NCBI GenBank assembly: GCA_947172415.1
Contig: OX359189.1
Location: 1,572,501 to 1,636,500, forward strand
Origin: Chondrosia reniformis
Taxonomy: Eukaryota; Porifera; Demospongiae; Chondrillida; Chondrillidae
Reading direction: 5' to 3'
Length of the DNA: 64,000 nt
Below are positions 1 to 64,000 of this stretch, one piece after another. Each line of letters begins with the position of its first letter. The first letter of the stretch is position 1. A program made the translations under genes and the position numbers. The notes under the pieces are model-generated. The model was not told the DNA's origin. It did no database searches and was given only the letters and a program-made list of their open reading frames with translations.

Positions 1-3000
1 TATACTAATTTCCCAACAATGAGTGTATTTGATGTACCTTCACCGACAGAGTACGGATGGTAAGTTATCTGACGAGTTATACTTTGACCAGAACCAATAT
101 TTGTTGTTGCAACAAAGACCTAAACGACACAAGCAATACAAACATACATGTATACATTCTGTGCATTCACATAGCACATGCTAAAATACATGTACATACG
201 TACTGTATTACGGTATTTTTGACTAAATAGAGAAATATTACATATAAAGAGCTATAACAAGTGTAGCTAAGGGCAGAACACTGGTTTACAGGTGTAGCTA
301 AGGGCAGAACACTGGTTTACAGGTGTAGCTAAGGGCAGAACACTGGTTTACAAGTGTAGCTAAGGGCAGAACACTGGTTTACAGGTGTAGCTAAGGGCAG
401 AACACTGGTTTACAGGTGTAGCTAAGGGCAGAACACTGGTTTACAGGTGTAGTTCAGGGCAGAGCACTGGTGGTTGAAGAAAGCTGTATTCCCATTGCTT
501 GTAATGCTATTCCTTCTGATATGATATCAACAGTTGTGGTTAGATTATCACTTTGATATTCATGTATTGTAGCAGTACTAGCACAATGAATGGAGCTCTG
601 AGTAGTTATTGCATACTTTATGTAGCTATTATCTAATCTGTATAGTAAAGAATTCTATCAAATAAAGGTGAGTTTCAATAAGTATAATTTAATTTGTTAC
701 ATAAAATTCAATCACATAAAATAGCTGTTGCATTAATATAACATAAAAATAAAAATGAAATGGAAGTGGAAATGCAAAACATTTAAATAAAATGGGAGTT
801 GGAATACAGATACTCAAGGAAATTCAAAATGGCTACCTCAGTCAATTTAGCTAAGAAGTACAGTCTGTTAGGCAAACACACCTCAACTTAGCACAACAGC
901 TCATAGCTGCATACCCATTATTTGGGACTCCATGTGTTGCAATAAAAGTGTCCTCGGATGTATATACAACAAAAGACATACAATTTTCCTTACTTTTCCT
1001 CTGGAATACGCGTAGAATTGATTATCTACATAGCGCTGAACTTGGGCCACTGAATAGAAGGAGTCGTCCAGCTTATTTCTGAAATGAGTCAAATTGCTGA
1101 TAAACTAGAAATTAAGATACAAGCAGAATACAGGCTGTAGCAGCTAATGTGAATGTGATATCTAATCTTGCTTAGTAACAATCCTTTACAACTGTAATTA
1201 GCAAAATTATGATTCTTATTACCATATATTGCATAACAGAGAAGTAACTATATCCCTTGAACATGTGTACACATACGTACACACCATCTTCAATAACCAA
1301 TAACACAGATGTTTGGTTATCAGCGCAAACTATCTTATAAAGATAATATATAATATCCTATAGTGAAATCACATTAAAATATCTGTGGTGCTTGCTATTC
1401 TATTCTGTAATAATTTTATACATTTACGTATATTAGGTAAATGTAGTACAGTTCCTTGAGTGTCAAGCACTATGTAATAATATTCTCCCTTTAGTGTTTC
1501 AGGGTTCAATAATAAGCTATTTTCAACAGATAAATTTCAATTTAAAAGTCAAGGAAATGGATTTTCATAGACTATTTTCATTGTCTGTACACTCTCTGTA
1601 GTCCTGTTCCGATGATGATTCAATCTAGAAACTGTCCTCTAAAACATACAAGTGCATGCATGCACCTTATAATAGGTTCTGTTTTCTTTGAACATAATTT
1701 TGGGGTGAAAATATAAATAAAATTAAGAAGTACACTTTCCACTGCCTGACAGTACCTGTCCAGTAATGTAAGATTATAACCTAGATAGCCTTAGGATGTC
1801 ACAATCCTTCCATGAGTATGGATGGTAGTTATAAGAGGATTAATGTATTATGAAGCAATATAATGCACAGTGATGCAATTTACAAGTGTAGGTAGCTCAA
1901 TATACATACTTGGAGGTGCTCATTGGAAAGATGCAGAGATTGTTTCAAATTCCTTAAAGAGAAGTTGCACTAAACAGAAATCCTAGCCATACTAAGCTAC
2001 TATTTTGAGTTCCGTGTATCTCTCCTCATCTTGACACAGCTTGACAAGTAAAAGTGATTACATCTGATAACAGGTTTAAATGGCTTACTTTGTAAATTTG
2101 ATTATTTTGATAGAAGTGGGGCCAAAGAGACTCCCTATTTGCAGGATCATTACCTCCATTGAAACCTTGCTCTGTTCCGTAATATATTATTGGAATACCC
2201 TATAAACAATACATGCAAATCAGTTACATCATAATTAGCTATAGCCTGACCAATCATTATGCTAATTGGTTTCAGTCACCGCTCAAAGGCTTTATGTCCT
2301 ATAAATTGAATAGAAGCCACTTGTTTATATTAAAATTTTAATTAAATATTAAAGGTTTGAAATTTAAAGAAAATAGAATAATTAATAAAAGCATTAAACA
2401 AACATGACTTAATGCTGCCAGAATGTAGACAAATTAGGAAATACCAATATTACCAGAATAGCAGCTCTTTCCTCAACCATAGCTGTATTGAATATTTCAT
2501 GTGATGTCTACACTCTGTCAGAAGTTCCCAAATATAGTATTCAGAAGAGTTATAAAATAAAGGATGTAATGAATTACATAAGAAATTTCCCATTGAAGGT
2601 GATCAATTTATACAAATAATTATATGTATAAGGTATGTCTGCTCAATACATCTATATCCACTAACAGTAATACATTCAAGAGTTAACATGGCTACCAGGT
2701 GAGGGGTCTGTGGTACCAGACCAATAAAATGGAGACACTTGCCTGTGAAAAGAGTATGTAGGCCAGTCCATTATACAGCAAAACTACATCTCCTTGATTG
2801 TGCAGAAATCTTGCATTGTCATGATTATCCAGGAACATACCTAACACTGTGACATCTTTAAAGGCCTAATGGATATAAAAATCACATCTCACTTAGTACA
2901 GGATTACAGTATGGAAGACATCACTCATGACAACCAGTAAGATAACCTCAGCTGCCAATTATCATACTCGAGTTGTGATATATTAAAATGAACAATAGCA

Positions 3001-6000
3001 TACTAATAGTAAATTAGTGGATGAAGAAGGTGCAGCAGGAGAGAGGAAGGGAGAGACAAAAGGCTAAAATTGTACTAAGTGGAAGAGACGTGAGCTAACA
3101 GAGATAATTACTGGTCAATTGATTTAATAAGCATTTAATATCCATCCTTTGTAAAAGACTGAACTGGCTATTTGCATGGAAGGTGAGACAGTGGGTAAGG
3201 AAATGAAGATTATTTTTTGAACAATCAACATTAGTAGCTCATTTACATACTACTTGATATTGTAAGAGTTTCATAAGTCAACACTTGTGGTTTGATTATC
3301 AATGTGATTATGCAATATGAAAAGAGTAAACTTACAGATGATTCACTTTGTAGAGTATTATGAATTTCAGTCATTGGTTGTTTATTCTGAAACACATCCT
3401 TTAGGGAAAAGTACATGGGATAATTGAGGAGGGCCTCCAGGGGTCCCTGGTACCCAGCCACGTAGGTGACATCTCCATTAAACACTTCTCCAATGTTAAA
3501 TGTACCTGAAGATTGTGTGTATTCATACCAAAAGGTCTTGGGCACCTGTAGAACAGGACACTCTATAGGGTAACAACTCTACACTGGTCGGTCTACATAT
3601 TTTAATAATTAGGAGCATTATCCTCCAATCAAGACAACCAGCTGTTTCTAAGGTGATATTTGACTAGATAAGGATTGGAGACATTATACTAGTTGTCTCA
3701 CAGTACACATACAGATAGATTACTATCCCATAGCATCTCCTGTAGGATTGCCATACGTGTATGTATGTATGTAGATATAGTTAGACTACAGTTAAACACT
3801 TGTGGTTTGGTACTAGGGCATTTTAGAGATATAATGACTAAAGGCTTACGTACCTCTGGTACTGTGTCAATCCTAATGCCATCCAGTTGAAATGTCTTAA
3901 CCTGTTCCTCAACCCAAGTCTTAAGTGTGCTTCTCACAAAACTGTTGGACTGGTCTAAATCGGGCAGGTTTGCTAACCTACACACCTCCACCTGAAGGAA
4001 CAACCAATCAGATATTCTCTATCAAAATGCAGTTGGTCTTGTATGAGCAGTCGCCTCTCTGGAACAGTCACCTCTCCACAGGTGACTGTCCCGGAGAGGT
4101 GACTGTCCTGCTTAAATCAGGTCATACAATACTGAATACATACTATACCCTAATAGGTCATACAATACTAAATACATACTATACCCTAATAGGTCATACA
4201 ATACTAAATACATCTATACCCTAATAGGTCATATAATACTGAATACATCTATACCCTAATAGGTCATATAATACTATATGGAGAGCTATGGTTGACTGTT
4301 TGACCATGACTATCATATATGTACAGCCATCCATGTTATCTATTAAATATATCACTTTAACAAATATGCTAACTTTGGTAATATGAAAATAAATTTAACA
4401 CCTCGAAATAAAGATAATACTGGCTGGCAGCTGGGGTACCTGTTCCTGGTCGTCCCAGTCCTTGATTTGGCAGTATGGATGATAGTGGCTCTGGTCATTG
4501 AACGGCTTGAAGAAGGTAAAATTGGTCCAGTCTCCATATCTTTGGTTTCCCATGTGGTTGGCTACACTAAAGGACAGAAGAATGGTTTTTATGATCTGAT
4601 ATTCCACTCAGCCACTCATGAATAATCTAACACAACATTTTACAACACACTACATTTGCTTCAGAGTAAAAGGTCTATAGGGAACTAAACCTAGTGAGAG
4701 CTTTGGATGAGGATACAAGAGTTTTCTTCTTCTCCACTGGGCCTTTTACAATACATGGCAAAATACGTGAGCAGGTGATGGCATACGTTGCTACCTTATC
4801 TAATGCGTAAGTTCTACGTATATACTCAACCATAGAGTATTGTAGGAATACTTTGTGGGATTATACTGAAACCTGTATATTAATGAAACTCCTAGGAGAA
4901 TATCTTATTTCAAGATGCCCAACTTTCAGTATAAACATTAACATTGTACCTAAATTCATTCTGTATATTAACTAACTATGTATGTATGCATATATATATG
5001 TGTATAATATATGCCCTCTCTCTGTCAGCACTTGCTAGACACAGGTATTTACCTATAGTTGGCAAGCTAATCTGCTGACTTTGCATAAATTATCCTAAGG
5101 GAATGACTTCAGTAGGTTAATTTGGAATATGTATACACAAGAGTATACTCCAGGCAACTTATAATCATATTCATGAAACGTAGACAATCTTTTATCAATC
5201 CTGTGACAGGATAAGGATGGCAATGAATATAATTAAATATCTTAGGTTAGACATTATATACACCATTGGACACTACATTGTCCAAAAATTGTATCTTTAA
5301 ACAGGTTCCCAATTCAGTACTAAAATTGACTAATGACACAAAAGTAGATGAAAATGAAAAAAATATTTAAAGCAGGAATCACCAAAATATATTAGAATTT
5401 TAGTGAATAGCCTAAACTTACCCAACATTCACATGGATCTATTCTATGAAATCATTGTGACTTTTCAATTTAAATAATACACAGTTATGAATCATTCATG
5501 ACTTGCATAAACATTTCAAAAATACTTTTTGCTCCTCGACCTATCAGTCGACCAATCAGTTGTATATATGAAATAATCAAAAACACAAAACGTACACATC
5601 CAACATCACCCAAATACCACGTGCGTGGCAAGCTGACACTAGATTAAGAAGATCTGTTTTGCTGCCAAAATGTGGATTTATTGTGGTAATATCCATTGCC
5701 CAGTAACCATGGTAACCGTCAGGAGTGTTGACAGGTATAGGAGATATCCATATAGCATTTGCCCCTAGGTCTTGGATGTAGTCAAGCTTTGCTATAATCC
5801 CCTTAAAGGTTCCTCCGCAATAAGTGCTAAGATCGCTACAAGGACTGGATGAGCCACTGTTAAAACGATCAGTAAGAACCTGCAAATTCCAGAGAACGAA
5901 ATTCTGCTGATCTTTAGCAGTTAATATTACAGAGATCGTAAGATTGCATTTTACTCGTTAAAATAAAGGCTTCGTTCATAGGGGAAGAAAGAGTTGGTAG

Positions 6001-6112
6001 GTCATGTACTGACCTGATAGATGACTCTTCTTCTCCACTCAGCAGCAGTTCCACCATCTGCTGAACGAATTTGACTAATGGCAAGGAGAAGAGCTAGTAA
6101 GAGCAGTCGCAT
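1..6112 (-). CDS. secreted alpha-amylase, GH13, fungal (Taka-amylase) type; 3' end off window
   Basis: Endo-acting hydrolase of alpha-1,4-glucans, probably secreted for digestion. Ten exons were read on the minus strand: 6014-6112, 5596-5879, 4440-4566, 3854-3991, 3336-3545, 2743-2865, 2089-2199, 1910-1969, 994-1104 and 1-119 (continues left). Phases agree throughout. The start at 6112 gives a Leu-rich signal peptide ([13 protein letters not shown]). Visible GH13 regions are GYHGYW, DVVANHMG (joined across an intron), GIRIDT with nucleophile Asp about 212, IGEV with acid/base Glu about 236, and LDNHD with Asp about 302. [18 protein letters not shown] and a C-terminal TYHPYSVG segment follow. 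The spacing and the motifs HPYC, LNYPMYF and DNHDNARF recall Aspergillus-type enzymes more than animal pancreatic amylase. Intron 6 uses a GC donor (GC-AG) at 2742. All three catalytic residues are present, so it looks active. Confidence 0.9.
260..470. repeat. 31-bp minisatellite, about 6.8 copies
   Basis: Tandem units starting GTGTAGCTAAGGGCAGAAC repeat with a 31-bp period. They are nearly identical except for the last, diverged unit (GTGTAGTTCAGGGCAG). The array lies in the intron between the last two visible amylase exons. No coding role is seen. Confidence 0.9.
4108..4275. repeat. 36-bp tandem repeat in amylase intron
   Basis: About 4.5 copies of a 36-bp unit containing GGTCATACAATACTGAATAC and CTATACCCTAAT. 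Later copies are slightly shortened. It sits between amylase exons 4 and 3. Confidence 0.85.
4685..4770. repeat. dispersed repeat fragment (also at 12.1 and 19.8 kb)
   Basis: Contains GAGAGCTTTGGATGAGGATA followed by a CTTCTCCACTGGGCC block. The same pair of blocks is found at 12112-12172, and a weaker version at 19828-19870. This marks an interspersed repeat family; no terminal structure was identified. Confidence 0.6.
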
Positions 6113-6523
6113 CTGGTTCTTTGTCGTCATTCAAACGAGAGAGAGACTACAGAATCTAGCAATATCGAAATATTTCATATTATTCAGGTCACGAGTCCCC
6201 AGTCCAGCACACGTGACTTTGGGAAATACCCCTAGGGTAATTGGGCGTGTGTTTACACATCCGCAGATGATTTCACCCAACAAAAAGGGTGTTGGCTTGC
6301 GGAACGTGCTGAAAGGGATGATTCGAGTGCCTTTATGAGTGGGAGAATGTGTCCTACAAGGCAGCAATCATAATATTTCTACCAGCTGTCGCACGTATTC
6401 GGCACTTGACTGACTTTACACGACTTACGATCCCCGATTGACAGAAATAGGTGAGACGCGGAAAGTGCCTGAATAAGACGTCTAATTACCGTCTGTATTG
6501 TTTTATTTTCTCATTTAGCAGAT
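6113..6523. promoter_or_regulatory. shared intergenic region between divergent amylase and STK40
   Basis: Only 411 bp separate the two divergent start codons, so both promoters and 5' UTRs must lie here or overlap. No clear TATA box was identified. The region contains short GC-richer blocks. An acceptor-like CATTTAGCAG just before 6521 suggests the STK40 5' UTR may be spliced close to its ATG (inference). Confidence 0.55.
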
Positions 6524-9500
6524 ATGGCTTGCGCACCTGTAGAACACAAGGTTGGACCATTTCTTCTGGGGCCCAGGGTCAACAAGAAGAACAATTCTCT
6601 CGTCAAGTGTGTCACCGAGCACTTTGGAGCAACTCCGGACAGCACAAACCTATTGACCCTCAAGATCCTCACAGTGACTCGTGGCGCGGGCGCCGAGGAA
6701 AGCGAGGATCTCCGCAATGGCCGTCTGCTGCTGCACAACGAATACAACATTTTGTCCCTTCTGCAAGACATTCCCGGAGTGGCGCACCATTATGGTATCC
6801 ATCGCATCGTGAATAGCAACGTAGAGCGCCTCGTTCTAGCAGTTGACTGCTGCTATCCCATCCCTTTCGTGCAATCTATAACGCAAGCGCAGTTTGTCAA
6901 CCTCCAGCAATACGTTATTCAGGAGAAGCGCCTGTCAGAGAAGAAGGCAGTGTCTCTCTTCTATGACATTGTAAAGACGGTCAATGCTATCCACAAGGTA
7001 CTACATCATACGCTATGTCATCAATGTGGTAGGTATAATGTCTGTGTGGGAGTGACAGTGTTGTATTTGAGCGCGCTGTGATCTAAGAAGTTTCGAATCA
7101 CTGTTTACATACTTACTCTATGGTCAATGCTGCGCTGTTGGCATTATTAGCAAGTTCGAGGGAGGTGAAGAATGTGACTAATCTGAAATGCAGTTTGTCT
7201 GCAACTTCTATTGTTGAGTGTTTGTTCAGAAAATGGTCTCTTTTGCATCAGTTCATACTGGAATTTCAGCTTTTAGTGTGTAATGGCTCGTGAAGGCTAA
7301 ATAATGTAAAATGGGAAATTATAATAGAGAGTTCCCTCTTGTGGGTTGCCAAGTATTGAACTATTAGACCATAGCTTGGTTGGGTGAATGCAAGCTTGAG
7401 GTTACCGCATTTTACAGCTTAATGGTTGAATTAAGCAAAAAGTTTCAGTCAAAACAATAGCCCCTCAATACCACAATAATTATTTAAATTGTTTGTGTAT
7501 TTGTCATATACAATATGCATATTCCCAAAAATTGATTGGTATTTGTACTTTCATTTGAGCACTGAATGTATATTAAATTTCCCAAAAATATATTTCTCTA
7601 GGCCGGATGGTATGTATATAAGCAGCCAAATCACAATTTTCACAATAGAGGTCTCTACTCTCTGTTGGTGCTGCTGGCAGTGATGATTTCACCTAACTAA
7701 ACCCACAGTTTGCCCTGCTAGCATTATAATTAATGCTTTTTAAGCATGATAATTTCTGTCCAACAGTTGACATGCGATATTCTAAGGGTTCCATTTCAGA
7801 TAGGTACTCTTTTATCTCCATCACAAAGGTCAAGAGGTTAATGTATAAATGTAGGCTATTTGAGACTTGTCTACTGGACAAGTGGATGCTTTGGATAATC
7901 TGTCCTTCATTAGCGACCCTGGGAATCTTTTCTTCTTTTTAACTGTCATTTTGTATGAATTTGTAATATTAGATATAGTTTATTGTAAAGTTATGGAGTG
8001 CCAATTCGCCAACAGATATTATATATAAATTCCCATCCTTGTCAGCTTTGTTCTTATTAATATTCAGCCTCTGTAGACCTCAAATATCTCATTTCACAGA
8101 GATTTTGATTGATTGTAATTATCTCAGTCTGTGCCCTACTCAGGGAGTCATGCCAGTCAAATCCTATACTGCAGATAGTACATTTATATGTTGAACATGG
8201 AGTCACATATGGTACAATTCAATAAATACATTAAATCCCAAAACCACAAGTAATTGCACATTAATGAAGCTTAGCTACATTCATAATTTAGTTAGTATGA
8301 ATACACATGATGTCATGTATCCCTGAATGTACAGCCTTGCCAAGTCAGCATACCTAAACTGGCCAGTACTTACATAATCTATGACCACATCCCTAAATGA
8401 GATACTAAGTAGAAGCCCATTTGTTAATTTGGAAATTGCGTAAAGAAACTACATATGAGATTAATGGGTTCAGAAGGTTGCTGCTGAGTTTGTTGGTCTT
8501 AATCAGATTTATAATTCAATTCCACATGCTATAAATGAACTAAGTATACCCTCCAGCTAAGCAGTGTATTAAGTATACCCTCCAGCTAAGCAGTGTATTA
8601 AGTATACACTCCAGCTAAGCAGTGTATTAAGTATACACTCCAGCTAAGCAGTGTATTAAGTATGCACTCCAGCTAAGCAGTGTATTAGTTAGATCCATTA
8701 TATATATATATATTGTACAAAGGAAGTGACATGTGAAATTCATGTGTTTGCATGTAATTGTGTCTGTTCTGCATACTATTTACACACGTACATTTAATAA
8801 AGTACCCAATAATTAATAGTTTGTCATTTTCTTCTTTCTTTAGAGAAACATTGTTCATAGGGACCTAAAACTCTGTAACATGGCTCTGAATCTACAGTAA
8901 GTATACACACTTTATTTGAGCATACATACCTACATATGTACATACATATAGATATAATTAAATTCCCTCCCCCCATTGTTTACTACAATATTCCTAGCTC
9001 TTATCACCATTATCTGATGACAGTGGTCGGATGACAGGCTTCTGGTGGCTAAAGTATGTCTGTAGTGCCCTTTTCGATTGTCTGTGTGACAACATTGTTT
9101 CAAACTCATCTTTGATCCTGAAGATGATTGCTTAATTCAGACATATGTTACCTTAATGAGATAAATCACTCTAGAGTGACTGTGATAAGGAATAGAAGAG
9201 TTGTGGTTGTCCACAACTGATAACATCACTTATCTTTATCACATATTCTATTCCCATGATAGCATCTGTATACATTCCTATCAGAGCGTGTGCACGTACA
9301 TGTAAAGGTTTTGAAAAGTGTTGCCCAGTCTCAATTACTAACTCAGGAAATGGTTGACGCTAACTTGACCTTTAAGGAATAGTTTAGCAATCAAGGATGC
9401 GCGTGCCTGTTGATATTAGCTTGAGAAAAATCTCAAAGATGCATGCATAAATATCAGACAAATTCCACTCTTTGTAGATATCTATGCTATCTGCATCACA

Positions 9501-12500
9501 ATTTGTACATAATGATGAATATTATATTGAAATTATACAGAATCTGTGCCCATGTTCTGACTCAAAACAATATACTGTACTCAATTTCAATGAGTGGGCG
9601 GCACACTTATCTAGTCTCCAAAGCATCCTTGACATCATTGCTGATAATGGATTACTGGGCTCTGTATACATTAGGTTATTCACTTAATGAATGAGGACAT
9701 CCATTTGTTGACACATAATCACATCTTCTTTGGAAAGAAAACCATTGGTTCTGTAGACTCCAAGGGTCTCTTAGAAGCCATAACTTTAAGGAGGGCGTGT
9801 TGAACAGGGTGAAGTCAAATGCCCTTTATAATTTATCAACAGAAGTGTATGCCTATCTCACTGTTACATGTTTTGTTTCTAACCATTATCATGAGATTAC
9901 TTGTGAAGTCAGTCTAAAACACTGATTAACTTTGCTTTCAGCTACTTTGAGTGTAGGAACTCTGTCTGCTTAGATGAGCAACTTAAAACTTATATGATTA
10001 AAGACTAGTTACTGATATACGTATTAACAGGCATTGTGTGTTAGTTTAAGGTTTTGTGAAAGTGGTTATTGACTAAGATATAAACCACACTTCCCTAATA
10101 TTCACTACCCAGCTGTTTCTTCTTCAGTAAAATATAATTAAAGGTTTCCACGGATTCCAATACACTTCCTTTGGTATGCCAAAAAATACCTTTAACAAAA
10201 CTTCTAGGAATGTGAAAACTGTGGGAGTCACCTCCTGTGTTAGAGGAAGTGGCATCCCGTACTTGATGTTATGATGTCATCAATCTTTCAATCTTGTGAT
10301 GTGACTAGAGATGTAAGGAACATATGGGGAAGCTTTCATTCTAAGAAAGAGGTGTCATGTTTACACAGTGTATAAATATTAAAAAGATATGTGTTGAGAC
10401 TTCTGGGGATATTTAAATAATTTTCTGTATAATAATGGCCTTGAGTGACCTCAACATTTTGTTGCTGTTTCTCTTTCCACTTAATTGGCAATTACTGAAG
10501 TGTAAATATACATACTAGGCACATCTGTGTATATACTATATTCTATAATTTACCATTGTCATTTGAATTGTGTCAAAACTTTTCTAAAGATGCATGTATA
10601 CATAGCTTAATTCGGATGTTTTATGGATGCCTAACTCATTTTTGCACAATTTTAATTTTCCCAAACTTTTGAATGTTGTCAATAGGTTTACCAGCAAGTA
10701 AATCTGATAGTATATATACTATATGTACGTATGTATGTATGTACATATCTATAAGTTGGAGTGTTGTATGCAATTCAATGTAACATAGAGAATACCTTAT
10801 AGTACATACATAAATATGGAGGAAATGATGCATGTGTGTATTGCGTTCACGATACGTAGCTTTATTGAGTCTCTTAGCAACTTCACAAACTGAACTTTAC
10901 AATTATTGCTGAGGCCCAATCAATGTGACCAGGATAGTTGTATGTATGGATGTGTGCTGTGTGTGAAATGGTGATGCAGTGCATATGTGTAAATAGAAGA
11001 CTAAAAGTGGATATTGTATTTCACCTAACAACACATGTACATATACCTATGTATTTATGCATTTGTATGCTCAGGTATTGTGATAATATTTTATATGTAT
11101 ATATAAGGCATATATGCATATAAAATATTATCATAGAATAGTGATGGTCATTCAGTGATGGGTCATATGGTATCTTGTCATTGCAGGAACTCGAGGGTGA
11201 CCATCCTGAATTTTAGCCTGAGTAAGCTGTTAATGTCAGATGACGAGCTCCTTCAGGACCAGAGAGGAAGTCTTGCTTACGTCAGTCCAGATGTGATTAG
11301 TGGTATGTTAGCACTTGTTTACTAACACGCACGCACACAGAAAATGATCAGCTACTCAATTGTTAGCACGTCAAAGGTCTTGTAGGAGTTGTAGGTGACT
11401 GGAACATGTAAAGCTTTTATTAAAGCTAAAATGTTTTTATACTAATCAGTGAGAAAGTCTACTAGTCTACTAGTTACGTGTTTAATTGCCATTTGACAAA
11501 GAATTGTTTTGCCTATCAAGTGTAAAAATGTATCTTTTCCGACCACTGAAGCCTTACCTTGATTGTGTTTAGAGTTGACAGATGTAAAAGGAGAGTTGAT
11601 TATCTGTGAAGTGTAGCATTATTCTGATTTCATACAAGTGGCGCTAGTCAGTGGCAAGTTATTGGGTGGACACTTGTATGTACCAAGCTGCACCACAATA
11701 TAATATAAGGTTTACTGGTGATGCAGTAATTACATTACCAAGAAAGTCTCAGATTAGTTTAGCATTCACCCTAAAGTTAAGACCTTCTTATTTGCAATGT
11801 TGTTTAAGTGCTGCTATATAATTGTTGCTCAATATGTACATGGAAGGTTTTAAGGCTTTTAGTCTGGTCTTGTTCACAGTTAGGCCCATTTAGGCAGTGG
11901 GAAGTCTGCTTTATGTGAATAAGTTGGAGACCATTGAATGGAATAACTTTGTACCAAATCTCAATAGATATCCCCTTTTGGTCCAAATGTAAAATTGTCT
12001 ATCTTTTATTGAACTGACCAAAACCATATGAATAATCTAAAAACACCTTTTTCCTACAACTACATTTTTCTACTGTAAAAGACTTATAAGGAACTACATA
12101 CATAAACCAAGTGAGAGCTTTGGATGAGGATACAAGAATCTTCTCTTTAATTCTTCTGCTCCACTGGGCCAGATAGCTGTGTTTTTGGGAATATCTCATC
12201 AGTGACCCTGGGAGTCTTTCTGGAATCTTCTTGTCTGATAAGAAGAGAATTCCCGACATTGGATGTATTGGTAGTTATTGCTTTCTATAACCGTTATTAA
12301 CTCAATAGCTGTAACCAATTTGACCACCTGTAATGCATATGAACAGAGGTAGGGAGAATACTTTGTTTAATGTACTCCTACTAAAGTACTAATCTATACA
12401 AGCATATGTATTAACAGTGTGAATTTACTATTTTCTACACACAACTATGTAGACCTTGTTTCCCTTGCTAAGCAGTATTTGTCAAATTGTTAATATTTTC

Positions 12501-15500
12501 ACTACTTCACTTCTTTGGGCTTCACTGAAGGTAGCAATCTCAGCAGTTTGTTTAGGGTAAGAGTTGTACTTTAATTAATCTTTTGACTTGAGCTTTAAAC
12601 AAATACAAATTCTATGTTTCGGAAAGAAGAAACTATTTTAGTTTCTTTTTCAAATTTAATATGTTGTAATTATTACATATCAATCCATTCATAGCTGTAA
12701 AAGTCGTTAAACCTGCCTTTTAAACCAATTACGCTATTATTATTACATTTATTTTAAGAAATACATTTTGTGTGGGCCGATGTATTATTTCATGTGAAAT
12801 GGTTGTTAAGGGGCTGTTGTCAATAGGCACAACCAGGCAGTGCGGGTGGTACGGTGCTGACTTAATTGAGCAGGTCTAGGATCCAGTTGTGCTAACATGC
12901 TGACAGTACATAAAGGCAGTCTGTTCATGGTACCCTGATGTAGTTATGTTGGCTACATCATCAATTCTACCTAGCTAACAAATCTGCCTATGTGGTTAAT
13001 TTCCCCAACTTTTAATAGGAAATTACCCATTCAATATGAATTCACCTGAATTGCCAATATTGTTGCTCCATTCTTCCCTTTTTATTGTGAATCCTGAAGG
13101 GGTGGTCTATGGAAGCCAACTTGGGGATTTCTGGGTGGTTGCTGCTGGTCTTATTGGTATGTGTGTAGGTGGGCAGTTATAATACCTGTGTATACAGAGA
13201 AGCCATTTGGTGTATGGGTGCCTTATGCAACATCAGCAACTGAAGTTGACTAAATGTGGGACTGTTTTTGAGCTGAAAGTTAATCAACTTATCCTTTGAG
13301 TGCATGTCTGCGGATATTTCCACTGTATACATTATCATGCGGAAGTAGTTCTTTGTGGTTTGACTTTTTGAAAGGAAAAATTGTGTAATATCTTCCCTTT
13401 TCCTCGGGTTATTTCCTTACTGAAGCATAGAGATGTTCATACTTGAAAGCTACTACAATAGATAGAAAAACCTTGAAATTCCTACATTTCACATTGACTT
13501 TAGGAAATGTTCAACTCTTCTGGTCAACACATCACAACTTTATCCTTATATGGTTTTATTATTATCCAATTTTTGCTGCATACTTATTCCTTTGAAAGAC
13601 AAAAATAGCCACTTTTCATATTCCCATTTGTGAGGTATACACAGAAACCTTAAATATATATAAATTAGTCATCCTTAATTTATTTCAACCACTTTAGTAA
13701 TTGACATAAATTTGTGTCTGGCTTAGTAGAAGTTCTCCTTGTTGACTCTGCTAATTAACTGCTATTCTAGTCTGGCCTGATTCCTTCCATCAGCTGCTAA
13801 TGGAACTGCTAATTGTCCAGCTGACCTCCTACATGTTTGTCTGTATCAATTAGGTTAGCTGGTATGAGTGCCCTTACAGCCTCATCAACCCTAAGACATC
13901 ACCTCTGACCTGTAATGATTGCAGGGCTTCATATACCAGCTAATTAGAAATGTCATTTGTTAGTGTCCCTTGCTCCCTCACTGGCATGCAAATATTTACT
14001 TATGGCCTCCCCTTATCATGACTGTAGTAAATACTTGTGGTTTTCTTATCACTACATAAACCTGACATGTGCTAATAAGATGTCCTGTGTCCTGCAGGTT
14101 CCCCCTATGATGGTAAGGCCAGTGACATGTGGGCACTTGGTGTACTCTTCTACACAATGCTATACGGGCAGTTTCCATTTTATCACAACAATCCTCAGGA
14201 GCTCTTCAAGAAGATATCTTCTGCAAGATACACCATTCCAAAGTACGTACTTGCCCAATGTTACAGTAATATGTGTGTATGTATATGTACAATTCAGCCT
14301 GCATGCAATGAATGCATTTCGCATATCTGTAAAGCATAAATTAAGAGAACCTTAGGCATTGTTGTGAGACTAATAATCATGCAATTATGCTTTTCACGTG
14401 TGCCATTTTCGTATTGCATGTGATCATGCATTAATCATTAATGATGTAATTTTAAATGCACCTTCAACATTAAGGTTAAGATGCATTTTAAAAGTGATTC
14501 TGAAGCATCTTTTGTTACAATATTTACATGAAATGTGTGTGAAGTATGGTATGTATTATTTAGATACATAGTTACATATGTAATGAACTGATGTACATCC
14601 TAATAGATAGGTATGCAATGGGTAGTTATGTAAGGATAGGTAGATGTATTTCTGCTGATTGGTAGTGTTGTGTATGAAGCGTGAGCAATTGTCAAGTGAT
14701 TTATGCATGGTTAACTTATTTGGTCATTAGAGTGTGTCTGAGGGAGGAATGATCTAACTGACTGTAAGGTCCAATTAGATGTATTTATGTCCCACTATAG
14801 ATGGGTAGTATAAATGTTTTGACAATGAATATGATTGTTTTTATGTCTCACTCAATGAATACATTTGTCTTGCCATTCTATGAATGTAATTACTACCCTG
14901 AGGTGGTCTACCTTATTGCAGGGATATATCGGTTTCCATGGATACCCAGATTGTCATTAAGCAGCTACTTCAACTGGACCAAGCCCAGAGGCTGACAGCT
15001 CCTGCACTCCTAAACCACCTGGAGTTAATCCTTGATAGAAGGTATATTATACATACTTGTACAAGTACATTTAGGCAACTGTATCCAGTAGAATTATTTA
15101 ATGACTTTGTACATTATCTCATGTAGCATAATAGACATGTTTTATACCTATACAATATACCATACAAGTGAAACGCTTATGTTAGCTAGCTTACTTGGAT
15201 TAAGAGTTCGTCTTTACTTATTTGATTCCTCTTCCTCACAGATCTAGAAGCTCACTGGAGGAAATGGTTCCTCTTGTACCCGAATTCAACTCCAGCGATG
15301 AAGACTCAGATATTTCTTTTGTCAATCAAATGCGAGCTTACCAGCAGCAGTCATTCATCCACCAATGTGCTTCACCAACTATGGACAGCCATTTTGATCT
15401 GCGGAATGCCCTCCGAGCACCTACCAATCCCCACTTGGGATCTCAACCTTGGCCGGCAGAGGTAATGACACCAGTGATGTCTGTTCCGGTTGCCGTACCA

Positions 15501-16407
15501 ACTACTCAGCCCCTTCAGGTCATCCTGGTGAGACCTCCCCCATCCAACACTGGATATTCCCCGTCTCCAGACCAAGTGAACTGGTTGCAGAGTGGTGTCC
15601 AAGTGCCACACCCGGTTCAAAGGTCACAAATCCAAGCTAACACCTTCACTATCTCCTCGTCCTCGTCCTCCAGCACCATGCCCTCCCTAAATGTCTCCAT
15701 ACCCATAATAAATGGAACAAGTGAAATTAACAGAGAACCTCAAGCCACTGCCCAGCCTCTGCTCTCAGATCTCCCCTTCCACTCCAGGAGGGAGACCGAG
15801 AGGCTGCAGTCTTCACAACAGAGGAGAACAAGCTGGTCAGGCCCTTCAGCCAACATGAGATCCCACCTTTCGCTGCCTCTACGCTCCCCATCCAGTGTTC
15901 CCAATCCCATCACTACCAGCTATAATGGGGAGCTCCCGACAATGTCCCCGGCCTGTCCCTCCACCCCCGTGTTATCCCAGTTTCCACTCAGCCAGAGTAG
16001 TTTAACCTACCTCTTCGGGTCTAGTGGATCAACTGGAAACGGACCACTATATCAGGTGAAGAGACCAACTGATCGAGTTTCAGGAACTGAACAGCAACCT
16101 TCTCACAATAGACATACAAGTAAGTGCAGAGCATCTGGTGACATACACTGAAGCTGGTGACAGCTTTCTGAATGCAAATGTCTATGCTACACACATATGT
16201 ACGTACCACACTTGATCAGTGAATGAGTAGAAGTACATTGTTAGAGGTTTAGTTTTAATACCTGCATTTTATCAGTATATATTAGTAATGTTATAGTTTT
16301 GCCATTGATTAACAATGTACTTTTTACCATTAGAAATAAATACGTAAATGATAATGGAAATGATATACGTACTCTCTTTATCTATAGCTTCAACGGGTCA
16401 ACTATGA
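6524..16407 (+). CDS. STK40: STK40-type pseudokinase (SgK495 family)
   Basis: Regulatory pseudokinase; in vertebrates STK40 acts as a scaffold for the COP1 ubiquitin ligase. Exons: 6524-6997, 8844-8896, 11187-11302, 14098-14242, 14922-15041, 15242-16119 and a short last exon 16388-16407. Phases are consistent, giving about 600 residues. N-terminal GPFLLGPRVNKKNNS replaces a normal glycine loop, and LKILTV carries the beta-3 Lys. LQQYVIQEKRLSEKKAV is very close to the vertebrate family. The catalytic loop is HRDLKLCN (about 163-170), but the DFG position reads NFS (about 184-186), as in the family (NFC in human). RGSLAYVSPDV and SDMWALGVLFYTMLYGQFPF identify the C-lobe. The Ser/Pro-rich tail (exon 6, about 290 residues) is longer than in the 435-residue human protein. 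Without the last splice the frame would end at 16151. Confidence 0.9.
8535..8690. repeat. 29-bp minisatellite, about 5 copies
   Basis: Units of TAAGTATACCCTCCAGCTAA plus GCAGTGTAT repeat with a 29-bp period inside STK40 intron 1, followed by a short TA run. It is noncoding. Confidence 0.9.
9484..9687 (+). other. possible coding exon or gene remnant inside STK40 intron 2
   Basis: An open stretch of 67 codons with protein-like composition (for example FNEWAAHLSSLQSILDIIAD) lies within STK40 intron 2, after an acceptor-like TTTGTAG at about 9472-9478. No family was recognised, and no matching exons were found nearby. It could be a nested gene fragment, an alternative exon or chance. Confidence 0.25.
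12100..12262. repeat. dispersed repeat copy in STK40 intron 3
   Basis: Carries GTGAGAGCTTTGGATGAGGA, a CTTCTGCTCCACTGGGCC block, and CATCAGTGACCCTGGGAGTC. The first two blocks recur at 4.7 kb. The third recurs at 21165-21182 and, diverged, at about 7910-7930. This is an old interspersed family, with class not determined. Confidence 0.6.
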
Positions 16408-16735
16408 ATAATGATTAAGCAACTTTGGACACAGGTTTACATTTGATAAATGACTATTTTCTAAATTTAACTTTTCCATTTATGTACGTATTTATGTACT
16501 CCTTCATGTGTGTATGTTTTCTAGTTTTTTTGAGTATGAAGTTTTGTCTTGTACGACTCATATATTATATTTATCTACTTTGTACTAATGTGTGATGCAT
16601 GAAGTAGCTAAAGATGCCATTACCCTATATGTCTACGACTGGGGCAAGCATACGGGTAAACCATAATTTATATAATTGAGCTCGGATGTACATTTCTTTT
16701 AAAAGTGTCAGCAACATAAATTTACTAATTCTGGA

Positions 16736-16808
16736 CGTTTCAACCCGGAGGTCTTCATCAGCAATATAATGATGCTATATGATATATTGCTAATGAAGAC
16801 CTCTGGGA
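16736..16808. repeat. imperfect inverted repeat (small MITE-like)
   Basis: The arms GGAGGTCTTCATCAGCAATA and TATTGCTAATGAAGACCTC pair across a short AT-rich centre. No target duplication was identified. Confidence 0.6.
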
Positions 16809-17624
16809 TTAGATCTACATTAACGACTAGTATACAAACTTCATATAAGGTAGAGATAGGGCAAATTTTACTTTAATCTAACTTTCAAAACTCACTGGAT
16901 ATACATTAGGGGTGTCTGTGAGAAGTCTTAATTGAACTGAAATTTGGTGAAATGAGAATTAGGAAAAGTCTCAAGCGTGTTAAGAAAATCTAATAAAAAG
17001 CGTCCCAAGTGTGTTAGGATACTAAATGGGTTCCCTTCAATTACCGCGATATGCTGACGATAAAGAAAAAAGAGAAAAATCAGCGCAAGAGAGTGGAACG
17101 GTTCCAGAACCTTTTGAGATAATTGAACGATAATCAGCAAAAAGAAAGAAGAGAAAAAAGACCGCTGTTACCGTCGAGCACCACGAGGAGGTGTGACTTC
17201 GATTTTGCTCGACGCAGGGAGTTCACGTTTCCATCCACAATGCGAGCCGTCTTTCCATCGCTGGTCGTCTGGGGCCAGGATCGTTGGTAACGCCTATACT
17301 GGTGCAGTTTCGGCTTTGATAGTCACAGAATGACAGAAGCGGCCTTATCCCTCCCCGGGTTCCGTTGTATCGATAAATCGATAATTGGTGAGCACATCCC
17401 ATGGCACCAACCGATACAGGGCAGCTACGGAACCTAGACACTGCCAAGCCAACGAGTTATATATAGAACTTACTCCCTTACCTCCCTTAATTGATGCATA
17501 TTATGAACATATTATAGTAGCTGTACACTAGAGCTTTTGATCTGTTCTTGTATGCCTACCATATATAGAGAGTACATGTATACTCTCTAATGTGTACATT
17601 ATTATATACATGTATTTTTACTTT

Positions 17625-17830
17625 CAGTTGCCCTCTTATAATTAGTAGCTTGGCTTTCATTGGATTTTGTACTATATAGTGTCTTGTGTTGTTGTTTGTT
17701 TATCTATGGTTGAAGCCATCTTTGGTCTCTTTGAGTTGGGAGCTGTAATAAAACAATTGCATTAACAGTTTACTTAGAATTCCTTCTATAGCTGTATAAA
17801 TATAGAGTATATATATAGTCTATAGTTATA
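17625..17830 (-). pseudogene. decayed duplicate of the CARD-gene first exon region
   Basis: This stretch aligns by eye with 18415-18570. Shared blocks include GAAGCCATCTTTGGTCTC, TTTGAGTTGGGAGCTGTAAT, CATTGGATTTTGTACTA and GAATTCCTTCTATAGCT. It therefore copies the promoter-proximal part and first exon of the CARD-like gene at 17984-18495. The equivalent start codon is at 17717-17719 on the minus strand, but the reading frame meets a stop after about 15 codons. It is a broken copy or an unused alternative first exon. Confidence 0.7.
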
Positions 17831-17983
17831 AATGGCTACATAATAATTATGGCTACATGCGTACATGTGTTGCATATTATTTAACTTATCAATTTCAAAT
17901 TTAAAGTTGACACAATGTAGCTATATAGTTCATGTTCATGAAAAATGTAAAATGTCCATTTAAATATAGGAACACTCATTACA

Positions 17984-18495
17984 TCAACTATTTTGAGAGT
18001 TTATAAACTTATCAATTAGATCTGCAAGTTCTACATTGCAATCCTTTTTTTCTTCATTTTGCCGAAGATGCTTTGACCACGCTTTGAGTTTCCTTGCACT
18101 AGGATCATTGCAGAGTATAACATAGAATGCACTATTTGCTTGGCCCTTGTCAGGAATAGTACTGCCAATCTTCTCTAGATCATCGTTGCTGATGACATCA
18201 TCATTATGCAAGGCAGTAGCCAGTTTGCGTATGTCACAGGCTTTCATGTGTTCCAAGAATCTAACCTCAGGATCTTTGAAAAAAGCCAAAATTTCTTTTG
18301 CACTAAGTTTACCAGTGCCTGTACAAATGTATAACAATAATGTATGTGATATGTATATTATTTATATAGTTGACCTTAATATGGAGTAATAGTACATTAT
18401 AATACGTATATTTTACTTTCAGTTGCCTTCTTAGTGGTTTGTCTAGATCTGCCATTGGATTTTGTACTAGAGGCTTGTTTTGAATTTGAAGCCAT
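17984..18495 (-). CDS. small CARD-like domain protein A
   Basis: Two exons on the minus strand: 18417-18495 (26 codons plus one base, basic Ser/Lys-rich) and 17984-18318 (about 111 residues). The second exon carries a helical death-fold-like domain, with LSAKEILAFFKDPEVRFLEHM, CDIRKLATAL and NDPSARKLKAW. It lines up with the exon at 22699-23019 of the NACHT gene and with the gene at 19022-19492. The whole product is about 137 residues with no other domain, so it resembles a CARD-only adaptor or decoy (inference). CARD assignment rests on length, helical pattern and gene context; another death-fold subclass is possible. Confidence 0.65.
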
Positions 18496-19021
18496 CTTTG
18501 GTCTCTTTGAGTTGGGAGCTGTAATAAATAACAGTTTACATAGAATTCCTTCTATAGCTATAGCTATAGAGCATACATATAAATGTAGGTTCACACACAC
18601 ATGGATATAATGAATGGTGGTTTATATAACTAATTCTTACTGACTATTATTGCTCTCTACAGAAGATGAAGTGTGTGTGCTGTCATCTGCAAAGAAGGCA
18701 AGTATATATATAAACACAACAGTATGGAAGACAGAGCTTTGTGTATATATAAGCTATGTACATACATACGTAGGTATAATATATAGCATATATACAAAGG
18801 TGCAGAACTGGCAACAGATAGTGGGTTGTGGTGCTAATCACCAAATAATTAATGCCAACATATACATATAGCCTTAGGATACCAATTTCAGGTGTACACG
18901 TATTGATTTAGCTTACACATTTGTCTTTATAAAGGTTCATCTTTATTCTTATACATTTGGCTGTAAACAATGGTTAGCCTCATGTATATACCAGGCCACC
19001 CCATTAGGACCAAAATACTGT

Positions 19022-19492
19022 CTACATGCACGTAAATTGAAATTCAACCTGTTTAGGTGTACCTTTTTTAAAAAATGTGTCTATTTTCTGAGCAAGGATT
19101 AAGTGAGAATCGTTGGTTTGATCCTCCTTCAAAGCTGCTGAAGTGGCCTCTAATTTTCTAGTGCTAGCTTCTCCATATAGTAAATGATATAACACATCAG
19201 CTGCATCTTCTGGTGTTGTGGCTTTGGATATTTGTTCAGCGTCTCCTCTTCTAAGCACTTTCTTCTTCAGTAGAGAGGTTGAGATCTTTCTGACATCACA
19301 GAACCTCTTCATATAGTTTAAGAAATCTATTTCATCATCTACAAGGAATTCCCTGACATCTTCTTCATTTATACCTATACACATGTACAACAAATGAGGA
19401 ATGAAAAAATAGATATAACTTGGAATCCAAAAATTAATTACAAGTCTCCAACAGGTCATCAACTGACTGGTTTTTGAGCTTTGAGTGGCCAT
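19022..19492 (-). CDS. small CARD-like domain protein B
   Basis: The minus-strand main exon is about 19024-19371 and reads INEEDVREFLVDDEIDFLNY, then CDVRKISTSLLKKKVLRRGD, ending near KIDTFFKKGTP. A short first exon starting at 19492 (MATQSSKTS) is plausible, but its donor is uncertain: one base of carry is needed to enter the main exon. The domain is the closest local relative of the NLR-1 CARD exon (LTEEDVRRFL, CDIRRIAASLL). A possible donor GTACACC after KKG means the gene could continue to a further exon rather than stop at 19022. The product is probably a CARD-only partner or modulator (inference). Confidence 0.6.
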   Translation of the reverse strand: MATQSSKTSQLMTCWRLVINFWIPSYIYFFIPHLLYMCIGINEEDVREFLVDDEIDFLNYMKRFCDVRKISTSLLKKKVLRRGDAEQISKATTPEDAADVLYHLLYGEASTRKLEATSAALKEDQTNDSHLILAQKIDTFFKKGTPKQVEFQFTCM

Positions 19493-19893
19493 TTTATTTA
19501 TTCGTCTTCAAAAGTCCTTTTATGGTATAGGAATGCTTATATATACAAGGGTGTGGCCAAGGTAAGAGTTTTTGAATATTTGAATTTTGGATTTACAATC
19601 ACGTACTACACATTTTAATTATATATTTATTATTAATATAAAAAATTCTGAGTCCCTGGACAATTAGCTATACAGTCAAGTAAAAAATTATAGTAACTGT
19701 ATACACTGTATTAGATGGACACCATAAAATGCACTCCAGCAACCTAAAGATTGAGATATTATACTCAAGGTTTGATGTATACTTATGAGTAAATAAAAAA
19801 TAAACCCTTAAACATAGCAAGTATATAGAGCATTGGATAAAGATGCAGTTCCTCCTCCACTAGGCCACTGGAATCGGAGGTCACGTGACAAAA
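19493..19893. promoter_or_regulatory. divergent intergenic region, CARD-like B / MPC1
   Basis: 401 bp lie between the opposing starts of the CARD-like gene B and MPC1, so the promoters are probably shared or adjacent. A fragment of the dispersed repeat family (CTCCTCCACTAGGCCACTGG) lies directly upstream of MPC1, followed by TCACGTGAC, an E-box-like palindrome, at 19881-19889. Confidence 0.45.
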
Positions 19894-21686
19894 ATGGCGC
19901 AGCAAGGAACTCGTAGTCTAGTAACGAGAATCCGTCAGCAGTGGAGTGATCCAAAGCTTCGAAAGGAGTGGATTAACTACTTTACAAGGTCAGTTGTAAG
20001 TATACCAGCTTTTTCCTTCACTTTCAATAAATTTCCTCTTTTTTCCTGCCAAATCGAACTATTTCTGCTGCCTCGCTTGCACATCAGCACGGTTAGTGGT
20101 ATAGCACGTGTTAAATGATTTCAAAAGAGTAGGATGATACTATACAAATACCAAATTAATTGTACTTGTTTATACAGTAGCTACATACATATATGTAGGG
20201 CCTGTTTAGGAAATTCTGTTTAATGGAAGAAATACTTGTTAACCATATTTTCTTATTTAATTTTGTGCTCCAACCCTCTCCTCTGAATCGCACTGTGTTC
20301 TGACAGCATTTCTGGGGACCAGGTCAGTGTACAATGAAGCATTATCCTGGAATATATTTATTGTAGTCTTGCGGTGCCAGACCCTTTCATTATCCCTTTT
20401 CTCATTTATTAATTATGCTTCTATAAACGAAGGGGCTTGTGAGGGGAAATGGTCTGGCTATGTGAGACTATGTACACTACGACATTAGGTCTGACTGTAG
20501 TAGTAGTATAATGTATTGTAATGTACTGTGTACATCTCTCTCTTCAGTGGCTAATTGGGGCTTGCCTTTGGCAGCCTTAGCTGACATGAAGAAGGATGCG
20601 GATATAATCAGTCCCAAAATGACTACAGGTAAGTTGTGCTTGGGTAATTATATAAGAAGATATACCAAAGGGTGAGGTAGATCCTCCTGGAGGATAATAT
20701 TAATGACTATACAACTGTGCTAGAAGGCCTTTCCAGTGGATAGAATGCAGTAGTTGCCAGGTAACCCTTACCTTTGTTAGAGATTGGTCACTTCTGATCC
20801 TAGTTGTTTAAACAACTCAAACTCTAAAGATGGCCGTATAAGATGTCGGTATCTGGTACTACACACTAGAGTAAGGAGTGTGTAAGGAGTGTGTAAGGAG
20901 TGTGTAAGGAGTGTGTAAGGAGTATGTAAGGAGTATGTAAGGAGTGTGTAAGGAGTGTGTAAGGAGTGTGTAAGGAGTGTGTAAGGAGTATGTAAGGAGT
21001 GTGTAAGGAGTATGTAAGGAGTATGTAAGGAGTGTGTAAGGAGTGTGTGCAGATGTGTGTACATCTGGTTGTTAGGTTTGACTTAGGGAGGATACAAACA
21101 TCATAATGATTTTCTTACTGTTTTCACTGTACAATACAGCTGTTTCTGGGAATTTCTCCCTTCATCAGTGACCCTGAGAACTCTGTGTACATGTTGAATC
21201 GATCTCATACTGTATGTGTGTGAAGTTTCAGAAGGGAATAAATTAATTTACATATTTAAAGGCTGTTTAGTGATTTAACTTGCTAATGTCTTTTGTTTCC
21301 CAGCTCTCATTCTCTATTCTGCCCTCTTCATGAGGTTTGCTATAAAGGTGAAGCCAAGAAACAGTCTCTTGTTTGCCTGCCATGCTACCAACGAGACTGC
21401 ACAGATTGTTCAAATGGGAAGATACTTAAAATGGAGGTACCCACCCACAACTGACCACACCGATCATGACCCTCACAGCCACACCCATCAAGACCCTCAC
21501 AGCCACACCCATCAATACCCTCACAGCCACACCCATCATGACCCTCACAACCACACCCATCAATACCCTCACAGCCACACCCATCATGACCCTCACAGCC
21601 ACACCCACTCTCTTAATCTTGTCCCAAGCATACATGTACTTGTTATGTTGGCTCTTCCTTTCTCTCTCTATAGGATGAGCAAATAG
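19894..21686 (+). CDS. MPC1: mitochondrial pyruvate carrier subunit 1
   Basis: Inner-membrane subunit that pairs with MPC2 to import pyruvate into mitochondria. Exons: 19894-19995, 20307-20322, 20548-20628, 21304-21436 and 21674-21686, giving 114 residues (human 109). The family signature [15 protein letters not shown] is assembled from exons 2 and 3; exon 2 is only 16 nt (HFWGP plus one base). Then come [20 protein letters not shown] and [20 protein letters not shown]. The start at ATG 19894 follows the shared MPC1 N-terminal length. The last intron (21437-21673) is 237 nt, a multiple of three, with no stop, so retention would add 79 His-rich residues before the final RMSK. Confidence 0.93.
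20868..21052. repeat. 11-bp minisatellite in MPC1 intron 3
   Basis: About 16 copies of AAGGAGTGTGT, with some AAGGAGTATGT variants, lie in the intron between MPC1 exons 3 and 4. Confidence 0.9.
21460..21611. repeat. 24-bp minisatellite in MPC1 last intron
   Basis: About six units of GACCCTCACAGCCACACC plus CATCAA. The first 18 bases match the 24-bp units at the 3' ends of both NLR genes (41.6 and 62.2 kb). In the MPC1 frame it reads [16 protein letters not shown]. Confidence 0.9.
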
Positions 21687-22169
21687 AACAGGTTACAAAT
21701 GTGCTGTACTGCTGTAGTCTATATACTCTATTTCTAATATAACCTGTACATAGGAAGGAACTCATAGAGTTCTTAAATAACACTATATGGTAGACTTTGC
21801 AAAATACTATACATGGATATTTAAATAATTATATTGCTCTCATTATATGACACAAAAAGAGCATTGATGAACTATTATGCTTACAGCATGTAGTTAAAAG
21901 GTACATGAAAAGGCACATTGGCAATGATGTATCGCGACTGTATAGACCCAGGTATTAAATAGTATGCAAAAGTGGTAAGCACCGTTAGCATTAGTACTCG
22001 CTTAATATATAAACTATAGCTATATTATAGTATAAATATTAAGTACCAGCCATACTCAGAAACGTATTAATATTAATACCTACGGCGACTTTTAATAACA
22101 ATTGTAACGTTTCAATGGCTAATACGAAAAGGAAGAACGATAGGTTTTGGAAGGCGTTTCTGGGTTAAA
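21687..22169. other. intergenic region, MPC1 to NLR-1
   Basis: 483 bp of AT-rich sequence containing the MPC1 3' UTR and the NLR-1 promoter. No further gene, RNA or repeat was recognised. Confidence 0.5.
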
Positions 22170-22698
22170 ATGGCTGGTCGTAGGAAAGCGAAGAAAGCCT
22201 CACCGAGTATATTTTGCAAAGGAAATCCTCCGAAACGACCCAGAGAAATAGAAGGTATCTACTGATCTTCGCATTAAGGTGTAAAAAGACCTAGCTATAG
22301 ATCAGATGTTGCTACTTAACTATTTTATCAAAGTATGACACTGCCCCTGCAAAAATTTTAAAAGTCAATTTATACCAATATTTTCTGGATGAACCCTAGT
22401 GATTTATATGATATATACCTACGTAGCTATTTCTGGCCTTATTGAGTAATTAGGCTATAAGTAATGTACAAGCTAAAAGTATAATGCTGTAAGTAATGTA
22501 CTGTATATAATCAAGTACAGAATGTGGCTTGCAATTGGATATTGTATAAGAGGGAGCTCGAGAGAGTGAATACCTTTGAATTTGTACCTCATCGACCACT
22601 AGCGAAATCTCAAATTGTTTTTACTCTTCTCCATGGTATTGGAGGATAGATGTAGTTGATTTCCAACACCATATTATGTTTCATTTCTAATTATGTAG

Positions 22699-23019
22699 CT
22701 CTGACTGAAGAAGATGTCCGAAGGTTTCTACAAGATGGAAATGTAGGGTTCCTCAGCTACATGAGGGAGTACTGTGACATTAGACGTATCGCTGCTTCCC
22801 TACTGAGTAAAAATATGATTGGAAGAGGACAATCTGATAATCTCATTAAAGCCTCCACGCCAGAAGAAGCAGCTTCACTCTGTTACAGCTACCTCTACAA
22901 TGATCCAAGTGTTAATAAACTTGAGAAGCTGTCCACAGCTTTAAGGGAAGATGAGAGGTGTGATTCTCACAAGAGACTGGCAGAGAAGATTGACCAGTTC
23001 CTACAGCAAGGACATCATG
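22699..23019 (+). CDS. NLR-1 CARD-like exon
   Basis: A 107-codon exon with an AG acceptor and a GT donor at 23020. It encodes LTEEDVRRFLQDGNVGFLSY, CDIRRIAASLL, IKASTPEEAASL and LAEKIDQFLQQGHH. It joins in phase 1 to exon 1 (basic MAGRRKAKKASPS start at 22170). It aligns with the two minus-strand CARD-like genes at 17984 and 19022. It probably mediates homotypic binding to adaptors. Confidence 0.65.
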
Positions 23020-23205
23020 GTACATTAATCAGTTTGTACTATTTGGTTCTATATATACATACGTACGTACATGTACGGTAGGTCTGTATGGGTTCTATAT
23101 GTATGCATGATAAGATGAGCATCAGCAACCTGGTTGTATCATTCCCACCTCATCCTTTTGCTGATGAAAACCTTTGTGGTCGAAACATTCAATAACTTGT
23201 ATGTA

Positions 23206-23601
23206 CGGTAGACGTCAAAAAAAGGCCGTACCGTTTTGTTTCGGCTTAGTCTTCAATTCGTCCCAAAGCGTTTTAGATCGTCCTTATTATAGGCCTACGA
23301 AATGAATAAAAACGATCAATCGTCTATTGCTTGCGTTCCGACGTAAGTTGTAAATTACTGTTAAACACGTTAATACTTGTTTAGCTTACTTGTGAAATAC
23401 TTGGTCAATTGGACTATAATTAACACGAAGCGTTTCTCACATGCGTGCGTTCCTACGCAAGACCGTTTCGCATGCTTTAGAAAGTACAGATGATCGTTTT
23501 TCGAAGACGATCGATCGTTGTGTATCGTCTTCACACCGTTTTCGTAGGAACGAAACGCTGTATAAACGAAACCAAACGTTAACTTTTTTTGACGTCTACC
23601 G
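23206..23601. mobile_element. MITE-like element, about 400 bp, TA flanks
   Basis: Terminal inverted repeats CGGTAGACGTCAAAAAAAG (left, from 23206) and its complement (right, to 23601) bound an insertion in NLR-1 intron 2. Both ends are flanked by TA, as expected of Tc1/mariner-type insertions. The interior has further CGTTT/AAACG-type inverted blocks and no convincing transposase. Confidence 0.75.
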
Positions 23602-23776
23602 TATATAATGTATAATACATATAATAGCATAATAAGGTCTGTATACTAATTGAGCTGTATTGTATATGTGTATAATCTTTGTTTTATGAAATTACAGGTA
23701 TAATGTTTAATTATTATTTTTTAAAGTACTATACATACTATACTAATTACTTACATTTTCCTATACATGTGTGCAG

Positions 23777-24760
23777 GTATTATTTTGCCATCAACATCTT
23801 CAATGTGTTCCCAAATACCTCAACAGTCTCCAAATACTCCTCCAGTTGAACACCAGGCTGGGCCATCTTCCTCACCTGGAAGGTCCCACTCCTCTCTCCT
23901 TCCTGTAACACAGGCAGATCCATCTTCCTCACCCGGAAGGCCCCACTCCTCTCTCCTTCCTGTAACACAGGCAGGTCTGCCTTCAGGAGAGGAAACACTT
24001 CAATTACAACACATTCAGCAGCTGAGACACTCCAGTGCAACACATCACATGAGACATCCAGCTCAATCCAACCTGACACTGGGAAATTGGCCATCAGTAC
24101 CATCTCTACAAGGGACTTATTATAACCCATCGCCAACTCCCAACTCACAAGTGGCTGGTTATTTCGGACTACCTTTAGCAAACCCTCCCTATCATTCAAA
24201 TCCATATTTTAGTCACATTGCTCAGCCATACCAGAGGCAGCAACTAGCACCACATCCCTCAGCTCCTGAGGGGGAACTCCCTTCCCAACAGTTAGCACCA
24301 CAAACACTCCCTTTACCTCAAAGAAGACTTACAATGCAATCACAATATGTCCCGCAGGAGATGGGCAATAGTGTAATGTACCAACACACCACACCCTCCA
24401 ACCATCCCCAGACACACCCTCCAGTGATACAATACCTACAAGGACCACGCCCTCCAGCCACACCCCCTAGGTCACATGTGAGCCCTCATTCAGAGCAGCA
24501 GATGACAAGACCTCCTCAGCTGTCAGTACCTACAGAGAAACATCAATCTCAAGTGGACCCATTCCCTCACTACTTACGTCCTCCTGTTATAAGTGCTCTG
24601 TTTCTAGAAGAACCTCATCAGACGAGTCCAAGATCCTCTCAGTTACCTCATCAGACGAGTCCAAGATCCTCTCAGTTACCTCATCAGACGAGTCCAAGAT
24701 CCTCTCCGTTACCTCATCAGACGAGTCCAAGATCCTCTCCGTTACCTCATCAGACGAGTC
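23777..24760 (+). CDS. NLR-1 Pro/Ser/Gln-rich linker exon, 5' part
   Basis: An open frame of about 328 codons after an acceptor at 23776 joins the CARD exon in phase. It contains two near-identical units reading SSPGRSHSSLLPVTQA, then low-complexity Pro/Gln/His sequence, and ends in 33-bp repeats encoding HQTSPRSSQLP/HQTSPRSSPLP. It is broken at 24760 by the LTR element. The second half resumes at 29185 in the same reading frame once the element and one AGTC copy are removed, and ends at a donor at 29538. It looks like a disordered linker. Confidence 0.7.
24609..24760. repeat. 33-bp coding minisatellite, left of LTR insertion
   Basis: Units of CATCAGACGAGTCCAAGATC plus CTCTCCGTTACCT encode an 11-residue repeat. 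The array continues at 29181 after the inserted element. Confidence 0.9.
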
Positions 24761-24966
24761 TGTAGCATAGTAACTAACTAACTACTGCATGCATAATAAA
24801 CATCCTGTGATGATTTTATATTGCTGCTGTATCTGTTGGTTTGTAATTTAGCTTTCTAGAACTTTCTGTGATGTATATATGCTATTGTACAGAACTTAAT
24901 AATGATCTTTACCCGAAAGTGACTCGAGTACGGTTAAGTAGTGTTACGATAATATAACTCGTCACA
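24761..24966 (+). repeat. 5' LTR (206 bp)
   Basis: Begins TGTAGCATAGTAACTAAC and ends AACTCGTCACA. It matches 28975-29180 except for A versus G in GCATGCATARTAAAC. It should carry the element's promoter and polyadenylation signals. Confidence 0.95.
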
Positions 24967-24967
24967 T

Positions 24968-24984
24968 TGGTGACCCTGACGTTC
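24968..24984 (+). promoter_or_regulatory. primer binding site, tRNA-Trp type
   Basis: TGGTGACCCTGACGTTC starts two bases after the 5' LTR. The complement of the conserved eukaryotic tRNA-Trp 3' end is TGGTGACCCCGACGT, one mismatch over 15 bases. Trp priming is known for CsRn1 and Kabuki-type elements. Confidence 0.7.
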
Positions 24985-25007
24985 TATACCTGATACTGCT
25001 GATCTCG

Positions 25008-25812
25008 ATGGCAACTCCGCAACCCGAAGGGACAAACCAACCAGCCGTGAGTCTTGCTGCCGTTTCCGTCAAGATTCCCCCGTTTTGGCCTGCTGATCCA
25101 CAAGTCTGGTTCGCCCAAGTTGAGGCCCAATTCACAACCCGCAATATCAGCTCGCAGAAAACGCGCTTCGACTATGTTGTCGCCTCTCTTGCCCCCGAAT
25201 TTGCTACGGAAGTCCGCGATCTTATCCTCAAACCGCCAGAGGAAGACCCTTATGACGCCCTTAAGGAACAACTAATCCGCCGCACAGCGGCCTCAGAACA
25301 ACGCCGTCTTCAAATGCTTTTTAACACTGAGGAACTTGGCGACAGGAAGCCAACTCAACTTCTGCGACGGATGCAACAACTCCTAGGTGACTCCGCAGGA
25401 CCAGAGCCAGATAGCTCCTTCCTTAGGGAACTCTTCTTGCAGCGCTTACCAGGTAGTGTTAGGATGGTTTTAGCCTCTACAGGTAACGCTATGTCCCTCG
25501 AGGCTCTTGCCCAAATGGCGGACAAAATTGTAGAAGTTGCAACGCCTACGATCTCCGCAATTAACGCCCCCCCATATTTCATCGGAAGTGGACCAGCTAC
25601 GGAAGGAAGTTGCACACCTCAGAGAGATTATCTCCTCCCTTAACACATCACCGGGTAGCTCCAGACCCTCTCGCTCAAGAGGACGCTCGCCCAGCCCACA
25701 CCCAGCCAATTCTACTCCTGCCACTTGTTGGTATCATCGACGGTTTGGGGAAAAAGCTCACAAGTGCAACTCACCTTGTGACTATTCGGGAAACGAGCCG
25801 GCCAGTCGCTAG
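25008..25812 (+). pseudogene. LTR element gag, frameshifted
   Basis: Structural capsid gene. The first frame (25008-25643) encodes [20 protein letters not shown], a typical gag start, through [15 protein letters not shown] and [13 protein letters not shown]. Similarity then continues in another frame (to 25812) with [20 protein letters not shown] and the zinc-box sequence CWYHRRFGEKAHKCNSPC. The switch lies near a run of seven C at 25566-25572, so a one-base slip in a homopolymer is the likely cause. Programmed frameshifting is less likely because the shift is inside gag. Confidence 0.8.
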
Positions 25813-28800
25813 TGGCGACGAGCGCTACTGGCCTACAATCAAGTTGCCTCTTCTTTATTAAGGAACGAGTAACTGGTATGCATTTTCTGGTGGACACAGG
25901 AGCTGAGGTGAGTGTTATTCCTAGATCTTTTACTGCAGGTACCCCTCAATCCTCTCCACAACCAGGGCTCACCTTACAAGCAGTCAACCACTCCCCTATT
26001 ATGACTTTTGGTAATTGCTCCATTACTCTCAACATTGGTTTACGTCGCTCCTTTCGTTGGATGTTTGTCATAGCCGATGTGAAACATGCTATATTAGGTG
26101 CTGACTTTCTTCGTCATTACAACCTCTTGGTGGATGTCAAACACAGTGCCTTAATAGACACCCTCACACACCTGCAGGTACATGGTTTACTGACTCAGGA
26201 AGCATCTCCCAGCCCCAGTCTACCAGATGTAGTTCCTCAGGATGTGTTTGCAACCATTCTGGCTGAATTCCCGTCCATTGTTCGCCCCCACCACAAGGAA
26301 CAGCCCCTACAGCATGGAGTAACCCATCATATTAATACTACTGGTCCCCCAGTCAGTGCCCGCCCTCGTCGGTTGCCTCCTGAGCGCCTACATATTGCCC
26401 GTCAGGAATTCAACCGTATGTTGGATTTGGGAATTATTCAGCCTTCTTCCAGTTCCTGGGCCTCACCTCTGCACATGGTCCCCAAGAAGACACCTGGAGA
26501 CTGGCGCCCTTGTGGAGACTATAGGGCACTTAACGCCATCACGCAACCCGACTGCTATCCCATCCCTCACATACAGGACTTTGCCGCATCCCTCCATGGA
26601 GCCACCATTTTCTCTAAATTAGATCTGGTACGTGCTTACCATCAAATCCCTGTGGAGTCCGTTGATGTTCCAAAGACTGCTGTCATCACACCATTCGGCT
26701 TGTTTGAGTTTCTACGCATGCCATTTGGCTTGCGCAATGCCGCTCAGACCTTCCAGCGTTTTATTGATCAGGTCCTACATGGTTTGCCCCACAGCTACGC
26801 CTATATTGATGATATCCTCATTGCTAGTACCACCAAAGAAGACCATAAAGTCCACCTCCGACAGGTCTTCACACGTCTCAGAAAGCATGGGATCCTGATT
26901 AACCCCTCCAAGTGTGTCCTTGGTGCAGAGTCACTGGAGTTCCTCGGGCATCATGTGGACAGACATGGTATTCAACCAGTAGAGGGGAAAGTGACAGTTA
27001 TCCGACAGTTTCCTCAGCCCACCACCCAGTGCAAATTACGTCAGTTTTTAGGATTGATCAACTTTTACCATCGCTTCATCCCTGACTGTGCAAAGATCCT
27101 ACAACCACTTAATGTACTACTAGCTGTCCCGTCTAAAGGTGAAGACAAACACCTAATTTGGACGGAACAGGCTGTTTCTGCCTTTAACCAGGTAAAGGAG
27201 GCTCTAGCCAAGGCCACCCTTCTATTTCATCCACAACCTGATGCCCCCACTTGCCTCATTACTGACGCATCAGATGTGGCTGTCGGTGCTGTACTACAAC
27301 AACTTATAGGAGCAGTGTGGAGCCCTATTGCTTACTTTTCTAGAAAACTTCAGCCAGCTGAAACTAAGTATAGCACCTTCGACCGTGAGCTCCTAGCTAT
27401 CTATTTAGCAATCAAGCACTTTCGTCACTTTGTGGAAGGTAGGACATTTCATGTGATTACTGACCACAAACCCCTTACCTTTGTTTTCTCCATCCAGACT
27501 AAGCAGCATTCTCCTCGGCAGATACGACACCTGGACTTCATTTCACAGTTCACCACAGATATCCGGCATATCAAAGGTGTAGACAACACGGCAGCTGATG
27601 CCCTGTCCCGCCTGGAGCTGGATGCATTGCATGAAGCTGGAGTCCCGGCCATTGATTTCAGGGCCATGGCTAAAGCCCAAAGTGAGGATACAGCATTGCA
27701 TAATCGTGAGACCTCATCTTCCCTCACACTCCAGGAGGTTCCCAGTCCTACAGCAGATGTTACTTTGATGTGTGACACAACCACTGGAGTTCCCCGGCCC
27801 TATGTTCCACCTGAATTTCGTCGCAAGGTTTTTGACAGTTTGCATTCCTTATCCCATCCAGGTATCCGTGCTACTCAACGCCTGATAACAGCACGCTACG
27901 TCTGGCCTGGTATCAACAAGGATGTCCGCAAATGGGCCCAAGCTTGTCTTTAATGCCAACGATCAAAAGTACATCAGCACACAGTTACACCAACATCCAC
28001 CTTTGCAACTCCGGATGCCAGGTTTGACCATGTTCATATCGACATTGTTGGCCCACTACCATTAGTAAAAGGACACTCTTACCTCTTGACATGCGTTGAT
28101 CGTTTTACCCGTTGGCCAGAAGCTATTCCTCTAACAAACATCTCTGCAGAGACAGTAGCGCAAGCTTTTGTTTTGGGTTGGATTGCACGATTCGGTGTAC
28201 CCTCCACCATCACCACTGACCGAGGTGCTCAATTCGAGTCTGCCCTTTGGAGACAGTTGATGAACTTACTGGGATCTCACCGAATTCGAACAACCGCCTA
28301 CCACCCTTGTGCTAATGGATTAGTCGAGCGTTTACATCGACAGCTGAAAGCAGGACTGATGACTCACTTACCCCAAGTGCAGTGGATGGACTCACTACCT
28401 CTAGTACTCTTAGGTATTCGCACGGCATTGAAGGAAGACTTGAACTGTACCGTTTCAGAGTTGGTGTATGGCACCACCCTACGCTTACCAGGGGAATTTT
28501 TCAGCACCAGCCAGGACATTGACACTGTAGATCCGCTGGCCTATGTTTCACGCCTCAGGTGTTCCATGCAGCAACTTCGGGCTATACCACCCCATCATCA
28601 TTCTCAGCAGAAGGCACATGTGAGTCCAGCCCTTCATTCATGTACACATGTTTTTGTTCGTCGAGATGCCATACGTAGATCTTTACAGCACCCCTACGAT
28701 GGTCCTTTCAAGGTTCTTAAGAGATCTGATAAGTATTATACTGTCAGTGTCAAAGGACAGCAGCAAACCATCTCCTTAGATCGCTTAAAGCCAGCCCACC

Positions 28801-28937
28801 TTGACGTTTTGCTCCCTGCTTCAGACCAGCTGCAGTCTACCTCTCCCACATCTCCAGAGACCACATCATCAGAGTCACCGTTACGAACAACTCGTTCTGG
28901 ATGGCATGTTCATTTTCCGGACCGTTTCACTTTATAA
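25812..28937 (+). pseudogene. LTR element pol: protease, RT, RNase H, integrase; one stop
   Basis: A polyprotein in one frame, with no ATG clearly at its start (probably reached from gag by frameshift). Protease has [10 protein letters not shown]. Reverse transcriptase has [13 protein letters not shown] and YIDDILIAS. RNase H has [14 protein letters not shown] and [20 protein letters not shown]. The integrase zinc box begins [10 protein letters not shown] and is cut by TAA at 27951-27953, between its two final cysteines; the same frame continues for 327 codons. The integrase core has FDHVHIDIVG, TTDRGAQFE and NGLVERLHRQLK (D,D,E). No chromodomain is seen. The single stop makes this copy defective unless it is read through. 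Confidence 0.9.
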
Positions 28938-28961
28938 TGGATCATTCGTTAGCTACTCACT

Positions 28962-28971
28962 GGAGGGGGAG
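28962..28971 (+). promoter_or_regulatory. polypurine tract
   Basis: GGAGGGGGAG lies three bases before the 3' LTR, the usual plus-strand priming position. Confidence 0.8.
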
Positions 28972-28974
28972 TAC

Positions 28975-29180
28975 TGTAGCATAGTAACTAACTAACTACT
29001 GCATGCATAGTAAACATCCTGTGATGATTTTATATTGCTGCTGTATCTGTTGGTTTGTAATTTAGCTTTCTAGAACTTTCTGTGATGTATATATGCTATT
29101 GTACAGAACTTAATAATGATCTTTACCCGAAAGTGACTCGAGTACGGTTAAGTAGTGTTACGATAATATAACTCGTCACA
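28975..29180 (+). repeat. 3' LTR (206 bp)
   Basis: Same length as the 5' LTR with one visible substitution. It is followed by AGTC, the second target-site copy, and by the resumed NLR-1 coding repeat. Confidence 0.95.
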
Positions 29181-29475
29181 AGTCCAAGATCCTCTCCGTT
29201 ACCTCATCAGACGAGTCCAAGATCCTCTCCGTTACCTCATCAGACGAGTCCAAAATCCTTTCTGTTACCGCATCAGACAAGTCCAAGATCCTCTCTGTTA
29301 CCTCATCAGACCAGTCCAAGATCCTTTCCGTTACCTCATCAGACGAGTCCAAGATCCTCTCAGTTACCTCATCAGACGAGTCCAAGATCCTCTCCGTTAC
29401 CTCATCAAACAAGTCCAAGATCCTTTCCATTACCTCATCAGACGAGTTCAAGATACTCTCCGTTACCTCATCACT
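29181..29475 (+). repeat. 33-bp coding minisatellite, right of LTR insertion
   Basis: About nine further 33-bp units read HQTSPRSSPLP and variants (HQTSPKSFLLP, HQTSSRYSPLP) in the NLR-1 frame. They run into VAQENSVSLQSLMQSQQ and the donor at 29538. Confidence 0.9.
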
Positions 29476-29637
29476 CTATAAGACACGTTGCACAGGAAAA
29501 TTCAGTGTCACTCCAGTCACTAATGCAGTCTCAACAGGTTTGTTGTGTACGTATGTTATTCCATATCTCTCAGACCTTTAATTGTAAAGAGAGTGTATTC
29601 ACTTTATTCTCATTTCCTTCCTCATCTTGTCATACAG

Positions 29638-31316
29638 AGGGATATATCAGATACCTACCAGCCTCTCAGTGATCTCCTTCACAAGTACTACACTGATAAG
29701 ATGAAAGTGGTCCCCACTGATACAGATATCATGTTTATAGAGTTGGCTGTGGTTGGCAGAGAGAAGAGACTTCGCAAGAAACAAGATCTTTGTAACTTTC
29801 TACAAGCAGCTATTGAAGGAATAGACATTATTCATGAAAGGTCTAAAACAGTCCAATACAAGAAAATTTTAAGCTACGATGAGCAAAATTCTGGGAAACG
29901 AATTATAATCAGTGGAGCTCCTGGTTGTGGAAAGACAACCCTTTCTAGAAAGATCTGTAAAGACCTTTGTTCCCAGGAGCTGAAGAATGACTATAGACTA
30001 GTCATCCTGGTACACCTTCGTGAGTTAAGTCTGCATGTGAAAGAAGAAGAGCTCCAGCTTCACCATCTCCTAAAGAAGTATGCTTCTAATAGGGTGGACA
30101 TTCAGCTCATTAGCAGTACAATAGAGGAGACCAATGGTAAAGGAGTGATCCTTGTTCTAGATGGCTATGATGAGATATCAGATGATATGAAGAAGAGCCA
30201 ATTCATGCAGAACATTCTCAAAAGCTCTTCCCTGTATCTCAATGAGTGTGACATAGTCATCACCTCCTGCATGTCCTGTTACCATGCCAGAGCTCCTGTC
30301 AAGCCTGGAGGGACCTGGTGTCCATGTTGAAATACTGGGTTTCAAGACAAAGCAGATCCATTCATACATCAAGAGCTACTTTAACCAAAATGGGCAACTT
30401 GCAGCTAAACTGATAGAGAAACTGAAAGGTCTACCTTCAGTTTGTGGAATGTGTCGCATTCCAGTGATCCTCCAGATAGTCTGCCGAGTTCAGGAGTACT
30501 TGGGAGAAGCCGGCCTCCCTCATACAATGAGCGGAATCTATGAGAAATACATTTGTGGACAGTTGATAGAATTCATACAATCAGTTAATCCTCTGATCCA
30601 AGGAGTGTCTGTAACTGACCTTCTCAATCTTCCCAGTAATGTATTCCCTCACTTTAAAGAGCTGTGTGAAATGGCTTACAGGTTTTCTATCAATCAGAAG
30701 CTTGTACTGTTACAGAGTGACCTCTCTGATGCCCTAAGAGGCTCCGCCCACAGAGGAAGCATTTATGGTCTGTTATTTTCAGAGCAGGTAGATGAAATGT
30801 TTGTTGCCAACCTGCTTGAGTTGTACATGTTTACTCACAAAACAGTACAAGAGGCACTGGCAGCAGTTTATGTTGCTAAACAGACCCCAGAGAAACAGTG
30901 GGAGATCTGGAAGGAGCAGTTTGGAAGGACGGAGATGGTGGAGGTGTGGAAATTCTATTGCGGATTTACTAAACTACTCCACTTTGACCTCTTGAAGCTG
31001 GTTAATAGCAAGTCTCAGCAGTCAGAAAGAGAGAAGAAAGCTCTACCTCCCCTGCTGATGATCTCCCTTTATGAAGCTGACAGTTAAGATCTAGCTAGAA
31101 CAGTCTTCGCAGATGCCATGTTTAAGAGCATCACATTTTCATCATCTTCAGCATATGAGACAGCCATCTTGGGTTACTGTCTCCAATTCAACTCCAACAT
31201 TGAAAAGCTTGAGTTCAAAGCCAAAAGGTCTCCCATTCAAGTGGAACTTGCACTTCCAGCTGTACTAGCTCACAAGAACCTAAAGGAACTGAAAATACAG
31301 TCTCTTGGAAAGTCAG
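29638..31316 (+). CDS. NLR-1 NACHT exon with frameshift and stop
   Basis: A large exon homologous to 53059-54748. It begins [20 protein letters not shown]. Walker A is [10 protein letters not shown] (about 29908-29940) and Walker B is [13 protein letters not shown] (about 30142-30180). The NACHT module is a nucleotide-driven oligomerisation ATPase. Against the paralogue, extra TGCA near 30267-30271 moves the frame from the Walker B half to the distal half, losing the Arg-containing [10 protein letters not shown] segment. A TAA at 31085-31087 then replaces Glu. Beyond it the frame stays open to the donor at 31317. Two lesions in an otherwise near-identical exon suggest recent decay. Confidence 0.85.
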
Positions 31317-32524
31317 GTATGTTTGTATATATACTTTATATTTAATTATTACTCCAAGTAGAGGCCCAGTTCCTGCCAGCCTTATTCTTAACATAGAGAC
31401 CTCTCTTTCTGCTTCATTTAGCTTCTTTAAAATATTCCATGGCTTATATCATAAGCTCAAACCTTTAACATGTGATGAATTTTGTGATAATATTTTGTGT
31501 GGAAATATTTTGCTCCACCTGACATGAAAATATTTATACTGGAGATTTTCCAATTATTTTAAAACCTTAAAGTTGGCAATATGGCTGCACTTTGTGGCAG
31601 CTCACATGGCATGTAACAAATGTATTGCTAAAGTACGTATATGATAAGCGAGAAGACTTTAATTTTGATATAGTAAATTTCCCAGATAGATAGTAATACC
31701 CCAGCCTGTCTTTATTTCACAAGTAATCAGGTATTCCATGTAGAATATGTAGTGACTTCTCTAGTTTTCAGGCTAAAAGTTTGCAGTTATGCAATACACT
31801 GCATGGAATCTCCCTTAACAGCTACCTCCCAAAAGTGGCCACCTCCTTAATGCGTACACATTTCCGCAATCCTGTTTGAAATCCCATTAAGCCTAATACT
31901 TAAGCACCCTCCTAATTACAGACACATCTCTATTCCGTATTCCGGACATTTTTATTGGCCTCAACATATATTTTTGTATACATACGTTTATTCACTGTAT
32001 AATGCGGACAGTGCAACTAGACGTGAACATGTTACACACAAAGATCTAACCTGGGGGTATATTTAAGGACTGTCTTTTGTTACTCCATACTGTGTAATTA
32101 TCCCTCATCAACATACGTAACTACGCAGCAATGTTGTAAAATGGTGTGTTAGATTATTATTCATGTGTGTACATTTTGTGGTACAGTGTAACAGTGCTTG
32201 AAAATTTCTCCATTGTAAAAAAAGATTGCATTTATGGTATTCCTAATCCATTTCTATGAAATATTTACAATGCGATATTATTCTATCACAACTTGCTTGG
32301 ACAAAGCTAGTGCAGCTGGAATTGCAGTTGATAACCTTTTGACTTGTGAATACACATATTTCAAGTGACAAATTCAGCTGTCAAGGAAGTGTTAATGTCC
32401 TTTTCTGATCCAACCTCTATTCAAATCTTCTAAACAAAATCTACTTTGTGCTAGCTCATCTTCTATACACACATGCAAATACTATATACAAATTATATGT
32501 ACGTATGTACTTTATTTCTCATAG
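31317..32524. other. NLR-1 intron after the NACHT exon
   Basis: 1.2 kb of AT-rich sequence with canonical GT and AG ends. No gene or clear repeat was recognised. Confidence 0.5.
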
Positions 32525-33304
32525 ATTTGGATAAATTTGAGGAATGTCTGGAAGGTTGTGAATCCTCAAATCTCCAGACCCTCAAGATAGGTGATATGGC
32601 TGCAGAATTTGCTATTTCTGTGTTTCTATTGGTCAGCAAAATGCCATTTTTAACAGAAATTGAATATATAGGAAAGAAAGTGGCAGCTACAGAATATGAA
32701 AAAGGAATAAAAGAAGTATTGTATATTGCACTTTCCTCATCATGTGCATGCTTTACACTATACTTATATCAATGCAAGTGTTGTGAGATGTTGTAAGTAT
32801 AAGAATCATTGGAAAAATGTTTGGGACCTAGAAAGAACATCTATTTACTCCAGGTGTCTGCATTTTCCAAGTTTTACAAAAGCAGATCTCACTCAAAGTT
32901 ATTGACCAAATAACTAAATTCTTGTCCTGCTTGGGAGACCGAAGTCCTATCGAAATGGCATTCACTGGTTATCTGTTTACATCATAGCCTTTACACAAGA
33001 GTTCAATTGTTCTTCCCCTATTAATGTGTGATGTAATGTATTTATTATTCTCATGAATTCTACATTTGTAATATTTACAATACTATGTAGAATTGTAATT
33101 TTATCACTTTGCTTGTATTACTGCAGATTTCATGTGACCTGTCAACATGTGATTTGATTGAGAAATCTCTAAAGGAAAGTGCTTTAAAAACGTTTCATTT
33201 CAGCATCCGAGTACCAATTTTACTAAAGTTGATGGTGTCTGTTATATGTGGTCTGTTGTGCAACAACAATCTGGTTTACTGTCATCTAGAGAGTTTATTA
33301 CCAG
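32525..33304 (+). CDS. NLR-1 leucine-rich-type exons 5 and 6
   Basis: Exon 32525-32715 reads DLDKFEECLEGCESSNLQTL and is the counterpart of 54918-55093. Exon 33127-33304 reads ISCDLSTCDLIEKSLKESAL and ICGLLCNNNLVYCHLESLL, the counterpart of 55922-56102. The donor at 32716 keeps phase 0. Periodic Leu and short helix-strand units suggest degenerate leucine-rich repeats for ligand sensing, but no classic LxxLxL consensus is clear. Confidence 0.65.
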
Positions 33305-34036
33305 GTATGCTATATGTATATTGCTTGCATTTGTTCACTTTAACATAACATCATTAAATGAGGTTCAAATAAACCTTTGTGTGCCTTATTTATAACAACT
33401 GGTTTAAAGCCAATCTCAATGACAGTAGAGTAAATAAATTAATCAATCAAGTACATATAATTAAAATTAATCTTTGTATAACATGGGAATATACGTATTA
33501 CACGGTTTCATCTTAATCTTATAAAAATTAATGACATTTACAGTAGCTATCATTGTTGAAAATGCCTGTGGCAGTCCCTATCTTGTACTTATGTATGCTA
33601 ATTACTGGAAGATATTACACTAAATTTACCAGCAAAGACCAAAGGTCCTATTAAAGTTGAAAACACCATCTCCCAGTCATTCTACATATAATAACATCAA
33701 AACACCACAGACTGCTGTACTTCCACGATGATGAGTTTTGGATGACTGCCTTCAGCTTATTAATCCATCACAAGTGAAACACCCATTCACTTATGGCTTT
33801 ATAATAAGTACTTAAGGTGGAGGCTGCAGTGTGATTGAGTGCTGACAATATGTGTCTACATATTTCTGGTGCATGTGGTTACTCTGGCGTCACAGGTGTA
33901 TAGATCTTGAAGGAGGAAACTATAATTATAAGGATTGTCCATGCAATACAAAATGAAATTAGTGTTTCTCCAAACTGTCTGTCTAGATACTTTAATAGTC
34001 TAAAAATGAAATGTACATACGTATTTAAACACAGAA

Positions 34037-37000
34037 AAATGTTTTTATTATGGCAAGCTGTTGTCGTAAATATTTGTATGTTTATCTGTATGGAGTTTGC
34101 TTGAAGTTGTATCTCTATCTTCTCCTCCATTCCTCAATTCAATAAATCATTGCAATGGAACAACAGAAGAAAGTGAGTGTGTCTTTCATATGTAAATCCT
34201 AGATGTTAGTAATGTTGGATAGATTGTGCAGTAATTTAATAATCGGACATGTACTTTGTGAATGTGCCTCTGTCATGTTCCAGTTTAGTACAAAGATGTT
34301 TTTATAATGGCAAGCAATTTAATAATCGGACATATACTTTGTGAATGTGCCTCTGTCATGTTCCAGTTTAGTACAAAGATGTTTTTATTATGGCAAGCTG
34401 TTGTCGTAAATATTTGTATGTTTATCTGTATGGAGTTTGCTTGAAGTTGTATCTCTATCTTCTCCTCCATTCCTCAATTCAATAAATCATTGCAATGGAA
34501 CAGCAATAGGAAGTGAGTGTGTCTTTCATATGTAAATCCTAGATGTTAGCAATGTTGGATAGATTGTGCAGTAATTTAATATTCGGACATGTACTTTGTG
34601 AATGTGCCTCTGTCATGTTCCACTTTAGTACAAAGATGTTTTTATTATGGCAAGCTGTTGTCATAAATATTTGTATGTTTATCTGTAATGGAGTTTGCTT
34701 GAAGTTGTATCTCTGTCTTCTCCTCCATTCCTTAATTCAATAAATCATTGCAATGGAACAACAGAAGAAAGTGAGTGTGTCTTTCATATGTAATACCTTG
34801 ATGTTATCAATGTTAGATAGATTGTGCAGTAATTTAATAATCGGACATGTACTTTGTGAATGTGCCTCTGTCGTGTTCCAGTTTGGTATAAAGATGTTTT
34901 TATTATGGCAAGCTGTTGTTGTAAATATTTGTATGTTTATCTGTAATGGAGTTTGCTTGAAGTTGTATCTCTATCTTCTCCTCCATTCTTCAATTCAATA
35001 AATCATTGCAATGGAACAACAATAGGAAGTGAGTGTGTCTTTCATATGTAAATCCTAGATGTTAGCAATGTTGGATAGATTGTGCAGTAATTTAATAATC
35101 GGACATGTACTTTGTGAATGTGCCTCTGTCATGTTCCAGTTTAGTACAAAGATGTTTTTATAATGGCAAGCCGTTGTCGTAATATTTGTATGTTAATCTG
35201 TATGGAGTTTACTTGAAGTTGTATCTCTATCTTCTCCTCCATTCCTCAATTCAATAAATCATTGTAATGGAACAACAGTTTTACGTGAGTGTGTCTTTCA
35301 TATGTAAATCCTAGATGTTAGCAATGTTGGATAGATTGTACAATAATTTAATAATCGGACATGTACTTTGTGAATGTGCCTCTGTCATGTTCCAATTTGG
35401 TATAAAGATGTTTTTATTATGGCAAGCTGTTGTTGTAAATATTTGTATGTTTATCTGTAATGGAGTTTGCTTGAAGTTGTATCTCTATCTTCTCCTCCAT
35501 TCCTCAATTCAATAAATCATTGCAATGGATCAACAGGAGGAAGTGAGTGTGTCTTTCATATGTAAATCCTTGATGTTAGCAATGTTCTATAGATTGTGCA
35601 GTAATTTAATAATCAGACATGTACTTTGTGAATGTGCCTCTGTCATGTTCCAGTTTGGTATAAAGATGTTTTTATTATGGCAAGCTGTTGTTGTAAATAT
35701 TTGTATGTTTATCTGTATGGAGTTTGCTTGAAGTTGTATCTCTATCTTCTCCTTCATTCTTCAATTCAATAAATCATTGCAATGGAACAACAGTTTTACG
35801 TGAGTGTGTCTTTCATATGTAAATCCTTGATGTTAGCAATGTTCTATAGATTGTGCAGTAATTTAATAATCAGACATGTACTTTGTGAATGTGCCTCTGT
35901 CATGTTCCAGTTTGGTATAAAGATGTTTTTATTATGGCAAGCTGTTGTTGTAAATATTTGTATGTTTATCTGTATGGAGTTTGCTTGAAGTTGTATCTCT
36001 ATCTTCTCCTCCATTCTTCAATTCAATAAATCATTGCAATGGAACAACAGAAGCAAGTGAGTGTGTCTTTCATATTTAAATCCTAGATGTTAGCAATGTT
36101 GGATAGATTGTACAGTAATTTAATAATCGGACATGTACTTTGTGAATGTGCCTCTGTCATGTTCCAGTTTAGTACAAAGATGTTTTTATTGTGGCAAGCT
36201 GTTGTCGTAAATATTTGTATGTTTATCTGTATGGAGTTTGCTTGAAGTTGTATCTCTATCTTCTCCATTCCTCAATTCAATAAATCATTGCAATGGAACA
36301 ACAGAAGAAAGTGAGTGTGTCTTTCATATGTAAATCCTAGATGTTAGCAATGTTGGATAGATTGTGCAGTAATTTAATAATCGGACATGTACTTTGTGAA
36401 TGTGCCTCCGTCATGTTCCAGTTTGGTATAAAGATGTTTTTATTATGGCAAGCCGTTGTTGTAAATATTTGTATGTTAATCTGAATGGAGTTTGCTTGAA
36501 GTTGTATCTCTGTCTTCTCCTCCATTCCTTAATTCAATAAATCATTGCAATGGAACAACAGTTTCACGTGAGTGTGTCTTTAATATGTAAATCCTAGATG
36601 TTAGCAATGTTCTATAGATTGTGCAGTAATTTAATAATCGGACATGTACTTTGTGAATGTGCCTCTGTCATGTTCCAGTTTGGTATAAAGATGTTTTTAT
36701 TATGGCAAGCTGTTGTTGTAAATATTTGTATGTTAATCTGTATGGAGTTTGCTTGAAGTTGTATCTCTGTCTTCTCCTCCATTCCTTAATTCAATAAATC
36801 ATTGCAATGGAACAACAGTTTTACGTGAGTGTGTCTTTCATATGTAAATCCTAGATGTTAGCAATGTTGGATAGATTGTGCAGTAATTTAATAATCGGAC
36901 ATGTACTTTGTGAATGTGCCTCTGTCATGTTCCAGTTTGGTATAAAGATGTTTTTATTATGGCAAGCTGTTGTCGTAAATATTTGTATGTTTATCTGTAA

Positions 37001-39271
37001 TGGAGTTTGCTTGAAGTTGTATCTCTATCTTCTCCTCCATTCTTCAATTCAATAAATCATTGCAATGGAACAACAGAAGGAAGTGAGTGTGTCTTTCATA
37101 TGTAAATCCTAGATGTTAGCAATATTGGATAGATTGTGCAGTAATTTAATAATCGGACATGTACTTTGTGAATGTGCCTCTGTCATGTTCCAGTTTGGTA
37201 TAAAGATGTTTTTATTATGACAAGCTGTTGTTGTAAATATTTGTATGTTTATCTGTATGGAGTTTGCTTGAAGTTGTATCTCTGTCTTCTCCTCCATTCC
37301 TTAATTCAATAAATCATTGCAATGGAACAACAGTTTTACGTGAGTGTGTCTTTCATATGTAAATCCTAGATGTTAGCAATGTTCTATAGATTGTGCAGTA
37401 ATTTAATAATCGGACATGTACTTTGTGAATGTGCCTCTGTCATGCTCCAGTTTGGTATAAAGATGTTTTTATAATGGCAAGCCGTTGTCGTAATGTTTGT
37501 ATGTTAATCTGTATGGAGTTTACTTGAAGTTGTATCTCTATCTTCTCCTCCATTCCTCAATTCAATAAATCATTGCAATGGAACAACAGAAGGAAGTGAG
37601 TGTGTCTTTCATATGTAATACCTTGATGTTAGCAATGTTGGATAGATTGTGCAGTAATTTAATAATCGGACATGTACTTTGTGAATGTGCCTCTGTCATG
37701 TTCCAGTTTGGTATAAAGATGTTTTTATAATGGCAAGCCGTTGTCGTAATATTTGTATGTTAATCTGTATGGAGTTTACTTGAAGTTGTATCTCTATCTT
37801 CTCCTCCATTCCTTAATTCAATAAATCATTGCAATGGAACAACAGGTTTACGTGAGTGTGTCTTTCATATGTAAATCCTAGATGTTAGCAATGTTGGATA
37901 GATTGTGCAGTAATTTAATAATCGGACATGTACTTTGTGAATGTGCCTCTGTCATGTTCCAGTTTGGTATAAAGATGTTTTTATAATGGCAAGCCGTTGT
38001 CGTAATATTTGTATGTTAATCTGTATGGAGTTTACTTGAAGTTGTATCTCTATCTTCTCCTCCATTCCTTAATTCAATAAATCATTGCAATGGAACAACA
38101 GGTTTACGTGAGTGTGTCTTTCATATGTAAATCCTAGATGTTAGCAATGTTGGATAGATTGTGCAGTAATTTAATAATCGGACATGTACTTTGTGAATGT
38201 GCCTCTGTCATGTTCCAGTTTGGTATAAAGATGTTTTTATTATGGCAAGCTGTTGTTGTAAATATTTGTATGTTTATCTGTAATGGAGTTTGCTTGAAGT
38301 TGTATCTCTATCTTCTCCTCCATTCTTCAATTCAATAAATCATTGCAATGGAACAACAGAAGGAAGTGAGTGTGTCTTTCATATGTAAATCCTAGATGTT
38401 AGCAATATTGGATAGATTGTGCAGTAATTTAATAATCGGACATGTACTTTGTGAATGTGCCTCTGTCATGTTCCAGTTTGGTATAAAGATGTTTTTATTA
38501 TGGCAAGTTGTTGTTGTAAATATTTGTATGTTTATCTGTATGGAGTTTGCTTGAAGTTGTATCTCTGTCTTCTCCTCCATTCCTTAATTCAATAAATCAT
38601 TGCAATGGAACAACAGTTTTACGTGAGTGTGTCTTTCATATGTAAATCCTAGATGTTAGCAATGTTAGATAGATTGTGCAGTAATTTAATAATCGGACAT
38701 GTACTTTGTGAATGTGCCTCTGTCATGTTCCAGTTTGGTATAAAGATGTTTTTATAATGGCAAGCCGTTGTCGTAATGTTTGTATGTTAATCTGTATGGA
38801 GTTTACTTGAAGTTGTATCTCTATCTTCTCCTCCATTCCTCAATTCAATAAATCATTGCAATGGAACAACAGAAGGAAGTGAGTGTGTCTTTCATATGTA
38901 ATACCTTGATGTTAGCAATGTTGGATAGATTGTGCAGTAATTTAATAATCGGACATGTACTTTGTGAATGTGCCTCTGTCATGCTCCAGTTTGGCATAAA
39001 GATGTTTTTATTATGGCAAGCTGTTGTTGTAAATATTTATATGTTTATCTGTATGGAGTTTGCTTGAAGTTGTATCTCTGTCTTCTCCTCCATTCTTCAA
39101 TTCAATAAATCATTGCAATGGAACAACAATAGGAAGTGAGTGTGTCTTTCATATGTAATACCTTGATGTTAGCAATGTTGGATAGATTGTGCAGTAATTT
39201 AATAATCGGACATGTACTTTGTGAATGTGCCTCTGTCATGTTCCAGTTTGGTATAAAGATGTTTTTTATAT
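34037..39271. repeat. satellite array, about 257-bp unit, about 20 copies
   Basis: Units share ATTCAATAAATCATTGCAAT, GTGAGTGTGTCTTTCATATG, GATTGTGCAGTAATTTAATA and AAGATGTTTTTATTATGGCA, with a few percent difference. The array fills most of the NLR-1 intron 33305-39345. Small open frames inside the units, such as MFQFGIKMFLLWQ, recur because the unit recurs; no protein is proposed. Each unit carries an AATAAA and an AG-N6-GTGAGT splice-like motif. First and last copies are partial. Confidence 0.92.
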
Positions 39272-39345
39272 GGCATGTGTTTCTGTATTAATGGAGTTGC
39301 TTTCCACATCATTAACTTAATGGATGACTGTACATTTTCTTATAG

Positions 39346-41300
39346 TTAAATGTACACTATCAAGTGATAGTTGTACACTTGATTGCAACTTCCATACTGA
39401 ATGTTGGGTACAGTTGCTTCATGCTCTAAAAAGGAGAGATCTAAAGATTTTAATTATCACCATGAGTATTACTCATTTTGATGTGAGTTACAACTGAGTA
39501 TGTCATTCAACTTATTCTGATGTTAAATGTAAAGTTAGACTATATCAACTTGTCTGACACTTAATAATATTCATTTACCACATCTCTACCTACGTACGTA
39601 TGTACGTACGTATATAGCAACATTAAGAACTATTTTATTATAAAGTGTAACTTTCAAATTACCGACATTTTGGGACATACTGTGTTGTCCTTTGTAAAGG
39701 GCTGTCCCTATCTCAGAGGTTGTCTATATGTACAGTATATAGAACCCAATTCCAATCTGAGCTGCTGTGCTTTCTCATCATTAAGGAAGTGTTTCTTTCA
39801 GTCGTTTCAGTTTGTTTTATACCAGTTGAGAAAGGTCCTCGGATCGAAACGTCCTGGAAATTAAGTGAATTGTTCATTGTGTATTCCAGTCGCTGTGATT
39901 ACGCTCAATAACTATCTATAACCAAGTCTATATGTATAATGGATATAAACTGTACATAATCATTCTGATATATGTACTTGTTAGCATATTTTCTTGGCAA
40001 AATTCAGGAATTCAATAGTACTGTACATACGTACGTATCATGCAGATGGTATTGTGAAATACTGTATCAGTATACATGTACTAAGAATCAAGAGTCAAAC
40101 ACCCATCCAGATAACCTGTTGAATTTATGTTGCTGATGTTCAACAATCCATCTATTGCTATAATGTTCTATAATGTTCAATACAAATATGCACCACTTCC
40201 CTATACTATTATATTTGTAAAGCAAAGAATCGTTAAGACTTTGCATGAAAAAGATTTTAAGTGCCCTTTGCTTTGCATTTAATGTTTACAAAGGAGTAAC
40301 TCTGTCTATTGTGGGTCCGGTTGATAAAGCTTCTTGTAACCAGCCTTGACTTTGAAGGAAATACTGAACTTCTAGTCCATTCTCCTGAAGGAATTGGTAG
40401 TCTCCCTTTATAAGAATGGACTGCTATAGACTCTACATGATCTCATTAGATTAGCTATATTTGCTATGATGCTCACGGACATGAACTTTGTGGTAACTAC
40501 TTTGAGAAGTTATCAATTCTCAGAGATACATACGAATGATAGTTTGTGGGCAACTCATTCTCATTTCAAGGATTTGTCCACTGTGTAGAGAGGTGTCCCA
40601 GTTGGTAATGTATTACTTAGATATGAAAATAAATCCTTTCATTTCATAGCTACGTAAGTTGTCTGTTTCTGAGAATGTCCGTTATTAGAGGGTCACTGTA
40701 TTTAAAAGTACATAAATGTGTACTTATTGTATGTTTTTAGTTTTGGACATTATCAACTGTACATATGTTGTAGTCAAATGAGTCCAATTTGGTTCAGCAC
40801 TATGAAGAGATTAGAGAAGTTTGGAAGATACTTAAGTGTGGTGCAATTGGTTTATCCTTTAGAGAAAATGTAAGTAAATGTTTGTGAATTGTAATCAATT
40901 GTATGAACTGTTTATTATCATTTTATAGACAGCATTAGTAAGAACTGAAACACATTATTACATTATTATAGACGTACGTACATTCTATTGCAGATATTAG
41001 ATACTCAATATTGTATACATCATGTGCTGTCTTGTTAAATACCCTCTATACTCTATGTTCTCTAAACTAATCCTTTCTCTACTTAGACACCTAAGGACAT
41101 GATTTGTGCTGTCATGGAAGGTGTAGCAGAGAATGACAATGACTTAAACTTAAGGATCACTGTCAGAGAGTGGTATACTGAAGTAACACAAGATGTCAAT
41201 GAACATATAAAACCTCATCTATCAGCTGGTGTTGCTGAAATGTTCAACTGGGAAGAAAAGATGTGTTCTTTGAAACCTCTTCACATTAGACAGTCATTAA
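39346..41300 (+). CDS. NLR-1 exons 7 to 9 (C-terminal repeat exons)
   Basis: Three exons matched to NLR-2: 39346-39482 (VKCTLSSDSCTLDCNFHTE; like 61138-61292), 40774-40869 (SNESNLVQHYEEIREVWK; like 61483-61575) and 41087-41300 (MICAVMEGVAENDNDLNL, then LSAGVAEMFNWEEKMCSLKP; like 61811-62000). Phases 1-0, 0-0 and 0-1 agree with the paralogue. Introns between them hold no recognised gene. Confidence 0.7.
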
Positions 41301-41558
41301 GTGAGTGGTTTCTAGTATAGTTATAACTTCTACTAATATGTTTGTCAGTGTCCAGTACATGTACGTACACACATACTTGACAGATAATAAGCATTTTCTA
41401 CTTGACTTTGTTATTACAGAGAATACAATACGAATGTCAGGGTGACTACTGTATATACTGTACTCTCTGATTTAGAGGTGTTTCCTATGGATGGTACTTG
41501 TGATGTTTTGTTGCTATGAAACTTTATTTTAAACTGTTTATTATTTATTCTTTTGTAG

Positions 41559-42399
41559 GACCCTCACAGCCACACCCACCAGGACCCTCACAGCCACACC
41601 TACCAGGACACTCACAGCCACACCTACCAGGACACTCACAGCCACACCTACCAGGACCCTCACAGCCACACCTACCAGGACCCTCACAGCCACACCTACC
41701 AGGACCCTCACAGCCACACCTACCAGGACCCTCACAGCCACACCTACCAGGACCCTCACAGCCACACCTACCAGGACACTCACAGCCACACCTACCAGGA
41801 CCCTCACAGCCACACCTACCAGGACACTCACAGCCACACCTACCAGGACCCTCACAGCCACACCTACCAGGACCCTCACAGCCACACCCACCAGGACCCT
41901 CACAGCCACACCCACCAGGACCCTCACAGCCACACCCACCAGGACCCTCACAGCCACACCTACCAGGACCCTCACAGCCACACCCACCAGGACCCTCACA
42001 GCCACACCTACCAGGACCCTCACAGTCACACCTACCAGGCCCCTTACAGCCACACCTACCAGGCCCCTTACAGCCACACCTACCAGGACCCTCACAGCCA
42101 CACCCACCAGGACCCTCACAGCCACACCTACCAGGACCCTCACAGCCACACCCACCAGGACCCTCACAGCCACACCCACCAGGACCCTCACAGCCACACC
42201 CACCAGGACCCTCACAGCCACACCTACCAGGACCCTCACAGCCACACCTACCAGGACCCTCACAGCCACACCTACCAGGACCCTCACAGCCACACCTACC
42301 AGGACCCTAAAAGCCACACCTACCAGGACCCTCACAGCCACACCTACCAGGACCCTCACAGCCACGCCTACCAGGACCCTCACAGCCACACCTACCAGG
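41559..42399 (+). repeat. 24-bp minisatellite, about 35 units; coding tail of NLR-1
   Basis: Units of CAGGACCCTCACAGCCACAC plus CTAC. The acceptor at 41558 enters the frame that reads SQPHLPGP repeatedly for about 250 residues until TAA at 42308-42310, created by a change in one unit (CCCTAAAAGCC instead of CCCTCACAGCC). The array continues about 90 bp beyond as noncoding. All frames but few are open because 24 is divisible by three. Similar tails end NLR-2. Confidence 0.88.
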
Positions 42400-42717
42400 A
42401 TGTTCTGAGTTTGTGTTTTTGAGAAAACATAAATATCTTCATTTTTGTTAGTTTATAGTTTATAAAAATACTTAATTTAGTCCAATCTTTTTATTTCATT
42501 GTTATGCATGTCTCTCTCTTTTATAAAATTTACCAGTACATATATTAGGACCATTCAAGATCTATAGCAGAACTCAAAGCTATGAATATCGCTCATAATT
42601 TGACTCTATATGGTTCTCATAAAGTGAACTTTGGTTTGGTTTGGTTATATTTAACTCAATTGTACTCATGAGTGGGAGGGGTTAATGCCTCCTTTGGCCG
42701 AAAAAATGGCCGCCCTA
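42400..42717. other. spacer between NLR-1 tail and fold-back element
   Basis: 318 bp of AT-rich sequence with nothing recognised, except that AAAAAATGGCCGCCCTATAT just left of the insertion resembles the inner TIR end AAAAATGGCCGATATAT. Confidence 0.5.
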
Positions 42718-42726
42718 TATTTGATG
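42718..42726. repeat. 9-bp target-site duplication, left
   Basis: TATTTGATG here and again at 49288-49296, directly outside the terminal inverted repeats at 42727 and 49287. Confidence 0.85.
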
Positions 42727-42788
42727 ACAAGCCATTAGAGAGAGGAAGTTAGCATCTTACGTAATACTAATAAAAATGGCCGATATAT
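42727..42788 (+). repeat. left 62-bp terminal inverted repeat
   Basis: Starts ACAAGCCATTAGAGAGAGGA and ends AATGGCCGATATAT. It is the reverse complement of 49226-49287 apart from two visible substitutions. Confidence 0.9.
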
Positions 42789-42827
42789 AAGTGAGCATGT
42801 ATATGTAATGTAGATACCGTAGATGTT

Positions 42828-43766
42828 GTAGAATTGGTAGAATTAGTAGATACTGTAGATACTGTAGATTCGGTAGATACTGTAGATTTGGTAGATACTG
42901 TAGAATTGGTAGATGATGTAGATGTTGTAGAATTGATAGATACTGTAGAATTGGTAGATACTGTAGATGTTGTAGAATTGGTAGATGTTGTAGAATTGGT
43001 AGATACTGTAGATTCGGTAGATACTGTAGATTTGGTAGATACTGTAGATGCTGTAGAATTGGTAGATACTGTAGATGTTGTAGAATTGTTAGATTCTGTA
43101 GATACTGTAGATGTTGTAGAATTGGTAGATACTGTAGATTCGGTAGATGCTGTAGATGTTGTAGAATTGGTAGATGTTGTAGAATTGGTAGATACTGTAG
43201 ATTCAGTAGATACTGTAGATTTGGTAGATACTGTAGATGCTGTAGAATTGGTAGATACTGTAGATGTTGTAGAATTGTTAGATTCTGTAGATACTGTAGA
43301 TGTTGTAGAATTGGTAGATACTGTAGATTCGGTAGATGCTGTAGATGTTGTAGAATTGGTAGATGTTGTAGAATTGGTAGATACTGTAGATTCGGTAGAT
43401 ACTGTAGATGTTGTAGAATTGGTAGATACTGTAGATTCGGTAGATACTGTAGATTTGGTAGATACTGTAGATGTTGTAGAATTGGTAGATACTGTAGATA
43501 CTGTAGATGTTGTAGAATTGGTAGATTCTGTAGATACTGTAGAATTTGTAGAATTGGTAGATACTGTAGATGTTGTAGAAATGGTAGATTCTGTAGATAC
43601 TGTAGAATTTGTAGAACTGGTAGATACTGTAGATTTGGTAGATACTGTAGATACTGTAGATGCTGTAGAATTGGTAGATACTGTAGATGTTGTAGAATTG
43701 GTAGATTCTGTAGATACTGTAGATGTTGTAGAATTGGTAGATACTGTAGATTCGGTAGATACTGTA
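42828..43766 (+). repeat. left arm minisatellite, 9-bp units
   Basis: Runs of GTAGATACT, GTAGATGTT, GTAGAATTG, GTAGATTCG and GTAGATTTG in mixed order. Because the unit is 9 bp, a spurious frame of Val-Asp-Thr type stays open throughout. Higher-order blocks of about 190 bp are duplicated (for example 43000-43190 and 43190-43380). Confidence 0.93.
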
Positions 43767-43777
43767 TCTTATGTCAG

Positions 43778-46078
43778 CCATTTCAAGTCATCAGGCCACT
43801 ATCCACAGCACCACTGAAGAGGATGATTCTGGCACTAATGGACTGCACCGGACACAATGCCTGTGCAGCTCTGATAGCTGTAGCAGCAGGTGCACTCACG
43901 CTGCATTACGAAACTATTAGGGAGGTACTATCCAACTTTCCAGTTCCTGTATTCTATGGCCCACCAGGTACAGGAAAGACTACAACTTTAAGATGTGTGA
44001 TGGCTACACTAGGTGCTTCACAACACATATACAGTAAAGTGACAAGTGCTTCAATACGCACTACACTGTCACAGTCCAGTGTCCCCGTGGGAATTGATGA
44101 CCCCAGCTCAAAGAAGGAGATTGAGGAGATTGTGGTGCAGCTCTACAATGGCGAAGCAGTATCCACTGTCACTCATGGAATGCAAATCCCCAAGGCAGGG
44201 TTAATTTTGACAAGCAATTTCCCCCTAAATTCTTCTCCAAGGTGTGTTATATTACCATGCAGTCCATCAATCATCTGGTAATCACACGTATGTGTATTGA
44301 ATATGTAGGATAAGAAATATAAGATTGTATATAAACTTTTGATGAACTTAATGATAATATGCACCATACCTATATATATATATATACTGTCATTGTTCAT
44401 TTTCTATATACATATATATACACCTCAATGTACATGCAGGAGTGCTACAAGATGTCTCTTGATACCGTTTGATGCACCTTCCATATCAGCCAAGATAACC
44501 AGGCATTTCAAGCTCAGCCAGTGTCAGCCTCAAGCATCGGGAGGCCTTGCATATTTAATTAGCCTCGGGACATTATTTCAAGAAGAAGGAATGCAACAAA
44601 TGGACAACAGTATAATTCCTGAGTTAGAAAGTGTTTTCCCGGTTGAATGCTTCCACAGAATCCTGCCTCAGTATGCAGCACTGAAGTGGTTCTGTGATAA
44701 GGTATGTAATTTACCTATATATGCTACATGATGAACATATTGAATATAATATATGTATATGTACATATGTATGCATGCATATGGATGCATGCTTAAGTAT
44801 ATCTTTGTATATATACATGTAATACATTAATTACAGATTGTGGAGGACCTACAATTGTCACAATATAAGGAGGAGGTAGACCAATTCTTTGCCACAAAAA
44901 TTGCAAATACGATACAACTGTATCAAATGGAACCAACGTTAACACCAGTAATAAGTGAATGCCAAATGCCAATGGACACCGGCCACAACTACATAGAGCA
45001 GTATGCACAAGAAGTGCTACTATGGACAGGAACCCGATCAAGGAGTGAAATTTTGCAATGCCTGAAATTTCAGCCCAAGACTAATCAATTTATGTTTGTT
45101 TCAACTGAAATACCAGTCGATCCTACGACAGTAGCAATGTTACAGAAGGCTGCTGATCCTAAGAGAAATAATCCCCTTTGTTTTAAAGGAACTGGGCGAC
45201 AATTCCTCTCAAGAAAAGCAGCCATGAAGATCCCTCCTGTTACTGAGGTGAATTTATATTCTTTATAGTAATGCCATGTGTACATACAAATACAAATATA
45301 TAGTTACTGTAGTTTTCACTATACTGGTATATATAGCATCAATTATATAGCATTTGTGTTTTATAGGCCCAAAGGTAGCTATTTATTTTTAGTAGTGACA
45401 TTAAAATTTGTCATCTTCAATACTTTAGATTGGAACAGGGAAGCCCGAGTGCACCACAAAAAAGAGGTGCATAGTGGTGCATAAGTCATGTCTTGGTGAT
45501 GAGCTTGCAGAAGCATTGCAATCAGGTTGGCAGCTTAATAGCAGATAAACGTATAGGTATATATATGGGACACTTATTAAATAATTTTGTATTTTGCGAT
45601 TCAGTTTGCTCAGCTCCCAAAGCATCAGCTGCAAAAGATAAAAACAAGGACACAGTAGGGAATACTGACATGAACAAGGACACTGTAGGGAATACTGACG
45701 TGAACAAGGACACTGTAGGGAATACTGACGTGAACAAGGACACTGTAGGGAATACTGACGTGAACAAGGACACAGCAGGGAATACTGATGTGGACAAGGA
45801 CACAGTAGGGAATACTGACGTGAACAAGGACACAGTAGGGAATACTGACGTGAACAAGGACACAGCAGGGAATACTGACGTGAACAAGGACACAGCAGGG
45901 AATACTGACGTGAACAAGGACACAGTAGGGAATACTGACGTGAACAAGGACACTGTAGGGAATACTGACGTGAACAAGGACACAGTAGGGAATACTGACG
46001 TGAACAAGGACACAGTAGGGAATACTGATGTGGACACAATCTCCAAAAGAAAAAGAAAGTTAACACGAAAAAATATAA
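43778..46078 (+). CDS. P-loop ATPase, SF3/DUF927-like (phage or plasmid helicase type), inside the fold-back element
   Basis: Exons 43778-44241, 44440-44701, 44837-45247, 45429-45525 and 45614-46078 join in phase. Translation may begin at ATG 43823 or in an unseen upstream exon. Walker A is YGPPGTGKTTTL. The acidic VPVGIDDPSSKKEIEE is a likely Walker B region. GLILTSNFPLN followed by RCLLIPFDAPS resembles the sensor Asn and Arg-finger zone of SF3/DUF927 helicase ATPases. Later exons have no recognised domain. The last exon encodes about thirteen NTDVNKDTVG repeats and a basic KRKRKLTRK, a possible nuclear signal. Function is unknown: a replication or transposition helicase of the element, or a captured host gene. 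The ATPase family call rests on motifs only. Confidence 0.6.
45642..46033 (+). repeat. 30-bp coding minisatellite in ATPase last exon
   Basis: About 13 units of GACGTGAACAAGGACACAGT plus AGGGAATACT encode NTDVNKDTVG-type decapeptides in the frame continuing from the upstream exon. Confidence 0.9.
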
Positions 46079-46125
46079 GTATGTACATAATAGAATAAGG
46101 ATTCCTTATAACTGCGTCGAACTTA

Positions 46126-46201
46126 TCTTTGGGATGGTACATCCTTCGACTTTTGAGCGTTTAAAAACGCTCAAAAGTCGAAGGATGTACCATCCCAAAG
46201 A
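46126..46201. repeat. perfect hairpin, 37-bp arms, 2-bp loop
   Basis: TCTTTGGGATGGTACATCC... pairs fully with ...GGATGTACCATCCCAAAGA around GAGCGTTTAAAAACGCTC. It lies between the ATPase last exon and the right arm. A diverged relative occurs at 57077-57203 with the same leading AATAAGGATTCCTT, which suggests a MITE family. Confidence 0.92.
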
Positions 46202-46633
46202 GAAGTATGTACATATTATTACATGTATATGCTACAACATGTGATTTAAATGCATATTTATATTAGTAGAATTTACTGCAAAGTGAACAAGAAGCAAGAT
46301 TAAAGTGGCAGAATTCAGTAAAGAACTTTGCTTTGGAGATACAATTCTAAAGTAAAATTTGACTTTTTTCTTTATTTATGTAATAACTTTTAAATTTAAT
46401 GTTCATTAATTCTTTTATTACAAAATATATATAACCATAATAATAATCATAAAATATTCTTTTATTATATAGCATGTTTTTAATTACATTTATATGAAAT
46501 TCTAAAATACAATTACACTTTATAGGGTCCCGCATAATCTCATTACAATATTATATAAATTAAATATTACAATATATGTGCAGATCTATAGAGTCACTCA
46601 TCAAAAGTACATGCATGCATCAAGTTTTCTACC

Positions 46634-49224
46634 AATTCTACAACATCTACATTATCTACCGAATCTACAACATCTACATTATCTACTAATTCTACAGCAT
46701 CTACCGAATCTACAGTATCTACCGAATCTACAACATCTACCGAATCTACAGCTAGTATCTACCAATTCTACAACATCTACCGAATCTACAGTATCTACCA
46801 ATTCAACAACATCTACATTATCTACCAATTCTACAGCAACTACCGAATCTACAGTATCTACCAAATCTACAGCATCTACATTATCTACCGAATCTACAGT
46901 ATCTACCAATTCTACAACATCTACCGAATCTAGAGAATCTACCAATTCTACAGCATTTACCGAATCTACAGTATCTACCAATTCTACAACATCTACATTA
47001 TCTACCAATTGTACAGTATCTACCGAATCTACAGTATCTACCAATTCTACAGCATCTACCGAATCTACAGTATCTACCAATTCTACAACATCTACAGTAT
47101 CTACCAATTCTACAGCATCTACAGTATCTACCAAATCTACAGAATCTACAGTATCTACAGAATCTACCAATTCTACAACATCTACAGTATCTACCAATTC
47201 TACAGCATCTACAGTATCTACCAAATCTACAGTATCTACCAATTCTACAACATCTACCAATTCTACAACATCTACAGTATCTACCAATTCTACAGTATCT
47301 ATCAATTCTACAACATCTACATCATCTACCAATTCTACAGCATCTACCGAATCTACAGTATCTACCAATTCTACAACATCTACAGTATCTACCAATTCTA
47401 CAACATCTACATTATCTACTAATTCTACAGCATCTACCGAATCTACAGTATCTACCAATTCTACAACATCTACAGTATCTAACAATTCTACAACATCTAC
47501 AGTATCTATCAATTCTACAGCATCTACAGTATCTACCAAATCTACAGAATCTACAGTATCTACCAATTCTACAACATCTACCAATTCTACAACATCTACA
47601 TGTCTACCAATTCTACAGTATCTATCAATTCTACAACATCTACCAATTCTACAGTATCTACCGAATCTACAGTATCTACCAATTCTACAACATCTACAGT
47701 ATCTACCAATTCTACAACATCTACAGTATTTACCAATTCTACAAATTCTACAGTATCTACCAATTCTACAACATCTACAGTATCTACCAATTCTACAGTA
47801 TCTACATTATCTACCAATTCTACAGCATCTACCGAATCTACAGTATCTACCAATTCTACATCTACAACATCTACATTATCTACTGAATCTACAGTATCTA
47901 CATTATCTACCAATTCTACAGCATCTACCGAATCTACAAAATCTACAGTATCTACCAATTCTACAGCATCTACCGAATCTACAGTATCTACCAATTCTAC
48001 AACATCTACAGTATCTACCAATTCTACAGCATCTACAGTATCTACCAATTCTACAACATCTACAGTATCTACCAATTCTACAACATCTACAGTATCTACA
48101 AAATCTACAGTATCTACCAATTCTACAGCATCTACCGAATCTACAGTATCTACCAATTCTACAACATCTACAGTATCTACCAATTCTACAGCATCTACAG
48201 TATCTACCAATTCTACAACATCTACAGTATACCAATTCTACAACATCTACAGTATCTACAAAATCTACAGTATCTACCAATTCTACAGCATCTACCGAAT
48301 CTACAGTATCTACCAATTCTACAGCATCTACAGTATCTACCAATTCTACAACATCTACAGTATCTACCAATTCTACAGCATCTACCGAATCTACAGTATC
48401 TACCAATTCTACATCTACAACATCTACATTATCTACTGAATCTACAGTATCTACATTATCTACCAATTCTACAGCATCTACCGAATCTACAGTATCTACC
48501 AATTCTACAGCATCTACAGTATCTACCAATTCTACAACATCTACAGTATCTACCAATTCTACAGCATCTACCGAATCTACAGTATCTACCAATTCTACAT
48601 CTACAACATCTACATTATCTACTGAATCTACAGTATCTACATTATCTACCAATTCTACAGCATCTACCGAATCTACAGTATCTACCAATTCTACAACATC
48701 TACAGTATCTACCAATTCTACAGCATCTACAGTATCTACCAATTCTACAACATCTACAGTATCTACCAATTCTACAACATCTACAGTATCTACAAAATCT
48801 ACAGTATCTACCAATTCTACAGCATCTACCGAATCTACAAATTCTACAACATCTACAGTATCTACCAATTCTACAGCATCTACAGTATCTACCAATTCTA
48901 CAACATCTACAGTATCTACCAATTCTACAACATCTACAGTATCTACAAAATCTACAGTATCTACCAATTCTACAGCATCTACCGAATCTACAGTATCTAC
49001 CAATTCTACAGCATCTACAGTATCTACCAATTCTACAACATCTACAGTATCTACCAATTCTACAGCATCTACCGAATCTACAGTATCTACCAATTCTACA
49101 ACATCTACCGAATCTACCGAATCGACAGTATCTACCAATTCTACAACATCTACCGAATCTACAGTATCTACCAAATCTACAACATCTATATAGTATCTAC
49201 CGAATCTACAGCATCCATTATCTA
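46634..49224 (-). repeat. right arm minisatellite, 9-bp units, inverted relative to the left arm
   Basis: The complement of the left arm motif: CTACCAATT, CTACAGTAT, CTACAACAT, CTACCGAAT and CTACAGCAT in mixed order for about 2.6 kb. Long internal duplications are visible (for example 48290-48480 and 48470-48660). Open frames of Ser-Thr type here are by-products of the 9-bp period. Confidence 0.93.
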
Positions 49225-49225
49225 C

Positions 49226-49287
49226 ATATATCGGCCATTTTTAATAGTATTACGTAAGATGCTAACTTCCTCTCTCTAATGGCTAGT
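49226..49287 (-). repeat. right 62-bp terminal inverted repeat
   Basis: ATATATCGGCCATTTTTAAT through CTAATGGCTAGT, the reverse complement of 42727-42788. It is followed by the second TATTTGATG. Confidence 0.9.
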
Positions 49288-49296
49288 TATTTGATG

Positions 49297-49826
49297 TATA
49301 TTATCAAGCAACGGTACACCTCATAAATCACCAACGAAGCGATTTTCGGTTAGTTATTTGCAGCCATTCATACACGCTTTTCTAAATACCAAAACATGTT
49401 TCGGCGCCCTACAGCGTTCAAAAAGCGTTTCGTTATATTTACTTTTTGCAGATGTATACGTACTAGTCAATGGTGAACACTGCCATTCCTAATTCTAACA
49501 TCATTTTTGTAAATGTTTTTATTTACTTGTGTATGATACACATACATAATATGTATAGTCAAGAAGTTAGGAAGCTATACGTAAATAACACTTTATAATT
49601 AATTAGATTGATTTATCTTAAAGATTTAGTTGCATGCCATCCCAACCTTTTTTTAATAAATGCCTATAGGTATACTCCATATACAGAGCTATATATAGCT
49701 CAAGATGTACATATACAGCGCTAGCCTCATTTATAATGATTGCAGAATATATGTATCTTGTTCTGCAAAGGAGTAGCTAAAATGTTTGAAAGTGCTAGTA
49801 CATGTACTTAATTAATTCCGCTGTAG
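49297..49826. other. spacer right of the fold-back element
   Basis: 530 bp of AT-rich sequence, with a short CGTTT-rich patch near 49420. No gene or repeat was recognised. Confidence 0.5.
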
Positions 49827-49939
49827 GACTTGTAGCTCCAATCGACATCACAGATATTCAATGGAAGGATGGAGACATGAACACATTTAACGTACAGCTA
49901 TGGCAACCATCGATCTGCAGTGCTGCCAACATTATTTGA
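49827..49939 (+). other. possible terminal coding exon
   Basis: After CCGCTGTAG an open segment reads LVAPIDITDIQWKDGDMN and ends at TGA 49937-49939. Its start phase (one carried base) is compatible with the donor after the ATPase exon at 46078, which would make the right inverted arm part of an intron. No homology was recognised, and chance cannot be excluded. Confidence 0.3.
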
Positions 49940-50014
49940 TAATTGTCCCAAATCACGTAAACAAAAATCCGAAATTTACTAATCAAAAAATCCAAAGAAA
50001 ATCCGAATTTATAC

Positions 50015-50174
50015 CTGGGCTTCTTTGAAGGTAACTCTCTGTTGCTATAACTTTCACCGCGACTGCTTGAGCTTGAGCTACCTTCATTTTGTGACGAATT
50101 AACTTTAACCTTTTCCGCTTGTGAGGACCTTTACCATTGAAATCCGAGTTAGTTCTAGTTTTTGATAAATCCAT
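50015..50174 (-). CDS. possible first exon of a small Lys-rich protein
   Basis: Minus-strand ATG at 50174 opens MDLSKTRTNSDFNGKGPHKR and continues basic (KRLKLIRHKMKV) to YLQRSP, with a good donor (CAG/GTATAAA) at 50014. The gene would be divergent from NLR-2 by 256 bp. No further exon or family was identified. Confidence 0.35.
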
Positions 50175-50430
50175 CCGAGCTGCTGCAAGTCCTTTCAAAA
50201 ATCCGAATATTAGGACAAAATCGAAACTTTGGCAGCGCTGCATCTGAATTACAACGACATATTCTGCTCTCTGTTTTTAGTGCGTATATACAGTCACACC
50301 CATACCAGGACCCTCGCCATATACATATAGAAGAAATAGGTTCAAAATGAAAGTGGTAAAATTACAAGTGTAATATATATAACAATGCCTAAATAAGGCT
50401 CGTTCGCTGAAAAGGCGCCAACAAATTAAA

Positions 50431-53400
50431 ATGTCTTCTGAGAGTGTTTTACCTTATGCAAGCGCTGAATTAGAATCAGAAGAAGCATCTACCCCGGACA
50501 GTAAAAGATTTCGTCATAGTAATCCATTGAAGAACACCGAATGTATGCTAACCTAGCTAGCGCATGCATTTATTTTCTGACCGCCACTTTGTAATCTTTC
50601 TTCATTGAATAATTAATGACCTATATTAGAGAACCGTAGATTATACTACCGTGGCCATTACGATAGTAGAAACCTATGTATGGATCTTCATATAGAGCCT
50701 ATCTTTATACTTTATAAAAAGAATTAACCCAAGCTTGAATAGGTCATTTATAAGTAGCATGATCGCGATGCTTGGGTTCTTTTAATGAATACTATATATA
50801 TATAGCTAAGTTTTACCAGGCCATTTGAAAGAAGATGACAGCATATATAGATTATATATGACTGATCATAAGTCATATACAGTGGAAACTGGTTAAGGAG
50901 TACTAAGTAAGCCTTAAGTAAGTACTATGCCTTTTAGTTATCGTTATCAGTTCTTGTTAAACAATAGTACTGCTATAATACAAAGTTTTGCATACACCTC
51001 CATATATGATTAAAAGTAGTCATGTGTATAGTCTGTGTCTTTGTGAAAGCTTCAACACAAAAATTTCAATTTAAAATTGATAAAATGTCTAAAGCTGATT
51101 AACTGTCTCCAAACCAATAAAAGTACTGGGTCCGATACTATCCCTCCTTCCATCTTGAAATGTGCCAAACCTGTTATTGCTCCACCTTGCCATTGTGCCA
51201 ACATCATCAACTCTTCCTTTTCTACTTCCTGCTTCCCTTCCAACTGGAAACAAGCCTGGGTAAAACTGCTCTCTTCTTTTCAATTAAAGAAAGGAGTAAT
51301 GATTTTCTCCACATTCCTATTGTATACATTTTGCTCATATATGATGAGGTTTGAATGGACATGTACAATGGAAAATATACATGCACAACATTTGTATCTG
51401 TTTATTTGATGTATATTCACTCAAATGGTAATGTTTAATCAATTCATTATCTTCCACTTTCTGTCTCCATGCACTTAATTCACCAGTCCAAAAGAAAGGT
51501 ATATCAATTCAAGACTTGTTGCCTTACTCCACAAGGTTATCTCACAAGTTACTTCCGCTGGGAGTAGCACTTGGAATTTCCGATTATGCTAAAGGCATTC
51601 TAGCAGGCAATGGAACACCTCAAGATAAGTGTATCTTAATACTTGACAAGTGGTTAGAAGTGACTGAAAACCCAACTTGGAAGGAGTTTTGCAAGACACT
51701 TAGACAACCTGGTCTTGAGATGGTGAGCCTTGCTAATGAAATAGAAAAGAACCATTGTCCACATGCTTCAAGTGAGTTTCCACTTTAATCTAACACATGT
51801 ACACTTGTTTAAAAACTGGATTTAGTAAAATTGAGGAATTAAGGAGTGTTTAACTGTGTTAATGTGAAGCAAACAGAAATTCTCATCCTGTGTATGTACG
51901 TATGTATATTTGTTTAACTATACAGAATAAGCAGTAGCTGGCCATGAGGAAATGTGTGTAGAAAATGTTTTCAAATGTTTCATTTGAGTTGTTAATTAAG
52001 GAGCTTTTTCAATCATTTTATACATACTGCTTGCATATCTGATATATAGATCAATAGTGAAGGCTAAGATATAGGTAAAAGGCTTTCCCATGCATATTAA
52101 TTAAAATGACCTTTGTCAAGGAGCTGGGGCGCCGGGTCAGAGCAGTGACTGGGGAGCCATGCTCCCTTCAGTTCCTGCTGCAGGGCATGGCAGTTGCCAT
52201 TCAGCGAGGCAATGCTGCAGCAGTTCTGGGGACCTCATCCCCGATGGACAATGTATTTATCTGATTTCCTATTTAGAGCAGTGTTTAGAGTATTAATTGT
52301 ATTATTGTTTCATATTTCTTTAACAATTAACAATATATTTATCAATTAGTTTCAATTTTATGAACTAACAAAAGAATATTAATAAATAAATTAATATCTC
52401 TTTATATTAAAATTAAATACAAAATAATAAATTTGTTTTCCTGCATTTTTGTTTAGTTGACAGTACAAGCAGAAAGCCTCTTGCTCAATGTACTAATTCC
52501 GTGAATCCAGAAATGCAGACACCTCTATCAATGGAATCAGAGGAACCTGTAAGGTTTAGCCTGCCATGTGTGCTATATATATAATAACTATAGCCCAGAG
52601 ACGAGGATTATAGCTGAAATATATATAATACAAGGCAGAGTTGAAGCAATTATATTTTGGTGGAAACTGAATTGGGAAAACAGTATCCAAAACAACTTAC
52701 TACATAATGTTAAATAAACAGAATCCGGCGGTTAATTATTAGTTTAACTTGCAATTTAATATATGGAAGTGAGGATTAAGCAAAAGTGTTCTTCTATACA
52801 GTACACTTTAAAAAAAATTGTGTGCTGTTTTAACACACTTAAGTGTGCTGTTTAGATGTTTTCAGTTTTAGCACACTTTTCAATCAAAAATTTTCATTTT
52901 AAAATCAATACATAATTGAATACACAGACTGCATGCATGCACTTAAGGGCTACACTTTTAATCATATATGTATGCAGGTACTTAAGTGCATGGGGGAGTA
53001 TACCATCATGCAGCATATATCTAAGTTACATATACTGTTATCCTTCATTCTTATACAGTTTTCTGATTCATATGCATACCAACCTCTCAGTGATCTCCTT
53101 CACAAGTACTACACTGATAAGATGAAAGTGGTTCCCACTGATACAGATATAATGTTTATCGAATTGGCTGTGGTTGGCAGAGAGAAGAGACTTCGCAAGA
53201 AACAAGATCTTTGTAACTTTCTACAAGCAGCTATTGAAGGAATAGACATTATTCATGAACGATCAAAAACAATTGATTATAAGAACCTTTTAAGCTATGA
53301 TGAACAATTATCTGGTAAACGTATCATTGTAAGTGGAGCTCCTGGTTGTGGGAAGACTACTCTGTCTAGAAAAATCTGTAAAGACCTTTGTTCCCAGGAG

Positions 53401-56400
53401 CTGAAGAATGACTATAGACTAGTCATCCTGGTACACCTTCGTGAGTTAAGTCTGCATGTGAAAGAAGAAGAGCTCCAGCTTCACCATCTCCTAAAGAAGT
53501 ATGCTACCTCTGGTGTGGACATTGATATTCGGAATATTAGTAAGGTTATTGAGCAAAGTAAAGGTAAAGGAGTGATCCTTGTTCTAGATGGCTATGATGA
53601 GATATCTGATGATATGAAGAAGAGCCAATTCATGCAGAACATTCTCAAAAGCTCTTCCCTGTATCTCAGTGAGTGTGACATAGTCATCACCTCCCGTCCT
53701 GTTACCATGCCAGAGCTCCTATCAGACCTGGAGGGACCTGGTGGCCATGTTGAAATACTGGGTTTCAAGACAAAGCAGATCCATTCATACATCAAGAGCT
53801 ACTTTAACCAAAATGGACAACTTGCAGCTAAACTGATAGAGAAACTGAAAGGTTTACCTTCAGTTTGTGGAATGTGTCGCATTCCAGTGATCCTCCAGAT
53901 AGTCTGCCGAGTGCAGGAGTACTTGGGAGAAGCCGGCCTCCCTCATACAATGAGCGGAATCTATGCAAAGTTCATTTTTCGACAATTGATAGAGTTTATA
54001 GAATCAATTCAATCAGTTAATCCTCTGATCAAAGGAGTGTCTGTAACTGACCTTCTCAATATTCCTAGTAATGTATTCCCTCACTTTACAGAGCTGTGTG
54101 AAATGGCTTACAAGTTTTCTGTGAATCAGAAGCTTGTATTATCACAGAATGACCTCTCTGCTGCCCTAAGAAGCTCCGCCCACAGAGGAAGCATTTATGG
54201 ACTGTTAACCACAGAATCAGTTATTGATTTGTTTGTTCCTGGCCTGCTTGAGTTGTACATATTTACTCACAAAACAGTACAAGAGGCACTGGCAGCAGTT
54301 TATGTTGCTAAACAGACCCCAGAGAAACAGTGGGAGATCTGGAAGGAGCAATTTGGAAGGACAGAGATGGTGGAGGTGTGGAAATTCTTTTGCGGATTTA
54401 CTAAACTACTCCACTTTGACCTCTTGAAGCTGGTTAATAGCAAGTCTCAGCAGTCAGAAAGAGAGAAGAAAGCTCTACCTCCCCTGCTGATGATCTCCCT
54501 TTATGAAGCCGACAGTGAAGATCTAGCTAGAGCAGTCTTCGCAGATGCCATGTTTAACAGCATCACATTTTCATCATCTTCAGCGTATGAGACAGCCATC
54601 TTGGGTTACTGTCTCCAATTCAACTCCAACATTGAAAAGCTTGACTTCAAAGCCAAAAGGTCTCCCATTCAAGTGGAACTTGTGCTTCCAGCTATATTAG
54701 GTCACAAGAACCTGAAGGAACTGACAATACAGTCTCTTGGGAAGTCAGGTATGTTAGTGCTGCTCATATATGGCTCTATTTATACTTCTTTTTATTTTCA
54801 ACCTGTACTTAGTACAGTAGTTACTACGTGTATATACGTAGATTAAATTATATACTGTATATTTTTTGTAATTTACTAGCAATAAAAGTCCTGATAATTG
54901 TTTTACTGTTACTATAGATTGGGATAAATTTGTAGGATGTCTGAAGAATTGTGTGTCTTCTAGTCTGAAAGCCCTTGCAATAAAGGACATGGAAACAGAT
55001 TTCCTTATTTCTGTACTATTGCATGGAAGTAAAATGTATCTTTTGACCAAATTGGAATACAAGTGTGACAAGATAATTACAAAGAAAACAAAGGTACATA
55101 CCAATTAGTAGCAAATAATATACAACACTAGATAATTATGCCAAACCAACCAAGTGACAATCGTCTATCATACTATGTATGTATATCGTAAAGCAACAAT
55201 TGTATGTGCAAGTTTTATTTATGCGAATTATGCGAGTCAATTCCTGGGCACATAAATTTCTATTCACACTATATTAGTACGGCATAAAGGTAAGTGATCA
55301 TTTCGCAACTGATTTTCACATGTACGTACGTTAGCACAGTGATGGCTTTGTTTTGTTACTTCCAACCTGCAAATTCTTTGCCAACAGCCAGAGAAACACA
55401 GCCGTTCTATGCGAGGTACAACACAGCAAAGCAGCCGAGAAAGCGTAAGGCTTACACGGTGTTTACCGCTGAACAGAGAGCTGCCATAGGGAGATACGCT
55501 TCCGAGAATGGAAATGTAGCGGCAGTCATTCAGTAATAAAAAGATGTTGCTTAATCTTGATATAGACAAAAATGCATTAATAAGAAGGGCATAAATTTCT
55601 TCAGAGGCCGAATTTTCCAAATTCACATGAATTTTCACACACATACAATTGTACCTTTACGTTATATTAATAATTTATTCTAATGCATATAAGTGCATAT
55701 ATATGTAATAGCTATACACTCCGCCCTAGGCTTTTTGCAAGCTTTTCGCATTTATTGAGTTATTGGTGGGATATTGCATTGTATATAACTATAATAAGAG
55801 GCCAAAGTGCCTCTTATTATAGTTATACAACGGTTGTGGAATATAATTTTCCTTGGTTGCCCCAGCAACGGAGTGTATATTATATGCATATATATTGAAA
55901 TATCTTAATTATATTCTGTAGGCTGTATCATGCCACAAATCTAAATGTTCTTCAATAAAACAGTATTTAAAAGAGGCTACTCTAAAGAATGTTCGTTTGA
56001 ATATTGCAGTAGTGGCCTGGGATTTGGCCACTTCCATCGCTTGTGGATTATTGTGCAACAGAAGCTTGGTTGACTTGCACCTAAGTTTTTATAATACATC
56101 AGGTTAGGGACAGGCTGCTTTTATTGATTTAGTGCATGAAGTGCAAGTGTATAGCTGCAGTTTCTCGTAGAGACTGGCTGTTTTGGTTGGTTAGTGTATA
56201 TGTGTACGTAGCTGCATGTTTATTATACTGTTTATTCAGTAAACATTTTAAAGGCATACAGCTGCCCTGCCCAGTAGCCAGCCAGTGCAATATACAATAA
56301 GAAGTCATACAATATAGCTACATACTTTCATGAAAGCAATGAACCATAATATTGACCTTGTTATGTAATAGATTAAAATTATGCTTGCATTAGATATTAG

Positions 56401-59400
56401 AGTTAAACAGTATACCACTGGAGTATAGTAGTTGATTACAGTCATAATATACGTACATATAAATGTGTGTATATATAGTTACTAATTTCCTATTCTATTA
56501 TAGAGGATAATCAGTTTTGCAAACTTTCTGAGGATGGGAGGTGTACGCTCAGTTTTACTGACCACCAGTGGTTGGTAGATGTTCTGCCTACCCTAATTGA
56601 GAGGAAAGTTAGTGTTCTTGCACTTGAAATGGAAAAATCATCCAAAGATGTAAGTACCAGAATGTTTTGGCTATAACAGATCTGGCTAGGCTGTGAGTAG
56701 TAATATTTGTATTAGAAAGCTATGATGAGGGAGCTAATTGTACTCAACTGTGAAAAGGTTATAATATGATAGAAATGTAATCACTGGGAGATATTACGGA
56801 TTATATTTCTATCATACGTATATCCTTTGCACAGCTTAGTGCAAGTAACTCTCTTAGTTCATTGTGAGCACTCAGTCTCACTTAGAGTCACTGTAGCCTC
56901 CATCTTGTTGTCTTATTGCAAAACCACAAGTCTTTCACTTGTGATAGATTAATAAGCTGAAGACAGTCATTCTACGTACCTCACCACCAGAAGTATACCA
57001 CACTGATGGAGCCCAAAGAGGGTGAAACATGCACTAGCTGTAACTAGTACTTCTGTAATAAGGATTCCTTCTAACTTATCTTTTGGATGATTCATTCACT
57101 GAAGAAGACCCCCAGGGACAAAACGTCTGACTAAAGTTTAACAACAAAACTGCATGTAGCTCTAGATGCTCAAAATGTTGAAGGATGAACCATCCAAAAG
57201 ATACATACTTCTGATATTTGAATATAGACATTTGTGCTTTCGTTGTATTTACAGTACTTGCAATACGTACATATACAATGGAGTGATGTTACATGTATGT
57301 ATTGTGTGATGTCACGTGATATAGTGTGTGATTTCATGTCTCTGTATCAGTTCACAAGTGATGACCTTGAACAACTAGGTCGAGCTCTAACGACATTTCT
57401 GTCAGACCACAGATCACTGGAAAAGTTCCACTTGACTATTCCATTTGCTTCATCAAATGAGCTAGCTACTCTCTGTATGCTCAGTGTATTGTATAGCAGT
57501 ACACCAGCTGATGTGAAATTTGAGGAAAAAGGTATTTATAGCACTTACCTCTTATTATGGTGTTTATACTGTACGTACATATATAGAGGTTGTGGTGTTT
57601 ATTTTAATTTCGTAAATCTGTAGCACTTGGACAGATTAGATCAGAGCAGTCAATGCCAGACTGTGAAGGTAAGCTATACATGCAATGCAAGTCCCACACA
57701 CTGGACCAGTCATCATTCATCCTTCTTCTTTAACTATATCAGACACTAAATAGAAAAGCGTTCCAGTTGTCACCCATTATGTGACGATTCATACCACTCG
57801 CTGTTTCACTGGATTGGCGATTTACAAGGTCAAGATTTTGTCGAGACTTCTAGTGAGGTTTTGACGAGTCTTGGCGAGTGATAGCCTCAACAATCTCGAT
57901 CGAGTGAGCGTTTCTTTTAGCGCGTACTGTAGCTATAAAGTAATTTTTGGTCCTGATCAAAGTGTCATTCCATTATCACCTATTAAGTAACAATAAAATA
58001 ACCTTTTCCTCTAACCAAAATTGATTTTAGTCCGACCTTTAAATACCACAAGTTTTAATAACATTTGCATTAATAGGGCACAGGTAATGATCTTTTCAAC
58101 CATTTTTGTGTTAATAGACTTAAGAATATAGCTATATACATCAACAAAGTTTAACAACTCTTCCTGCTAATAGAGAGAGCTATACCAAAAGGGCTGGTAA
58201 TAATAGGTGGATGAGATTTGAAGTCAGTGACATATTAGGTAGAAAACTTGGTTGTAGTCTCATTATAATAGCTATTTTAAGCACCAGTAAATTATATGAT
58301 AGGCTGACAATAATGTCCAACCAAAAAAGCAAATGTCCAAGCAAATCCTAATTCTTATTTTAAGCACTGGTCGTAGATATATACTGTACAATCATACGTA
58401 TTACTTATGAAGTAATACGTATGATTGTATACATACATATCTGTGCATGGTACAGTTATGATCTGCCAGGCATGGAGCACCTCTGCTTGTATGCATTACC
58501 AAACAAGAATGAAGCTGATTGGGCCAAATAATCATATATGTATACTATGATCCTTTCCAAGACTCATTTATTAGCTCCATCTCATTTCTGAAAACTGATA
58601 CATTATAAATTAGCACTTGTATGTATATTCTTGTAATGTATATACGTAGTAGAAAATTAATATACAAGTACAGACAACAAGCAGTCACTGCGGGTGCTAC
58701 AACAGTGCCCTATTTCTCCTATTCCTGTAGGGGATTGGCAGTATTCCAAGTCAGGTACTAGTGTTGCCTTGAGTTGTATGTTCCAACCTGACCAGTGGGA
58801 AAAAATGCTTCAAGCTCTTATGAGGCCAGAAATCAAGAACCTTAATCTCACTGTAAAGGTTTCATCAAAAAATGTACGTATTTATTATAGTCTTATACTG
58901 GAATTGATATAATGAACCATCCTTCCTACTTAGTGGTATGTATATTGACTTTATGGGTAATGATGTTATTACACATAATCAAACTTATGTAAATTCTGTA
59001 CATTTGCAGTAAAGCCAGTGTAAGCAGTCACCTGAGTAGAGTGGTCACCTCTGAATTACCATTGGCTCTTAAAGTCCTGGAAAAAAAATCATATACGTAT
59101 ACATGGGTGATACTTATAGCTTTCTATACAGCCACCTCTCTAATAAGGCCAAGTTTAGTTGGCCCCAAGCCAATCCCATTAGACAGGTTTTACTGTATAT
59201 AAAATTTTCTATTTTAGAGCAAACAACAAAAGATATTGGTACCATATAATGTATACTCTTTAGTATTGTAATTTTCTTTGCAGACTCTCTCTAAGATGTA
59301 AATATGAAAAACTCCTGTTTAATAAATAGGGAGTTGATTTCTAGTCTTTTGTTACTCTACATTGAATCTTGAAACACATAAAGCAGCAAATGTAGTTTAC

Positions 59401-62400
59401 AGTAAATCCTTATACATACGTCTCCTTTGTACAGATCACAGATTATGAATTGCAGTCACTTTGTAAGATTGAAACATTCCTTTCAGCCAATGGATCACTT
59501 AGGACATTGAACTGGACTATCAAGTGCACTACTTCAGGGAGACTCCTACATTTAGCATTTGTTGTACTGAGTAGTAATAAACAAACTACTTTGGATTTAA
59601 GGGTTCTAAGTGAGTTCTTATTGATATTTCATTCTAGCAGTTATGAGCAAGTACATCTCATCACAAATTTTGCATGTGATATCTTTAGAGCCAATAGCAT
59701 GTACAGATGTGGAAATGTTTTTACAGCGTACTGAACATGAAAATATTAAACCAGAAATCTTTCAATCATAATAAAACATTAACAGTTGGTAATATAAATC
59801 ACAAGTAATGTAATGATTAGTTGCCAAATTCTGTTCACCCTAAGCATACGTACATTTGTATTAATCGGTAGCTTTTTGGGACACCAAAGACGCCCCCTAT
59901 ATTGTTTTCACTTTTAGGTTTTTATATATACATATGTTTGTAATCATATGTATACAACCAAAATAAAAACATTTAAAAATGATGTTGAAGTAGGGATGAC
60001 TGTGCTGCAACAGTGATAAGTTAAGTTTCAGTATGCCACTTCTGTATGGTTAGCCTTACCATGCGTATGATCACTGTCTTGTTTCTATACTTTTTCCAGA
60101 TCTGCTTGTCACTGTTGCAGCACGGTCATCCCTACTTCAACATCATTTTTATTTTACTCGTATTCTCCCTTTTTTCTGATTAATATATATTACGTACTTG
60201 TTTTGTGAGTTTTCTTGGCGATAATTCGAAATAATGTCGCAATCAAGAGAAAAAACAGAATTTCTTATCAAAAATTGCAGCCGAGAAGACCACAATTTTG
60301 ATTCTTCTCAAATAACACTCTTCATGTAGAGCGCTTTCAAATATAGGGTTGCCCATTCCCTAGTTCGGAAAAAATGACAATTTAGTACCTGTATGTATCT
60401 GCATAAGTTCGCATGTTAGCGCTAGCTCATTTGAAAATGATGAAGAAAAAATCCAATTAATACTCACCCATTTGACTTGCTCTATGTGCACCTATTGATG
60501 GGTTGCCCTGATAGGGATGCAAGGCCTCTGCAGGGGAGCAGTCTTGGCATGACCCAAGTGATGCCATCAAACGGGCCCCCTGTACTTGGTTCAAAGCTGA
60601 CCCCCATCCCTTACTATCCATACTCGCAATATATCTGTCAACAAAATGGCGGATGCTTAGGCTCTCTCTTCGGTTTTCTAAGCTTTAATTAGCTTTTTCT
60701 TCACTTGCGCCACAAATTGAACCAATGATAAGTCTTTCAAAACCATTGTTAATAACACTAGACCAACGTAAATCCTGCGCAAAAGGTTTTACTGGATTGC
60801 TGAAATGTTCCATGTTATTAAAGCTGACAATTAAGAACCTGTAAGTAGTTTGAGTTTGGGGTGTCCAGGCACCCCACGAGTTTTTAACTCGAAATACTAT
60901 ATGGAAACTGATTCAATTAGGATAAAGCTAAAATTCCATGGTATTATCTGTGTTTGGGCTAGCCACTACAAGTATTGCAAATCATATGTACATATATGGA
61001 AAATCCAAGTTTGAATTTATGTAGTATTGTATGTACTTACATGCATATTCTCTGGTAGAACATTTACAGTATCTCTCTGTCCATGAAGTGTTAAAAATTA
61101 TATACTGTATATCTTTTTACATGTATATTGTGTGTAGGTCCAAATCATGTCTTTACATGTACCCTAATGGGTGACAGATGTACTCTTAACTGTGACCTCC
61201 ATCCTGACCTGTGGGTGAAGGTACTACGTGCTCTTGAAATGAGAGAAGTGAAACATTTAACTATGACATTGTGGACCCCTTCTGATTATCTTGTGAGTTA
61301 CACAGGTTTAAGCATCCACAACAATGTAGTTCAATCACTGTTGGTTATGCAACATCAACAGTCTCTGCTGATAAGAGCACACACATATATACATATGTAG
61401 GTTTCACAGTACATTCTCATATATCTTATGTGTCTATGTTACACGTTACTAATTTCTTCTTTTTCATGTTTTTTGCTGACAGTCACATGACAGTCAGTTT
61501 GAGGAAATTAAAGATATTTGGAAGGATTTTAATTGTAAATACATAACTTTGTATATTTGCCACATTGAATCACTGGTAAGTAGTTAATTTGTTCATAAAT
61601 GTTACTTACGTATGCCTATTTACTTGTATACAAACTTGTATACTTGTACGTATGTACATATATGCGAATTATTCATCCATTGTTGTACTTAGGGGATTAA
61701 CATTGTATTTCAAAATTTAGTAAGACATACATATGTGTATAGACCATTTTTTCATGATTTATATATATATTGCTATTACTGTAAAGTATTGTCATACTGT
61801 CCTGTGTTAGTTAATTAGAAACATCATTTGTGCTATCTTGGAGGGAGTAGCAGTGAACAGCAATGACATGAACTTCAGTGTCACTGTACCTGATTCAATT
61901 ACATGCGTGAGGTCTGCCCTATCAGATGGTGTTGCTGAAATATTCAACTGGAATGAGAAGATGTGTTCCTTGAAATCTCTTCATATTAGACACTCATTAC
62001 GTGAGTAGTTTTCTATGTGTAGCTATATCTAATATTGAAGGCATAATGATTATTTGAGTTTGGAGACATTTCAACTGTAGATATTTATCAGCTATTGGTG
62101 AATATTTTTTATTGTTATGAAACTAGGTTTTACTTTTGCTAGTAACTTTCTATGTAGGGTCTTCACAGCCACACCTACCAGAACCCTCACAGCCACACCT
62201 ACCAGGACCCTCACAGCCACACCTACCAGGACCCTCACAGCCACACCTACCAGAACCCTCACAGCCACACCTACCAGAACCCTCACAGCCACACCTACCA
62301 GGACCCTTACAGCCACACCTACCAGGACCCTTACAGCCACACCTACCAGGACCCTTACAGCCACACCTACCAGGACCCTTACAGCTACACCTACCAGGAC

Positions 62401-62600
62401 CCTCACAGCCACACCTACCAGGACCCTCACAGCCACACCTACCAGGACCCTCACAGCCACACCTACCAGGACCCTCACAGCCACACCTACCAGGACCCTC
62501 ACAGCCACACCTACCAGGACCCTCACAGCCACACCTACCAGGACCCTTACAGCCACACCTACCAGGACCCTCACAGCCACACCTACCAGGACCCTCATAG
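50431..62600 (+). CDS. NLR-2: DEATH-like / NACHT / LRR-type receptor
   Basis: Predicted cytosolic innate sensor, apparently intact in its main exons. Exons by phase: 50431-50542 (acidic Ser/Glu start, [18 protein letters not shown]), 51487-51771 (DEATH-like), 52457-52548 (linker), 53059-54748 (NACHT), then small repeat exons 54918-55093, 55922-56102, 56504-56649, 57351-57531, 57624-57668, 58674-58873, 59435-59609, 61138-61292, 61483-61575, 61811-62000, and the Pro/His-rich tail from 62158. The tail stops at TAG 62598-62600, made by a C-to-T change in one repeat unit. The architecture matches sponge NLRs, with NACHT flanked by a death-fold N-terminus and a C-terminal sensor. NLR-1 is its damaged paralogue, with a CARD-like N-terminus and five fewer sensor exons. 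Confidence 0.8.
51090..51283 (+). mobile_element. fragment of non-LTR (LINE) reverse transcriptase
   Basis: An open frame in NLR-2 intron 1 reads [20 protein letters not shown], then [19 protein letters not shown]. This is the typical N-terminal part of LINE reverse transcriptase domains (KSxGxDxIPPxxLK ... FPxxWKxA). It is about 65 residues, with no downstream domains, so it is a dead fragment. Confidence 0.8.
51487..51771 (+). CDS. NLR-2 DEATH-like domain exon
   Basis: A 95-codon exon with six-helix death-fold spacing: [18 protein letters not shown], then [20 protein letters not shown] and [18 protein letters not shown]. The Trp-containing TWKEFCKTL helix and LANEIE end are typical of DEATH domains in signalling proteins. 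It joins exon 1 in phase 1 and the linker exon in phase 1. Confidence 0.75.
52112..52263 (+). pseudogene. GC-rich coding fragment, probably mobile-element remnant
   Basis: An abrupt GC-rich patch in an AT-rich intron reads [20 protein letters not shown] and then [17 protein letters not shown] before a stop at about 52263. The combination GRR-(x)n-TGE-(x)n-QRGNAA is reminiscent of the end of a repeated mobile-element protein, but I cannot name the family. It is isolated in NLR-2 intron 2, with sharply different base composition. Confidence 0.5.
53059..54748 (+). CDS. NLR-2 NACHT exon, intact
   Basis: An uninterrupted 1690-nt exon. It begins [20 protein letters not shown]. Walker A is [10 protein letters not shown], Walker B is [13 protein letters not shown], and the sensor-like segment is [14 protein letters not shown]. 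Distal winged-helix-like sequence includes [15 protein letters not shown] and [18 protein letters not shown], a conserved NLR helical motif. The exon ends with LRR-like [12 protein letters not shown] before the donor at 54749. It is near identical to 29660-31316 in long blocks, broken by divergent patches such as 53510-53570. Confidence 0.92.
54918..59609 (+). CDS. NLR-2 sensor-region exons
   Basis: Seven short exons (54918-55093, 55922-56102, 56504-56649, 57351-57531, 57624-57668, 58674-58873, 59435-59609) in alternating phases. They repeat two themes. Theme one is a strand-helix unit such as [20 protein letters not shown] or [20 protein letters not shown]. Theme two is a TCTL-type unit such as [20 protein letters not shown] and [20 protein letters not shown]. 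This exon-wise repetition indicates expansion by exon duplication. The folds are probably divergent leucine-rich repeats. The tiny 45-nt exon is the least certain. Confidence 0.65.
55387..55536 (+). mobile_element. transposase N-terminal fragment (HTH type)
   Basis: In NLR-2 intron 5 an open frame reads [20 protein letters not shown] and [15 protein letters not shown] before a stop. The basic stretch followed by a TxExRAxIGxYAxExGN helix is typical of the DNA-binding start of pogo/CENP-B-like DDE transposases. No catalytic part follows. Confidence 0.6.
55784..55827. repeat. perfect hairpin, 19-bp arms
   Basis: TATAACTATAATAAGAGGC and its reverse complement flank a 6-base loop (CAAAGT). It may be a MITE remnant near the transposase fragment. 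Confidence 0.85.
57056..57203. repeat. MITE-like copy related to the hairpin at 46.1 kb
   Basis: AATAAGGATTCCTTCTAACT then TATCTTTTGGATGATTC pairs imperfectly with GAAGGATGAACCATCCAAAA at 57180-57203. The centre holds GAAGAAGACCCCCAGGGAC. The leading block also precedes the hairpin at 46126. Confidence 0.7.
57669..58673. other. NLR-2 intron
   Basis: 1 kb without a recognised gene. It contains the palindrome at 58387-58429 and a patch of GCGAG/CTCGAT-rich sequence near 57840-57910. Confidence 0.5.
58387..58429. repeat. perfect palindrome, 20-bp arms, 3-bp loop
   Basis: TACAATCATACGTATTACTT, loop ATG, then the exact reverse complement. It lies in an NLR-2 intron. Confidence 0.9.
59975..60155. 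mobile_element. MITE-like element with about 40-bp inverted ends
   Basis: The left end AAAAATGATGTTGAAGTAGG GATGAC, continuing GTGCTGCAACAGTGA, pairs with the right end ending GTCATCCCTACTTCAACATC. The ends differ at one or two bases. The 100-bp interior has no gene. It lies in the NLR-2 intron 59610-61137. Confidence 0.75.
60156..61137. other. remainder of NLR-2 intron
   Basis: No gene is supported. A short GC-richer stretch at 60480-60660 includes an open frame ([20 protein letters not shown]) that I could not relate to any family. Confidence 0.45.
61138..62000 (+). CDS. NLR-2 C-terminal exons shared with NLR-1
   Basis: Exons 61138-61292 ([20 protein letters not shown]), 61483-61575 ([20 protein letters not shown]) and 61811-62000 ([20 protein letters not shown], then [20 protein letters not shown]). 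Each has a one-to-one match in NLR-1 at 39346, 40774 and 41087, with the same intron phases. The NLR-1 version of the third exon is eight codons longer. Confidence 0.72.
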
Positions 62601-62690
62601 CCACACCTACCAGGACCCTCACAGCCACACCCACCAGGACCCTCACAGTCACACCTACCAGGACATTAACCAGAATCCTCATAACCACGC
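62158..62690 (+). repeat. 24-bp minisatellite, about 22 units; coding tail of NLR-2
   Basis: Same unit as at 41559. The acceptor at 62157 enters the frame reading [16 protein letters not shown] for about 147 residues, to TAG at 62598-62600 (CTCATAGCC instead of CTCACAGCC). Several units read LQPHLPGP from a TTACAG variant. Confidence 0.88.
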
Positions 62691-64000
62691 CAACATAGAG
62701 CCTCACAGTATATGTACATGCATAAAGGTGATTATTTGATTATTCAGTTACTGAAACTATATTCACTAGTTCTATGTACGTATGTATATGTGGTCCATAT
62801 CTGGTTTAGTTTAACTTAAATCCATTACCTCCAGCTTATTAGACCTGTTTTTATGTAGCACATATAAGTGTACTTGCTTCTACAATCATGAAGTTCTGTA
62901 AGGTTCCTATATTTGGCTTCAATACTTAGCCTAATATGGTGTAAGAATAACTGCTAAACCGGATGAAGCATTAAAAGATCTACAAAAGTAATTTTATGGT
63001 CATTTTATTTGATAAGACACTCTCATAGCTGTGCAATGTATTTTAATTTTAATTTACGCTATATGTATGACATGCATATACGTATAGGTAGTAAGCAGTT
63101 CCACTATATATTAAAATGACTGTTAAATCTCAGATTCAACAGATGTCTAATATTCATAGAAATTTTTGTTTGTATATAGGTTGATTTTTGATGATGATTA
63201 TAGATACAACTAGGGTTGTTGTGTAGTACAGTGTGTATCACACTTGTATTAAACTGTATTGTGTTTGTCAACATATACTAAATCTCGTTTGTTTAGTTAC
63301 TAAAGATAAGTCCTGCTAGATCATACACTTGCCAAGTACAAAGAGAAGCAGCCTGAAGCCTCAGTCCTGTTCCTGTTGGATTTTCACCTGTGTATCAGTA
63401 AGTCCCAATTTTAATGTTAAGGTGTATTTAGATTTGAATTTTTAAGTTATCAATTTCCCCATCTATAATATCCCTAGTGCCCCAAACTATATGGCGTTTA
63501 TCTACTGTCTCTTGCACTACATGCACAGAGGTGAAGACAACTGTATTTTAAAGGTGTGTAGCATGTATCTGCATGCAGCAAGCAGTAAGATGTTTTTGCT
63601 ATAATGTCAATTTTGTTCACCAATCTATCTGGCCATCATGCAGCAGCAGTTGGAGGCTGAAACCTTTGAATTAAATACCCTGTTCGATATTGTTTATAAT
63701 GTGTTTTAAAATGAAAGATGCACGGTATTCATGCGTGTCGATGAAGGCCTGCCCTATCGCCAACCCACGCGGAACTAAATGACGTAGTCCCTATTTGCAG
63801 TCCCTAATTTTCTTGGGCGTCAGGAGTAATAGCCGACAAGGCCAAGTTTTATTGCCGAAATACCAGCTCTGAGCTATACATTTTAAGGTAAGGCTATAGA
63901 CTAGTTATCAGGCAAGTCAAAGCTAGACCAAGAGCTTCGAAATAAGTAAGATTCTTACCTTAGCCATTTAGTCATCGGATGATCCGTATACTCTTTATCT
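62691..64000. other. right end of window, nothing recognised
   Basis: AT-rich sequence downstream of NLR-2, probably 3' UTR and intergenic DNA. A somewhat GC-richer patch near 63715-63850 shows no supported reading frame. Confidence 0.45.

Follow-up and report, generated by a model that had tools for sequence, protein, structure and literature searches.

The element occupies positions 42727-49287 of the window, by which we mean the whole 64,000-nucleotide stretch of Chondrosia reniformis DNA that was analysed (C1:1572501-1636500); the genome searched comprised 117 Mb in 15 contigs. It is 6,561 bp long, lies at C1:1615227-1621787 and sits inside a common dispersed repeat. The 9-bp sequence TATTTGATG flanks it as a target duplication at 42718-42726 and 49288-49296, and at this base composition such a match of 9 bases at a set boundary would arise by chance with a probability of about 6.5e-6. 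The left terminus of 62 bp (42727-42788, plus strand), which begins ACAAGCCATTAGAGAG, returns on the minus strand at the right end (49226-49287) with 60 of its 62 positions identical. Each terminus is followed inwards by a minisatellite arm of 9-bp GTAGANNNN units, on the plus strand at 42809-43766 and inverted, on the minus strand, at 46628-49215. The spacing from one GTAGA start to the next is a multiple of nine in all 102 cases in the left arm and in 267 of 275 in the right. When aligned, the left arm and the reverse complement of the right are 84% identical over 1,064 columns, which would allow a single strand to fold onto itself. The initial annotation had reported these duplications, inverted termini with two mismatches and opposed arms, and had read the duplication and arms as a complete fold-back unit resembling Rehavkus and Mutator elements; that description was borne out.

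Other repeats were noted in the window. An array of a 257-bp satellite (34316-39275, 19 copies, 94% matches) ends approximately 3.4 kb left of the element. One 24-bp unit forms two arrays, at 41557-42400 (35 copies) and 62163-62664 (21 copies), the first of which is open in several reading frames.

The exons of an ATPase gene lie between the arms on the plus strand, as the initial annotation had proposed. Exon 1 (43772-44241, its start placed by homology to P0004 and P0005) is a single open exon containing the Walker A stretch GPPGTGKTT, IDDPSS and TSNFP. Its 5' part, which encodes the N-terminal domain, is lost in the window copy, so that the left arm abuts the exon; P0004 and P0005 both have an extra N-terminal domain. 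Exon 2 (44440-44701) is continuous with exon 1 in P0001 and is followed by exon 3 (44837-45247). P0001, a protein from another source, reads through exons 1-3, which supports the splicing. The splice sites of exon 4 (45429-45525), the end of exon 5 (45605-46078) and the start of the last exon (46270-46355) were assigned by inspection. Exon 5 includes a 30-bp coding minisatellite of 13 copies (45643-46036), and the last exon ends ...SKELCFGDTILK followed by a stop. A palindromic insert of about 86 bp (46121-46206) is absent from L010, a second copy of the element. The last exon of the window copy has an additional in-frame stop which is not found in L010; L010 has a stop at the beginning of its own truncated exon 1. 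A relative of the gene on C14 (L037, 8381-8878) ends ...VPNFTKELCFG after its coding repeat, comparable to AEFSKELCFGDTILK in the window gene, and in these two genes the ATPase tail is conserved behind a variable minisatellite.

Copies of the element and their insertion sites

The genome was searched for the terminus as the initial annotation had suggested. The inner terminal pattern, with up to 3 mismatches, was found at 11 sites, compared with 2 for a backwards control. Ten of these sites are the paired ends of five elements, namely the window copy, L009 (C3), L010 (C1), L011 (C9) and L012 (C14), and one, on C10, is an unpaired end (L013). All five copies have minisatellite arms at both ends, and an arm together with its terminus measures about 0.6 to 2.7 kb. 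The interiors are co-linear, with 93-99% identity among the main blocks listed, and the deletion differs from copy to copy. The test of whether other copies keep the 9-bp duplication, suggested in the initial annotation, gave a mixed result. Perfect duplications flank the window copy, L009 (CGAACCCGG) and L011 (ATGGAGAAG); the flanks of L010 have only CGAAC in common and those of L012 nothing.

Uninterrupted versions are known for two insertion sites, that of the window element and that of L009 and L010. For the former, the flanks were joined around one TATTTGATG and used as a query, which gave 524 candidates at first look. Forty rows were scored, for span across the junction and not for the 9 bases row by row, and 39 of the 40 spanned it at 81-85% identity; the remaining row came from the right flank of the element itself. 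In those copies of the window-site repeat that were examined on C12, the bases at the 9-bp position differ and are fewer. Inverted copies of the same repeat lie on both sides of the C12 sister copy described below (L032, 2590-2757 and 8085-8249). L009 and L010 are inserted at the identical point of a related repeat, an uninterrupted version of which at C8:2354301-2354400 is 88% identical over 99 of the 107 query bases. The left flank of L010 is altered, and the position common to it and L009 may reflect either a shared insertion or a site preference. The span 42727-49287 is shown to be one unit that inserted with a 9-bp duplication.

Transposase remnants and the sister family

Each of the five copies was scanned for a PHD finger. 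There is no match in the window copy, and there is one in each of the other four. In L010 the strand that does not carry the ATPase has a frame whose last part is a PHD finger scoring over the Pfam cut-off (2.1e-6), and PHD remnants are present in L009, L011 and L012. In L012, which has the same termini, the C-terminal half of a transposase of Mutator type, with SWIM and PHD fingers, survives opposite the ATPase. The open frame there is 306 codons long and reads ...NMFTEAFHRLLKVVYMDSKANRRIDHLL... and then CTCSCPDALLHHTVCKHVHAV, with the PHD finger coming after in another frame. The CTCSCPDALLHHTVCKHVHAV stretch is a SWIM-like finger under the Pfam cut-off (0.018), and the NMFTEAFHRLLKVVYMDSKANRRIDHLL stretch presumably holds the catalytic E of Mutator transposases.

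The transposase region of L012 is 79-82% identical at the DNA level to a fragment on C6. The catalytic exon was found only in that fragment, and in no copy with the exact termini of the window element. The C6 exon matches the ZSWIM RNase-H-like family (PF21056) at 4.4e-6 and 27.1 bits, with a cut-off of 27.2, and MULE at 0.0024 and 18.7 bits, with a cut-off of 27.6. P0006 was the sole match of the joined transposase query, and its ZSWIM domain is over the cut-off (4e-8). Taken together, the SWIM and PHD ends, the C6 exon scores and P0006 are best read as placing the family with the Mutator-type elements. A remnant of another Mutator-type transposase with a PHD-like finger, distinct from the family of the window element, lies at C9:4169811-4170420 (L053).

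The initial annotation had seen no transposase, which is right for the window copy and not for its sisters, with their SWIM-like and PHD ends. As these sisters have the same termini, deletion accounts for what is missing in the window. Its suggestion of a new type of element lacking a transposase falls on the same observation, namely that the end of a Mutator-type transposase survives in copies with this terminus.

The window element and its same-terminus copies are referred to as family A. A diverged sister family, family B, is represented on C5 and C12 by one terminus each, ACAAGCCATTAAGCAGAGGAAATTAGCAT and ACAAGCCATTAGATAGAGGAAATTAGCAT, respectively, in which the first 11 bases, ACAAGCCATTA, are those of family A. 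The opposite end of neither was found, which marks both as decayed copies. Family B has GTAGA units in 9-bp phase, with the other four bases (the spacers) different from those of family A. The GTAGA spacing is a multiple of 9 in 4/4 and 13/15 cases on C5 and in 8/9 on C12, and two stretches contain 16 and 10 exact motifs, compared with at most 4 and 3 in 1,000 single-base shuffles. The ATPase is present in both, with its 3' end pointing at an arm as in family A, and on C12 transposase sequence adjoins it head-to-head on the opposite strand.

Rough Nei-Gojobori dN/dS values, which partly reflect time after decay, were 0.18 (101 codons), 0.47 (35), 0.19 (73) and 0.25 (90) for the ATPase against C5/C12, dS being 0.59-0.92 in the three pieces with dN/dS of 0.18-0.25. 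Trial rows in other frames (two of exon 2 and two of the transposase) were dropped. Within family A, where every comparison involved just 2-5 changes, the ATPase values were 0.17, 0.40 and 0, the last from two silent changes only. Between family A and C6 the transposase gave 0.29 (67 codons), 0.30 (60), 0.46 for the PHD part (93) and 0.12 (25), and against C12 the PHD part gave 0.56 (53 codons). The low ATPase values suggest that selection maintained the gene as the families diverged. On these sequence comparisons we favour a partner gene retained for a long time over one recently captured, and the earlier idea of a captured helicase gene is weakened by the ATPase of the sister family, its equivalent layout and its low dN/dS.

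Affinities of the ATPase

The P-loop and an acidic pair, ie G229, G232, K235, T236 and D275-D276 of P0005, are invariant in nine sequences. The Pfam AAA family scores 24.3 bits, over its cut-off of 21.2, and the fold of a low-confidence structure model matches AAA+, if weakly. The initial annotation had described the gene as SF3/DUF927-like. For SF3, Pfam gives only PF00910 (RNA_helicase), under the cut-off. DUF927 (PF06048) is also under its cut-off of 22.6 bits, at 13.5 for P0003 and 14.9 for a distant relative, and a search of the genome with the DUF927 family returned no matches.

Profile comparison brings the two closer. Scanning viral contigs with a pattern from the ATPase family gave 8 loci, of which 7 encode versions of one long protein; five versions match L064 at 705-775 of 776 residues, and L059 is cut by the end of its contig. 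L064, the only one scanned by Pfam, matches DUF927 at 1.6e-27. The remaining locus, L063, encodes a different protein, RecD-like by reading. The plasmid matches were three records, including a primase/polymerase at 3e-5 and, weakly, an annotated DUF927 protein at 0.5. Against three of these viral proteins, the Pfam-scanned one included, hhalign gave 93.9% over 106 columns, and with two plasmid proteins (found via P0003) added it gave 99.1% over 250 columns, scores which are not fully independent as the viral and plasmid proteins were all found with the ATPase family as query. We conclude that the ATPase shares common descent with DUF927-type helicase domains at a level below Pfam membership, so the DUF927 part of the initial annotation stands as relationship and not as assignment.

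A first protein search yielded 5 relatives, which cover 38-75% of the query and there show 53-77% identity with the window protein. The profile search yielded 15 proteins, among them P0008, the genome's own exon, and P0010, which is near-identical to the distant copy on C9. Distant ATPase loci, 27-36% identical, are present on C9, C13, C5, C14 and C2, and a Mutator-type transposase of this kind was not found in the 10-20 kb around each of the five. A sixth, weak locus was seen within a 3-kb locus only. At L039 (C9:2180090), L041 (C5:4548899) and L043 (C13:2581302) a distant ATPase relative has long blocks of 89-98% DNA identity, and this relative is likely to be another mobile unit, its ends not found. 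On C6 there is no recognisable ATPase in the 2 kb upstream of the catalytic exon. The bond between ATPase and transposase is likely to be old in the lineage; given the C6 fragment and the five distant ATPase loci that have no such transposase in the stretches covered, it is not universal.

Origin and relationships of the element

The window element is a real, well-formed member of a known superfamily. The explanation we consider probable is a Rehavkus-like Mutator fold-back which has been internally deleted and is served by a transposase in trans, derived from a two-gene parent encoding a transposase and a DUF927-related AAA+ ATPase. No locus among those examined (the five copies, C5, C12 and C6) has both genes intact, so this parent is pieced together from partial copies. 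It would have had two head-to-head genes between GTAGA arms, the 3' end of each next to a different arm, and its transposase, of Mutator type, would have had SWIM and PHD fingers at its end. The transposase would bind the termini, and perhaps also the repeated 9-bp units, and movement would be by cut-and-paste. The ATPase would act as a working partner, most likely to unwind or remodel DNA while the element transposes or is copied. The window copy and its sisters would have been moved by transposase made elsewhere, and none of those examined seems capable of producing it today. That the two families have the GTAGA core in common suits a protein-binding site in 9-bp phase and could also be plain descent; the transposase or the ATPase could be the protein that binds it.

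Other explanations share parts of this evidence. The ATPase may be a passenger without a role, picked up by a Mutator fold-back in a single event that predates the split of families A and B, and in keeping with this are the extra or captured genes that Mutator elements often carry (PMC6446971 and PMC6431247, in the parts available), the C6 transposase with no ATPase in 2 kb upstream, and the related ATPases that occur apart from any recognised transposase of this kind. We think it rather unlikely, as a passenger fits poorly with dN/dS as low as 0.18-0.25 in three of the four ATPase pieces, at such dS, and with the same orientation towards the arm in both families. A replicon-like transposon, in which the element's DUF927-type initiator helicase would bind the GTAGA units as iterons in 9-bp phase, load on the arms and copy or unwind the folded DNA while the transposase cuts and joins, is a more doubtful proposal still; it is worth considering because the DUF927-type Cch is related to SaPIbov1 Rep, and the Rep helicases of SaPIs seem to bind to short repeats in their origins (PMC7581432, in the part available).

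An element that moves by its ATPase alone would explain why the window copy shows only that gene, but the PHD and SWIM transposase ends in same-terminus copies and 9-bp duplications that fit the Mutator group make this very improbable, and L012 and L010 largely refute it. Least credible, to the point of being hardly conceivable, are separate smaller insertions at the two termini, with the span not one unit. The unmatched 9-bp flanks of L010 and L012 would agree with such a history, but it is refuted by a two-ended layout repeated five times with co-linear interiors, by perfect duplications in three copies and by the uninterrupted sites.

By its traits, the nearest named group to the Rehavkus-like two-gene family that we prefer is Rehavkus, an outgroup in the Mutator superfamily with 9-bp duplications, minisatellite-containing terminal repeats and a PHD-finger transposase; the available part of the survey gives it one ORF, hosts restricted to arthropods and annelids, and a small number of known members (PMC6446971). 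The duplication, the minisatellite by the termini and the PHD finger of the transposase are common to both as Rehavkus is there described. The window family differs from that description in a putative second gene, for the ATPase, in arms of approximately 0.6-2.7 kb at both ends and in a SWIM-like finger. Given two-gene remnants in L010, L012 and C12 as opposed to one ORF, it is filed as Rehavkus-like and not as a member. Tetris, according to the part of its report available, has the same fold-back shape, duplications of 8-10 bp and repeats inside its ends, but has no ORFs and was not traced to a transposase source, whereas the parent genes of the window family are traceable (PMC4079207). Tm1, as far as the accessible account goes, is a non-coding Mutator fold-back which is similar in shape, in its 8-10 bp duplications and in its end repeats. 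In the elements with mudrB, mutB and vanB/vanC a Mutator transposase is accompanied by an accessory gene, as in the proposed parent, but within the available part of that survey no accessory protein is named as an ATPase (PMC6446971). The words helicase and ATPase are absent from the main text of two Mutator surveys, one of them that same article, and the pairing of a Mutator-type transposase with a DUF927-related ATPase was not met in the literature searched. As far as that literature goes, the second gene is new for the Rehavkus-like group.

The ATPase core aligns by profile with DUF927 proteins (the SCC Cch and SaPIbov1 Rep helicases and long phage and plasmid proteins). Unlike these, the window ATPase is eukaryotic, spliced, paired with a Mutator-type transposase and under the DUF927 cut-off. 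MuB and TnsC are AAA+ partners of bacterial transposases. IstB, too, is the dedicated AAA+ ATPase of a transposase, a pairing like that in the proposed parent, as judged from the accessible portion of the source (PMC11208146). A specific sequence link between the window ATPase and IstB, MuB or TnsC was not found, and the likeness is one of layout.

Many bacterial transposases depend on a dedicated AAA+ ATPase (PMC11208146, in the part available). Were the replicon-like reading true, the element would be a DNA transposon of a eukaryote that brings along an origin for loading its helicase. If the two-gene explanation is true, a phage- or plasmid-type helicase gene kept under selection in the Mutator/Rehavkus lineage would be a eukaryotic case of a transposase with an AAA+ partner. 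The puzzling minisatellite arms would then gain a suggested role as protein-binding arrays, and Rehavkus-like elements would extend beyond the one-ORF form.
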